This document shows, piece after piece, positions 1 to 64,000 of a stretch of DNA of 64,000 nt. Each line of letters starts with the position of its first letter. Positions within the stretch are counted from its first letter, which is position 1. The notes under the pieces are model-generated. The model was not told the origin of the DNA and did no database searches. It saw only the letters and a list, made by a program, of their open reading frames with translations. Source of the stretch: Chrysoperla carnea (Eukaryota > Arthropoda > Insecta > Neuroptera > Chrysopidae); contig NC_058340.1 of assembly GCF_905475395.1 (NCBI RefSeq), forward strand, positions 76,362,181 to 76,426,180. The letters run 5' to 3'. The translations under genes were made by a program, and so were the position numbers.

Positions 1-1
1 A

Positions 2-320
2 CATCAATATATGGCTCCGTATTCTTACAGAAATGTAAGAAGTATCTGGAAGAATTATTCGGTTGGGGGGTCCAAATTCATGCAGTTTCTACTTGATATT
101 AAAAAAATATATCCGGGAATAATTGATGGAAGCTTGAAAAAAGAATTGACACTAAAAGAAATAGATTCATCTCCTTTTTTTCAACTGAGAAAGAACAATT
201 TCTGCCTCTTTTAAAGAAACATCGATCAGAAGGATGGAAGATCAGGCGGATGATATTAATAATGCCATAGAAAAAGACGATTCTGATTCTGATTTTTCCC
301 TAGAAGATGATGTCTATTAA
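2..320 (+). pseudogene. 3' part of a decayed Merlin/ISXO2-like transposase (copy 1, cut by window edge)
   Basis: This stretch is nearly identical to the 3' part of the better copy at 20068-20894. The readable part (11-214) contains HQYMAPYSYRN, which resembles the C-terminal end of the ISXO2/IS1595-like DDE domain found in Merlin transposons. A one-base difference in a T-run near 180 shifts the frame compared with the copy at 20.7 kb. In the other frame an acidic serine/aspartate tail can be followed to a stop at 318-320. The start lies outside the window. It is a relic rather than a working gene. Confidence 0.6.
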
Positions 321-1190
321 GACTTAATTGCACCCACCAAAGTCTTAACACAAACAAAAAGGGTTTGGAATCATTAAATACTTCGGAATTGGTGAGCCGA
401 AGAGGCCTTTTTTGTTCTTGACGAAGTGCTACGGGCAATACCTTCTCGCGGTGCGTTTTGAGCGTAAAATGTTAAAAATAGATTTTTATAACCAAAATTT
501 ATTTTTGATTATAAAAATCTAAAAATAGCTTTTTATGGTCAAAATTGTCCAAAAACTCTTTTTAAAACAATTGGGTTGTAACTTTAAAAATATCATGAAA
601 AAATAGAAAAAAATTTTTTTTTTCAACAACGTAATTATCAAGACATAAGAGGGTCTTGATAAAAAGGGACCCGAAGAAATCCTAAGAATTTACATAGGTA
701 AAAGCAAGAGCTAAAAATCCGCAGACCTGTGCTAACTAGACCCCATTTAAGGCATGGCAAACCAGTAGATCAGTGAATGAACGCAATCACAAGGTAAATG
801 CAAGGCCCTGATAAAAAAGTTGAATTCAATTCGAATTCAAATTTTCTAATCTATTCGCTTTGATTTCGAGTTCAAAGGGAATTGAAATTCAAATCGAAAT
901 GAATTCGAAAATTCGCATAAGATTTTTTTTTGTTTTTAAAATTACAATTTAGTGGATTGAATTCGAATTGGCCCAGTTTAAACATATTGAATAATTTAGT
1001 TCATTTTAAAATTTGTTTATGCAACACCAATTACATGTTTGGTGTAATATTTTATAACTTTCTGCAGTAGCATCAAAAATTGAAAATGTCTAGTTTTCTG
1101 CTTTCACGTTTAGATGGCACAATTTACATAATTATTAAATAAAATTAAATTTTAGGCATTTTAAGAAAAGCTATGTTAGAGATAATATAT
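321..1190. repeat. Noncoding 3' part of the Merlin-associated repeat, then AT-rich DNA
   Basis: Positions 321 to about 810 match 20895 to about 21500 almost base for base, including a poly-A/T tract and a GC-richer block with the phrase GACCCCATT..AAGGCATGG. Thus both transposase relics share the same 3' noncoding sequence and were copied as a unit. From about 820 the sequence holds GAATTCGAATT-rich quasi-palindromes (820-980) and then nothing recognisable. Confidence 0.6.
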
Positions 1191-1194
1191 ACAC

Positions 1195-1640
1195 GTATCT
1201 AACCAACAAAATAGCGTCAAAAATGGCTTTTTTCAGAAATTTTATCATTTTTATTTTATATTCGCAAGAGGAGAAATTTGTTGGGTTTGTAGTAAAGCTT
1301 CAAAAGTAAACCTCATATTTTTATAGGAGTATTCGCACCAGCCCCCTCGAGTTATAGATATATATTTACATACATATGGTAAAACAGTCCATTTGATTGT
1401 AACTAAAAAATATTTGAGTGATTTTAATGAAACTAATACCAAAAGTAGGTTTTAATACTTACAACTTTCAATTAAAATTTTAGCCAAATCCGCACAAATA
1501 GTTCAGCCAAAATTTTAAATTTAGTAAATTTTTTTTAATGGCTGCTATTTTATGCCATTTTTTACAACGGAGTAGCATTTTTTATTATCTTTCGATTTCA
1601 TAATAGGTATATCCGTAATCTATAAAAAATTATTTTCTCC
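1195..1640 (+). repeat. Family B interspersed repeat, partial copy
   Basis: It matches 16885-17330 in the same orientation and 3000-3560 in the opposite one: AAAATGG..TTTTTTCAGAAATTTTATCATTTTTATTTTATATTCGCAA, then CATACATATGGTAAAACAG, then a block ending ATTATCTTTCGATTT. Short open frames in it recur in every copy and do not look like genes. Confidence 0.6.
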
Positions 1641-1721
1641 TTAACCCATTTTTTTTGAAAAAAAGAAAATTTATCATTTTTTGAAAATAATTGTTTGATG
1701 GTTGTATTGACTGGCATTTTG

Positions 1722-2222
1722 TATACCATGTATATATGAAATATACATAATATATTAAGTTTCGAAGAGAATATCATCTTATTAGTCCATTTTCGGTTGT
1801 CCGTCCGTCCGTCTGTGAACACGATAACTCAAAAACGAAAAAAAATATCAAGCTGAAATTTTTACAGCGCACTCAGGATGTAAAAAGTGAGGTCGAGTTC
1901 GTAAATGAGCAACATAGGTCAATTGGGTCTTGGGTTCGTAGGACCCGTCTTGTAAATCGTTAGAGATAGAACAAAAGTTTAAATATAAAAAATGTTCCTT
2001 ATAAAAAAATAAAGAACTTTTTTTTAAACATTTTCTTGTAATTATCACTGTTTACTCACGAGGGCACACATTAGATGCAAATTTTATAGTATGTATTAAT
2101 ATGGGATTATCAGTCATGTATGTGTGACATGTATAGGTATATGCGTTATGTGATAGAGTAATCAACACTGTCTATACATGGTATTTCAACAATTAACTCA
2201 GTCAATTGTTTGTTTTCACTTA
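1722..2222 (+). repeat. Family A interspersed repeat, copy 1
   Basis: This is the most frequent repeat in the window. It starts near ATACCATGTATATATG, includes an (C/T)CGTCCGTCTGTG-type block followed by ACGATAACTCAAAAACG and the phrase GGTCAATTGGGTCTTGGG, and ends with TACATGGTATTTCAACAATT and TTGTTTTCACTT. ATACCATGTATA near the start and TATACATGGTAT near the end are inverted copies. No protein is encoded. Confidence 0.75.
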
Positions 2223-2234
2223 AAAATTTTTAGT

Positions 2235-3000
2235 TTTAACCCCCGCGCTATTGGGGTGAAGAAACCTAAGGCATGTAAGGTAGTTTTTAATGTTGCTGAT
2301 ATCGTGTTTATGGAAGAGATTTTTCAATTTTCAGATTTTTTCCCTCTTTTTTAGTTCAAATTAAAAAGTCGTTGAAAATCACCATTTTTTTGCTATTAAA
2401 TCTTCTTTTAGGTTTTTAAAAAGGTTTTTTTTTGTGTCTTTGATATTGAATCTAGTACCAATACATTTAAATCATAGCTTGTTCCTATTTCTTACTACGA
2501 ACAACAAACTTGGCGCATGAGCGGTTAATGCAGTGTCATTTCATGCCAATAAATGGTACAAAAAATTTAAGGGGTCTAATTTTTTAAAATAAACAAAGGG
2601 GGGGGGAGTGAAAGTTGTATGAATTTGATCATAAATTCGAGATCAAAGACTATACATAAACGCTTACATGCCTTGAAAAGGCTTAGATTTTCAAAAAAAT
2701 GGTAACTTTTTTAGGGGGTGTAAATGTGGGCTGAAAGAGGGCGAAGAGTAACAAATTTAACACTTCGACTGAAATTTCAAGATCAGCAACCCAAAAACTC
2801 TCTTATACGGTGGAAGGGGGGGGTGGATAGTGTAAAATATCATTAAAATCTTTTAAAAGGTATTTATTCTTTACACCCCTTTCCCCAATAGCACGGAGGT
2901 TAAAACTCAAAATTTCCGCTTTAAACCATTTATACCTTTTCTAAGAATAACTTTTTTAGCCAAAGCAAAAAACTGCCAGTCAATACACCCAGCAAAAAAT
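2235..3000. repeat. Family B-related foldback with GC-rich ends
   Basis: The left end GTTTTAACCCCCGCGCTATTGG (2235 onward) recurs inverted at 2880-2910 as CCAATAGCACGGAGGTTAAAAC. The interior contains CTTACATGCCTTGAAAAGG-type sequence that also inversely matches the left side. A related CCCCGCGCTGTTTGGG block is at 17505. No coding sequence is seen. Confidence 0.5.
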
Positions 3001-3570
3001 TATTTTCAAAAAATGATAAATTTTCGGTTTTTCGCAAAAATATGGATCAAGGAGTCATTTTACGGATATGCAACCTATTATGAAATCGAATGATAATAAA
3101 ATGTTCTATAATTTTAAAAAATTCAACTCCGTAGGACAAAATGTAAATAAATTTAAAATTTTGGCTGAACTATTTGGCGGATTTTTAACTAAAAGTTGTA
3201 AGTATTAAAACCTAATTTTGGTGATAGTTTCATTAAAATCTGTCAAATATTTTTCAAGCTTCAATCAAATGAACTGTTTAATCATATGTATGTATACATA
3301 TATCTATAACTTGGGGGAGGGGGGCAAAACTTCCTCAAAAAAATATGAGGTGTAGTTTTGAATCTTTACAACAAACCCACCAAATTTGGATATGGACCGT
3401 GTTCTTCCCTTGCGAATATAAAATAAAAATGATAAAATTTCTGAAAAAAAAGCCATTTTTGATGCCATTTTGTTGGTTAGACATTTTGCACCACTCCGGG
3501 AAAGTAACAAAATCCAAAAAAAAAACTTATTTTTATGTGAAAAGTAAAACCCCAAAGTTTTGCTGCCCGA
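3000..3570 (-). repeat. Family B interspersed repeat, inverted copy
   Basis: Read on the minus strand, it follows the same order as 1195-1640 and 16885-17520: a TTGCTGCC/ACTTTTGG block, the NKMASKM-like short frame, the TTTTATATTCGCAA block, and the ATTATCTTTCGATTT block. Together with 1195-1640 it forms a widely spaced inverted pair. The short open frames on both strands are by-products of the repeat. Confidence 0.6.
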
Positions 3571-6500
3571 ACTTTTAATCTACACATGTCGTAATTTTAT
3601 TCAAATAATATAATTATCTATTTGTCATTTACAATGATAAAATGTCGCAGTATATTGTCATTTTAGATCATTTCACAAAATTTTTTCGTTAAATTTTATA
3701 AGAAACAAGGGAAAGCAAACAATTGATTGAGGTAATTGTTAAAATACTCTGTATACACAGAGTTGAATATCAGTGCCTGCATTATTTTTATAAATTAAAA
3801 AACCAACCTAGTTATAGCAGTTTGAAGAATTTTCTAAAAAAAATATTTTTGTTTTAGAAATTCTTTTGCAAGACTTCAATCAATTCTATCTTTTATAGTT
3901 TTGGAGAAACTATAAGACATCAAAATTTTGCACCCTTACGGAATAACAATGATATTTACACGGATAATCAAACATTATTTTAGAATTTTGATAAGCTCTA
4001 AAATATAATTTGAAGACCCGTTTTTTCAGCTTTTACAATGGCCTTTTTGGAGTTTTTCCGAACATGAAAATGTTAATATCTCGAAAACGAAGAAGTTTAA
4101 GAAAAAATCACAAAGCCTTTTTGACGTTAAATAACCCATGGAATCAAGAATAACTTTTACTTGATTCAAAAAAATTTCATTTAACTGTTTTTTTGGAGGG
4201 TGGGGGTGTGTATATAAAACTTGGACCAAAAGGGTTTCTGGCAAGATTCACAATATTAATCTATAAGCTTTTCTAATCAAGAATCAATTGACAAAATGTG
4301 GTACTCATATTTTACACACTCAACCATATCCACCGCCTGTTCTAAATTAATAATACTTGATATACATACATACAGCTCAGGTATAAAAATTCAAAAATGA
4401 AAAAATATAGTTTGTATGGTAAAAATATATTATTACCATGTAGAATTATTACTTTATAAATTACAGGGTGGTCCCATCATACAAAGAATACTCAAAAAGT
4501 ACATAAATTTATTTGCCGTATTTTCTTATAGTGTTTTACTTTAAGTAAATTCTTGGATAACACAGTAAACGTAAAGGCCAAAAACCCGCGGACACACACT
4601 AACACGATCCAATTAAAGGCATGGGCAACCCGTAAATCACACGATAAAAGCATTCACAGGGTGGGCGCACCAGTCTGAAGTTCGTTTACTCTGTTATTGC
4701 AATAATCCTGTTATTCGCGGGTTGACCATACCTTTAATGGGATCGTGTTAGCACAGTTTTCTGTGTCATCTTCGTTCATCGTGATCTTCGGCTAATTTTA
4801 ACTGTAGTCTTTTTCAAAAGATTGGAAGTTATTACGACAATATATCTTGTTATTGTTCAAAATTTAATTTAAAAAAAAATTATTACTTTATTTATTTTCC
4901 ACACACTCTAATGCATACACCCCCGGCTAAATAGTTAACAGTCACACTGTTCTCACCAGCATAATATGGCATCGGATTTATCAAGTCATTATTGGATAGT
5001 ATATTGATGTATATTTCGGAAAACGCCATAAATGCTGTGACAATTGTTTCGATCGATTAGGTCAAATATATTATTTACATAAAAAAAAATTAAAACATTA
5101 AATTACATTTGGTTTCATTGATTTTACTTGTGTCGTGTTAAATGCAACTTGTATATAATGTGTCAGATAGAGAATTCTGGCTGGAAGCGGTCTCCAACAT
5201 CTCTTAGGAAATACCAGAACGGAACATGATTGGATTTGGATATAATATTCTTATTATAGTAAAATCTAATCGTTTCCTTACATGTTTTATTATTTTACAT
5301 AAGAAAGAAAGTGTTCCACAGAAAGCTGTAATTAGGGAGCTGGCTACGGCTTTGTGGTGTGATATTTAAAGTACTCGATTTTGAGAAAACATCGGTATTT
5401 CTAACCGATGCATTGAAAAATGCCGATGAATAGTCTCGACGTATTGCATTCAAGAAAACATCGATGTATTTACTTAGTGGACACTCCTAGTTATGATTCT
5501 TTCAAAAATATTCCTAGTCTATTCTAATAAATTGTAAATTAATGTTTACTTCAAAATACAGGTGTGTTCAATAAGATTTTACCAAGTAGCTGAGAGACAT
5601 TTTGTTCAAAATGGCAGAAACACATTGTTGAACAAGATGTTAACATTTAAATGGGGAAGACATGTATTATTTTAAGCAGTAAATTAATATTTTATTTTTA
5701 ATAGCAACTTGTATTAACATAATTTTTATTTTTATACTATATTAACTGTATGGTTTGGAGATCTATTTTTTAACATTCCTTCTACACGTTTTCCCCCATT
5801 TCAGTGGTAACCGTTTTGCACAATGTGCTTCTTCCATTTATGTGGAAAAATTTTTTTGACCATATATCTCACATTTACATGTTAAAATTGTATTGAACAA
5901 CACTGTGCAACGAAATAAACATTTCTTTCATATTTTTACCAAAAAATCTATTTAACCAAAAGCTAGCAGGTAGAAAATAGTATTTGTTGTAAGTACAGTT
6001 TTTTTAATAAATGTGTACGAATACTTACGTTCATTCAATATATGTTTATGTATATGTGAAATTTTTGTGATGTGAAGGTATTCAACAAAATTTTTAATGT
6101 AAGTAAATTATATTCAGATTTTCAAAATATTTTAATAATTATATTATAATATAATTTTAAATTAAAACAAAAATCTTTTTTAAAAATACCTGAATAATTT
6201 TGAATTCTACTTGTGAACAATATAAAAATATTCTTTATATATTCCTTTTTATTTTTAATTATCCGTTTATTCAAAATTAACTGCAAGCAGCTTAACTGAG
6301 CGATTGAATTGAACTTGCTTTTACTTGAATGGGATGCCGATAATACCATAAAAATTGTAAAATCGTTTATTAAATAGTTGATTGAGAATTTTATTTTTAT
6401 ACCTAGAATACAATGAAAATCAGTCGCTTTAATACTAAATTTTTTAATGTAACAATATAGTCTAGTCATTCTGTTTTGAGCGAAATATTAATTTTCCGTA

Positions 6501-7650
6501 ACCAATATACAGGAAACCGAGACATATAAAAATGGAAATTTTTCTGGAGAATTCAATGCTCTATTTTTCTATAAACTGGCATTAGGGGCTCTTGCAGAAA
6601 TGCAGCCGAAGTTGGTAAAACCGGGTTACTTAGTTAAAAAAAAAGGATTTGTTTCAAAACAGTTCCGTACAAGTAATTGTTAAATAAATTAATTTAAAAA
6701 ATATCGTTAAAAATGGGATTTTTAGAAACGCGCGCACCTCTTTGAAAAAAAAATTTATACGAAACTTGGTGAAAATTTAGCTCTGAATAAGCCAAAGAAG
6801 AACGCTTTTGAAAATTTGAAAATTATTCAAAAGTTTTTGGAAAATCGATAAAAAAAAAAAGTTTTTTAAAATCCAATTAAATCACATCCTCGTGCGTTTT
6901 CATAAATGTTTCTTCGCTTAAAATTTTCTTACTTAGTTGCAGTAACGTATGTGAAATGTCCGTTCTTTTTTTTTTTCAAAAAGTCCGTTTTCTTCTTTTA
7001 TAAAATTGTTTTGTACGACCATGAAAAGGCCTTACAAAACAATTTTTGAAAGGCCATGCTATAGCTGGGACTTTTCAAATTTTCAAATATAAAACAATAC
7101 GTTCGACTAGTGTATATAATATATTAGGCTGCGACACAACGCCCTCTTTCTTTAAACAAGTTACGGCGACCTCGCACAGTTATTGCTGAAGTCGGATACG
7201 AAATAATTTCAATTTTGTATTCTAAAAAATGCATCGGTGTCTCTGAGTGATGATTTGTCCAGTTTAAAGTTCACTTTTTTTTATTTATTATTTATTTATT
7301 TTTTTTTTTATATAAATAATTTATTTAACAATTTTTTGACATCGGCCTGGACTAGATCGATCCGAAATAAATATTTAAAAAATTTTTGTACGAAATTTTG
7401 TTACAAAGCCTATTTTTTCAAACTAAATAAACCGGATTGCACCAACTTTGGTCGACATTTTTTATTATAATTCTTTAAGGCCCTTTTACACTAGTGTAAT
7501 TAAGATTTTTTCCGTCCAAATTATATAAATTAATAACACTGAGCGACTTGGTGAAAATATTAGTTGGCAGTGTAAGTAACATAAAACAAAGGGCTTGCTT
7601 GAACCGTTACAAATGTCTGTTTTAAATTGGTCTATTTATGTATATTGTTT
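3571..7650. other. AT-rich intergenic DNA with minor repeats, no gene recognised
   Basis: A short degraded family A fragment on the minus strand is at about 3712-3772. At 4570-4720 there is a copy of the GC-richer unit (..AATTAAAGGCATGGGCAACCCG..) found downstream of the Merlin relics, with an inverted partner at 4680-4760. The rest is AT-rich. Open frames here (for example 6122-6469 minus) have low-complexity Ile/Lys/Phe composition and no recognisable domain. Confidence 0.4.
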
Positions 7651-7689
7651 ACTAAACCGCTTAAAATCTAGAAAAACCGAAAATCAGGA

Positions 7690-7925
7690 TTTTTCGTCCC
7701 ATAGCTCAAAAACGAAAAGAGATTTTAAGCTGAAATTTATAGCGTGTTCAGGAAAGAGTGTTAATACGTAAATAATCAACATAGTTCAATTGGGTTTTGG
7801 ATTCGTAGCACCCATCTTGTATAGCGTTAGAGACAAAACAAAAGTTGAAATATAAAAAGTGTTTCCTATAAAAAAAATTAGCAACTTTTGTTTGAAACAT
7901 TTTTTCCTAAACATCACTCGTGAGG
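7690..7925 (+). repeat. Family A repeat, diverged copy
   Basis: It carries the CTCAAAAACGAAAAGAGAT, TCAATTGGGTTTTGG and GTTAGAGACAAAACAAAAGTT blocks in the usual order but with many substitutions. It pairs with the inverted copy at 8430-8665. Confidence 0.6.
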
Positions 7926-8429
7926 CCGAAAATTAGGTTAGAAAGACTATCTTTAATTATTTTCTGTTTACTTATTATGGCAACTTCAAAAGCTCAACCT
8001 TGGTCAATTTGTACATTTTAAAGTTATTTTTACAATACCTAACAACTGGGAAGATGCATTTTACAATATTTTTCGAAGACTTACATTTTCCCATTTTTTG
8101 GACTTTAATTAATCATTATAAGTAAGTTTCTTTCGTCTTTGGCCAAATTTTATATATAAACTTTTTAAATTTTTACGACGTTTCAAGCCATGCAACCGGA
8201 CCTTGCAACCTATACGGTTTGGAAAATCAATAGCTTACTCATTGGGTTAGAACTATCGATAAAATGTGGTGTCAGCTTTGCTCAAATTTTGAGAAAACTT
8301 TTGTCACCCCTACCATTACATGACATTGTAATTGCTTTTTATCTCTTTTTTATATATAAAATACATGTATACTTGATACAATATCAGTAATGTATGCATA
8401 TTATATAATGTTTCTAACATAATTTTCGC

Positions 8430-8665
8430 CCTCACAGGTGAACAGTGATGTTTACGAAAAAATGTTTCAAACAAAAGTAGTTTTTGATAGGGAACACTTT
8501 TTATATTGAAAGTTTTGTTCTATCTCTGACGGTTTATAATATGGGTCCTACGAATCCAAGACCCAATTGACTTATTTAAGAACTCACATTCATTTTTTAC
8601 GTCCTGAACACACTATAAAAATTTCAGCTAGACATTTTTTTTCGTTCATGAGTTATCGTGTTTAC
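8430..8665 (-). repeat. Family A repeat, diverged inverted copy
   Basis: It carries the reverse order of the same blocks, including CCTACGAATCCAAGACCCAATTG and GAGTTATCGTGTTTACGGACG. With 7690-7925 it makes an inverted pair separated by about 500 bp. Confidence 0.6.
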
Positions 8666-9589
8666 GGACGAAAAATAGTTTTTTCGGTTCTACTGGATTT
8701 TAAAATATCTAATAAAAATTATAAAAATTATTTTTCAGTTTCATAAAAATTCATGCTTATTCTGTAATACAAATGAAACACTCACCATGTTTCATAAAAA
8801 TTGAATGTTTTTTGCGCGAGAAAAAATAAAATCGAAAAAACAATTTTTCGCGATCATAAAATTTGAGGTTATGTTGAAAAAAGTTCCGTACAAAAATTTT
8901 TCAATTTTTTATTATCTCGAAGTTTCTTGCTGAACATTTTTCCATAGGAAGTCATTTTTTCCCTTAAATCGTACAAAAACTATTTGAACCCCTGAAATCG
9001 GCCCTCATTTCACAATTTCCAAGGTTCTCGAGTTTAATTGTTTTTTACTATGTTACTTACACCCCAAACTAACATTTCCACCAAGTCGCTGCCTGTTAGT
9101 AATTTATTTGTCTAAAAACCTAACTACACTAGCCTATTTAATGTCAAAAAAATAGGGCATTACGAAAAATTTCCGATTTTTTACATCTCTTAGTTTCCTA
9201 TATATTGATCTTAAAAATTGTAAACAGGCTTGACGAAAACGGCACTTTGTTTTGGTAAACCGTACTATATACAGAGTGTTTTTTAAGTTGACATATGCTT
9301 GAAACGTAAAAATAAATTTTATCGATAAAAATGCATAATTTTTTTTTTTTTGTATCAAAATAGTTATTTCGTATATTTGTTTCTGCCATATCTAGGCGCT
9401 CTTCGCCAAACATTTGTGCCTTTGAAACTAATATTTTTCGTTTAAAGCATTTTCTTCGATTAAATTTATTTATCGAGTTTCAAGCATATGCCAACTTAAA
9501 GAAGACACCCCCCGTAATTATACAACCAAATTATTAAGTAAAAAAAATTTTACCTAAATGTCACAAGTAGTAGGGAAATGCGGATTCAA

Positions 9590-9760
9590 GAATATTTTGG
9601 ACTTTGGACCTAGAAGGTCATTGAACTGCATTGCCTGGTAAGAGAGAGAGAGGTGATTGAACTGCATTGTCTGGTGAATGTCTAGTAAGAGAGAGGTCAT
9701 TGAACTGCATTGGATGCATTTTTTGGGAAAGTGCATTGCCCGAAGGGTCATTGCATTGTT
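9590..9760. repeat. Short local tandem repeat around TTGAACTGCATTG
   Basis: The phrase GAACTGCATTG followed by CCTGGTAAGAGAGAG or a variant occurs three times (about 9613, 9658, 9698). A degraded TGCATTG run follows to 9760. It is noncoding. Confidence 0.5.
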
Positions 9761-9920
9761 TACTTTTGGGAGTGCACTTTTGGGGATTCACCGGCAAGGT
9801 GTTTCAACAATGGTAAACTTCAACAATTAATTCAACAATGAAAACCTTCTTGCTCCGACGATGTTGACTGACTGATGTATGTTGGTATGATGTGAGTGTA
9901 GAAATAGATGTTTAAAAATT

Positions 9921-9992
9921 AGGCAGTGGTTGGATTCGAACGCTGGTTTCCTGGGTGCGAGTCTGAACACTTAACCACTAGACCACAGCGAC
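9921..9992 (-). pseudogene. tRNA-Glu-like relic (tRNA pseudogene or SINE head)
   Basis: On the minus strand it has an A-box-like TGGTCTAGTGGTTAAG and a good B box GTTCGAATCC at tRNA-like spacing, plus CACCCAGG after the anticodon position as in tRNA-Glu. The anticodon position reads CGC where Glu would have CTC or TTC. The T stem does not pair well (only the closing G-C is clear) and the acceptor stem is poorly matched, so a functional tRNA is unlikely. It ends eight bases before the left arm of the big palindrome at 10000. Confidence 0.5.
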
Positions 9993-9999
9993 TTGTGTA

Positions 10000-10424
10000 G
10001 AGAATAGCAAAATTGATCAATACATGAAAACTATCAAAACTGGTTTTTTTTCAATTATAATATGAATATAATTATTTTGATAAGATTAATAAACTTTGCA
10101 CCTGAAAATAGTGAAGGACATTGTAAAAAAAATCTTTAATTTATTCTATTCTATTTTCAATAGATTGATAAACTTTCCACCTAAAAAAAATATTAGATGT
10201 GAATATCATTGTGAAAAAAATCTTTTAATTTATATAGATATTTTATTTTTAATAGTATACAAATTTATTTCACTGTATAATATTTAATATCAATTGCTCG
10301 TCCATACTGTATAGCAGTAATTAATCCATCATGCAAATACTTCTCTAAACTAGACATCCTTAAAATTCTTCAACCTAAAAAAATATTTGATGTTAAGCTC
10401 ATTTTAAAAAAAATCTTCAATACA

Positions 10425-10498
<74 letters not shown>

Positions 10499-10521
10499 CA
10501 TCTATATATATATATATATAT

Positions 10522-10557
<36 letters not shown>

Positions 10558-10982
10558 TGTATTGAAGATTTTTTTTTAAATGAGCTTAACATCAAATATT
10601 TTTTTAGGTTGAAGAATTTTAAGGATGTCTAGTTTAGAGAAGTATTTGCATGATGGATTAATTACTGCTATACAGTATGGACGAGCAATTGATATTAAAT
10701 ATTATACAGTGAAATAAATTTGTATACTATTAAAAATAAAATATCTATATAAATTAAAAGATTTTTTTCACAATGATATTCACATCTAATATTTTTTTTA
10801 GGTGGAAAGTTTATCAATCTATTGAAAATAGAATAGAATAAATTAAAGATTTTTTTTACAATGTCCTTCACTATTTTCAGGTGCAAAGTTTATTAATCTT
10901 ATCAAAATAATTATATTCATATTATAATTGAAAAAAAACCAGTTTTGATAGTTTTCATGTATTGATCAATTTTGCTATTCTC
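10000..10982. repeat. 983-bp near-perfect palindrome centred on a TA microsatellite
   Basis: The left arm starts GAGAATAGCAAAATTG at 10000. The right arm ends with the exact inverse CAATTTTGCTATTCTC at 10982. The arms are about 430-490 bp and nearly identical throughout; for example, the same 63-codon open frame occurs inverted at 10096-10287 and 10695-10886. The centre (about 10425-10556) is a long (TA)n run. The arms encode nothing recognisable. It abuts an old Polinton fragment on the right and a tRNA-like relic on the left. Confidence 0.9.
10425..10556. repeat. (TA)n microsatellite at palindrome centre
   Basis: An almost pure TA dinucleotide run is interrupted by TACATATACATCTATA and AAAATA. 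Low-complexity Ile/Tyr open frames across it are not genes. Confidence 0.95.
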
Positions 10983-11122
10983 ACCCAAAAAATCTGCCTA
11001 TATTAAAAAGTGGAAACGATTTGGCTTCCATCCACAGATAAAGAAAAATGAAAAAGATAATTTTGAAGAGAAGCCGTAAAAATACAGGTGAGAAGCATTT
11101 CTAATCATGTTTTATTTAAGCA

Positions 11123-12058
11123 TTGCAATTTTTTACACTATGCGCTTTAATTAAAGATCTTCCATCACACCGTTCTCCTTCACCGCCGCCGAAAATATTT
11201 AATGATGGAACATCACCATCAACATCTAGAGCTAATGATGAAGATTCTCATCCAAGCTGCACACCCATCCCTCCATCAGAAGAAAGCAATAACTGGATTG
11301 CCATAACGTGCTTCAATAACAGAGTATTTGCAGGAAGATTGGACAACAACGAAAATAGTAAGAATCTTAAAACTTTTTTTAAGCAGAAGGCAACATTAGT
11401 TCTTAATAAAATTATGGAGTACTTATCATTACATAACTCAATTAAAATTTTACTGGGTTTAAAATGTGATTTCATAATCAAAAAAGGCGATGCAGAAGTT
11501 ACCGATAATTTTCACTTTGTGTTAAAACTTGTACGTTACGATCTTGCCTCTGATTTTAACACATGGTATAATGATTCATTTACAAATCTTGAAACTCGCT
11601 TGGAATATTTTCAACAAAGAGGGTCGGGTGCTGCTTTAGATAAAATTTTATGTTTAGAATTAAATATTGCAAAATTCGATCCTATGAAAGGAGGGAGTTA
11701 TATTGCACTCCCCCAAAAAATTATTCATAAAAAAGCTTGCATCAACATTAAAAATAATGATGATTTCTGCTTCGCCTATTGTTTAATAGCACATTTTAAG
11801 CAACCACTTAAAAATCTTCATATTGCTGCAAAATATCTACCAGATTTTAATAATTGCTGTATATTTGATGATTTTAATCCTTTAAATAATAACAACCAAA
11901 ATTTGCATCAAATATATGATTTTAGGGGTGTTGAATTTCCTATGAAAATAAAAGATATCCCCAAAATTGAAAAAAACAATGACTTTTCGGTAAATGTTTA
12001 TGGGTTATCAGATTCGGGTCTTGTAAATGGTCCATATAAATTTATTAATGATCAGTGA
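11123..12058 (+). pseudogene. N-terminal region of a Polinton-type PolB, orphan fragment
   Basis: This 311-codon open frame shows no polymerase motifs. It is colinear with the N-terminal region of the intact PolB at 24566-28461. Shared landmarks are an RGSG/RDSG-W/A-ALD block, a KCRKAVINVQN-type block (here KKACINIKNNDDFCF), and a KFPMSLDQINKFEK-type block (here EFPMKIKDIPKIEKN) followed by a SVNVYG strand. The N-terminal 60 residues are Ser/Pro-rich, like a linker. After the stop the homology continues in another frame to about 12210 (HYCLITNLSRL, then a CDRC zinc-finger start), so the gene is frameshifted. It ends before any exonuclease or palm motif. It belongs to a different PolB lineage from the 24-kb gene. 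Confidence 0.75.
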
Positions 12059-12322
12059 TGATACTAAATTTCATTATTGTTTAATTACAAATTTATCAAG
12101 ACTCTGTTCATCTCAAAAGTCAAATCATGGGAGTGCAAAATTCTTCTGTGATAGATGTCTTCAACATTTCAATGAGAGACAAAAATATAATGAACATATG
12201 CGTTAAATGCGTATACATTAAAGCAGAAAAAAAACTCTTTCTTCTGAGGATGATGAGCGTGTGGTTTTAGAAAATAAAATTAACACATTAGCTTTAGGTC
12301 ATAAGGAGATAAATAATTTGTA
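12059..12322 (+). pseudogene. Frameshifted continuation of the PolB N-terminal fragment
   Basis: In the frame shifted from the 311-codon segment, it reads DDTKFHYCLITNLSRLC and then a CDRC..HFNER..YNEHM zinc-finger-like stretch, as in the same position of the intact PolB (CDRCLNYF..LQQH near residue 382). A stop follows near 12206, then a further coding-like segment (SSEDDERV) up to a stop near 12322. An AATAAA-type AT-rich tail follows. Confidence 0.6.
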
Positions 12323-12393
12323 ATATATATTTGTAAATAAAAAAAACACTTAATTAAAAAAATATTTTATTTATTTATAGCGACATTTCATTT

Positions 12394-12723
12394 TGTTATA
12401 ATAAATCCTTTTGGGGTATCCATTGAGAATCCTTGAACCCCAACCATTTTACAAGCACCATATTTTTCCTCCTTTTTAAAATTTTTTCAACTAAATATAT
12501 ATCTGGATAATTTGTTTTCAATAATTCATATTGGTAGAATGATGGTAATATTGGATTTCCTTTCAAGTCTTCCAATAGATATGTATATGGATGTGATGAT
12601 TGTACTTTTGCAATCTTGAAAACTTCCATTGTCCAATTGGGCGTATATTTCTTTTCAAATATGTGTTTGTATTTGGATATACGTACAAAATCACCAAGTG
12701 ATCAATCTTTTAGACAGTTTGCG
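12394..12723 (-). pseudogene. C-terminal part of a Polinton-type retroviral-like integrase
   Basis: On the minus strand an SH3-like segment (SLGDFVRISKYKHIFEK, near 12700-12655) leads into the open frame 12629-12396. This has YLLEDLKGNPI, a YPDIYLVEKIL strand and a chromodomain-like VKWLGF..SQWI ending. This order (SH3-like barrel then chromodomain) is the C-terminal half of integrases carried by Polintons and chromoviral elements. There is a stop just upstream of the SH3-like part, and the catalytic DDE core is absent. It converges tail-to-tail with the PolB fragment at 11123-12322, as expected for the remains of one Polinton. Confidence 0.75.
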
Positions 12724-13014
12724 AAACAATAAACAGGCATAACTGACAGAGTGTACTTAATTTAAGATAATTTCTATAATTTAACTATAATTTCAACTAG
12801 GTATTTATAGTATACATACTATAATTGCGATCAGGTTATTCCCAGTGGGTTATTCCCATATAGCATATAGTAAATATACTTGATACTGACAATAAAAAGA
12901 TCTATCTTAATTAATATTGAATATATATTAAAATATAAAAAAAAATTTGGTAAACAATTTTGAAATTAATTTTAAATTAAATTGAGTCTAAACTTAGAAA
13001 TAGAAATATTAATG

Positions 13015-14100
13015 ATAGAATCCAAAATTTGTTATAATTTTTCGTATATGTGTATATGTCGTCTTGAGTCGTCCAAAATTAGTTCAACAGCTGAAAATAC
13101 ATATTGATGCAATGACTCTTTAATTTTTCACTAATATTTATGATTTGGATCATACTTATTGATAAATGTCTATAGTAATTTGGATTATATAAATGGTTAA
13201 AAGATCGGCGTAATATGCATAATTTTGAATAATATCAATTTTATTTTATTTATTATAGGAGTAATCAAAAATTTGTGATAGCTATCTTTACCCGTCTGTG
13301 GTCCGTCTCATCCAAAATTTGTCAAATTATTGAAAATATGCGCAATGGTGTAATGATTTTTAAATGTTTCAGTAATATTTATAATTTTATTTCATATTAA
13401 TGGACGAATCTTTAATGTTTGTATATATTTATTAATTTCGATTATGTAAATTGTTAATACTAAACCGTAAAATGCTCCTTTGATGCCTGCAAGTTCTTGC
13501 ATTTGGGTTTGGAAATTGACAGTTTTCCATAAAATAACTAATTATTAATAATAATACAAACGACATTAAAATTGTACAATGATAGAAATAAAAAGTTTAT
13601 TAACGAATGTGCCATTGCAATTAAATTTGCAGGACTAACCAAAAATTTATTATAACTTTGTCAACCAGTTTACGGTCTGTTTCATTAAAAATTTGTTTAG
13701 CAACTGAAAATACATTGCGGTGCAATGATTTTGTTATTTTTGTAATATTTATGATTTTCTTTCGTTTTTATTGATGAATCTTAAATGTTTATATATATTT
13801 ACTAATTTTGATTTTGATGTAAATGGTTAACAGTTCGATGTAAAATGCTCTCTTGCATACTGTATAATCAGCCTTTATGGCATACATAATAAACGAGGAG
13901 TGTTAATGTCATAGCTTCAGGATCTCTTAAGATGTACAATTTGGCTACGAGTGATACAAATCAGCGCATTGCTGTCGTCAGGTCCGGGATCTTAAAACTG
14001 ATTTTAACAATTTTGCATAAAATCATTGACAATTAATAATAATATAAACGAAATTAAGATTGTACAATAATAGAAATAAAATATTAATTACAATAAATTT
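13015..14100. repeat. Diverged tandem array, unit roughly 250-400 bp
   Basis: Three or more degraded units start near 13020, 13265 and 13640. Each carries an AAAATTTGTTATAA-like block, a GTCCGT/GTCTGT block, CAACTGAAAATAC, GTGCAATGA, a TATTTATGATTT block and ends near AAATGGTTAA. Flanks share ACAAACGACATTAA and TTGTACAATGATAGAAATAAA. No coding potential is seen. Confidence 0.55.
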
Positions 14101-15760
14101 AACATCAATTTTTATTAGGTGTCCGAATCTACTGATTTATGCGTATACATTCTCACCATACATTCTATTAAACTGTTTTAAAATAAATAAATAAATAATA
14201 AATTGTATTAGTGTTATAAATATCTGTTTTTTTTGTTTGAATAATATCCATTTTCTTTCAGTTACTTCGATTTAAGTCCTATGATTAAGAAATAGTCCAA
14301 GTTGGCTTTTGCAATAAACGGTATTAATTCATTTTGGGAAAAGAGGCCATTGATTTTCATTTGAATAACAGATTTTTTTTAATATTATGTGTTTTTAATT
14401 ATTTTAGCAAAAACAAGTCCAAATAAATTATTACTTTTAATTATTAAAATTATTATTAAGCGGTCTATTCAATAAAACTTAATTTTAAATTTATAATATT
14501 TATGAAAATAGATTTATAAAATTTATGTAATTTATTGTGTTATGTATGTAAATTTATTATGAATGTATAAAAACAATATTAATAAAATAATTGTGAAGAA
14601 AATTTAGCGTAATATTTTACCTAAGTCCTGTACGAAATTAGCTTAAGAATAATTAGTTTCTCATTCCCGGAGTTTCTTTTATTCCAGCATATGAGGGAAG
14701 TTTTTAAATAAAATGCAACATTGTTATAAATTACTAAAATTAAAGAAATGAATGTGCTGTCATAAAGCATGATACAACTGAAGTAAAATATGATAAAATT
14801 ATTCAACTATAAAATTTTAGTATTTTCTTAAACACTAATTAACTGAAACAAAACCACCTAAAGTGCTCATACGGTTGAAATTTTAAAACTTTTTTTTAAA
14901 TTTATTTCTCCCAAAACAGTTAGAATGTTTTATAGGATAGAGTTCTAGAGAGGAGAATGAGAAGATTTTCTTGGTTTATCTCCTCACAAAGCCAAAAATT
15001 ATTTTATTTCTCTCACAGACACAGAGTATTTTAATTTCTTCTACGTCTAGCCAACAGTAACAACGTAGAGATATGTTCTCTTTTTATAAAAAATTTTTTT
15101 TATGTTTTGAATGGAAGTAGATCTTTATAAAAGGTTTGCATTATTGAATCGCTCTCAAAGTCATTGAATCGAAAATTTTTCATAGCTTGGTTCTTGACTC
15201 TTCATCTAGACAACAGAAACACCATATAAACATGTGCAACTTGCATAAAAATATTATTTTATGCCTTAAAAAAAGTCAAGATTTAGTACAAAGGATTGTA
15301 TCAACTTTTTACATTTCCTCTTCCTCTATATTTTGATCACAGAGGAGGCGACTTGAATGAAAACTTTCTGGCAACCCTGAGTACAAGTAGATGAAGTTAG
15401 TTGCATAATGTACAAATTGATATATCATTTCAAATTAGCGCACAACAGCCCTCTTTTATTGATACTACGTAGCGGTCGCAGCGCCTCACTTATTTTGTCC
15501 ATATTTCGGGGACAATATTTTCTATAGCGATCGTTCTCGTTCTTATAACCTTCATGCTTCTGTCTTAAACCATGAGCACATATATCAATTTGTACATTCC
15601 AACCTTAAAAAATGACAAAGTTTCGTATAAACTTTCACCACCTATTTGCTCCTTGAAGAATTAATTTTTTGAAAATATTATGTGATACAGTAAACTTTTG
15701 GTTTTAACCATGGGCTCTCTTATATCATTTTTTGCATTTCTAACTTCAAAATTCATAAAG
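14101..15760. other. AT-rich intergenic DNA, no gene recognised
   Basis: It contains weak repeats of a CATCTAGACAACAGAAACACC-like block at about 15045, 15205 and 15540, with related text at 16080 and 43985, so an old dispersed repeat is present. Nothing encodes a recognisable product. Confidence 0.35.
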
Positions 15761-15767
15761 TTTTCTG

Positions 15768-15910
15768 CATTATCTTTCTTCTGATACCAAATTCGATTAG
15801 TTAACAGATTGGTGTAGATCTGTTGATACCATATGGGCAGGTGTAAATCAATATAGGTTACTACATCGATCTGTTAACCAATCTAATTGGTATCAGAAGA
15901 AAGATAATTT
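15768..15910. repeat. Hairpin/inverted repeat with about 50-bp arms
   Basis: TATCTTTCTTCTGATACCAA at the left and its inverse TTGGTATCAGAAGAAAGATA at the right enclose GTTAACAGATTGG versus CCAATCTGTTAAC-type inner arms and a loop of about 40 bp. It is possibly a small MITE. Confidence 0.8.
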
Positions 15911-16884
15911 ACTTACGAAAATAATGATATAGGCTTGCCTGTACAAACCATGGAAAATAATTGCTTAAAATTAATTTAATTAAAAATAGTATAAACACTT
16001 TTCGATAAAAAAATATAAGAGGAGTATTCAAAAATCAATAAAATTTTGTAAAAAATAATTCTCATCTGGTTATCAGATGGATGAATATCGACATGTTATA
16101 TCGCCTCTAAGACCACTTCTAAGTGCACACTTATATCATTTAAGAAATGTTTGTGTAAAATTTCATGCTTCGATCAGTCAGTCAGACAGTTCCTAATTTA
16201 CATTTTTTGATTAATTTATATAATAATATCTATTTTTAAGAACAAAAAATCGGATGCCAATTTTAATACTTAAAATATGAATAGAAACATAGTGTTCATG
16301 AGAGAAACGGAATAATTCAGTAGATATTTTATAGAAACGTAACTCTAACAATAGTTCTGTATTAAATATTCTGTCTAAGATATTTGATTTTGTAAGAAAA
16401 CCTATTATACTGTTTTTCCTTTAAAAATAATTAAAATTTCTATCTTCAATATGGTTTTGTAATACAGCTATAAATACAGCTATATAATCATTGTTTCAAA
16501 TATTTCGTACAACGATAAAATATAGTTACAGACTTTCAAATTATAAAGAAAGATTTCGCTACTTAACATTTGTGGGAAAGAATAATTCAATTTCTCTGTA
16601 AATATGATAAACCACATGAATTAAAAAAAACTATAGTAACATGACAAACACGCAAACGTTGATCTTTATTTGTCTATAAAAAATTATATAAACATGGATT
16701 TCCCATATACAAAATTCACACTCCTTAAGGGTAGAATTTCGGAAAACTTCTTATCGGATACCTAGGTTATACAAAGAACACACTCTCCAAGTTTCAGGTC
16801 TCTACGATAAACGGTTTAGGCTGTGCAATGATCCGTCAGTCATTCAGACATTATAACTTTAGTAAAATTACGTGGTGCAACATG

Positions 16885-17520
16885 TTTAACCAAAAAAGGC
16901 GTCAAAAATGGAATTTTTTTCAGAAATTTTATCATTTTTATTTTATATTCGCAAAAGGAGACATCGGTACATATCCAAATTTGGTAGGTTTGTAGTCAAT
17001 GTTAAGAAGTACTCCTCATATTTTTTTGGGAGGGTTTCGTCCCTTCCCCTCCCAGTTATATATATATGTATACATACATATGGTAAAACAGTTCATTTGA
17101 CTGTAACTTGAAAAATATTTGATTGATTTTAATGAAACTGATATCGATAGTAGGTTTTATTAGTTACAACTTTCGTTTAAAATTTTAGCGAAATCCGTTA
17201 AATAGTTCGGCCAAAATTTTCAATTTAGTGAATTGTTTAAAATGGCTGCCATTTTGTCCTACGAGGTTAAATTTTTTTTTAAATTGTAGCATTTTTTATT
17301 ATCTTTCGATTTACTAATAAGTGACTTACCCGTAAAATGATTCCTTGATCCATATTTTTGCGAAAAACGGAAAATTTAACACTTTCTGGAAATAATTGTT
17401 TGGGGGGTGTATGGACTGGCTTTGGGGAGTGTTTTTTGCTTTGGCTTCAGAAAACTATTTTTAAAAGAGGTTTATATGGTTTAAATCAATTTTTTTAAGC
17501 TGTAACCCCCGCGCTGTTTG
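16885..17520 (+). repeat. Family B interspersed repeat, fullest plus copy
   Basis: It runs from AAAAGGCGTCAAAAATGG through the TTTATATTCGCAA, CATACATATGGTAAAACAG and TTATCTTTCGATTT blocks to the GC-rich ACCCCCGCGCTGTTTGGGCG end. The open frame 16908-17111 is a by-product that recurs in other copies. Confidence 0.65.
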
Positions 17521-17589
17521 GGCGACGGGGTGTATTGAATAAATGTATCTTAAAAGATTTTAAAAAGAGGTTAAAATAGTTTAAAATGC

Positions 17590-17870
17590 TAAAGTAGCCC
17601 AAAACTTTAGATTTTTTTATTAATATAGCCCATTTTACAACATCCACCCCTCCCCCTCCCGGTTTCATAATTTTTGCAAATTCAAATTTTTTATGACGTA
17701 TAAAAGGGTTTTTGGGGTCATTGATCTCGAAATCCATTTTTGACGCCATTTTGTTGGTTAAACATGTTGCACCACTGCGGGAAAGTAAAAATTTTAAAAA
17801 ATTACTTATTTTGATGTGAAAAGAAAAGCCCCAAAGTTTCGCTGCCCGAACTTTTAATCCATACAACAGC
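17590..17870 (-). repeat. Family B repeat, inverted partial copy
   Basis: The minus-strand segment has the same ACTTTGGGGCTTTTCTTTTCA, CCCGCAGTGGTGCAACATG and NKMASKM-type text as 3300-3570. It lies tail-to-tail with the plus copy at 16885-17520. Confidence 0.6.
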
Positions 17871-18005
17871 CTTTTTTTGCTTAGTTTTACTCCGGTACTT
17901 TGTAATGGCTCGCGAATGGTATCATATAAAATATATATTTCTAAAGTAAAATTATACTTCAATTAATGACAAATATTTTTTATTTAATTGTTCCTCAACA
18001 AACGT

Positions 18006-18348
18006 TTATTTCTTTAAAACATCAGGTTGTAAACCAGGATCCATGTTATTATCCGCTGTGAAAATATTCAATTCATTTTTTATTTTAAATTTATGACAAA
18101 TACAACAAAACCCATCTTTATTAATTTGTAAATCAAACTAACGACGATGACATACATTAAATACTTCAAAATTGAAATTCTTTTGAGCAATCTCAAAATT
18201 TTCTGCATAAGTACATTTTAAAATTAATATCATCTCGATAAAGATATAATTCTTCTAGATCTTGTTTTCGTCGTTTCCGATCATCACCCCTTAATGATCG
18301 ATTACGATCACCCCCTTTACGGCCCGTCAACGTACGACGTCGTGTCAT
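18006..18348 (-). pseudogene. Relic of a PIF1/Helitron-type helicase N-terminal domain
   Basis: From ATG at 18348 the minus strand reads MTRRRTLTGRKGGDRNRSL and LEELYLYRDDINF. After a one-base shift it continues with AENFEIAQKNF, a cysteine pair (CCICHKF) and FTADNNMDPG. The NNMDPG-type phrase after a short zinc-binding motif is characteristic of proteins carrying a helitron-helicase-like or PIF1-associated domain. A stop interrupts after CHRR and another ends it at 18006. Only about 110 codons remain, so it is broken. Whether it came from a Helitron or a Polinton with a PIF1 gene cannot be decided here. Confidence 0.5.
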
Positions 18349-19186
18349 TTTTTATTGCTTTAATAACAAACAATTAATTAATAATAACCATAATTAAAAT
18401 TTTTTCATTACTATTAATATCACTTAATTTTTTTAGTTATTCTACTGTAGAACTGCAAAAATTAATTTTGTTATCACGATTTTTGTATTTTTCATTATCA
18501 CGTTTTTTAATACTTGAAAGAATCTACAGATGGCTACTTTATTAAAATTAATATTCAATGTAGCCAATTATATATTAGTATTAGATGTAGTTCATAGATG
18601 GTGCCACTATCTCTGCATATATATTGATATATACATTGTAATAAATAAAAAATACTGTTGTTTTTTATTATTTATTATTTATACAATTTTTTCTAAAAAT
18701 AATGATTGATAACACATCTAGACATAAATATGGAGCTACAACATTTCATTTCATGTCTAAATCTTTTGTATTTTTTTGTAAAGTTTACCACCAAAAAGTT
18801 ACATTTTAACCTAGAAGAGGCTCCCTTCGCTCGCCTAATAAAAAAACAAAAAAAAAAGAAAATATTAAAAAAAAAATCAATTCAAAACGGCTATTAAATT
18901 TTAAAAATTAATAGCAAATACATTATTTAATTTTCACATTAATTGTGCATTTGATTCCATTCCATTGCCAAATCGTAAAGTACAATTTTTTTAAACATAG
19001 GTACCTTAAAATTATTTAATCAACACAATAGCTCAATATTTATAATACACTTTTTGACAAATAAACTTTATTATACTTATGCATTATATTTGAGACTTAA
19101 CCTCATCAAAATCCAAGACATCACTGTGCGCTTATTGGATTTTAATGCTAAGAAAGACTATCTAGCGATAGAAAAAAAGAACTATT
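18349..19186. other. AT-rich intergenic DNA, no gene recognised
   Basis: It consists of A/T runs and short direct repeats; CAGATGGCTACTTTATT at 18530 and ATAGATGGTGCCACTAT at 18594 stand out slightly. No coding sequence or RNA gene is recognised. Confidence 0.35.
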
Positions 19187-19194
19187 GCCAGAAC

Positions 19195-19581
19195 CAGGGC
19201 TGCCAGTAGAGCCAACTTATTTTATACCGTTCGGTAACTGAAATTATACAGAATCAAATATCATTATACAAAGCGGCAAAATTGTAAAAAAATAGTCTGT
19301 ATCAGTTCCAGTAGCAAGTGGCGCTGGTTTAAAAAGTCACTTTTACGTTTATTTGTAATGCTAACGAATATTACTCAGAGAGCGCCAATTTCTACGATTA
19401 AGACATGTTCGATCTCTCGTTATCTCAAATAATCGGTATTTTAACTCTCACAAAATTTACTTCACGTTTGAATTTTTATTTTTGTATCCAATTATACGAG
19501 GCAATCTGCTATACAAACTGGATACATATAATAACCATATTATACACTTTTTGTATCCGATTATACAATATGGCAGCCCTG
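19195..19581. mobile_element. 387-bp hAT-type MITE with 8-bp target duplication
   Basis: The ends are 5'-CAGGGCTGCCA and its inverse TGGCAGCCCTG. CAGGG-type ends and an 8-bp duplication are hAT features. The flanks are GCCAGAAC (19187-19194) and GTCAGAAC (19582-19589), matching at 7 of 8 bases. The interior is AT-rich, contains no transposase, and includes repeated TATACAA phrases, so it would depend on a transposase in trans. Confidence 0.8.
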
Positions 19582-20067
19582 GTCAGAACGCCCATAGATG
19601 CATAAATCTAACGGAAATATTTGTTTACAATCTGGAAACTATACGCATATGACATAAGCATACAATAAACAGAGAATTTATCGGTTTACTGAAATAGTCT
19701 CTGTAATAAAGGTTATTGCAACAAAATGAACTTGGGTCATCTTTCCAGTTATGTTTATTTATTAGTTCACTTTTTAACCAATATAGTAAAGCGCGAAATT
19801 TAAATATTTAAAGAGTGAAAAAAAAATACATAATTATTATCCATATTTAAAAATTATATAAACTTCAAAAAATAATATATTTATGTAAACTTGTATCCAA
19901 ATATTTTTTCGGAAATTATCGAATAAAAAATAAATTTATTTTTAAATTTCAATAATTTTTGCTAATAATTTTTTTTTAATATTACAAATCTTTTCGAATG
20001 CAACGCAATATCATTAACTTAGATAATTTTTCTTTTCGGTGTCCTTTCTTTAATTCAAGTTTCAAAA

Positions 20068-20894
20068 ATGTCAGGTATTCATCCTGAATTACATTCTAAA
20101 TTAAAACAATTTTCTACGTTTAATTCTATTTAAAAATTGGGTTCAAGTGATGAATTAGCGATTTCTTTTCTTGAAGAAATTGGATAAATTCCATCGCGTA
20201 AGTCAACGGCACCTGTATGTTGTGGTCTTCCTAAAACTGTCTAGATTGATGAAACGTTCCTTACTAAACGTAAGTACAATTGCGGACGTATTACCGACGT
20301 GCTACAATCGCGGACGTGTTACTACGACCGTTCTTGGATTATATTGTAAGGAGGATAAATGTGGTTTGTTTTTTAAAGTCAACGCGAAAAGTAAGGAGGA
20401 ACTGTGGCCATACATAAAAAAGTATGTTGATTTTTCAACTTCGCGAATATGTAACCAATCATAGTATCGGAGAATTCGTTGACAAATCAAATCCTTTAAA
20501 CACCATAAATAATTTGGAGAACCAGAACAAATTATTGAAAACATCAATAAAATGTCGTAAAACTCCGAAATTACTACATCAATATATGGCTCCGTATTCT
20601 TACAGAAATGTAAGAAGTATCTGGAAGAATTATTCGGTTGAGGGGTCCAAATTCATGCAGTTTCTACTTGATATTAAAAAAATATATCCGGGAATAATTG
20701 ATGGAAGCTTGAAAAAAGGATTGACACTAAAAGAAATAGATTCATCTCCTTTTTTCAACTGAGAAAGAACAATTTCTGCCTCTTTTAAAGAAACCTCGAT
20801 CAGAAGGACTGAAAGATCAGGAGGATGATATTGATAATGCTATAGAAAAAGACGATTCTGATTCTGATTTTCCCTAGAAGATGATGTCTATTAA
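20068..20894 (+). pseudogene. Decayed Merlin/ISXO2-like DDE transposase (copy 2)
   Basis: Starting from ATG at 20068 (MSGIHPELHSKLK), pieces in shifting frames follow transposase order. The segment IDETFLTKRKYN near 20250 looks like the first catalytic Asp region of ISXO2/IS1595-like enzymes. VLGLYCKEDKCGLFFKV and LWPYIKKYV follow near 20335-20430, then TNHSIGEFVDKSNPLNTINN near 20453-20520 (the HSxxFVDP..HTQNIE-type region), HQYMAPYSYRN, and an acidic tail to a stop at 20892-20894. In-frame stops near 20131, 20186 and 20246 and several frameshifts show it is dead. Family assignment rests on motif order only. Confidence 0.65.
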
Positions 20895-21319
20895 GACTTA
20901 AGACTTAATTGCACCCACCAAAGTCTTAACACAAACAAAAAGGGCTTGGAATCATTAAATACTTCGGAATTGGTGAGCCGAAGAGACCTTTTTTGTTTTT
21001 GACGAAGTGCTACGGGCAATACCTTCTCGCGGTGCGTTTTTAGCGTAAAATGTTAAAAATAGATTTTTATAACCAAAATTTATTTTTGATTATAAAATCT
21101 AAAAATAGCTTTTTATGGTCAAAATTGTCCAAAAACTCTTTTTAAAACAATTGGGTTGTAACTTTAAAAATATCATGAAAAAATAAAAACAGTTTTGTTT
21201 TAAAACTTATATGCGATCTTTCCATTTTTCTCAAAAAAAAGAAAAAAAATTTTTTTTACAACAACGTTATTATGAAGACATAAGAGGGTCTTGATAAAAA
21301 GGGACCCGAAGAAAGCCTA

Positions 21320-21600
21320 AGAATTTACATAGGTAATAGCAAGAGCTAAAAATCCGCAGACCTGTGCTAACTAGACCCCATTAATCAGTGAATGAACGCA
21401 ATCAACGGGTAAACGCAAGAGCTAAAAACCTGCATGTAACTCGATCCCATTAAAGGCATGGCTAACCCGTAGATCAGTGAATGAACGCAATCACAGGGTA
21501 AATGCAAGGGCTATAAACCCACAGACCAGTGCTAGCTCGACCCCATTAAAGGCATGGCCAACCCGTAGATCAGTGAAAGAACGCAGCTTAAAAAAGTTAA
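21320..21600. repeat. Three tandem units of about 80-88 bp after the Merlin relic
   Basis: Units begin GCAAGAGCTAAAAA or GCAAGGGCTATAAA and run through GA(C/T)CCCATTAAAGGCATGG to GATCAGTGAATGAACGCAATCA. They start near 21338, 21417 and 21504, and the first has an internal deletion. A single unit is at 700-810 in copy 1, and a diverged one is at 4570-4720. Confidence 0.75.
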
Positions 21601-21774
21601 AAATGGAAGAATATCTTATTTTTTACTTCCAAAATAGAAAGTTTTTTATAGCCAAAATTAGAAATATCTAATGTATTGGAAAATTATTTTTAACAATAAC
21701 GGAAAAGTACTTAATTTGTTACTTCAAAAGTAGAATATTTGTTTATAGTCAAAATTGTGTAAATCATGATTTAA

Positions 21775-22366
21775 ACAAGTGAAAATAAACAATTGACTGA
21801 GTAAATTGTTGAAATACCATGTATAGACAGTGTTGATGACACAATCGTTTGTTTTTTGACGCCACGTAAATAAAAAAAGATATCCACTTTTAAATAGCTA
21901 CACACACACTGATATTCCCATATTAATGCATACTATAAAATTTGCACCTAATAAGCGCCCTCGTGGGAAACAGTGACATTTGCAAAAAAATGTTTTCAAC
22001 AAAAGTTGTTTATTTTTTTATACAGAACATTTTTTACATTTAAACTTTTGTTATATCTCTAACGGTTTACAAGATGGGTCCTACAGACCCAAGACCCAAT
22101 TGACCTATGATGCTCATTTACGAACTCGACCTCACTTTTTACGTCCTGAGTACGCTATAAAAATTTCATCTTGATATCTCTTTTAGTTTTTCAGTTATCG
22201 TGTCCACAGACGGACGGACAGACGGACGGACAACCGGAAATAGACTAATTAGGTGATTCTATGAACACCTATACCAAAACTTTTTGCATAGCATCAATAT
22301 TTTTAGGCGTTACAAACTCTGGACTAAACTTAATATACTATGTATTTCATATATACATGGTATAAA
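21775..22366 (-). repeat. Family A interspersed repeat, full-length inverted copy
   Basis: It begins ACAAGTGAAAATAAACAATTG and ends ATATACATGGTATAAAAA, with all internal blocks present. It faces the plus copy at 23079, making an inverted pair with a spacer of about 710 bp. Confidence 0.8.
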
Positions 22367-23078
22367 AATACAGTTCAGTGGGTGTAGCTATTTGTTGTGT
22401 GCGTAGTCATGGTAGGGACAATAAAATCGATGCCAGCGCTTCCAGTGAAAATTTTTGGCGATATAGGAGGCTGTTATGACTAATTTGCAATTTTTTACAT
22501 GTTAATGTTATAGAAAATGTCAAATTAAAATTATGGAAAAACACTATTATTTAAACTTAATGCATTAAAAATTGTGAAAATAAGAAATCAAATTGCACAA
22601 ATATTATTTTTCAAATGTAAATAATCATAATTATTTTTTAAATTTGTGAGACAATAATATTAAATCTTCAATATAAGTCATAAATGCAATCCATACAATT
22701 CTATAATTAAAGTAGTGTATCGTTACCATGGAAACGACTCCAATAAAACGCACGGTGCGAATAACACATCTATTTGTCATATAAATAAAATTCATAGCGA
22801 TGGTCGACTCGCGCAGAGAATTTATGGGTAAAACAGAAGCGAAAGTCAATGCTAATTTTTATTGCCGGCCCTTTAATGCCATCTCTGAAGATCAACAAGC
22901 TAAATTAGTATAATCGTCAAAATAGATCTCATTGTTATCTTATATAATAAGGTTCTTATCTTGAATAGTAAGGTTATTGTTTTGCATAAAAATGGTATTT
23001 ATCCTATATGCATCAACATTAGAAAACTTATAATATTTAATTAACTTTGAAAACTTATTTATAAAGTTCTATGTAATT
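22367..23078. other. Spacer between inverted family A copies, no gene recognised
   Basis: A GC-richer segment at 22380-22480 and another at 22720-22880 contain no long open frame with plausible composition on either strand. The remainder is AT-rich. Confidence 0.35.
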
Positions 23079-23338
23079 TTTATGCCATGTATATATGAAA
23101 TATACATAGTATATTAAGTTTAGTCCCAAGTTTGTAACGCTTAAAAATAATGATGCTAGGAAAAAAATTTTGTCATAGGTGTTCATAAAATCACCTAATT
23201 AGTCCATTTCCGGTTGTCCGTCCGTCTGTCCGTCCGTCTGTGGACACGATAACTCAAAAACGAAAAAAGATATCGAGCTGAAATTTTTACAGCGTACTCA
23301 GGACGTAAAAAGTGAGGTCAAGTTCGTAAATGAGCATC
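23079..23338 (+). repeat. Family A repeat, left half, split by the Polinton-class element
   Basis: It runs from ATGCCATGTATATATG to TTCGTAAATGAGCATC, then stops where the element begins. The missing part resumes at 35026 with ATAGGTCAATTGGGTCTTGGG. Other copies read GTAAATGAGCAACATAGGTC across this point, so the insertion site is exact. Confidence 0.9.
23333..23338. repeat. Left 6-bp target-site duplication (AGCATC)
   Basis: AGCATC precedes the AGTAGT end of the element and recurs directly after its other end at 35020-35025. A 6-bp duplication is what Polinton integrases produce. Confidence 0.85.
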
Positions 23339-23745
23339 AGTAGTATAGTCATGTACCTCCTGGCGCAGTTTGACCTCAAGTAACCCCGCTTGGATGGTAC
23401 ACTTTTCCAAAAAGGGCAAACCTAGGTGAATGTTGGAAACCTCGGAAGTTGGATGACGTCATTGACCAATAGTAAATCAAGATGGCGTTGGGAGGTGTGG
23501 TGGGGCGTGGCTGACAGAGCGTTAGTGTGTTTCTTGGTGGAAGTGGGGCTTAAAGTGGTGGGCGTGGTTGACAGGAGTGTGTTTCTTGGAAGTGGGGGTT
23601 AAAGGGGGCGGGAATTGGACGTTAGATGAGATAATCGAGCCCACTCCTGGCGCAGATGGATGGTACACTTTTCAAAAAAGGGCAAACCTAGGTGAATGCG
23701 AAGTTAGAGGGGATAGATGACGTCATTGACCAATAGTAGCGCTGT
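23339..23745. promoter_or_regulatory. GC-rich terminal zone with CCAAT, TGACGTCA and GC-box-like motifs (left)
   Basis: TGACGTCA occurs at 23454-23461 and 23718-23725, each followed by TTGACCAATAG (a CCAAT box in inverse orientation). GGGGCGTGGC, GGGCGTGG and GGGGGCGGGA lie between them (about 23500-23610). The block GATGGTACACTTTTC..AAAGGGCAAACCTAGGTGAATG occurs twice (from about 23395 and 23657). Such sites bind CREB/ATF, NF-Y and Sp/KLF factors in animals. A promoter or replication-enhancer role is inferred. Confidence 0.55.
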
Positions 23746-24200
23746 ATGCACACTTGAAATTTACATAATAAAAATAGATGTTCAAACTTGTTTGAATGGA
23801 CTTTGATCTTAAAATAATTTTACACGTGTCAGCAATTCTCAAGAATATGTTGAAATAGATTTGACCTTGAAAAATATGATATCATCATCTTGTTACAAGT
23901 TCAAACTTGTTTGAAATAATTTTACATTTGTCAAAACACGTGACCGGATGTTAATATTTTTTTATGATTAAGTGATGTAATATGACACTTGAAATTTACA
24001 TAATAAAAATACATGTTCAAACTTGTTTGAATGGACTTTGATCTTAAAATAATTTTACACGTGTCAGCAATTCTCAAGAATATGTTGAAATAGATTTGAC
24101 CTTGAAAAATATGATATCATCATCCTGTTACAAGTTCAAACTTGTTTGAATAAAAATACATGTTCAAACTTGTTTGAACTTGTTTAAACTTGTCTGAATT
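23746..24200. repeat. Subterminal direct repeats with TTCAAACTTGTTTGAA quasi-palindromes
   Basis: A block of about 165-170 bp (CACTTGAAATTTACATAATAAAAATA.., TTCAAACTTGTTTGAATGG, TTTTACACGTGTCAGCAATTC, ATTTGACCTTGAAAAATATG) is present twice, from about 23752 and 23990. TTCAAACTTGTTTGAA recurs near 23783, 23905, 24018, 24136 and 24162. The inverse is at 33710-34230. Iterated palindromes inside a terminal repeat could be protein-binding sites; that is inference. Confidence 0.7.
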
Positions 24201-24277
24201 CCAAGAAAAAATAATTAGTTTGAATTACGATTGTAAAAATATCAAATTACAACTTTTTTAGTGGGGGGGGATAATGC

Positions 24278-24285
24278 TATAAAAA
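24278..24285 (+). promoter_or_regulatory. Candidate TATA box for the PolB gene
   Basis: TATAAAAA lies 288 bp upstream of the PolB start codon, just past a G-run. A further candidate initiator TCAGTT is at 24334-24339, but that spacing is longer than usual. The same box is inverted at 33638-33645 in the right arm. Confidence 0.4.
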
Positions 24286-24507
24286 GTGATGTACGTAGCT
24301 GTTGAAGTATCTCTTTTGAAATTCACCTTTGCTTCAGTTAGTTTATTATTATTATTATTATTATTATTTTTTTGTTTTTGGTATATTTATTATTCTAAAC
24401 TTAGTCTATATATTTTATACAAAAAACAAATATTACTCAGTTGTAAGTTAACTTTAGTGTTGAACGTTCGGTAACGTATATTTTGCTTAGTATTTGAAAA
24501 TATAACG

Positions 24508-24565
24508 GTAAGTGTATAAATTTTTTAAATAATATTGTGAAACTTAAATATAATTTTTTTGAAAG
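24508..24565 (+). other. Probable 58-nt intron in the PolB 5' leader
   Basis: The donor GTAAGT at 24508 and acceptor TTTTTTTGAAAG at 24565 bracket an AT-rich 58-nt segment directly before the start codon. Its size matches the other introns of this gene (62, 59 and 67 nt), which supports the call. Confidence 0.5.
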
Positions 24566-27500
24566 ATGGACACCTACGAACAAAATGTTATGCAAACGCT
24601 AAACGCGGTACCTCAAGGTGGTAGCACTGATATGATGAAGAAAGTGGAGAGAGTGTTGAGGCTCATCAAGACGGTGGAGGAAGCTGAGCGATGGATGATA
24701 CTTAATAAGCAGAACATCCGCTTATTCAAAAAGATGTTGATGTTAAAGAAAGAAAATCCTCTGCGTCTTGAAGCTAATATTGGACTTTGTAAATCATACC
24801 AGCGGCAACTTCACCGACTGCGATTAGATTTAGTTAAGCAAGGTGGTGGAGTCACCAAAAAACAAAATCGACATCTAATCTGGGAGACAATTGAAACCCA
24901 CCATCAGGGCAGGGTGAAGACTGGTATGATTACAAATTTGGATTATAAAGATCCAAATATATTTTTCAACCGGGCATTTCCAATGTTTAGAAGACACGTT
25001 CGGCGTGAGCTAGTGAAGCATCCCCTCAAGGTAAGTAAAATTTAAGATTTATAATTTAAATAGTCTAATGAGATCTTGAATTTTTTTTTCAGGTGTATAT
25101 TATGTTCACGGGCAATTTTATTAAGCCCATCACCAAAGAGGAGGATTTGAAAACTTTTATAACGTCGGCCAAGGAAATGTATCTGACAACGGACATGCAG
25201 GAGTGGTACAATGATCATGTCAAAAACTATTTGCTGAAAAAATTGGAAGAATTCCAGGAACGCGATAGCGGTTGGGCTCTTGACATGATCATAAATATTC
25301 GAGTCCACATGAATAAGTACTCTCCGATCACAGCTGGAACATTTTGCGAACTACCATCTGCAATTAAATGTAGAAAAGCTGTGATTAATGTCCAGAATGA
25401 TGACCAACATTGCTTTTTATGGTCGATAATGTCAGCACTTTACCCGGTTGAAAAGGATCCTCAACGTTTAACTAAGTACCAGCACTATAAATATCATTTA
25501 AAATATGATGGATTAAAGTTCCCCATGTCTCTGGATCAAATTAATAAATTTGAAAAGATGAACCCGCAGCTATCGATTAACGTGTACGGCTACAAAGATA
25601 CGTTTCTACGTGGTTTGGAAATTTTCCCTGTACGCGTTAGCTCGAACACTGCGGAGAAGAAAATTCATCTATTGGCTGTGGAGAATGGGAACAGTCACCA
25701 CTTTTGCTGGATAAAAAATTTAGCAAAGTTGGCTCGATCGGGTGTAACAAAACACCGCCGCCAAATTTATTTATGTGATCGATGTCTCAACTATTTTGCA
25801 ACAGAAAGCAAACTCCAACAGCATTCAGTAAATTGTGGTGAAAAAGAAGCGGTGCGGGTACGAATGCCTGAAACTGATGACGAGCGGTTCGTTGAGTTTC
25901 AGAAATTTTCTCATCAAGAACCAATTCCATATATTGTATATGCAGATTTTGAGGCGTTATTGGTACCACAACATCATGAAGACATGGAAATGGATCATGG
26001 GTCTTATACGCAAAATATTCAAAAACATGTACCCTACAGTGTAGGTTACTATGTTCATTGTACCCATGATCCCAACCAATCGTTTTATAAGGCATACCGT
26101 GGTACTGATTGCGCAAAATGGTTTGTTAAAGAACTGGAACAGGTTGCGTATACATTGGAAAAGAAAATTAAACACGTTGAACCAATGATACCGCTCACCA
26201 TCGAACAAGAAATGGAGTTTCTGTGTGCAGAAAAGTGTCATATTTGTAAAAAATCTTTTACACCAACAAATAGTATCCGCGTGCGTGACCATTCACACAT
26301 CACAGGTCTGTATTAATATTTATTATTGTTAAAATTTTATCTAATTTAAATATTTATTTTACAGGTTATTACAGAGGTCCAGCACACCAAATTTGTAACT
26401 TAAATTATCAAACTTCAAAGGTAATACCTGTTGTGATGCATAATTTAAGCGGATATGATGCACATTTTATAATAGAACCTCTGCTAACAGAATTCGATGG
26501 TCATGTTGATGTGTTGCCCATCAACAAAGAAAAGTACATCAGTTTTACCAAACACGTCTCGGACATTCAATTACGATTCATTGATTCCTTTAAGTTTCTC
26601 TCTGAAAAATTAGATAATCTGGCTTCCTATTTAGATAATGATAAAAAAACTATTTTACATAGAGAGGTAAGTCATAAAAAATATAAATAAATAAATACTT
26701 TATACAGAGCCGTATCTTTTTTTTTATCTGCAGGTCAGTGATGATGAACAATTTCAATTGTTAACAAGAAAAGGTGTATTTCCTTATGAATACATGTCTA
26801 GTTGGGAACGTCTTGATGAGGTAAGCTTACCCACAAAAGAGGCGTTCTACAGTGCATTAACAGATGAGCACATAACGGATCAGGATTATAATCATGCTAT
26901 ACAAGTATGGAATACATTTGGTTTACATACACTAGGTGAATACTCTGACCTGTATATGAAAACTGATGTGTTTCTACTTGCGGACATTTTTGAAAATTTC
27001 CGTAAAACTTGTTTGCATAAATATGGTCTTGATCCAGCTCACTCTTATACACTAGCTGGCTATACATGGGAAGCCATGTTGAAATACACCGATAAGAAAC
27101 TGGAATTGTTCACTGATGTAGATAAGTTTCTGTTTATCGAGAGAGGAATCAGAGGTGGTGTGAGTCATTGCTCTAATCGCTATGCAAAAGCTAATAATAA
27201 GTACATGACAGAGGGGTATAATCCAAATGAAACACAACATTATTTGATGTATTACGATGTGGTGAATGAATATGGAGCAGCAATGTCTACATCTTTACCC
27301 ACTGGAAATTTCGAGTGGGTTGACACACCAGACGTCATGGAAATTGCAGACGATTCACCAGTCGGTTTCATTTTAGAAGTGGATCTGGAAATACCCCAAA
27401 ATCTGCATGATTACTTTAGCGATCTACCACCATGTCCGGAGATAGCAAAACCACCAGGATCAAAACAAAAATACCTGCTTACAACTCTGTACAACAAGAC

Positions 27501-28461
27501 CAGATATATCGTGCACTATAGAATTTTAAAATTATATATACAACTTGGTGTGAAAGTAACAAAATACCATCGTGTGTTACAGTTTGATCAATCTCCATGG
27601 TTGAAATCATACATTGATTTCAATACCGAAATGCGTAAGAACGCAACGAATGATTTTGAAAAATCATTGTTCAAATTGATGATCAATGCAATATTCGGTA
27701 AAACCATGGAGAATATTAGAAAACACCGGGTTGTTTACATACGAAAAAATTGGGATGGAAAGCATGGAGTAAAAAAATTGATTGCTAAGCCCAATTTTCA
27801 TAGTATGACAGTGCTCGATAATGACGTCAGTATTGTAGAGTTGAAAAAGACTGAAATATTTTTAAACAAACCAATCTATGTAGGCTTCACTATTTTGGAT
27901 GTATCGAAGACGTATGTGTATGATTTTCATTATAATTACATGTACCCTCGATACGGTCGTGAAAATGTTAAGCTTTTATACACAGATACCGACAGTTTAG
28001 TTTATGATATATCAAATATTTCCGTCTATGACGTCATGAGGCAGGATATTGATCGCTTTGATACTGCTGACTTCGCACTTGATAACATCTATAAAATACC
28101 GCTTCGTAATAAGAAAGTAAAAGGTTTAATGTCTGATGAAAACAATGGTGAAGTAATGTTGGAATTTGTTGGATTGCGAAGTAAGATGTATACAGTTCGG
28201 GTGCAAAACAAGACAGAGACGAAAAAATCAAAAGGTCTCAAGAAGTCAGCAATTCGAAAGCTTACTTTTGATGATTATAAAAAATGTTTGATAGAGAATC
28301 GGAAATCGTATAATCATCAACAAAGCATTCGATCGAAGCGCCACAAAATTCATACCATCAAACAGCAGAAAGTGGGCTTATCACCATTTGACCAAAAACG
28401 ATACATTACTCACAATTCATGTGAAACAAAACCATGGGGCCACTATAGCATTATTTGTTGA
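24566..28461 (+). CDS. Protein-primed-type family B DNA polymerase (Polinton PolB), four exons, intact
   Basis: Exons are 24566-25030, 25093-26305, 26365-26666 and 26734-28461, all with GT-AG borders and consistent phases, giving 1235 residues. Order of parts: a basic helical N-terminus (1-155); the arthropod PolB N-terminal region (about 230-350); a C2H2-like finger CDRC..H..C (about 382); Exo I IVYADFEAL (D near 440); a treble-clef CHICKKSF..RDHSHITG insert (about 534-560); Exo II HNLSGYDAHF (584-593); an Exo III-like SFKFLSEKLDNL; palm motif A YYDVVNEYG (D near 835), motif B KLMINAIFGK (about 974) and motif C YTDTDSLV (1078-1081); then KMYTVRV and a C-terminus ending PWGHYSII. All catalytic carboxylates are present. 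Motif A has Glu where Leu is usual. The enzyme should copy the linear element from its ends using a protein primer. Exons 1-3 lie in the terminal repeat, exon 4 in single-copy DNA. Confidence 0.92.
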
Positions 28462-28463
28462 GT

Positions 28464-28521
28464 GTAAGTATTTTATATTTTTATGTTTTTAATATTTAGC
28501 TAATTTTTGCTGTTGTTTCAG
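28464..28521 (+). other. Probable 58-nt intron in the PolB 3' leader/UTR
   Basis: The donor GTAAGT starts two bases after the PolB stop codon, and an acceptor CTGTTGTTTCAG ends at 28521. The size fits the gene's other introns. It suggests that the transcript continues into the downstream small gene. Confidence 0.4.
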
Positions 28522-28703
28522 AAATGTGTCCTGCTGTTGTTGTGATGATCCTCAAAGTGGTTCGGTATTGTGATAGGTGTACAAACAATTGATAGAGTAG
28601 TGCGCATGAACAATTGATAGAGTAGTGGTGGGGGTGTCAAAAAAACTGATAGTTAGGTAGAATTATTGTAGAAAACAATTTAGTGTTAGTTAAAACATAC
28701 AAA

Positions 28704-29129
28704 ATGCAAGACTTTGGTAATCATAAAAGTGATAACAACTGTATTGTTAATATGATTAAAGATAATTGTAGTTTAAGTACTATAAACAATATGTTAACAA
28801 AGTATTTTAAAACATTAGTTAATATGGCAATTAAATGTGGTCGACCGGAAATTTTAAACTACCTTATTGATAAGGTAGAACAAATGGCCTTAGAAGTGAA
28901 ATTTTCCCCATCGTCAGACGATGAAGACAAACAAATTTGGAACTGGATTTTAAAAAATATCCACTCTGGACAAACAGATGGAATTGTAGGACTATCCATT
29001 TTTGAACAATCTTACTACAGTGTATTTACATCAGACGAGTTATCCGACTATGTTCAAGTGAAAGAAATGATTGAAAATTATCTTATGAGGAAAGATGATG
29101 ATGATGACAATGGACACTTTTCAGAATAA
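28704..29129 (+). CDS. Unknown acidic-tailed protein, about 141 residues
   Basis: The open frame extends from 28683 (148 codons). The Met at 28704 (MQDFGNHKSDNN) has the context ACAAAATGC and is the more likely start. I do not recognise a family. The middle (MAIKCGRPEILNYLIDK) resembles one helix pair of an ankyrin repeat, but a single unit is weak evidence. The C-terminus is strongly acidic (a DDDDD run before NGHFSE). There is no signal peptide or membrane segment. It lies about 240 bp after the PolB stop, same strand, and AATAAA follows at 29225-29230. It is present once, in the single-copy centre. Composition is more gene-like than that of surrounding open frames, so it is probably real. 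A role in replication is only a guess from position. Confidence 0.6.
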   Translation: MQDFGNHKSDNNCIVNMIKDNCSLSTINNMLTKYFKTLVNMAIKCGRPEILNYLIDKVEQMALEVKFSPSSDDEDKQIWNWILKNIHSGQTDGIVGLSIFEQSYYSVFTSDELSDYVQVKEMIENYLMRKDDDDDNGHFSE

Positions 29130-29224
29130 TAATTATAATGTATTTTCGATAATTTATAAATATATATTTTTTAAATATTATTATAATACAACTCTGTTTT
29201 TATATGTTATAGATAAAATTTTAC

Positions 29225-29230
29225 AATAAA
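29225..29230 (+). terminator. Candidate polyadenylation signal AATAAA
   Basis: AATAAA lies 96 bp after the stop of the small gene, followed by a T-rich tract. It is the first canonical signal after both plus-strand genes of the element. Confidence 0.45.
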
Positions 29231-29345
29231 AATAATAATTTTACAATGTGATATTTTTTATTTTTATTTTTATTTTTTTTTATAAAACACAAATATGTTC
29301 GCAAAAACGGTCCACTATGACAAATTTTTTATTGTTACAAGTATG

Positions 29346-29549
29346 TTCATAAAAACGATCCACTATAAAATAAGACTTTTTTGTCAATATATGAATCATG
29401 TAAAGAGTCGAACACTAACCACCTGACTTTAACGTTGGAGCTAAGACCTTTTCCACTAAATAAATGTTTGGATCGTGAACTTTTTGTAATTCTTCAGCAT
29501 AGAAACCACCCTTTATATCTTCGTTGCTGTTATCCTTCAATAAGTATAC
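29346..29549 (-). pseudogene. Relic of a Polinton integrase C-terminus inside the element
   Basis: On the minus strand it reads VYLLKDNSNEDIKGGFYAEE, then LQKVHDPNIYLVEKVL. After a small frameshift near 29435 it reads VKVRWLVFDSLHDSYIDKK to a stop near 29347. This is the same order as the fragment at 12394-12723 (YLLED.., YLVEKIL, VKWLGF..) and matches the end of the SH3-like domain plus chromodomain of Polinton integrases. The catalytic core is missing: upstream (higher coordinates) the sequence passes straight into the 16-bp minisatellite. It is the clearest sign that this element descends from an integrase-bearing Polinton. Confidence 0.75.
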
Positions 29550-29980
29550 AGGTCTGTATCTAAACAGGTCTGTATCTAAACAAGTCTCTTTCTAAACAGG
29601 TCTCTTTCTAAACAGGTCTCTTTCTAAACAGGTCTGTATCTAAACAGGTCTCTTTCTAAACAGGTCTCTTTCTAAACAGGTCTCTTTCTAAACAGGTCTG
29701 TTTCTAAACAGGTCTCTTTCTAAACAGGTCTGTTTCTAAACAGGTCTCTTTCTAAACAGGTCTCTTTCTAAACAGGTCTCTTTCTAAACAGGTCTGTTTC
29801 TAAACAGGTCTGTTTCTAAACAGGTCTGTATCTAAACAGGTCTCTTTCTAAACAGGTCTCTTTCTAAACAGGTCTGTTTCTAAACAGGTCTCTTTCTAAA
29901 CAGGTCTGTTTCTAAACAGGTCTCTTTCTAAACAGGTCAAAACCAGTATTAAACAGGTCAAAACCAGTATTAAACAGATA
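29549..29980. repeat. 16-bp minisatellite (unit AAACAGGTCTCTTTCT)
   Basis: About 26 units of 16 bp alternate mainly between CAGGTCTCTTTCTAAA, CAGGTCTGTTTCTAAA and CAGGTCTGTATCTAAA. It ends in two CAAAACCAGTATTAAA units. Contiguous repeats without unique spacers rule out a CRISPR-like array. It lies exactly between the integrase relic and the second PolB relic. Confidence 0.95.
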
Positions 29981-29982
29981 CA

Positions 29983-30300
29983 GACCAGACCCCAAGGTAG
30001 TGTATTATAGGAACCAAGTATATTGTATCACTTGTCATCATAAGGACTAAGAGCAATTTTTGTTTGAGTTTGAGTATAAAGTTTAAGTTTTTCAGATTTA
30101 ATAAGGTTTTGATTAACCGATATCTCTTTAAAGTTCTCCAAACATTCAACATAATCTTCAAATGTTATTTTCATACTAAGAACCGACCTTTTAACTCCCT
30201 TAGCCTCTTTTGTTAACCCAATATTATTAGATTCTTGTACAATATTCCCATGTTCAAATGCGGCATCATCATGTGAGTAATGGTTGAAAACGAGGTGTAT
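29983..30300 (-). pseudogene. C-terminal relic of a second, diverged PolB on the opposite strand
   Basis: The minus strand from about 30300 reads through FEHGNIVQESNNIGL, then EAKGVKRSVLSMKITFEDY, VECLENF, LKLYTQTQTKIALSPYDDK, a stop, and YNILGSYNTLPWG. The intact PolB has the same series near its end (KGLKKSAIRKLTFDDYKKCL.., VGLSPFDQKRYI.., KPWGHY), but only some residues are shared. It is therefore from another PolB lineage, not a copy made by the terminal repeat. The stop replaces an expected Arg codon and is probably a C-to-T change. It has the same orientation as the half-PolB in the right arm, with the 21-bp minisatellite between. Confidence 0.8.
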
Positions 30301-30351
30301 TTTGCTATATAAAATTCATTAGATCTACATACATGTATTCATTTTATCAAT

Positions 30352-31042
30352 TTTATTCCGATTTTGCTCCGACTTTCGCCGATTTTACTCCGGTTTTCAC
30401 CGATTTTACTCCGACTTTCGCCGATTTTACTCCGGTTATACTCCGGCTTTCACCGATTTTACTCCGACTTTCGCCGATTTTACTCCGATTTTCACCGATT
30501 TTACTCCGACTTTCGCCGATTTTACTCCGGTTTTACTCCGGTTTTCACCGATTTTACTCCGACTTTCACCGATTTTACTCTGGTTTTCACCGATTTTACT
30601 CCGACTTTCACCGATTTTACTCCGGTTTTCACCGATTTTACTCCGACTTTCGCCGATTTTACTCCGGTTTTCACCGATTTTACTCCGACTTTCGCCGATT
30701 TTACTCCGGTTTTCACCGATTTTACTCCGACTTTCACCGATTTTACTCTGGTTTTCACCGATTTTACTCCGACTTTCACCGATTTTACTCCGGTTTTCAC
30801 CGATTTTACTCCGACTTTCGCCGATTTTACTCCGGTTTTACTCCGGTTTTCACCGATTTTACTCCGACTTTCACCGATTTTACTCTGGTTTTCACCGATT
30901 TTACTCCGATTTTACTCCGACTTTCGCCGATTTTACTCCGGTTTTCACCGATTTTGCTCCGACTTTCGCCGATTTTACTCCGGTTTTACTCCGGCTTTCA
31001 CCGATTTTACTCCGGCTTTCACCGATTTTACTCCGGCTTTTT
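30352..31042. repeat. 21-bp minisatellite (unit CACCGATTTTACTCCGGTTTT)
   Basis: About 33 units of 21 bp run with alternations CCGGTTTTCACC / CCGACTTTCGCC / CCGACTTTCACC and a few shortened units. Since 21 is a multiple of three, long open frames exist on both strands (for example 30333-31115 and 30364-31044). They are repeats of seven residues such as FTDFTPV and have no promoter or conserved start, so I do not call genes. Confidence 0.95.
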
Positions 31043-31070
31043 AATTTTTGATAAAGTTATTATAAACTTG

Positions 31071-33357
31071 TTATTTAATTATATTTGTTTTCCTCAAGTA
31101 ATGGATTATAGATAGTATTTCTCTTCTGATGTTTGTAGAATGTAGTCTTCTTAATTTATCAATTATTATATTACGATCACTATTGGAATCAATATTTTTT
31201 TTTTTTTTTTTTTCATAAGTTTTCAATACTTTATTTATATTTTTTTTATGACTTACCTCTCTATGTAAAATAGTTTTTTTATCATTATCTAAATAGGAAG
31301 CCAGATTATCTAATTTTTCAGAGAGAAACTTAAAGGAATCAATGAATCGTAATTGAATGTCCGAGACGTGTTTGGTAAAACTGATGTACTTTTCTTTGTT
31401 GATGGGCAACACATCAACATGACCATCGAATTCTGTTAGCAGAGGTTCTATTATAAAATGTGCATCATATCCGCTTAAATTATGCATCACAACAGGTATT
31501 ACCTTTGAAGTTTGATAATTTAAGTTACAAATTTGGTGTGCTGGACCTCTGTAATAACCTGTAAAATAAATATTTAAATTAGATAAAATTTTAACAATAA
31601 TAAATATTAATACAGACCTGTGATGTGTGAATGGTCACGCACGCGGATACTATTTGTTGGTGTAAAAGATTTTTTACAAATATGACACTTTTCTGCACAC
31701 AGAAACTCCATTTCTTGTTCGATGGTGAGCGGTATCATTGGTTCAACGTGTTTAATTTTCTTTTCCAATGTATACGCAACCTGTTCCAGTTCTTTAACAA
31801 ACCATTTTGCGCAATCAGTACCACGGTATGCCTTATAAAACGATTGGTTGGGATCATGGGTATTATGAACATAGTAACCTACACTGTAGGGTACATGTTT
31901 TTGAATATTTTGCGTATAAGACCCATGATCCATTTCCATGTCTTCATGATGTTGTGGTACCAATAACGCCTCAAAATCTGCATATACAATATATGGAATT
32001 GGTTCTTGATGAGAAAATTTCTGAAACTCAACGAACCGCTCGTCATCAGTTTCAGGCATTCGTACCCGCACCGCTTCTTTTTCACCACAATTTACTGAAT
32101 GCTGTTGGAGTTTGCTTTCTGTTGCAAAATAGTTGAGACATCGATCACATAAATAAATTTGGCGGCGGTGTTTTGTTACACCCGATCGAGCCAACTTTGC
32201 TAAATTTTTTATCCAGCAAAAGTGGTGACTGTTCCCATTCTCCACAGCCAATAGATGAATTTTCTTCTCCGCAGTGTTCGAGCTAACGCGTACAGGGAAA
32301 ATTTCCAAACCACGTAGAAACGTATCTTTGTAGCCGTACACGTTAATCGATAGCTGCGGGTTCATCTTTTCAAATTTATTAATTTGATCCAGAGACATGG
32401 GGAACTTTAATCCATCATATTTTAAATGATATTTATAGTGCTGGTACTTAGTTAAACGTTGAGGATCCTTTTCAACCGGGTAAAGTGCTGACATTATCGA
32501 CCATAAAAAGCAATGTTGGTCATCATTCTGGACATTAATCACAGCTTTTCTACATTTAATTGCAGATGGTAGTTCGCAAAATGTTCCAGCTGTGATCGGA
32601 GAGTACTTATTCATGTGGACTCGAATATTTATGATCATGTCAAGAGCCCAACCGCTATCGCGTTCCTGGAATTCTTCCAATTTTTTCAGCAAATAGTTTT
32701 TGACATGATCATTGTACCACTCCTGCATGTCCGTTGTCAGATACATTTCCTTGGCCGACGTTATAAAAGTTTTCAAATCCTCCTCTTTGGTGATGGGCTT
32801 AATAAAATTGCCCGTGAACATAATATACACCTGAAAAAAAAATTCAAGATCTCATTAGACTATTTAAATTATAAATCTTAAATTTTACTTACCTTGAGGG
32901 GATGCTTCACTAGCTCACGCCGAACGTGTCTTCTAAACATTGGAAATGCCCGGTTGAAAAATATATTTGGATCTTTATAATCCAAATTTGTAATCATACC
33001 AGTCTTTACTCTGCCCTGATGGTGGGTTTCAATTGTCTCCCAGATTAGATGTCGATTTTGTTTTTTGGTGACTCCACCACCTTGCTTAACTAAATCTAAT
33101 CGCAGTCGGTGAAGTTGCCGCTGGTATGATTTACAAAGTCCAATATTAGCTTCAAGACGCAGAGGATTTTCTTTCTTTAACATCAACATCTTTTTGAATA
33201 AGCGGATGTTCTGCTTATTAAGTATCATCCATCGCTCAGCTTCCTCCACCGTCTTGATGAGCCTCAACGCTCTCTCCACTTTCTTCATCATATCAGTGCT
33301 ACCACCTTGAGGTACCGCGTTTAGCGTTTGCATAACATTTTGTTCGTAGGTGTCCAT
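31071..33357 (-). pseudogene. Inverted half-copy of PolB (exons 1-3) in the right terminal repeat
   Basis: The exons are 33357-32893, 32830-31618 and 31558-31257, with the same splice sites and no stops or frameshifts. It covers residues 1-660 of the left gene, differing at about two residues (A for V in exon 1; N for C in exon 2). The homology ends about 30 bp into intron 3. Reading on through the donor adds a 61-residue Lys-rich tail to a stop at 31071, giving a potential product of about 721 residues. It has the N-terminal region, zinc finger, exonuclease motifs I-II and treble clef, but no palm. It has its own TATA box. Whether it is expressed as a separate protein or is only a passenger of the terminal repeat is unknown. 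Confidence 0.8.
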
Positions 33358-33637
33358 CTTTCAAAAAAATTATATTTAAGTTTCACAATATTATTTAAAA
33401 AATTTATACACTTACCGTTATATTTTCAAATACTAAGCAAAATATACGTTACCGAACGTTCAACACTAAAGTTAACTTACAACTGAGTAATATTTGTTTT
33501 TTGTATAAAATATATAGACTAAGTTTAGAATAATAAATATACCAAAAACAAAAAAATAATAATAATAATAATAATAATAAACTAACTGAAGCAAAGGTGA
33601 ATTTCAAAAGAGATACTTCAACAGCTACGTACATCAC

Positions 33638-33645
33638 TTTTTATA
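33638..33645 (-). promoter_or_regulatory. Candidate TATA box for the inverted half-PolB
   Basis: It is the inverse of TATAAAAA at 24278-24285, in the same relation to the start codon at 33357. Confidence 0.35.
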
Positions 33646-34191
33646 GCATTATCCCCCCACTAAAAAAGTTGTAATTTGATATTTTTACAATCGTAATTCA
33701 AACTAATTATTTTTTCTTGGAATTCAGACAAGTTTAAACAAGTTCAAACAAGTTTGAACATGTATTTTTATTCAAACAAGTTTGAACTTGTAACAGGATG
33801 ATGATATCATATTTTTCAAGGTCAAATCTATTTCAACATATTCTTGAGAATTGCTGACACGTGTAAAATTATTTTAAGATCAAAGTCCATTCAAACAAGT
33901 TTGAACATGTATTTTTATTATGTAAATTTCAAGTGTCATATTACATCACTTAATCATAAAAAAATATTAACATCCGGTCACGTGTTTTGACAAATGTAAA
34001 ATTATTTCAAACAAGTTTGAACTTGTAACAAGATGATGATATCATATTTTTCAAGGTCAAATCTATTTCAACATATTCTTGAGAATTGCTGACACGTGTA
34101 AAATTATTTTAAGATCAAAGTCCATTCAAACAAGTTTGAACATCTATTTTTATTATGTAAATTTCAAGTGTCATATTACATCGCTGACTCA

Positions 34192-34224
<33 letters not shown>

Positions 34225-34320
34225 AACATCCGGTCACGTGTCTTGAATTTTATCATGTATATTTAAAGTGTCAAATTACAATATTTTTCAAGGTCAAATC
34301 TATTTCAACATATTCTTGAA

Positions 34321-34985
34321 AATTGCTGACTAATGTCAACGTCCCGCCCCCCCGTTCACTCCCCGTCAAGCATCACTATTGGTCAAAGCCAATGACGTCA
34401 TCAATGCTTAGGCAGCCATTATTCTCCTCCACCACACCTCCCGACTCCATCTTGATTTTACTATTGGCCAATGCCGAGGTTTCCAACATTCACCTAGGTT
34501 TGCCCTTACGTCCCGCCTCCTGTTCACTCTCCGCCACTATTGGTTAAAGCCAACCCCCCCCCGTTTAGCCATTCCTCATCCCACCACACCTCCCAACGCC
34601 ATCTTGATTTTTACAGCGCTACTATTGGTCAATGACGTCATCTATCCCCTCCAACTTCGCATTCACCTAGGTTTGCCCTTTTTTGAAAAGTGTACCATCC
34701 ATCTGCTCCAGGAGTGGGCTCGATTATCTCATCTAACGTCCAATTCCCGCCCCCTTTAACCCCCACTTCCAAGAAACACACTCCTGTCAACCACACCCAC
34801 CACTTTAAGCCCCACTTCCACCAAGAAACACACTAACGCTCTGTCAGCCACGCCCCACCACACCTCCCAATGCCATCTTGATTTACTATTGGTCAATGAC
34901 GTCATCCAACTTCCGAGGTTTCCAACATTCACCTAGGTTTGCCCTTTTTGGAAAAGTGTACCATCCAAGCGGGGTTACTTGAGGT
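34321..34985. promoter_or_regulatory. GC-rich terminal zone with CCAAT, TGACGTCA and GC-box-like motifs (right)
   Basis: TGACGTCA is present at 34393-34400, 34633-34640 and 34897-34904, in the last two cases directly preceded by ATTGGTCAA. Further ATTGG cores lie near 34379, 34464 and 34543. GGGGCGTGGC- and GGGCGGGA-type motifs recur in inverse orientation. The segment CATTCACCTAGGTTTGCCC appears three times, so this end is itself a small tandem array of one regulatory-looking unit. Confidence 0.55.
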
Positions 34986-35019
34986 CAAACTGCGCCAGGA
35001 GGTACATGACTATACTACT

Positions 35020-35025
35020 AGCATC
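35020..35025. repeat. Right 6-bp target-site duplication (AGCATC)
   Basis: It follows the terminal ACTATACTACT of the element and matches 23333-23338 exactly. Family A sequence resumes in register right after it. Confidence 0.85.
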
Positions 35026-35452
35026 ATAGGTCAATTGGGTCTTGGGTCCGTAGGACCCATCTTGTAAACCGTTAGAGATAGAACAAAAGTTTAAATGTAA
35101 AAAATGTTCCTTATAAAAAAATAAAAAAACTTTTGTTTGAAACATTTTTTTGTAAACATCATTGTTTACCCACGAGGGCGTTAATTAGGTGCAAATTTTA
35201 TAGTATGTATTAATATAGGAATATCAGTTGTGTGTGTGTCTATTTAAAAGTGAATATCTTTTGTTATTTACGTGACGTCAAAAAAACAAACGATTGCGCA
35301 TCAACACTATGTATTATAGTACCTATGTATTAATATGGGATTATCAGTTATATATGTGTGACATGTATCTTTGTGTAATGTGACAGAGTAATCAACACTG
35401 TCTTTACATGGTATTTCAACAATTAACTCAGTCAATTGTTTGTTTTCACTTG
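35026..35452 (+). repeat. Family A repeat, right half
   Basis: It continues the copy interrupted at 23338, from ATAGGTCAATTGGG to TTGTTTTCACTTG. Joined to 23079-23338 it gives a copy of about 690 bp. Confidence 0.9.
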
Positions 35453-35937
35453 TTTTGTTTTTATTTTTAATTTACTAGCTTGTTACACCATCTATCATTG
35501 TCAGTTAGAAATAAAAACACCTTAAACTTGCGCATTTAACTTATTCATCTGTTTACTGATATAATCTCTGCCTCGAGTAACCAACTCGAGTTGAATTCTC
35601 TCTGACTAGAGTTTGAAAACCGAATGAAATATTAAAAAAAATTAAAATTACAGCTAAAAATACATAAATAAATGATTCGCTTTCAAACAATAATTTCCTT
35701 TTTTTACTTTAGTTAGTATAAAAAATGAAAGAATTGAAACAGATAAAAATATAATTTGTCTGTTTTAATTTTTTTTACTATTAATGCGAAGGTGAGGGAA
35801 TAAATTGGTAAAAATTTTAAAAAAACCTTAACTCTTCCATCTAGTTAACCCGAGTTACATGAATTTTAACTCGGGTTAAATCGAGTTTTGTTTTTTCCGA
35901 GTTGGCACATCACTAAAAATTCATTTGTTTTTGTTTA

Positions 35938-37639
35938 TCTCTATCTCTATCTCTATATATTATAAATGCGAAAGTAAGCTTGTTTGTTTGTTTGTTACGC
36001 TTTCACGCTAAAACTAGCGAATGGTTTTTAATGAAACTGTACAGCAATATTGCTGATATATTATAATAACAAATGAACTATAATTTATAAAGATATATTA
36101 ATAAAAAAAAAATTAATTTAATTTGACATTACCATAAATTACAGATTTCTGTAAAAATAGTCAATAAAAAATATTTCACGGTCATCTTCTCTGATATACT
36201 CAATGAATTATTACTATTTTACATACAGAAAGTAAGCATGTTGTTTGTTTTTTACGCTTTCACGCTAAAACTAGCGAATGGTTTTTAATGAAACTGTACA
36301 GCAATATAGCTCATACTTCAGAATAACACATGAGATTTAAATTATAAAGATATATTAATAAAAAAAAATTTTTAATTAATTAAATTTGATATTACCATAA
36401 ATTACAGATTTGTGTAAAAATAGTCAATACAAAACATCGCCACCTTGACTAAGGTTCTCGCCACAAAGCTACAATTTTTTGTATGATTGATTTAATTATA
36501 GTTAAAGATCAAAACGTACTTCTGCCTGGGGTGGCGCGGTTGCAAGAATACCCCCTCTATTTTTATAATTGTAAATAAAAAAATTTGGAAAACGGTTGTC
36601 CCTGCAGGTCATCCCTGTAACTTACCGCTAAGTATTGACTCATAACGTGTAAAAAATTTTATCTATTCTGATGTTATATCCACTCGCATTTTATTGTAAT
36701 TAGATGTGATCTTAGACTAAAATCTGATTAAATTTTTACAATCATACTAAATTTTTGAACGGAGTATTGGAAATAGAGGGAATAAGATAATAAAACTTGT
36801 GTAGAAATGTGATAGATTAGATACTGTTTTAAACACTGTTTTAAACACACACTCATACATACATACAGCCATACAGACACCCTCGCGGAAGTAGTCAGGG
36901 AAGCTTCCTGACACCTTAAAACGTCGAGATCTGATGAAAACTCGATTTTGGCAAAACGGGGTGAAAACAATAACTTTCCTACTTTCTTAGCGGGAAGTTA
37001 AAAAAATTTTTTCACACGTCTGCCGTTACCTGGATTTCATAAAATAATTGGCAGAAAATTCTTGCAGTTGCAAGTATGTACCTGTCAGGTGTGTTTAAAA
37101 TTGTGACAAACGGACGTATTTTATAATATACCTTAACAAGTCTGCCGTTTACGCATGTTTTATGCATTCGTGTTCGAACTCGACAATTTACAAGTATTTA
37201 CAACCGAGAAAATCTTCTGCCAATTTTTTTACTCAATTAAAATAGCAAGAATTAAAAAAACAAACATAAACGGCAGACTTGTTAAAGTATATTATAATAT
37301 ACGTAAGTTTGTCACAATTTTAAACACACCTGGCAGGTACTTTAATTAAAACATATGTAAACGATAGACGTGTGAAACAATATTTTTTTTTTAAATTTAC
37401 AATTATAAAAATAGCGGGGGTATTCTTGCAACCGCGCTACCCCAGGCAAAAGCACGTTTTGATACTTAACTATAATTAAATCAATCATACAAAATTTTAG
37501 CTTTGTGACGAGTACTATAGTCAAGGTGGCGAACAGCTATTGGTTTATTATTTCGAGTGTTATAGAAAGAGGATGAGCGAGAGCAATCTTTATCAATCTT
37601 TACTTTTAAACCCAGCGAAGCGGGTGGGTAAAGCTCTAG
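35938..37639 (+). mobile_element. Nonautonomous Helitron, about 1.7 kb
   Basis: The 5' end starts with TC in A|TCTCTATCTCTA and leads into ATATTATAAATGCGAAAGTAAG, a typical insect Helitron start. The 3' end has a GC hairpin (CCCAGCGAAGCGGG) about a dozen bases before CTAG, followed by T, the expected A|T insertion context. There is no Rep/helicase coding. Two copies of a CGCTTTCACGCTAAAACTAG block (35999 and 36257) suggest an internal duplication. A nested inverted repeat (36437-36600 with 37375-37545) and a family C copy lie inside. The exact 5' base is uncertain because CTCTAT is repeated. Confidence 0.7.
36600..37002 (-). repeat. Family C repeat, shortened inverted copy inside the Helitron
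   Basis: It matches 63201-63845 in inverse orientation: CCCTGCAGGTCATCCCTGTAA, CCGCTAAG, then (after a large deletion) CCCTCGCGGAAGTAGTCAGGG, AAAACTCGATTTTGGCAAAACG and CTTAGCGGGAAGTT. It is shorter than the copy near 63.5 kb. Confidence 0.7.
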
Positions 37640-37640
37640 T

Positions 37641-38090
37641 TAATTAATAAAATTTGTGTTGTATTTAATATCGAGGCATGTTATAATTTAAAATCGAGAA
37701 ATGTTATATTTTAAAATTGAGGAATGTTACAAAGAATCTCATAATTTAAAATCGAGGAAAATAATGTTACAATTTAAAACCGAAGAATAAAAATTAACAA
37801 ACGTGTTCAACGAAAGTGTAATATTTTAATAATCTTTAAAAGATATAAAATTACAAAATATGCATGTTAACAGTAGATAATCGAACAAAGTGTAGCAAAA
37901 AAAAAAAAATATATATATAAAAATAAAATCAGGTTAAAATTGTTAAAAACAGATAAATAAATATTGGACTACACATTAATAATTCAATAAATAATTAAAA
38001 TAGTTTTTTAAAAACAGAGAAATGAAAGTGTCATATCACATAGAAATAAATCAATAAATTACACAGCACACACATATCACAACTTGTGAT
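37641..38090. repeat. AT-rich simple repeats around ATTTAAAATCGAGGAATG
   Basis: Phrases such as TAATTTAAAATCGAG and GAGGAATGTTACA recur five or six times to about 37800 and again at 38768-38890, on both sides of the R2-like relic. No gene is seen. Confidence 0.5.
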
Positions 38091-38104
38091 TCACAAGCAC
38101 ATAA

Positions 38105-38766
38105 TAATATCACAGATGGTGGTGGGAAGGGATGGCATAGGTGTTCCAGCCATCCAATACCTGTGTGCAGGGTCACAGAGGCTGATCATGGTACTGTCCC
38201 TGTCCGGTTAGATGTTCAATATATATGTCACGTGACCAGTGCCATTAACTGTGCCTTGGCCTGCGTATATTTTGGAGATATTTCCAAAGACTTCGCAACC
38301 CTGTAGTTCTGAGCTAGCCAGGACCCGAGCGAACCAACGACAAAAACGTCCAATGAGACCATATAGCCTTTCGAGGATAACTCAGCAGCAAGTTGGTTAC
38401 ATTTGTCGAGCTTTTGCTGCCGAACCACCTCTAGGGCATCTGCCTAACTAGCCTCAATCAGGGCCACCAGGTCAGGACGAAGAGTACTCCGTACGCCACC
38501 CGGGGTATACGCGATCCGCGAGCAAGACGGTCTTGGATGGTATTATGCCGACCTTGCCACGCCGCTGAATGGACGGTACAATAATTCAGTACGTGTGACA
38601 ATGTCTCATTGACATAACCACAACGTCGGCACCGTTTATCCCTGTTCCCGAATCGCCGTGCTTCATTTAATGGAACGACGCCGAGTCGCTTTATCGGTGG
38701 AAAAAGTGGTAGTCATAGAATCGAGTGTACCGCCCATTCTGCAGGAAGTGGTTGCTCGCTTCCTTA
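38105..38766 (-). pseudogene. C-terminal relic of an R2-like non-LTR retrotransposon
   Basis: This GC-richer island reads on the minus strand ARRFGNRDKRCRRCG, then YVNETLSHVLNYC and HSAAWQGRHNTIQDRL. After stops and frame changes it reads SLDVFVVGSLGSW and LEISPKYTQAKAQLM. The CxxC..H..C finger followed by W.RH..IQ.RL, and later an FVVGALGSW-type strand, are landmarks of the C-terminal restriction-endonuclease-like region of R2-clade elements. The reverse-transcriptase domain is absent and several stops are present. It is a dead 5'-truncated copy, the usual fate of such elements. Base composition differs sharply from its surroundings. Confidence 0.7.
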
Positions 38767-39127
38767 CAATTTAAAATCAACCAATGTGTAATTTTGTAAT
38801 TTTTAAATCAACTTAAGTGGGTATAGTATAATGTTATGATTGAAAATCGCTAATATTAGTTCAAAATCGACATATTAAAAAAATTATAGGTATGTGTTTT
38901 TCAGAATTCTTTCAAACATAAAAAATTCAACATAAAAAAATGGCCATATGGACTAAGAGATAGAATGGCCCTATGGACAGACGTGTTCTGCTCGCGATCT
39001 GTAGTACTTCCAATGTTGTTGTCATTATGTAAAGGGGTGTGGAGGGGACCTTTCTCGGTAATGGCAGATAAAATCAATGATGCGTGGGTGGAGTATGCGC
39101 GGATGAAAGTGAAAATCTGCTCGTGAA

Positions 39128-39770
39128 ATGTAATATGTCGTTACCTAAGAAGTGAAAATTGAAGTGGGCGGATGACTACGTCTTGCCTAAGGAGTGAAAA
39201 AAAGAAATTAAAAAAATCATATTTTTTGTTTCGAAATTTCATTCATTAGGGTGAAGGATATACAATTTATGGACATCTGTTATTAATAATGTAAGTAATG
39301 TTAAGTTTGGAGTTTTTATTAAATATTGTAATTGCATATACATTAAGCAATATATTATGTAACAAACAAATTCTTACTAGTCCTTACTAATATTATAAAT
39401 GCGAAAATAGCTCTGCCTGTTTGTTTTTCTGTGTGTTACGCAATCACGAATAAATTAATGAACCGATTTAAATTAAATTTGGTACAGAAATAGTCTAGAG
39501 TCTGAGAAAGGACATTGGCTACATAATGCAATAAAAGGGCTGTAAGGGGTTGAAATAATGGACGCAAGTTTGTGTGAAAATAATGTAATTTTTAAACCTA
39601 AAAGCTTGAAACTTATTTTTTGACTTAAGATTAGATATAAATAAATGCAACATTCAAAGTTTCTATTCTATCCCTTGGGGGGGGGGGGGGTGAAAATCTT
39701 TTTACCTCCTTAGGCAAAACGTAGTTATCCTCCCACTTCAATTTTCACTTCCTAGGTGACGTAAATTATA
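39128..39770. repeat. Foldback with about 75-bp arms around a Helitron-like 5' end
   Basis: GTGAAAATTGAAGTGGGCGG (39151 onward) through CTTGCCTAAGGAG is matched inversely by CTCCTTAGGCAAAACG..CCCACTTCAATTTTCAC (39705-39752). Inside, TCCTTACTAATATTATAAATG at 39381 is the 5' signature of another Helitron family, without a recognisable 3' end. A G-run lies at 39678. Confidence 0.6.
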
Positions 39771-39953
39771 TTAGAAAAAGGACGGACATTTTTATAAATA
39801 GAAGAGTTCTGTCAAAAAATATAACTTTTACATTTACATCAAACATCAAACTTTGTAAAATCAAATGTGTGTATTTTTTTCATTGCAAATTCTGATCACT
39901 TTTACACTGTTACTGTACAATATAATAACTAAATATTAAATTTCTTCATCTCT

Positions 39954-40514
39954 TTTTATACCATGCATATATGTAATATGCAAAGTATACTAAGTTTAGT
40001 CCCAAGTTTGTAACGCTTAAAAATATTGATGCTACGAAAAAAAATTTTGGTATAGGTGTTCATAAAATCATCTAATTGGTCCATTTTCGGTTGTCTGCCC
40101 GTCTGTGAACACGATAACTCAAAAACGAAAAAAGATATTCAGGACATAAAAGGCGAGTTCGAGTTCGTAAAGGAGCAACATAGGTCAATTGGGTCTTGGG
40201 TCCGTAGGACCCATTTTGCAAACCGTTAGAGATAGAACAAAAGTTTAAATGTAAAAAATGTTCCTTATAAAAAAATAAACAACTTTTGATTGAAATATTT
40301 TTTTGTAAACATCACTGTTTACCCACGAGTTGCTAATTAGGTGCAAATTTTATAGTATATATTAAAATGGGAATATCAGTTATAAGAGTGTAGCTATTTA
40401 AGAGTGGATATCTTTTATTATTTACGTGAAGTCAAAAAACAATCGTTTGCGTCATCAACACAGTCTATACATGGTATTGCAACAATTAACTCAGTCAATT
40501 GTTTTTTTTCACTT
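39954..40514 (+). repeat. Family A interspersed repeat, full copy
   Basis: It runs from TTTATACCATGCATATATG to TTTTTTTTCACTTG, with a short internal deletion near 40137. The following segment to about 40712 (ATACTCGGAATCAGGGACC..) also follows the inverted copy at 51114-51691, so the two loci share about 750 bp. Confidence 0.8.
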
Positions 40515-40712
40515 GTTTATCATTATACTCGGAATCAGGGACCACAAAAACCCCCGATTAACAAAATTCAGTACTTTTTATACATAATTCGAGGATAATG
40601 ATTGGATGATTAATGAAAAATATATATAAAATCTGGCTGAAGATATTCAAGTTTTTACTCTACATTTTATTTAGGAAAACAAAATTTCCGACAATTTTTG
40701 TTATAAACTTAC
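40515..40712 (+). repeat. Family E segment attached to family A
   Basis: GAATCAGGGACCACAAAAACC..TGATTGGATGATTAATG..GACAATTTTTGTTATAAACTT recurs inverted at 50925-51113 and in part at 52235-52400 (plus). The same A/E junction at two loci points to one duplicated unit. Confidence 0.65.
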
Positions 40713-40714
40713 GT

Positions 40715-40989
40715 ACGTAGGACCCATCTTGTAAACCGTTAGAGATAGAACAAAAGTTAAAATATAAAAAATGTTCCTTATAAAAAAATAAACAACTTTT
40801 GTTTGAAACATTTTTTTGTAAACATCACTGTTTACTGACAAGGGCACACATTAGATGCAAATTTTACAGTATGGTATTATCAGTTATGTATGTGTGACAT
40901 GTATGTATGTATAATGTGATAGAGTAATCAACACTGTCTATTCATGGTATTTCAAAAATTAACTCAGTCAATAGTTTGTTGTCACTTGT
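40715..40989 (+). repeat. Family A repeat, 3' partial copy
   Basis: It starts abruptly at CGTAGGACCCATCTTG and runs to the TTGTCACTTG end. Confidence 0.75.
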
Positions 40990-41029
40990 TCTTAAGAAAG
41001 TATAAGAAATCATAATTTATAGAAGGTAT

Positions 41030-42060
41030 AATAATATTGTTGTTATATTTACGTCAAAACATGATTTATATCTCATGTAAATGATGAAATAACTTGTACG
41101 TAAAAAACAAAATTATGACTTCAGGTATATCAAATTTAAGTCATAATTGTGAAATCATACATAAGTTTATGTATTATTTACATAATATTTGAATCGTACA
41201 ATTACATAAGTAGCAAATCAAAGTTATAACGTAAAAATGACATAATAACTGAATCATATTCTTACCTAAGAAATATGTCTTAGGTACTGTTACAACTGAT
41301 GTAATATTTTAATCACATTGTGACGTCATGTCAAAGTCATAAATTTATGGATTATTGACATAATATGAATCATACAAATACATAAGTTGCGAATCAATAT
41401 TATAACGTAAAGATGATTTGTTTCTTTACGTAACAGTAAGGCATATTTGTGTGATTCACATATTACGTAAATATTACATTAAATTATGACTTTGATATGA
41501 CGCCACAATGTGATTAAAATATTACATCAGTTTTACGTAACTGTATGACATGTTTCTTAGGTAAGAATATGTTTCACATATTACGTAAATAATACGTAAA
41601 CTTATGATTTTTATATGACGTCACAATGTGATTAAAATATTACATCAGTTTTACGTAACAGTATGACATGTTTCTTAGGTAAGAATATGTTTCACAATTT
41701 ACGTAAATAAAACATAAACTTATGACTTTGATATGATGTCTCAATGTGATTAAAATATTATATCAGTTTTACGTAACAGTATGACATGTTTCTTAGGTAA
41801 GAATATGTTTCACAATTTACGTAAATAAAACGTAAACTTATGATTTTGATATGACGTCACAATATGATTAAAATATTATATCAGTTTTACGTAACATTAA
41901 AGTCATTAAAATGACATCATATCAAAATCAAACTTGATGTCAGCATGACATTATAGTGAGGTAATTCAATATGACATCATATTGACATCATAAATTGAGT
42001 CACCATTATGTCATGTTTACGTAAAATATAACCTATGACCTATGATCTTTATATGACCTA
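41030..42060. repeat. Inverted tandem array rich in TTACGTAA, unit about 118 bp
   Basis: From about 41410 to 41890, four units of about 118 bp repeat TTTTACGTAACAGTATGACATG, TTTCTTAGGTAAGAATATG, ACGTAAACTTATGA and GACGTCACAATGTGATTAA. From about 41045 to 41385 the same phrases run in the opposite orientation, so the array is a large inverted structure centred near 41390. A degraded tail of TGACATCAT-type units extends to 42060. Confidence 0.8.
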
Positions 42061-43640
42061 TAGGTGAAGTCATACATATATGCCTGGCGTCATATTTAGG
42101 CCATGTGTTCACTGGGAAGAACAGTTTGATTGAAAAATAAAACTTAACATTTTTATAAATTAAAAAAAAAAAAACAAAAAAAATTCTAAACGAAGTAGCA
42201 TTTGAATATTGCCGCCATAATCTAGTAAGTTCTAAGTAGATTTACATAACCAAAATAAACCAACTACAAAATAAATGTAATTCCAAATGATGAAACCGTG
42301 TTTAATGTTATTCCCAAATAAATAAGTTTAGTCTCCATGTAAATTATTATCAAATAACGTAAAAATGGCGAAAATTTAATTTCTGACCTGCTAACGATAC
42401 GCTTTGAAAAACTAATTAATTACTCGAAAACTAATCAGTCTTAAATAAAAAAATTATATTCCTAAATCTTCCCAAACGAAAATGAAAAATAAAACTTTAC
42501 ATTTCCATAAATTATACAGTTATATTTGAATATTGGCGCCATACTACCATTCAGATGTACGGTTAAATAACCATAGAACTGTAATGTGGTCATCCAAACG
42601 GTCGATTGTTATAGAGAGGATCCTAAAAAAAGTACACGTATAGCTGCCTTCGTCTGTCTCATATTATTACTTCTATAAAATAAAATCAAAGTGGCAAGAC
42701 GATCTCTTTTTGCGGTTTCTCTATGTTATATATAACCTCTTTGTAATTAACATAACCCATAAATCAACTAAAAAATAGGTATAATTAATTAATTATATAC
42801 TCCTAAACCCTGAAACCTTGTTTATCGTAATTCCCAAATGAATCTTTTCGAATAACATAAAAATTAAGTTGATTTAATTTCCTACCTGCTAACTATACGC
42901 TGAAAAAAGAATCAATAATTACAGGAAAACTAATAATTCCCAAATTCTAAAATTATATGCACAAATCCTCCCAAACGATTCCCAAATGAATGGAAATAGT
43001 TTGAATGAAAAATAATTTTGTCTGTTAAATATATGGAGCTATTAATGGGATAGATATTTAGTCCATTGAAATGTTACATTGTCTGAACATTTTAAAGGGG
43101 ACGCGATTTTATTTATGGAACATGTCGGGGGGTCAATACAACCTTAACCCCAAGTTTGTGGAGTTGGCGCTCTTGTCCCCCATCTTGAAAAAAGGGGTGG
43201 AAACATATTTTTAGCTTTGATAAACCCGGCCAACTTTGGAGCGCTGTAACTACGTTAAAAATAATTCCACCAAAAACATAAATGTGTAAAAAGGCGTAGA
43301 TGTCACAGAATCCCAATAAACTCAATTACGTCAGCCCAAAAAAGTTGTGAAATCCCGTAGAGAAAAAAATTCTTCGAAACAAATTTATAAAAATGACATA
43401 AATTTATTGAGTAACTTTTCCGTAAAGAAGCATTAAAGTATTACATTAGCAACTTTTCGGTGACTTCATACCTACACGCACCTGTATAGGAGAACAACAA
43501 AAAATCGTTAACCCCCTACTACCTTCCTCCTCCCCTCTAATGTTAGACGTTATAATTTTTTCACAACTTTTTTTAAACATCAAAATTTAAATTTAAACAA
43601 TCAAAGTATTCTTCAGATAAAAGTCAAGCACCTACTTAAC
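42061..43640. other. Intergenic DNA with minor repeats, no gene recognised
   Basis: A segment around 42560-42660 (TCATCCAAACGGTCGATTGTTATAGAGAGG) recurs at 47520-47600. Two diverged versions of an AAACTAAT..CCTAAATC..CCCAAACGA block lie at 42200-42500 and 42760-43000. The remainder is unremarkable. Confidence 0.35.
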
Positions 43641-43647
43641 AAAGGCC

Positions 43648-43870
43648 TAATTTTTTTTTACTAAATACGATAATTATTGGTTTAAATTTCTTGTGTAAGT
43701 TTCTCCTTAGTACGTATTTATTTAATATTTTACTTCGCAAGTTTTCGGAATAGAAAAACGAATCCAAAAATAAAAACTTGCGAAGTAAAATATAAAATAA
43801 ATACGGACTAAGGATAAACTTACACAAGAAATTTAAACCAATAATTTTCGTACTTTAGTAAAAAAAATTA
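43648..43870. repeat. 223-bp near-perfect hairpin
   Basis: TAATTTTTTTTTACTAAATACG at the left is matched by CGTACTTTAGTAAAAAAAATTA at the right. The arms are about 97 bp, closing at CTTCGCAAGTTTT and AAAACTTGCGAAG with a loop of about 26 bp. It is a MITE-like foldback without coding. Confidence 0.85.
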
Positions 43871-44109
43871 GATAAAAAAACCTTAGTTACAATTTAACAT
43901 ACGTTTATCTATATCTGCCATTCAAATTATTAACATGGGGTTCCCATATACAAAATTCACATTCTCTTTTTAACTCTTGAGGGGATGAATTTCCAAAAAC
44001 TCCTTCTTAGTGCTCACTTACGTTATTTAAGAAACGTCTGTACACAATTTCAGGCTTCTAGACCCAGTGGTTTCAGCTGTGCGTTGATCGATCAGCCAGC
44101 TTCCATTCT

Positions 44110-44928
44110 TATAACGTGTTCTGTTATTAACTGCAGAAACCTAACTTCCCAAAATAAGCTCATCAAGAGCAACAAAAAAACTCTTTTCCAAATTTGAATC
44201 TGGGCCTTCATTTGGGAGCTACAGGTATGACAAAAATTGATAAATTTGAATATTCACTGACTATCATTCGATAACCAGTAGCCAATGATAATCAGAAGAT
44301 ATTAGTAAATTTTTTTTAAATAATATTCAACTAAGGTAGGGATTTTTAAAAATTATATCATGATTCGATTGTATTATATTATTTTGCAAAAACATTAAAT
44401 TATTGCACGTAAACAAACAAACTATGGGACAATAATTATAAGTTGTTTACTTATAATTATTATTACTTTCTCAGAATAATAGAATAAAAAATGTATAAAA
44501 TTATTAAATTGTCCCACTTTTAATATTTTTATTCTATTATTCTGAGAAAATAATAATTATTATAAGTAAACAACTTATCATTGGACCTAAGAAAACAAAC
44601 CACACTTGTCACATAGTTTGTTTGTTTACATACAATAATTTAATGTTTTTGCAAAATAATATAATCCAATCAAATCATGTTATAATTTTTAAAAATCCCT
44701 ACCTCAGTTGAATATTATTTAAAAAAAATTTACTAATATCTTCTGATTATCATTGGCTACTGGTTATCGAATGATAGTCAGTGAATAATCAAATTTATCA
44801 ATTTTTGTCATACCTGTAGCTCCCAAATTAAGGCTCAGATCCAAATTTGGAAAATAGTTTTATTGTTGCTCTCTTGATGAGCTTATTTTGGGAAGTTTGG
44901 TTTCTGCAGTTAATAACAGAACACGTTA

Positions 44929-44930
<2 letters not shown>
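44110..44930. repeat. 821-bp palindrome ending in a TA microsatellite
   Basis: TATAACGTGTTCTGTTATTA at the left end is the exact inverse of TAATAACAGAACACGTTATA at the right. The arms of about 380-400 bp keep high identity with a few indels, meeting around 44520. A (TA)n run (44931-44988) follows the right end. The left arm overlaps an old dispersed repeat (43985-44190, also seen near 16100 and 16800), so the palindrome may derive from that sequence by inverted duplication. Confidence 0.85.
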
Positions 44931-44978
<48 letters not shown>

Positions 44979-46128
44979 TATATATATCCTACTAATTATA
45001 TGTCATAAAAGTGAATCGAACTAGAGGATAAAGGTACAATTTTAAATACTTCAAACATTAAATAGATTGTTTTTTAAGATTTCACATATGGTTAAATTTT
45101 GTAGCTCTTATTAGCCTGCTTGTAACCTTCTACCTAATTTAATATGGAAGTTACAGCCTTTTTACAACACGTATATTTGTTGTAAAATTTCTAATAAATA
45201 TCGTTTATCTCGAAAACCTTAACGATTAAGAAGACACTTTATTACAATAAGGTCACTTTATTACAAAAGATACTCATAAATACTGACTTAAGCGAGTTAT
45301 GTAAAAATAAATTGGGCATTCCATTTGAAAGAACCCTTTTAGGGCCCACGCAAATCTAAAAATAATTTAGGCAGACTTATCCCAAACAGCTATGGTGGAA
45401 TACCAATTTTAAGATTCTATTATGTCTAGTTCTCCACAAACTTCTAATGGACGGTCACCGCCGTCACCTGTTTAGGGTCTTTTTGAGAAACATTTTATGT
45501 TCTGTAGAGTTGCCTACCTTTTTATTCTTTTTATGTAATAACCTTAAAACAATTAAAACATCTTCCCGAAAAAATGATCCCTAGAACCCCCAGAAATATC
45601 CCCACCCAAAGACTCTTTGAAAAATTTATAGGGCACTATTTTTTTTCTTTTTGTATAACATATACTATATTGGAATAACCTCATCAAGACCATTCATTAA
45701 ATACCAAACAAGTACATATCATAAAAGCTTCTGATATTGATTCTGAACTTTCATGTTATAACGCTAGCGCTATAATACATATAAAGTATCATTAGGGCCT
45801 TCCTATCGCACTCTAGAGACCTCGAGAACATGGAACATACCAGAAGTGTCGGACCAAAGTTTACAGTGCTTCAAAGAATCGATTAACTTCCTATTAAAAT
45901 AAGATAAAATAATGATCATCAATTATAACCTGCGGGACAATTAAAAATTGGTCGGACCTTTCACTTCTAATAGTACAGCTCTTGCTCAGTGTTGTTGCTA
46001 CCTAATACCTTCGCCTGGACAAATTTTTAACTATGAAAAATAATAACAGAAAATGTAGGCTACTGATATTAGAGAGTAATTACCGAAAATATAGGGTTTG
46101 TTAAAATATCGTTTATCAGCTACTGGCT
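44931..46128. other. (TA)n run then unrecognised DNA
   Basis: After the microsatellite, phrases such as CACTTTATTACAA recur (45233-45275). No convincing coding segment is seen, and open frames are short on both strands. Confidence 0.35.
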
Positions 46129-47472
46129 CTTAGGTCGGGCATACACGTTACGAAATATCGGAGAGGTTTACCTTATAGAAGTTTCATTTTAGCATTTCAA
46201 AGAGAGTTTTTTTGTACTTCAACCTATTGACCCAATCTTTTTTTTTAATGTTCAGGAAGGTGCATACATCAAAATCTACATTTAACGTGGTGCAACTAGA
46301 AAGTTTGGCCATTGCTATGGGCTAAATAGGCCAATTTCTATAATTCATTTTTAAGGTGATTTTTGTAAATTTGAAAACTTTTAAAATATTTAACAAAATT
46401 GGCTAGAGACTCTCCCCCTGGAGTATTTCTCTCCGCTGGTCCAAAATAGCAATATTCTGTAATTTATCAAAAAAATGGATCAAAAACATGTACTCGTTGG
46501 TTTTGAGACCGCTGATCACGATTCCGAAATTTGAATCGTGAAATTTGAACGATTCCCCCCATTCTGGGGTAATTTCCCCCGCTGGCTCATATTCTGAACA
46601 TATTCAACAAAATGGACGAAAAAAATTATACTCGGAGATTTTCGGGGTCAATGATCACGGCTCCGTAGTCAGAATTGAAGTCAGAAACTGTAAAAATTCG
46701 ACGAAAAGCAGCAACTTTAAATATTCAACAAAATTATGAATTATGTCAGAGAGAGAGGGGATGTCAGAGTATATCGAAATTCTGACTTCGGAATTGTAAT
46801 TATCGACCCTAAAAACATCCGAGTTTATTTTTTGACCAATTTTATTGAATATTTACAGAATATTGCTGTTTTGGACCAGCCGAGAGTAAACTACCCCCAG
46901 AGGGGGGAGTATATTGAAATTGTGATCAGCGTCCCAAAAGCTCCCGAATATACCTTTTTAGTCCATTTTGTCGAATGTTTTGGCTTATTTTGTTGTATAT
47001 TTTCAATTATTAAAATTGTCAAAAATCAACCCAAAAATGGTTTCCAATCATTTGTTTATTTAACCAATAGCAATGGTCAAACTTTCTAGCAGCATCAAGT
47101 AAGATGTATATTTTGATCTATGCACCTTCCAGAGCATTTTAAAAACTGGCCCAGTAGATTGAGGTACAAAAAAATTCCTTATTTTACACTTTTTTCTACT
47201 TGCACAGTCAAGAAGATTTTTACTACCTGTGCAGGCAAGTAGACCTGACCGTGTGTGTGAGCCCGTTTGGCCAACCTTTACAGGTATAAGGCTAGTTACG
47301 GCTTGTTCCTTGAACAGAGACCACGTCGTTTTTATTTCGACGCTTCTTTTCGACTGAGTAGAATACTTCCGGTTTACGGTAGCTCTAACCTGCACAGATA
47401 TATCTTACCGGTATATATGTACAGGTTTAACTGTACAGGTATACATACCGTAAAGTGTATGGCCGGCCTAAG
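46129..47472. mobile_element. 1.34-kb foldback element with imperfect inverted arms throughout
   Basis: The ends are CTTAGGTCGGGCATACAC and its near-inverse GTGTATGGCCGGCCTAAG. Inner arms also pair: GGAAGGTGCATACATCAAAA (46257) with TTTTGATCTATGCACCTTCC (47112), AGTTTGGCCATTGCTATGGG with CCAATAGCAATGGTCAAACT, GACTCTCCCCCTGG with CCCAGAGGGGGGAG, and ATTTTCGGGGTCAATGATC with TTATCGACCCTAAAAAC near the centre. The arms are diverged, so this is old. Short open frames at 46545-47089 lie across the arms and are not genes. The transposase family is not recognised. Confidence 0.7.
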
Positions 47473-47757
47473 TTAATGAGAAATAACCATAGAAGTAATA
47501 ACATAGAACCGTAACGTGGCCATCCAAACGGTTGATCGTTATAGAGAGGGACCTAAAAAAACTACGCGTATAGATGTCTTTGTCTCTAGACCAGTATATA
47601 CAAGCATGTATTGTCAATGATGTTTCAATTTATTTTGGCTTTGTAATATTATAGGTTATAGGTTTATGAATATTTTGAAAATTTTTTTGTTTAGAAGAAC
47701 GAAAACATTCAAAAAACGTTATTCTAATTAATGTCTACAGATTTTAATAAAAATCAT

Positions 47758-47959
47758 CCCTGGTGGAAAAAATATTTGAAAAAAGAATAAGTCTTAATAA
47801 GTCTTAGGAAACTCTGAAAAAGTCTTAGAAACTTTAAAAAAGTATTAAGAACTCTGAATAACTCTGAATTAGACTAGTCCGAAAACGTTGAGAAATTCAA
47901 AGTTCCTAAAACTTGTTCAGAATTTCTTATTCTTTCTTCAAATATTTTTTCCACCAGGG
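47758..47959. mobile_element. 202-bp MITE, family D (CCCTGGTGG ends), copy 1
   Basis: CCCTGGTGGAAAAAATATTTGAA at the left and TTCAAATATTTTTTCCACCAGGG at the right are perfect inverse ends; the interior is AGTCTTA-rich. Related copies are at 52924-53133 and, truncated, at 57236-57324 and 53757-53830. No target duplication is clear. Confidence 0.8.
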
Positions 47960-48291
47960 ATACGCAGTAAATTGAGTTTGGTAGATTTTTTTATGTGCGT
48001 TACCAATAATACAAAATATTCGCGCGTTACCAGGCTGCGAGACAATTTCCTATGCTATTACGCCTCTATCTCACATTATCTCTATGGAAATAACCTATCA
48101 ACAACAAATGAAGAATATTGTTTACATACAAAATTATTTATAATTTTTAATGTTTTATGCATTTTTACGTTTTTTAATATTTTTAATTGAATTATCAAAT
48201 TTGATATCAATTTTTTTTAATGATCAAATTTGGTATCAATTTTTTTTTAATTATTAAAATATAAAAAGAATATTTTTAATTTTAAATCAAA

Positions 48292-48426
48292 ATGGAAGAT
48301 GGCGATTCTGGAAGTCAAACATCAAATATTAAAGAAGAATTCGCTAAAGAAAGAATAAGGGATAGGAAACCTAAATCCCGGGCTATATCGGTGACACAAT
48401 CGAAACTGAATTTACGGGCACAAATG
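48292..48426 (+). CDS. First coding exon of an axonemal dynein heavy chain (DNAH5/8-like)
   Basis: The ATG follows CAAA and opens 45 codons (MEDGDSGSQTSNIKEEF.., ending LNLRAQM) that stop exactly at a GTAAGT donor (48427) in phase 0. The next exon found downstream in phase 0 is at 59496. Joined, the protein reads LRAQM-KLLEEDRQDRESQ across the junction, with a continuous charged helix. The exon itself is a hydrophilic N-terminal leader with no membrane or signal segment. Codon use and lack of stops contrast with surrounding repeats. Family identification rests mainly on the second exon. The promoter was not located; the AT-rich 250 bp upstream hold no clear TATA box. Confidence 0.6.
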
Positions 48427-48639
48427 GTAAGTGTAGTTTAAGAAATAAGTTTAATTTGGATTTAAATTTTAAGGGGTATTGTTCACCAGTTACCCTAAAT
48501 AATCAATTTAATTGATTCACCTTTAGTGTACTGACGGGACTCTCTTAGTAGTACCGCTTTAAATATGCTTTATTTGATTTAGACTTTTTAACAAAGTAAG
48601 TGCATGCGCTTTATTTGAAATCAAAATACTATTTTATTG

Positions 48640-48960
48640 TCAAGGAGCCCACGATGCTAAATATGAAGTAACTAGAGCGTCCTCGCTGTCTATTGGATTT
48701 TGTAGCTTAGATGATTTTTTTAATAAAAGGCCCCATAGGAGTGAAAAATTTGCTTGATCGAGCAAACGCCAAAAACGATGTGGATAATGAACAATTGTTA
48801 CAAACTGTTTCTGAAGTTACCGTACATATTTCATGTTACGATTATTACAGGGATAGTCGAACGGATAATGTCGCTCGTGGTCTGAGCAGTAGCAGTTCAT
48901 CTTCTTCAGTATCAGAAATTGCAGAGACAGAAATGATGTTTTTTTTTTTTTTTTTTGAAA
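48640..48960 (+). pseudogene. Coding-like relic within the dynein intron, origin uncertain
   Basis: One frame reads YEVTRASSLSIGFCSLDDFF and KRPHRSEKF near 48660-48750. The frame from 48711 gives LLDRANAKNDVDNEQLLQTV, VTVHISCYDYYRDSRTDNV and a serine run before SEIAETEM, ending at a poly-T tract. Frame changes and the poly-T make a functional exon unlikely. The HISCYDYY..DN phrase faintly recalls zinc-binding proteins associated with insect transposons, but I cannot name a family. Confidence 0.3.
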
Positions 48961-49238
48961 ATTTGTTTGGAAATTTTCTCATGTTTTTGTTGATAGCTTT
49001 GTTATTTTTCATTTTATTGAAAAAAGTTACCTAGACAAAATTGTAGATTTTAAATATAATTTATTAATTTTCGGTTATTACACTGCAATGAATAAAATAA
49101 GTTTTAAAAGATTTTAAAAAGATTAAAATGCTAAAGTAGCCCGAAATACAAGATATTTCTATTAATAAACTCCTTTGCGCACCTCCCATCGCCCTTTCAG
49201 GGTTCTAAAAGACTCTCAAAATGAATAAAATAAAGTTT

Positions 49239-49502
49239 AGAAACTAAAACCCCGATGCTGTTTCAAAATCGTGCTCTTAAAAGTATGAAAACATTTTCAT
49301 CTGAAATTGTTATGATAAATAAAATCGTCATTACAGCCAGGGGACCTCTTTTCGGTCATGTGGAAAACTGGTACTTTTCGAGGTCCCCCGACTGTAATGA
49401 CGATTTTATTTATCATAACAATTTCAGATGAAATTTTTTTCTTGTTTTCATACTTTTAAGAGCACGATTTTTATTTAAACTATTTTGGGGTTATAGTTTC
49501 AT
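49239..49502. repeat. 264-bp hairpin in the dynein intron
   Basis: AAAATCGTGCTCTTAAAAGT (49265) is mirrored by ACTTTTAAGAGCACGATTTT (to 49471). Inner arms CGTCATTACAG..GGGGACCTC and GAGGTCCCC..CTGTAATGACG close on a loop of about 25 bp. Confidence 0.85.
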
Positions 49503-50005
49503 GATAAAATGTAAGAATATATACATTTTTGAAAAACGCCCTTTAATTTGATACCAAACACGCTATCATTAAAGCGAAATTAGGATATTCAATTAATTTT
49601 CGCCATATTCAATTAATTGTAACGCCACATTGCCTATAACCAACGGACAATCAAGACGCTTCTAACAATACCTCATTTGTCAAACTATGGTAAGCAGTTG
49701 AGAAGCTAGGTGGGAACAGTCGAAAATAGATACACTTTAAACTATTTTGCGGTTATAATTTCGTGATTAATTATAACAATATATTTTTGAAAAGAAGCAA
49801 CTACGCCCGGTAATTTGATGCCAAACACGCTATCATTAAATCGAAATGTGTTTTTCGATCATAGCTTTATGTCCTGTAGAGAGCGCCATATTCAATTTAA
49901 TGTGACGCCACATAGCCTATAACCGTCGGGCAATCAAAATGCTTCTAACGATATCTCATTTGTAAAATTATGGTCAGTAGTTTAGAAGCTAGATGGGAAC
50001 AGATC
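49480..50005. repeat. Tandem duplication of a unit of about 260 bp
   Basis: Both halves share TTTAAACTATTTTG(G/C)GGTTAT, GATACCAAACACGCTATCATTAAA, a CGCCACAT..GCCTATAACC block and GAAGCTAG(G/A)TGGGAACAG. They are diverged, so the duplication is old. Confidence 0.75.
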
Positions 50006-50059
50006 AGATGAACATACATACATATGTACCAAACACATAACCCTCGCCATTGTATAGTC

Positions 50060-50520
50060 GGGTAAAAAGATCATTTTTTTGCAAATTGACTTTTAATGAC
50101 GTATAAAAGGGTTTTTATGGTCGCTGATCTCATAATTTCAGTCAAAATATTTAATTTGTTAAAGGTAATTTTCATTTCGTGAGTCCAATTATGTAAGCTA
50201 AAAGAGGGGGGCGGTAAATTAAAAATCTTAATTTTCAAAGAAATGGCCTTTTTCATTTCGAGAGCCTTCAGAACCCCGAAAGGTAGGGGAATGTGCATAA
50301 AGGGGTTTATTAACAGAAATATCTTTTTCGAGCTACTTTAGCATTTTAACCTTTTTAAAATCTTTTAAAACTTATTTTATTCTATCTGATTTATTTTACG
50401 ATTTAAACACCCTTCACTCCAATGCCGCTGGGATTAAAACTAAAAAGTTCCGCTTTAAACCATATAGATTTTTTAGGATAATTTTCTGAAGCCAATGCAA
50501 AAAATCGCAAGTTCATGATC
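50060..50520 (-). repeat. Family B-related repeat fragment in the dynein intron
   Basis: It shares ATGACGTATAAAAGGGTTTTT with 17690 and the AAAGTTCCGCTTTAAACCAT / AAGCCAATGCAAAAAA phrases with 2915-2970 and 17435. Open frames here are repeat by-products. Confidence 0.5.
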
Positions 50521-50924
50521 ATTTCTCGGTAATTCGACAATCCATAATTTTTTTAAAAATTTTGTTTTAAACTCATTTACTTTGGCAGGCATAGTTAGTT
50601 AAGCAATGTTTAATATGTAATTCGTTATAAGTTTTATATTGTATTAAAATATCGCTTATCAATTTTATCTCTTGAAAGATTTTTATATACCTATCTATTA
50701 TTTAACAAGCAAATTCAGCCTTATTACTGGATGTTTGAAAGATTTCATTTTATTTATTATTATAGTTTTGTTATGGTCCGCTCAAAATATTTTTGCGTGA
50801 ACTTTTTAAGACCCTACTAACCCGCAGTCTCAAAAGTGCTGGGGCTGCGTTAATTAACGCTATGTATACATAAATAAACGATATTTGGCCAATATCTCGG
50901 AAACCATCAACTTCATGAAAAAAA

Positions 50925-51691
50925 GTTTATAACAAAAATTGTCGGAAATTTTATTTTCCTAAATAAAATGTAGTAAAAACTTGAATATCTTCAGCCAGAT
51001 TTTATATATATTTTTCATTAATCATCCAATTATTATCTTCGAAATATGTATAAAAAGCACTGAATTTTGTTAATCGGGGGTTTTTGTGGTCCCTGATTCC
51101 GAATGTAATGATAAACAAGTGAAAAAAAACAATTGACTGAGTTAATTGTTGCAATACCATGTATAGACAGTGTCGATGACGCAAACGATTGTTTTTTGAT
51201 GTCACGTAAATAACAAAAGATATCCACTCTTAAATAGCCACACTCATATAACTGATATTCCCATTTTAATACATACTATAAAATTTGCACCTAATTAGCA
51301 ACTCGTGGGTAAACAGTGATGTTTACAAAAAAATATTTCAATCAAAAGTTGTTTATTTTGTTATAAGGAACATTTTTTACATTTAAACTTTTGTTCTATC
51401 TCTAACGGTTTACAAGATGGGTCCTACCCAAGACCCAATTGACCTATGTTGCTCATTTACGAACTTTTTACGTCCTGAGTACGGTGTAAAAATTTCATCT
51501 TGATATCTCTTTTTGTTTTTGAGTTATCGTGTTGGCAGACAGACGGACAGACAACTGAAAATGGGCTAATTAGGTAATTCTATGAACACCTATACCAAAG
51601 TTTTGTTCGTACCATCAATTTTTTTAGGCGTTACAAACTTGGGACTAAACTTAATATACTATGTATATTTCATATATACATGGTATAAAAA
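50925..51691 (-). repeat. Family E plus family A unit, inverted copy
   Basis: 50925-51113 is the inverse of 40515-40712, and 51114-51691 the inverse of 39954-40514. The whole block of about 750 bp is thus shared, in opposite orientation, between 40 kb and 51 kb. Confidence 0.75.
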
Positions 51692-51837
51692 GACCAAACG
51701 CTCACCTGGACGTATGTTGAAATGTAAGAAATCTCGCTAAATTTATGTTGATATATAAGGTATTTTTTGTAGTTATCTTGAAGATGTTACTGTCGAAAAT
51801 TAGGTTTAAAAAGTAATAAGTTTTTTAAACACTACAA

Positions 51838-52010
51838 AGTTTGCGATTGTTTAAATTCGGAGCAACCTAGTTCTGATGAGGATCTTTATGATGACCAAAC
51901 TGATGATTTCAATTTCCAAAATTTCATTAATGTTGATGTAGATGTAGTTGGTACGCCCGAGGTATTAATAAAAGAGCCTGATTTTGCTATTCTTCTGAGT
52001 ACCTAATGAT
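51838..52010 (+). pseudogene. Coding-like acidic relic, unrecognised
   Basis: About 55 codons read VCDCLNSEQPSSDEDLYDDQ, a TDDFNFQNFINVD stretch and IKEPDFAILLST before two stops. Asp/Ser-rich composition resembles the N-terminus of some transposases. Downstream text to about 52240 has further coding-like pieces with stops (for example IPIDDADTRAYRSPGALW in one frame). No family can be assigned. Confidence 0.3.
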
Positions 52011-52923
52011 ATTAATGAAGTTTTATAACTGAGAGCAAAGAGAAGTTTTGACAAGTCAACAAACTTGATGATATTTAAAATTATCATCAGAACATATGGG
52101 TACTAGTGCTTCACTATATTCGATGATGTAGATAACTAAATGAAGGTGCCTAAATTTTACACCGACTAAAAATCAGGTAGTAATTCCTATAGACGATGCC
52201 GATACCAGGGCGTATCGATCTCCAGGTGCTCTCTGGAACTCAAAACCCCCGAATATTGAAATTCAGGAATTTTTACACATAATTCGAGGATAATGATTGG
52301 ATATAATTAACGAAAAATAGATATAAAATTGATCGTTTTGAAAACGGCTAAAATTAATTAGTTTCAAGATATTGTTAATTAAGGACGAAAATTTCCGACT
52401 TTTTTTGTTTTAAGCTATTTTTCATAAAGTTAATAGTTACCGAGATATTGGCCAAAAATCGTTTATTTATGTATATATAGCGTTAATTAACGCAACCCCA
52501 GCACTTTTGAGACGCGTAATTTGGGTTTTAAACTAGATGTTGAAACCTTCCTTTTTTTAGTTTTTTTTTTCCTTTGAATAAGTTTATGAAATCGCTTATT
52601 TCCAGTTATTTTGAACGGCCTATCATTGTTTTTCTTAATTTATTTTAATTTTTTATATCCTTGTAATTATTTATTATCATTGTTATGTATATGATATATC
52701 TTTGACACATTCTATGCAAACAATTTTTGTATTTTGAATAAACATTATTATTATTATTGTTATTATCAACTCCCAGCCTGAATCGCTAATGACAGAAGTT
52801 TGAAATTTAGAGCAGATATTGATTTTATACTGTAGGTGTCACATAAGAAAGGACTTTTCGAAATTTATCCCCTAAAAGGGTGAAATAGGATTTTAAAAAT
52901 TCCTTCACCTATAGAATCAGCAA

Positions 52924-53133
52924 CCCTGGTGGAAGTCTTAATAAATCTTAGAAAACTCTGAAAAAGTATTAAAAACTATGAAAAGTCTTAGGGAATCAGA
53001 GTTATTCAGACTAGTCCAAAAACGTTAAAAAATTCAGAGTTGTCCAGAATTCTTAAGATTTTTTCAGAATTTCTAAGACTTTTTTAGAGTTTTCTAAGAT
53101 TTATTCTTTCTTCAAATATTTTTTCCACCAAGG
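52924..53133. mobile_element. Family D MITE, copy 2
   Basis: It starts CCCTGGTGGAAGTCTTAATA (left end shortened) and ends TTCAAATATTTTTTCCACCAAGG. The interior matches 47758-47959. Confidence 0.7.
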
Positions 53134-54060
53134 AAGTCACATGGGTTGTTAAAGTATATTCTTTGTGGAAAAAGATCACGCAAGAGATCACATATTTAAT
53201 CAATATAAATAACAATTAAATCCACGTTATAGGCTTCAATTCTATTCATTACCTTCACATTTGTTCTCTAATTAATGGATTTTAACTGTTCATGCGAACT
53301 CCTTTTTTTTTTTTTTTAAATAAAATACGGCCATGACACTTGCTGATAATGTAGCATTCTATAGATGAAAGAATTTTTAAAATCGATTTCGTAGTGAACC
53401 CAAAAATTACGGTTTCACTATTTCATGGTTTTGTTTTGCGTTTGTTACGACAAATTCTTTACTAAAAAATGACTAGATATTTTATAAAAACTTTCAATCC
53501 CTTTAGGAAATGAATTTCATGAATTTCGAAAAATATTTTTTTAAATGACTCCTACAGCATAAAATCAATTTCATCTCGAAACATCAAACTTTTATCATTA
53601 GCGATTTAGGCTGGGCATCGATATACCAACCGGGACATTGCCTTTCCCCTCTCAAGATAATTTCGATTCTCTGGAAGCTTTCTGATTTTAAAAAATATAA
53701 AAAAAGAAAATTTTTAAAAAGTTATCGAAATCGGAGCTGTTATTGAGGACTTCCGGGTTAATAATAAGTCTTAAAAATTCTTAAAAAGTCTTAGAAATTC
53801 TGAATTTCTAAACGTTTTTGGGCTGTCTAATTCAGACTGAAAATGTCTGAACAGACCTTTTTCACATTTTTATTATTATTTGTTTAAATGAAAGTAAATG
53901 TCTCGATAAATGAGCTAATTTTTTTCGCCGACTTTTTTTTAGCCATATGACCGAAAAAACAAACAATGAAAATCATTAAAATTCAAATTGGTGAAAACGA
54001 TCCGAAAATTCACGAAGCTATACGAATGGTGCTGGGACGTCAACTAATAAGAATAAAATA
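53134..54060. other. Intronic DNA, no gene recognised
   Basis: It is AT-rich with an AGTCTTAAAAATTC segment (53757-53830) related to family D. Nothing else is recognisable. Confidence 0.35.
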
Positions 54061-54079
54061 TTTTCAAACACTGCTTTGA

Positions 54080-55170
54080 CATAGTTTGCATTTTTGTTTA
54101 TTGAATAACTCGTTTATTTCCAATTTTACACGAAAAATGGTACCAAAATTATTTGAAATTAATTTTCCTACAATTTTAGTTCTTATCAATTTTTTCCTAG
54201 GATCGATATTTTTCGATTTAGATTCGTAAAAAGTGGTCGTGAATTTTGTTTCTTGCATAACTCGTTTATTTTTAATTTTACAGGAAAAAATGCTATTACC
54301 AAAGTTGTTAGGAATTTAATTTCTTACAGTTTTTATTGTCATCAATTTTGTCTTAGGATCGACATTTTTTTATTTAGACCCGAAAAAGGTGGGGTGAGTT
54401 TTTGTTTATTGAATAACTCGTTTATTTTTAATTTTACACGAAAAATAGTTATTACCAGAGTTATTTGGAATTAAATTTCTTACAATTTTGGTCCTCATCA
54501 ATTTTTGCCTAAGATAGATTATTCTGATATGTTCTTTATTATTAATTTTTTTCGTATAAACGATGATAAACTAATCTTTTGAAAATTGAGATTGAAATAA
54601 CTTTGATGCCGGCCTTTTTTTTGTAAGGTTTATATTTTTGTGTGACGCACGCTAACTTTAAAGGGAAAGTGGGGTGTAAATGAAATATCTCATACAATGG
54701 AAAAAATGCAATTTTTTTTTACTTGCTTACATTTTTAAAAAGCCTTCGTTTGGATCGTTTAGTCGATGGCCCGACCAAGCTGGTGCCATCTCAGTTTGCA
54801 TCACAACTACACATGACGTCGTTCAGAAGCTAAGGAGGGTCCGTGGTGACTCGTTCTGACATTAGGGCCGAAAAAAATATTGATCCTAACAAAAAAATTT
54901 ATGGTGATCAAAATTATAAGAAATTAATTTCTAAAAAATGCGGTGATAACCATTTTTCGCGTAAAATTAAAAATAAACGAGTAATGCAACAAACAAAAAT
55001 TCACAACCACACTTTTCAGAATTAAATAAAAAATATCGATCCTAAGAAAAAAGTGATAGGGACCAAAATTGTAGGAAATTCAATTTCAAAAAACTTAATT
55101 ACCATTTTCTTGTGTAAAATTAAAAATAAACTGTTTATGCAACAAACAAAAATTCACTACCACCTTTTGT
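54080..55170. mobile_element. FB-like element: inverted arms made of tandem units
   Basis: Three plus units of about 150-160 bp (from about 54105, 54260 and 54415) share ATAACTCGTTTATTTTTAATT, TTTTACACGAAAAAT, CTTACAATTTT..CATCAATTTT and CTAGGATCGA. Two minus units (54875-55015 and 55030-55170) carry the inverse: ATTGATCCTAACAAAAAAAT, TTCGCGTAAAATTAAAAATAA and ACAAACAAAAATTCAC. The middle (about 54530-54860) is single copy with a GC-richer piece. Arms built of tandem repeats resemble the architecture of Foldback-type elements. No coding sequence is present. Confidence 0.65.
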
Positions 55171-55184
55171 GAGTCAAGTTTATC

Positions 55185-55490
55185 AAAAAGTGAGGTCAAG
55201 TTTATAAATGAGCAACATAGGTCAATTGGGTCTTGGGTTCGTAGGACCCATCTTGTAAACCGTTAGAGATAGAAATAAAGTTTAAATGTAAAAAATAACC
55301 AACTTTTGTTTGAAACATTTTTCGTAAATATCACTGTTTACCCATGAGAGCGCATATTATGCGCAAATTGTAGTATTATATCAGTTTAATATGTATGACA
55401 TGTATGTATGTGTAATGTGGTAGAGTAATCAACACTGTCTATACATGGTATTTCAACAATTAACTCAGTCAATTGTTTGTTTTCACTTGT
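55185..55490 (+). repeat. Family A repeat, 3' partial copy
   Basis: It runs from AAAAAGTGAGGTCAAG to TTGTTTTCACTTG and lies head-on to the minus copy that starts at 55512. Confidence 0.75.
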
Positions 55491-55511
55491 TTTCATAGTG
55501 TTTTTATTGTT

Positions 55512-57115
55512 AACAAGTGAAAACTAACAATTGACTGAGTAAATTATTTACATACTATGTATAGACAGTGTAGATGTCGCCATCGTTTGTTTTTTGACGT
55601 CACATAAATAACAAAATATATCCACTTTTAAATAACCACACACACATATAACTCATATTCCCATATAATACATATTATAAAATTTGCACCTATTTAGCGT
55701 CCTCGTGGGTAAACAATGATGTTTACAAAAAAATGTTTATAATAAAAATTGTTCATTTTTTTATTAGGAACATTTTTTATATTTAAACTTTCGTTCTATC
55801 TCTAACGGTTTACAAGGTGGGTCCTACGGACCCAAGACTCAATTGTCCTATATTGCTTATTTACGAACTCGATCTCAATTTTTATATCCTGAGTATGATT
55901 CAGTCAATATAGACGAAAAAAAGGCCGGACCTGGAAAAAATTACAATACTCGATCTGCGGTTATGGATCGTTAGGGGGGCATGTAAATAACTTAAAAAAA
56001 AATTAAGAGAATTTTTCGTTCCGCTGTTTTTGAGAAAATCCAAAAAAAATGGGGAAAAAAAATTTGGAATGCGTTTTTCTCGGAATCTATTGGTTTAAGG
56101 GAAAAGTTTTTCAAATAAAAAATGTAGAAGACATTGTCAGCTACATTTTATGTCATTGGAGCAACGTCATACGAGTTAAATTACAAAAAGTAGGTGGCGT
56201 TAAAGTATAAAAAAAAGGTTTTTCACGATTTTCATTAAGAAAAAATGATGTTTTTGTAAAAGTGTAAATGAGAAAGTTGTTTGACTCAAAATTAGCTTCA
56301 ACTTTTATTTAAACAATTTTTATGAAAAACTTACCGTTTCCGAGCTATAGTAAAACAATTTATGTTTAAAATAAACCAAGAAAATAAAAAGGAAATCAAG
56401 TACTCCTTTTCAAAATTTAAAAAAACTTAACTTTCAGATTTTTTAGCAAGCTGTATTTCAAAAACGGTAAGTTTTACAAAAAAATTGTTTAAATAAAAGT
56501 TGAAGCTAATTTTAAGTCAATCAACTTTCTCATTTACACTTTTACAAAAACATCATTTTTTCTTAATGAAAATCGTGAAAAACCTTTTTTTGATACTTTA
56601 ACGCCACCTACTTTTTGTAATTTAACTCGTATGACGTTGCTCCAATGACATAAAATGTAGATGACAATGTCTTCTACATTTTTTATTTGAAAAACTTTTC
56701 CCTTAAACCAATAGATTCCGAGAAAAACGCATTCCAAATTTTTTTTCCCCATTTTTTTGGATTTTCTCAAAAACAGCGGAACGAAAAATTCTCTTAATTT
56801 TTTTTTAAGTTATTTACATGCCCCCCTAACGATCCATAACCTCAGATCGAGTATTGTAATTTTTTCCAGTCAAAATGCCAGATTTACTGTACCAGTACGC
56901 TATAAAAATTTTATCTTGACATCTCTTTTCGTTATTGTGTTATCGTGTTGACAGACAGACGGAAAGACGAGCAGACAACCGGAAATGGGTTAATTAGGTG
57001 ATTCTGTGAACACCTATATCAAAATTTTTTAGTAGCATGAATATTTTTAAGCGTTATAAACTTGGGACTAAACTTAATATACTATGAATTATTTCATATG
57101 TACATGGTATAAAAA
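55512..57115 (-). repeat. Family A repeat, minus copy split by a foldback element
   Basis: It begins ACAAGTGAAAACTAAC. The copy stops at CCTGAGTA (55895) and resumes at CGCTATAAAAATTT (56898), ending TACATGGTATAAAAA. The gap is filled by the palindromic insert 55896-56893. Confidence 0.8.
55896..56893. mobile_element. 998-bp foldback element inserted in family A
   Basis: Arms 55931-56342 and 56457-56869 are nearly perfect inverses, starting CTGGAAAAAATTACAATACT, with a loop of about 115 bp. AGTA flanks both sides (55892-55895 and 56894-56897), a possible 4-bp duplication. The outermost 35 bp are less well matched (TTCAGTCAAT versus TACAGTAAAT). The 78-codon minus frame at 56534-56770 and its mirror are arm sequence, not genes. 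Confidence 0.85.
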
Positions 57116-57235
57116 TGCGCAATTTTCGAGTTACAGGATATACCTACTTGACCTAAATTTTCATATAAAATTAACAAAAAATATTTCAATTTTTCATGTA
57201 AAAGGTCTACTAAAAACGTATATAGGTAATAAAAA

Positions 57236-57324
57236 CTCAGGGAGTTATTCAGGGTTCCTAATACTTTGAGTTTTTATAGAGTTTTAAAGACTTATTCTTT
57301 CTTCAAATATTTTTTGCACCAGGG
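57236..57324. repeat. Family D MITE, truncated copy 3
   Basis: It ends TTCAAATATTTTTTGCACCAGGG. Only the right part of the element remains. Confidence 0.6.
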
Positions 57325-57650
57325 AATATAGTAAATTTTTTTAAAAATCAGGTGTTTCATGAAAGTAAGAAAACGAAATTTAGTGCAGATAGATTCATCA
57401 CTAGCTATATGTCCATCGACAAGCTGAAATGCATATACATTAAATCGTAGCGCAACGAAAATCATAATGCCCCAGGTTTTTTTTCCAAACTGAGTTTTTC
57501 AAAAAACTGCAGCACGTTAAAAAATAATTGTCGCTTATTTATCCTGAATGAAATAATTCTCGTAAATAATAATAGTAATTTTTTTTTCAAGTTGTGGAAT
57601 ATCAAATTGCTATCAAAAATATTAACATTCAACTATTCACTTTTCACATC

Positions 57651-57985
57651 GAATGTACAGAGTGCCCACAAATTGAGAAAGTTCGATTGGAATGTTAATG
57701 GTCGTTTATAATAAGATAATAAGAGAAACGGTTCAAGAAATCACTTCCAAGATATGTAGAAGCATTTAAACAATAGTTCGTTTTTGCCTCAACGTATACC
57801 CACCTTCGCGTTCCATACATGTAATTATTCTTTTACAAAATTGTTTAAATACACTCCAACATATCTCACGAGTGATTTCTCGAACCATTTCCTTTATTAT
57901 CTGTTCAAAATGGCCTACATTTCAAAATGAGCATTAACATTCTTATCAAACTTTTCCAATTTGTGAATAACCTGTACATTAGATA
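57651..57985. repeat. Foldback of about 335 bp with diverged arms
   Basis: TACAGAGTGCCCACAAATTGAG near the left is mirrored by CCAATTTGTGAATAACCTGTA near the right. The inner arms GAAACGGTTCAAGAAATCACTT and GTGATTTCTCGAACCATTTC also pair. It is noncoding. Confidence 0.65.
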
Positions 57986-59495
57986 TCAAGAGTGAATAAC
58001 TGAATATTAATATTTTCGAAAGCAGAGACACTCATGGTTCTCCTTCTGGAACTCTGAATAATTAGTTTGAAATTTAGAAAAAGAATATCTGAAGCAAAAC
58101 TATCTCTGAAAAGGTTAGAAAAAAATCTGAAAATATCAAATAAATTACTAATCAATCATTTAATGACAGAAAATGGTAATAGTTTTTAATTGAAAAGAAA
58201 TATTCTGAGTTCTCCAAAAAGACTTTTTCAAAATTAATCAGAGATTTTATGATAATTTAGCTAGCAAAATAAATTAAGAGTAAGACTTTCTGAGTTTTTC
58301 AGAATTAATTAGTAAAATTGAAAATATTTCTCTTTTTCGAAAAAGTAATTACTGTAGATTTTACTTTTATCGAAATACTCTAAATGATTTCCTGACAAAT
58401 TTTTATTTTTCTTAAGAAAAGTATTCAATATGATAAAAGTAAAACAAGCACTAATTAATTTTTCGAACATGTGAAATGTTTTAAATTTTACTGATTAATT
58501 GTGAAAAACTCAGAAACATTTTACTTTTACTTTATTTAGCTAACTCAGTTTTCATAAAATGTGATTAATTCTGAAAAAGTCTTATAAATATCTCAATCTA
58601 TGTCATTAAATGATTGATTAAGGTAGTACCTACACGAAAGTGATATTTCAAGAATTTCTCAAAACTCAGAATATAAAATATTTAATTCATAATACACATG
58701 CTGTTAAAATTAGAAGATGATTTACCATGTCATACATGAGATATTAGCAATTAAAAGTGACGCAATTTGTACGTGTACATGGGAGAAGCGTATAAAAATG
58801 ACAAATTTATATTTATTTATCAATGAATGACGTTCACCATCTCTATGAAAATCTAATATAATGTAGAATACTATATTTAGAAAATATTACAAAAAATTAA
58901 AAATTATTTACCATATAGTTTCGATAAAAAAGTTAAATAAATAACTCGTTTTAGCGACGATTTTTTGTGGAGAGGATATAAAGACTAATGGTAAAGGTAT
59001 ATATCATAGTGTGTGTGTGTGTATACGTATAGGAGATATAATAGTGAGTAACTACAGTCTTGTGAAAATAATACATTTTTTTTTTTTTTTTATTATTGTA
59101 GTTTAACGGCTGTACGTTAAACAACTTAGGTCATATGTACAGCCAATAATATACAGTGTATAGTAAATTACATAAATATTATAGTTATAGCACAGTTAAT
59201 GCCCTGAATGATAGTATTAGTTCAAAACTTTTTGACTGGACTGTCGCGGAGAAACTACCTTAATAATTTATTTGATATGTTCAGACTTTTTCAGAGATAG
59301 TTTTACTTCACATTTTTCTGAATTTCAAACCAAATATTCTGAGTTCGCGCTATCATTGCGAACACATCAAAGAGGCATTGGTTTCTGCGGTGATAAGCAT
59401 AAAACGAATTTTTCATTAGTTTTCTTTTTTTAAATGATTTAAATATATTTTTCTGGAACCGATTACTTAAATGTTTATTTTTTTTGATGTCATAG
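57986..59495. other. Intronic AT-rich DNA with (GT)n and T-runs
   Basis: There is a short GTGTGTGTGTGTG run at 59011 and a T-run at about 59070. GAATTTCTCAGA- and TTCTGAGTTT-type phrases recur between 58080 and 58700 without order. The last 150 bp lead into a polypyrimidine-rich acceptor at 59495. Confidence 0.4.
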
Positions 59496-59718
59496 AAACT
59501 ATTAGAAGAAGATCGTCAGGATCGAGAAAGTCAAATAGGATCAGTGCATCGATATATTTTGGATAGTGCTGCATTACTGCTTGGTGTAACAGTTGATGAA
59601 TTAGTAGAAGGAATTATTGATTCTGATAGTTACATAGAAACATTCAATACTTTGTTTCAACCAGGTGGACGATGTGTGGGAATTATCCACTATCAAATGG
59701 GGGATGCTCCAGACCTAT
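59496..59718 (+). CDS. Second coding exon of the axonemal dynein heavy chain (DNAH5/8-like)
   Basis: The acceptor TTTTTTTTGATGTCATAG ends at 59495, and the exon opens in phase 0 (KLLEEDRQDRESQIGSVHRY). Its core, RYILDSAALLLGVTVDELVE, then an IDSDSYIETFNTLF stretch and PGGRCVGIIHYQ, has the pattern of the extreme N-terminus of outer-arm dynein heavy chains DNAH5/DNAH8. There a helix pair (..LLxxxxxELxExI..) leads to an I-E....LF..GG.R.....YYQ strand. The proposed donor is GTAATA at 59719 (phase 1). It is not a strong consensus, so the end is uncertain. The motor domains lie beyond the window. In cilia and sperm tails these proteins drive microtubule sliding. Confidence 0.6.
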
Positions 59719-60410
59719 GTAATATTACTTTATTTATCATAGTAGTATAGTAAGAATATAGTTTTAAGTACTTTATTCACTCTCTAAACTCCTTTTCATT
59801 GTGAAGGTGCGGCTTCACACAATGGCGAACATCACAAAACCAATATTTGTGAAACATCACGAACGTGGTCATTCTGTACACAGACAATTAAACTCAATAT
59901 TTATTCATTCTTTTTGTAACAACATGTACATTGTACAGAAAATGTCAAAATAATAATAGAATGAGGAAAATAAAGAGAATGAGAAAACGCAGCCATAGCT
60001 GGCTTTGTTAGAAACTGTTCAAGCACTTGAGCAAACGTAATAAAAAAAAACATAGATAGGATAGCTGCCACCCGTACACGATACAATGATCAGATACCTA
60101 GCGAAGTACAGTTGACTGCTGTACTTGTTTTTTTTTCAGTTTATATTTAACTACGTTGGGTTTTTTGATTTTTTAAATATTTTGTATTTTATTTTATCTT
60201 TTTTAGTTAGGATTTTTAAAAACCTTTTCAACGATGCCCCACTTACCATAGTTTGTCGACTTTCATTTTCAACCTATGTATGTATGTTTGGGCCTCTGAG
60301 GCGCTCTAAAGATCAAACGCGTGAACCAATTTTAATGATTATTACGTTAATTGATTTGTCTATTTAATAGCTATTTAATGATACCTCTCTTGACATAGTT
60401 CACCGACTTT
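59719..60410. other. Start of the next dynein intron, no further exon recognised
   Basis: No segment here or later in the window resembles the next part of the dynein. A GC-richer piece at 59810-60120 has no long open frame of credible composition. Confidence 0.4.
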
Positions 60411-60413
60411 CTT

Positions 60414-60690
60414 TTTATTCACAATATGGCGTCTGTTGATCGCCATATTGAATTTTCATTATTGACATATCTTCAGTAGCATTCGCTAGGATAAGAAAAA
60501 TCGGTTGACGTAAGAATCATCAAAATCGGCCCACACGTTTGATCACTCTAATGTGCCAAATAGAAATACACATTGTTTTTTCACAATATGGCGTCTGGTT
60601 GTCGCCATATTGACTGACATATTGACGTCAGAATTATCAAAATCTTCCGACGCGCTTGGTCTCTAGTGTGCCACATAGGAACAAACATAG
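60414..60690. repeat. Tandem pair of units carrying an AATATGGCG hairpin
   Basis: CACAATATGGCGTCTG..CGCCATATTGA occurs at 60420 and 60584; the AATATGGCG and CGCCATATT arms are perfect inverses within each unit. Both units go on to ATCAAAATC..CGAC/CCAC and GTGCCA(A/C)ATAG(A/G)AA. Unit length is about 165 bp. Confidence 0.7.
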
Positions 60691-60837
60691 ACTGATAAAC
60701 ACATTACCACTCCTTTGCGTTGCTGAGTCGAGTAAATACAGAAGTCACACTAAACTATTTTCTTAGCTAATTTCAATAGACTATTATCAATTCAACTGAG
60801 AAGTCAAATTATGTAAGTTAAAACTTCTAAAAATGGA

Positions 60838-61061
60838 GTATAGAGAGGTGGGGCACAGTGGAACACAGAGCACAATGAATCAACCGTAATATTTTTACCT
60901 TATTCCAAAAAAATTTCAGAACAAATTACACAGAAATAATAAGTTAATTAGATTTAATAATTTTTTGTAATTTGCTCTGAGATTTTTTTGGAATCAGGTA
61001 CATATATTACGTTTGTCTCATTGTGTCTCGTATTCAACTGTACCCCACCTCTATTTTACAT
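60838..61061. mobile_element. 224-bp foldback MITE (ATAGAGAGGTGGGG ends)
   Basis: ATAGAGAGGTGGGGCACAGT is mirrored by ACTGTACCCCACCTCTATTT. The inner arms CCGTAATATTTTTACCTTATT and ATTCCAAAAAAAT also mirror. Arm length is about 95 bp with a loop of about 30 bp. Confidence 0.8.
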
Positions 61062-63199
61062 ATAAAATAAATATACACAAATCCTTCGATGATACAATTT
61101 TCCAAGCAATTCGTAAGTCACTGAGCAAACACAACAGTACTTATCGATAAACCTTATTAAAAAGAAAACTCTTGTACAAGGCTCAGAGCAAAACTTAGGC
61201 TAAAAAAAGGATAAAAGTTTAATAATGCTTTTTAACAGCAGGCAAAAAAGCTCGATCCATCCTTGCACATTATGCTATTATAGGTGAGGAAATATAACAT
61301 TTTACTTCTGAAAAATCTAGAGTAGATGAGGATTTTTGCTTTTGGTTGTACCTGGATAACATAAAAAAATATTCTTGAAATCCTAAGTGACTTAACAAAT
61401 TCACGTTAAAATGATAAAGAATATTTCTCAACAGACCTGGAGATCAGTGCGTCGTGCTTGAAGACCTCATCTTAATAGCTCTTTTCTAAAGCCACCAATG
61501 AAAAAAATTCCAACTATGAAATTTCAAATGGCACTTCCTACTTTGTGATCATTTGAAAGAGCATAAAATCATTCATTTGATAGAGCCTATCATTGAAAGG
61601 AGCATAAAATTCTCTTTTTAACCATGAAAAAAAAAAGTGAAATCCATCGATTGATTTCTCTAAAATAGACTCCACAGAAGATGGATGATTCAATTTTCTT
61701 CAGTCTGGTTTGTCTTCCTGAATCGTATGCAAAAGACAAACTCTCGATCCATCTCACTGCACATTTTTGAGAAGTTTCATCGATTTTTGTGTTGTTTTAA
61801 TCATTCAATATTTGTAGTATAAGATAAATGTACCATAAATGTACCATATCCACATAAGATAAATGTACCATATATATTACGGGATGTTTAGCCATAACGC
61901 ACTTTGAACCTGATTATTGAAATAAATATAAATATTTCCACTATAAAAATTGGTTTGTCGTATAAAATGATTTATTGAGAATTAGTTTTGATCATTTTTT
62001 CACGCCTAAGTCTTTGATTTATAATATTAAACGTTAATTTTCTGGACTTTGAGTTTGTCTCTAATTCCGTGATAAAATTTGGCTTTGAGCCTGATTCCGG
62101 GAATGGCAGTACATAATTTCGGAATACATTCTTAACATATTTAAATTTAAATGCAACTAATTTTATTGAGTATTTTTATATAAAATTTGATTGAAAAACA
62201 AAATTATTAAAATTTTTAATAAATAAAAAAAAAAAATCATTTCATATTACATTACTGAATACTAATCGTAATAAATCACAATTATTATAAATATTATCGT
62301 TATTAAATTAATTAAGTTATAATAGAAATTGTTATTTTTAATGTGATACTCTCGGAATTGCATACATACTTATCATAAAAAGCAAGTATTTTAGAATTAG
62401 ACAAATTTAAATTAAAAAAAAACATATCCGGTAATTACTTCACAAAAATCTGCGATACCTATTGCCTCTATTGGTATAAATTATAAAATATTTTAATAAT
62501 TATAACACCAATTTAAAATGAGGGTTAAAAATAATTGCTTCTTATTTTTCCTAATTAGGGTAGACTCCCGTAATATGGTTCACTATCACTGATTTAAAAC
62601 CATAATTACGGGAATTTAAAGAAAATAATTAATTAAAATAGTTTGAAGAAGCTTTAAACGATTTATTTATTCATTCCAATCAATATTTTTCATATTTAAA
62701 TATGATAAACTTACCAGTAAACTAAAAAAAACCTTAACAATAGAGCACTATCACCTTACGTATACAGACAACATATTTTTAATAAAACTAATAGACCAAC
62801 TGAATTGCATTTTGTTAAGGAAAAAATTAGTTGCAGGATCGGACCCGTTTTTTTGTGTGGGACATAATATGTATAACTCAGGAAACAAACTTTAAACAGC
62901 TGAATTTAGTCGGAAAGGGGTGCGCCGGGGGTGAAGGGGTAACAAATGGTTTTTAGCGATTTGTTGCTAAAGTATTTATTTTAGGGAAAAAAGTTAAATT
63001 GGAAAGTTATTTGTAGTAAAAAAATCTATAACTTTTGTATTAACCATTTTTTTACATAACCTCAAATTTTACGAGTAAAATGTAAAAAACTAATTTTTTT
63101 GTTTTTAGTTCCTCTTTTTTAGAAAAAAAATCGGAAATTTTTGAAGCTTTCAGGAAACGTTCGTTTTTTTATTAGCAATAAGTGGAATTTTGATTTTTT
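61062..63199. other. AT-rich intronic DNA, no gene recognised
   Basis: Near 61832-61875 the phrase GATAAATGTACCATA(A/T) occurs in a short tandem. No coding, RNA or transposon signature was found. Confidence 0.35.
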
Positions 63200-63845
63200 T
63201 AACTTCCCGCTAAGAAAATAGGGAAGTTATTGTTTTCACCCCGTTTTGCCAAAATCGAGTTTTCATCAGGTCTCGACGTTTTAAAGTGTCAGGAAGCTTC
63301 CCTGACTACTTCCGCGAGGGTGTCTGTATAGCTGTATGTATGTATGAGTGTGTGTGTGCGTGTGTGTGTATGTAAACCTCTCATAACTTTTGAACGGCTT
63401 GTCCGATTTGATCGCAGTTGGTGCCATTCGAAAGGGCTTGACCAAACTTAGATTTTAAGGACTATTTGGACCGATAGATTTCGAGAAATCTCAAAAAAAC
63501 TGCAAAAAAAATTTTGCAGTTGGTTTTTTTTGAATAACTTTTAAACGGCTATATCGATCAATTCCAAAAACTAATCAGCTCTCAACATTAAAAAACCACG
63601 TCGATCATCACCAGTCCGGTCAAAATCGGTTGATTCGTTCGTGAGTTATCGTTGACGAAAGAAAACCCAAAAAAGCGTTTTTTCGGAATAACCTCAATAT
63701 TTTTTGTTCTATCAATTGAAACTCAAAGATTCTTCATGAAGCTTCAAAAACTGCGTCGAATGTCACCAACCGCGTGAAAATCGGTTTATTCATTCTAAAG
63801 TTATCGCGATACTTAGCGGGAAGTTACAGGGATGACCTGCAGGGT
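63200..63845 (+). mobile_element. Family C element with AACTTCCCGCTAAG inverted ends
   Basis: TAACTTCCCGCTAAG at 63200 is the perfect inverse of CTTAGCGGGAAGTTA at 63812-63826. The following ACAGGGATGACCTGCAGGG is also shared with the copy at 36600, so the true family end may lie beyond the inverted repeat on this side. The interior carries ATGTATGTATGAGTGTGTGTG and several GA(A/T)AATCGGTT phrases. No coding is present. Confidence 0.7.
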
Positions 63846-64000
63846 ATTTTGTTGAATAGTTTTTGAGATATTCAATTTTTTAGCAAAACAATCTACTTTT
63901 TTTCATCGTACAGAGTTGATCATGGTTCTCATGGAGTTCTAGCAATGAAAATGAAATTTTTTTAGAAATTTATAAAATGACAGGTAACAAATAGGGAACG
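63846..64000. other. End of window, no feature recognised
   Basis: These 155 bases after the family C element show no open frame or repeat seen elsewhere in the window. Confidence 0.4.

Follow-up and report, generated by a model that had tools for sequence, protein, structure and literature searches.

The window analysed here, a stretch of 64,000 nucleotides from the genome of the lacewing Chrysoperla carnea, carries an 11.7-kb insertion at positions 23339-35019. The features of this element and its immediate surroundings, with terminal inverted repeats abbreviated as TIR and target-site duplications as TSD, are the following:

21823-22366, minus strand: host-repeat copy that lacks the element (empty-site paralogue), from comparison with the joined flanks
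23333-23338, no strand: left TSD AGCATC, a perfect 6-bp duplication, single copy in the empty paralogue
23339-26691, plus strand: left arm, 3353 bp, with TIR, PolB exons 1-3 and part of intron 3, from arm comparison
24566-25030, plus strand: PolB exon 1, open frame of 155 codons
25093-26305, plus strand: PolB exon 2, open frame of 404.3 codons, with a zf-MYST-like finger just under the Pfam cut-off
26365-26666, plus strand: PolB exon 3, open frame of 100.7 codons, matching DNA_pol_B_2 (E=3.6e-8)
26734-28461, plus strand: PolB exon 4, the polymerase core, open frame of 575 codons, predicted fold nearest to phi29 DNA polymerase
28704-29129, plus strand: open reading frame of 141 aa (ORF141); homologous frames occur in the relative E16 and in each arm of the C5 element
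29350-29591, minus strand: stub of the integrase C-terminus/chromodomain, spread over two frames (profile E=1.1e-13 in one and 0.005 in the other)
29548-29938, plus strand: 16-bp tandem array of 24 copies, found in E16 between the integrase region and the capsid module
29989-30315, minus strand: C-terminal stub of a second, different PolB lineage (profile E=1.2e-18 at 30031-30315)
30358-31041, plus strand: 21/42-bp CCGATTTTACTCC tandem array, from repeat analysis
31042-31229, plus strand: interior segment of the family up to the right-arm junction, from a query across the junction (0 of 40 other places enter the arm)
31230-35019, minus strand: right arm, 3790 bp, an inverted copy of the left end with PolB exons 1-3 and without exon 4, from arm comparison
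35020-35025, no strand: right TSD AGCATC, a perfect 6-bp duplication, single copy in the empty paralogue

The tips of the element are exactly inverted (AGTAGT...ACTACT), with AGTAGTATAGTC at the left start and GACTATACTACT at the right end; the left flank ends in GAGCATC directly before the former, and the right flank begins with AGCATCATAGG directly after the latter. Two tip forms occur in the family, AGTAGTATAG in the window element and AGTAGAAGAG in most of the other copies read. The joined flanks are 91% identical over 550 bp to the host-repeat copy at 22366-21823, only 1 kb away, and match further host-repeat copies in the window at lower identity. Because the joined flanks run uninterrupted through a single AGCATC in the host repeat, the element represents one clean insertion. 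An Rfam search of the window returned no matches.

The two arms differ by 9 substitutions in 3353 bp plus two 2-bp indels, and the right arm alone contains about 437 extra bp at 34172-34612. A second 5' half of the PolB gene is found in the right arm (33357-31257), showing two amino-acid differences and no stop, and breaks off inside intron 3. One end of the element is therefore present twice, in inverted orientation and around a unique middle, as in snapback genomes, and the TIR is enlarged to 3.35 kb by the copy of the PolB end, compared with TIRs of about 1.3 kb without PolB in E16.

As judged from sequence motifs and a predicted structure, the element appears to encode a family B DNA polymerase of the protein-primed type, as expected for a Polinton. 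The gene consists of four open exons with GT/AG borders and compatible phases, adding up to 1235 codons; the exons were read and analysed singly, not joined. Exon 2 contains a DFE motif, which we take to be an exonuclease motif. Exons 1 and 4 gave no match above the Pfam cut-off, and exon 4 gave none in a sequence search of the PDB. In a protein search with exon 4, 6981 of the 7982 scored candidates matched at E<=0.001; nearly all organism-named entries among the 120 relatives listed come from insects, and the best of those listed is LOC123301296 of C. carnea itself (82% identical). The AlphaFold2 model of exon 4 has a mean pLDDT of 83.6, and its top eight matches in the PDB are all phi29 DNA polymerase, the first being the complex with the terminal protein (E=2e-12), at a moderate TM-score of about 0.47. 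Searches of viral contigs with exon 4 alone yielded nothing informative, while the PolB alignment led to one viral contig (L001), whose PolB is 44% identical and converges on an rve integrase gene; the contig also encodes an A32 ATPase. Motif A of the lacewing enzyme reads DVVNEYG, with a Glu directly before the conserved Tyr. Leu occupies this position in 101 of the 110 relatives (120 inspected) in which the motif was recognizable, and the replacement is a reason not to assume an active polymerase. These data bear out the sequence-only reading of the locus in its description of exact inverted ends with a perfect 6-bp duplication, a host repeat rejoining in register, near-identical arms and an uninterrupted 1235-aa PolB; its further statement that all exonuclease and palm motifs are present needs to be qualified with respect to motif A.

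The middle of the element, between the arms, contains mostly remnants. ORF141 showed no homologue in a protein database search and nothing above the Pfam cut-off. Within the integrase stub, the segment 29366-29547 shares 87.6% identity with the C-terminal portion of the integrase gene of E16, and the stub is called integrase because the same stretch in E16 ends a gene whose other frame matches rve; the profile employed was based on 34 of 59 relatives of another Polinton remnant, which the window contains at 12399-12701 on the minus strand. Viral contigs searched with the integrase C-terminus gave nothing informative. The stub of the second PolB lineage is 52-63% identical to its six best-scoring relatives, but only 41% to exon 4 of the element itself. 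Apart from the C-terminal stub, the rve integrase gene is absent from the element, and the DNA of the MCP, PRO-like, PLA2-like and ATPase genes of E16 has no match in the window (E<=1e-15, at least 60 bp). Compared with E16, the element is thus devoid of integrase body and capsid module and carries the PolB end where E16 has its ATPase end, leaving PolB as the only known Polinton gene, with one small open reading frame besides. Since it has no integrase gene and no capsid, ATPase or protease module and is only 11.7 kb long, it is filed as a defective derivative rather than a complete Polinton, and its standing as a real structural variant of this kind is confirmed. That PolB is kept without a whole integrase or capsid set, so that integrase is needed from elsewhere, had already been recognized; the description as a PolB-only element holds for the single intact Polinton gene, but had missed the PolB exons 1-3 in the right arm and the stubs of the integrase and of the second PolB lineage.

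Longer relatives were sought in the 559.5-Mb C. carnea assembly, whose contigs are referred to here as C1, C3, C4, C5, and C6; the window element itself occupies C4:76385519-76397199. The outer 408 bp of the TIR gave at least 65 matches (40 of 258 candidates scored), which were paired by eye into eleven elements, both ends being typed from fetched sequence pieces. Eight of these, 13.8-16.4 kb in length, have one PolB end and one ATPase end, and three are symmetric, namely the window element and those at C6:1.43 Mb and C6:3.74 Mb. A ninth asymmetric element, recovered by an interior search at C3:2.04 Mb, lacks the integrase and keeps the ATPase; its outermost left tip is unread. E16 (C6:10.99 Mb, 16.4 kb, TSD CACAGG) is the sole asymmetric relative read throughout for gene content. 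Its near-identical TIRs measure 1.3 kb. A single PolB gene, whose exon frames succeed one another as in the window element, is accompanied by an ORF141 homologue, an integrase gene convergent with PolB (rve, 2.1e-12), and genes for a double-jelly-roll MCP (1.3e-95), an A32-type ATPase (3.4e-9), and a PLA2-like protein (6.8e-15). A further frame adjoining the capsid-end genes presumably codes for a protease-like protein and has no Pfam match. Because its integrase is split into two overlapping frames, E16 may itself be defective. A relative with these genes in the same genome, together with the AG tips, the TIRs, the 6-bp TSD and PolB, agrees with the Polinton affinity proposed earlier for the window element. 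The arrangement of integrase stub and 16-bp array recurs at 5 of the 12 loci read across this region, the window included (fetched from 40 scored in the interior search), and exon 4 at one of them is 99.7% identical to that of the window element. These two features suggest that the loss of the integrase probably preceded the end duplication of the window element.

Besides the window element, five mirror-image elements were found, resulting in six symmetric elements, four of which have perfect TSDs; because the later ones were found by seeking symmetry, the ratio of 6 in 15 represents no frequency. A search with PolB exons 1-3 (40 of 136 candidates scored) yielded one more equal-armed inverted pair, a PolB/PolB palindrome of 13.5 kb at C5:63608482-63622018 with the TSD TCTGAG. 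Each of its arms contains TIR, PolB, an ORF141 homologue and the integrase stub, and the arms meet in the 16-bp array. They differ by 3 substitutions in about 4750 compared bases, with 2 kb per arm, including exons 1-3, outside the comparison; the exons 1-3 region of both arms is 92% identical to the window element, and the frames of exon 4 and ORF141 are open. A presumed third PolB/PolB pair at C6:3854061/3868952 (3.85-3.87 Mb) was rejected, as its interior belongs to two different neighbouring elements. When the ATPase end served as query (40 of 157 candidates scored), three inverted pairs emerged, on C4, C1 and at C6:1.43 Mb, and four elements in all are symmetric for the ATPase/capsid end. 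The largest is a capsid/capsid palindrome of 17.4 kb at C4:50535770-50553162 (TSD GTAGTA), in which a 252-bp piece of the integrase gene is flanked on either side by an arm with the ATPase-to-capsid block; its arms show no substitution in 7115 matched bases and 22 gap positions, about 1.4 kb per arm lying outside the comparison. The element at C6:1.43 Mb (10.6 kb, TSD TATAGA) has the ATPase/PLA2 end twice and is 99.4-99.5% identical to the right end of E16. No PolB was matched in either of these two elements. The element at C1:139.11 Mb is 6.0 kb long, symmetric for the ATPase/capsid end and truncated at the left tip, with no TSD. Finally, the 13.0-kb element at C6:3.74 Mb is mirror-image to its centre, with inner arms of 99.7% and outer arms of 92% identity, two different tips, no TSD and no matched PolB or MCP. 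Among the titles and abstracts listed in a literature search, with most subscription papers outside its range, none reports palindromic Polintons, and as far as this literature goes, it is new that mirror-image Polintons built from either end recur within a single genome.

Palindromic reads are a known artefact of long-read sequencing, and a hairpin read or a collapsed repeat might have produced false inverted copies with nearly identical arms, as seen here. Such an origin in assembly or library preparation is highly improbable, because the two flanks are dissimilar at three of the symmetric loci, that on C5 among them, four elements have perfect TSDs, and the arms of the window and C5 elements carry differences of their own, in addition to several independent loci being involved.

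The junction of the window element at 31230 shows a microhomology of 0-1 bp and faces a middle of 4.5 kb. A query across this junction found 40 other matching places (40 of 177 candidates scored), none of which spans it: 36 end at window position 31230, two end earlier, and two run 17-19 bp beyond. The end duplication is therefore private to this locus among the places scored, and a PolB-only family sharing its structure was rejected on this ground. This result bears on the proposal of the sequence-only reading that such elements follow a separate life-style, as a self-replicating mobile family reduced to PolB and enlarged ends and borrowing its integrase. The second PolB/PolB element on C5 with another TSD would agree with such a lineage, as would the stub/array arrangement at several loci with a nearly identical exon 4 at one of them. 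However, the search suggested for copies of the same structure with different TSDs recovered none among the places scored, and the C5 element differs in centre and arm length; the integrase-less element on C3 is asymmetric and retains its ATPase, most of the paired elements are asymmetric, nine related elements combine PolB and ATPase ends, and E16 carries a Polinton gene set. With the window element keeping the stub of a lost integrase gene and a junction spanned at none of the other places scored, a PolB-only lineage is unsupported and must be considered very unlikely. The alternative offered there, a one-off deletion, falls short in turn, given a second PolB/PolB element with its own TSD and four elements symmetric for the other end; a simple internal deletion would account for the missing capsid genes and integrase body, yet leaves the inverted second PolB end unexplained.

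The centres of the palindromes are as expected if a single strand folds back and primes its own copy. At the C1 centre, an exact inverted microhomology of 6 bp encloses a loop of about 70 nt. At the C4 centre, the overlap covers 13 positions but is interrupted by one gap and one mismatch, so that no more than 7 bp match without a break, and the loop measures about 290 nt. The loop at the C5 centre, as read by eye, is about 33 nt long and belongs to the 16-bp array, the units of which hold the self-complementary CTGTTT...AAACAG. Fold-back points were placed at random in parental sequences, which were taken from the relative E16; of 200,000 trials each, 0.21-0.25% reached 6 exact positions and 0.07-0.09% reached 7, and no more than 0.006% reached 13 positions with a single slip.

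The symmetric structures, their TSDs, arm identities and centre sequences, and the longer asymmetric relatives are direct observations. The window element is a non-autonomous Polinton derivative, and we consider it somewhat more probable than the contrary that its PolB end was doubled in inverted orientation when a linear, single-stranded intermediate of replication underwent snapback synthesis. Single strands would be set free by protein-primed, strand-displacing replication that starts at the TIRs, here of a molecule presumably already devoid of integrase body and capsid module. The 3' end of such a strand, around 31229, may then have annealed back near 26691 and been extended to the left tip, giving a linear DNA with two identical origin-bearing tips and an unpaired middle of 4.5 kb. 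This mirror molecule would finally have been inserted with a 6-bp duplication by an integrase predicted to come from other Polintons, and a short fold-back loop would lead to near-perfect palindromes such as the PolB/PolB element on C5 and the capsid/capsid element on C4. The inverted microhomologies around short loops at the C1 and C4 centres point to such a process, and the phi29-like predicted fold of exon 4, nearest to the complex with the terminal protein, may be counted in its favour, as may, by analogy, the left- and right-end snapback genomes, symmetric and asymmetric, described for AAV (PMC8235507). Against it count the imperfect homology at the C4 centre together with the use of E16, a relative, as the parent, the irregular elements at C6:3.74 Mb (two tip types, no TSD, diverged outer arms) and C1 (truncated tip, no TSD), and the moderate TM-scores of the modelled polymerase. 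With its scarce microhomology and large loop, the window element is the weakest snapback case.

Chromosomal repair between two TIRs could give the same product without any extrachromosomal stage, which also counts against snapback synthesis and represents its main rival. An asymmetric Polinton would have been inserted first and later broken internally. Repair would have begun with strand invasion from one TIR, the other arm would have received a copy of the PolB end through break-induced replication or gene conversion, and end-joining would have completed the repair at 31230. Repair in situ would keep the original TSD automatically, near-identical TIRs of the length seen in E16 could serve as homology, and both the minimal microhomology of the window junction, as in end-joining, and its occurrence at no other matching place would be expected. 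By itself, however, it does not predict short loops with inverted microhomology at palindrome centres and needs a separate repair event at each of the six loci. We regard it as a possible but doubtful explanation.

The likeness of the window element to Polintons/Mavericks comprises the protein-primed-type PolB, long TIRs, the 6-bp TSD and tips of the form (AGT)2//(ACT)2, a motif listed for vertebrate Mavericks (PMC8097293), in addition to a relative in the same genome with integrase, MCP and ATPase. It differs from them in its length of 11.7 kb instead of 15-20 kb, the retention of PolB only and the enlarged TIR. Nine Polintons without MCP, PRO and ATPase have been described (PMC4028283), which have lost the capsid module as has the window element; the latter has also lost its integrase, and the available part of that report mentions no end duplication or mirror structure.

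A closer structural parallel is provided by AAV, whose snapback genomes (5'-SBG and 3'-SBG) consist of self-complementary halves from either end, symmetric or looped, one class carrying replication sequences and the other capsid sequences, like the lacewing copies, and the window junction resembles the asymmetric class (PMC8235507). AAV is a packaged parvovirus, whereas the lacewing copies are chromosomal insertions of a PolB element. Defective adenovirus genomes with inverted duplicated ends represent a further case of duplicated terminal sequence in a protein-primed linear replicon, but unlike the lacewing elements, they are not known to be chromosomally integrated.

Polinton replication has largely been inferred from gene content. 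It is called 'suggested' in one report (PMC4061559). Mirror copies of both ends with their own TSDs and fold-back centres would record single-stranded strand-displacement intermediates in the chromosome, in a form open to dating and counting. Such copies also illustrate a way in which a single element could part its replication genes from its capsid genes. It is conceivable, albeit unlikely, that the lacewing Polintons have split by fold-back replication into mobile PolB/PolB and capsid/capsid half-genomes, which help each other in replication, packaging and insertion and are en route to a bipartite, bidnavirus-like virus. The Bidnaviridae, insect viruses with TIRs and a Polinton-derived PolB (PMC4061559), have their genome in two segments, according to abstracts; they share the Polinton-type PolB, the TIRs and the insect hosts with the lacewing elements, but are single-stranded viruses with parvovirus capsid genes. 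Segmented insect viruses with Polinton-type polymerases may have taken a gene-separating step of the kind suggested by the mirror-image elements of C. carnea.

Immediately 3' of the PolB stop codon of the main element, the defective mirror-image Polinton, lies a possible intron (28462-28525) with the borders GTAAGT...TTTCAG, which suggests either a spliced 3' UTR of PolB or a connection to ORF141, a 141-aa open reading frame at 28704-29129 (+). The window also harbors a second, older Polinton remnant, and just upstream of it sits a near-perfect (98.4%) palindrome of about 1 kb (9993-10988) with AT dinucleotides at its centre. The two parts of the remnant and the further foldback repeats are:

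11120-12320, + strand: diverged PolB, N-terminal half, about 33% identity, frame broken
12399-12701, - strand: integrase C-terminus, weak chromodomain match, adjoined by the PolB half
44110-44930: foldback repeat
55931-56869: foldback repeat

Elsewhere in the host assembly, an element on contig C6 (L048/L049/L054; G000:C6:3740103-3753057) is a mirror image all the way to its centre and shows two different tip types (AGTAGAAGAG versus AGTAGTATAG) without a target-site duplication at its ends. Within it lie integrase stubs, uncharacterised small ORFs and tandem repeats in long arrays. At L024 (G000:C1:138302773-138306157), a single TIR is flanked on both sides by divergently oriented PolB 5' ends, as if two elements had been fused head-to-head via a common end. 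The asymmetric, ATPase-retaining relative L062 (G000:C3:2039900-2046400) carries three tandem copies of a 663-bp unit close to its ATPase end, two of which directly match the integrase C-terminal stub.

Among viral sequences, the metagenomic contig IMGVR_UViG_3300028392_002905 (L001) encodes a PolB of 1286 aa, which is 44% identical to exon 4, the polymerase core of the main element, and is placed tail-to-tail with an rve integrase; the contig also matches A32 ATPase, GIY-YIG and Peptidase_S74.
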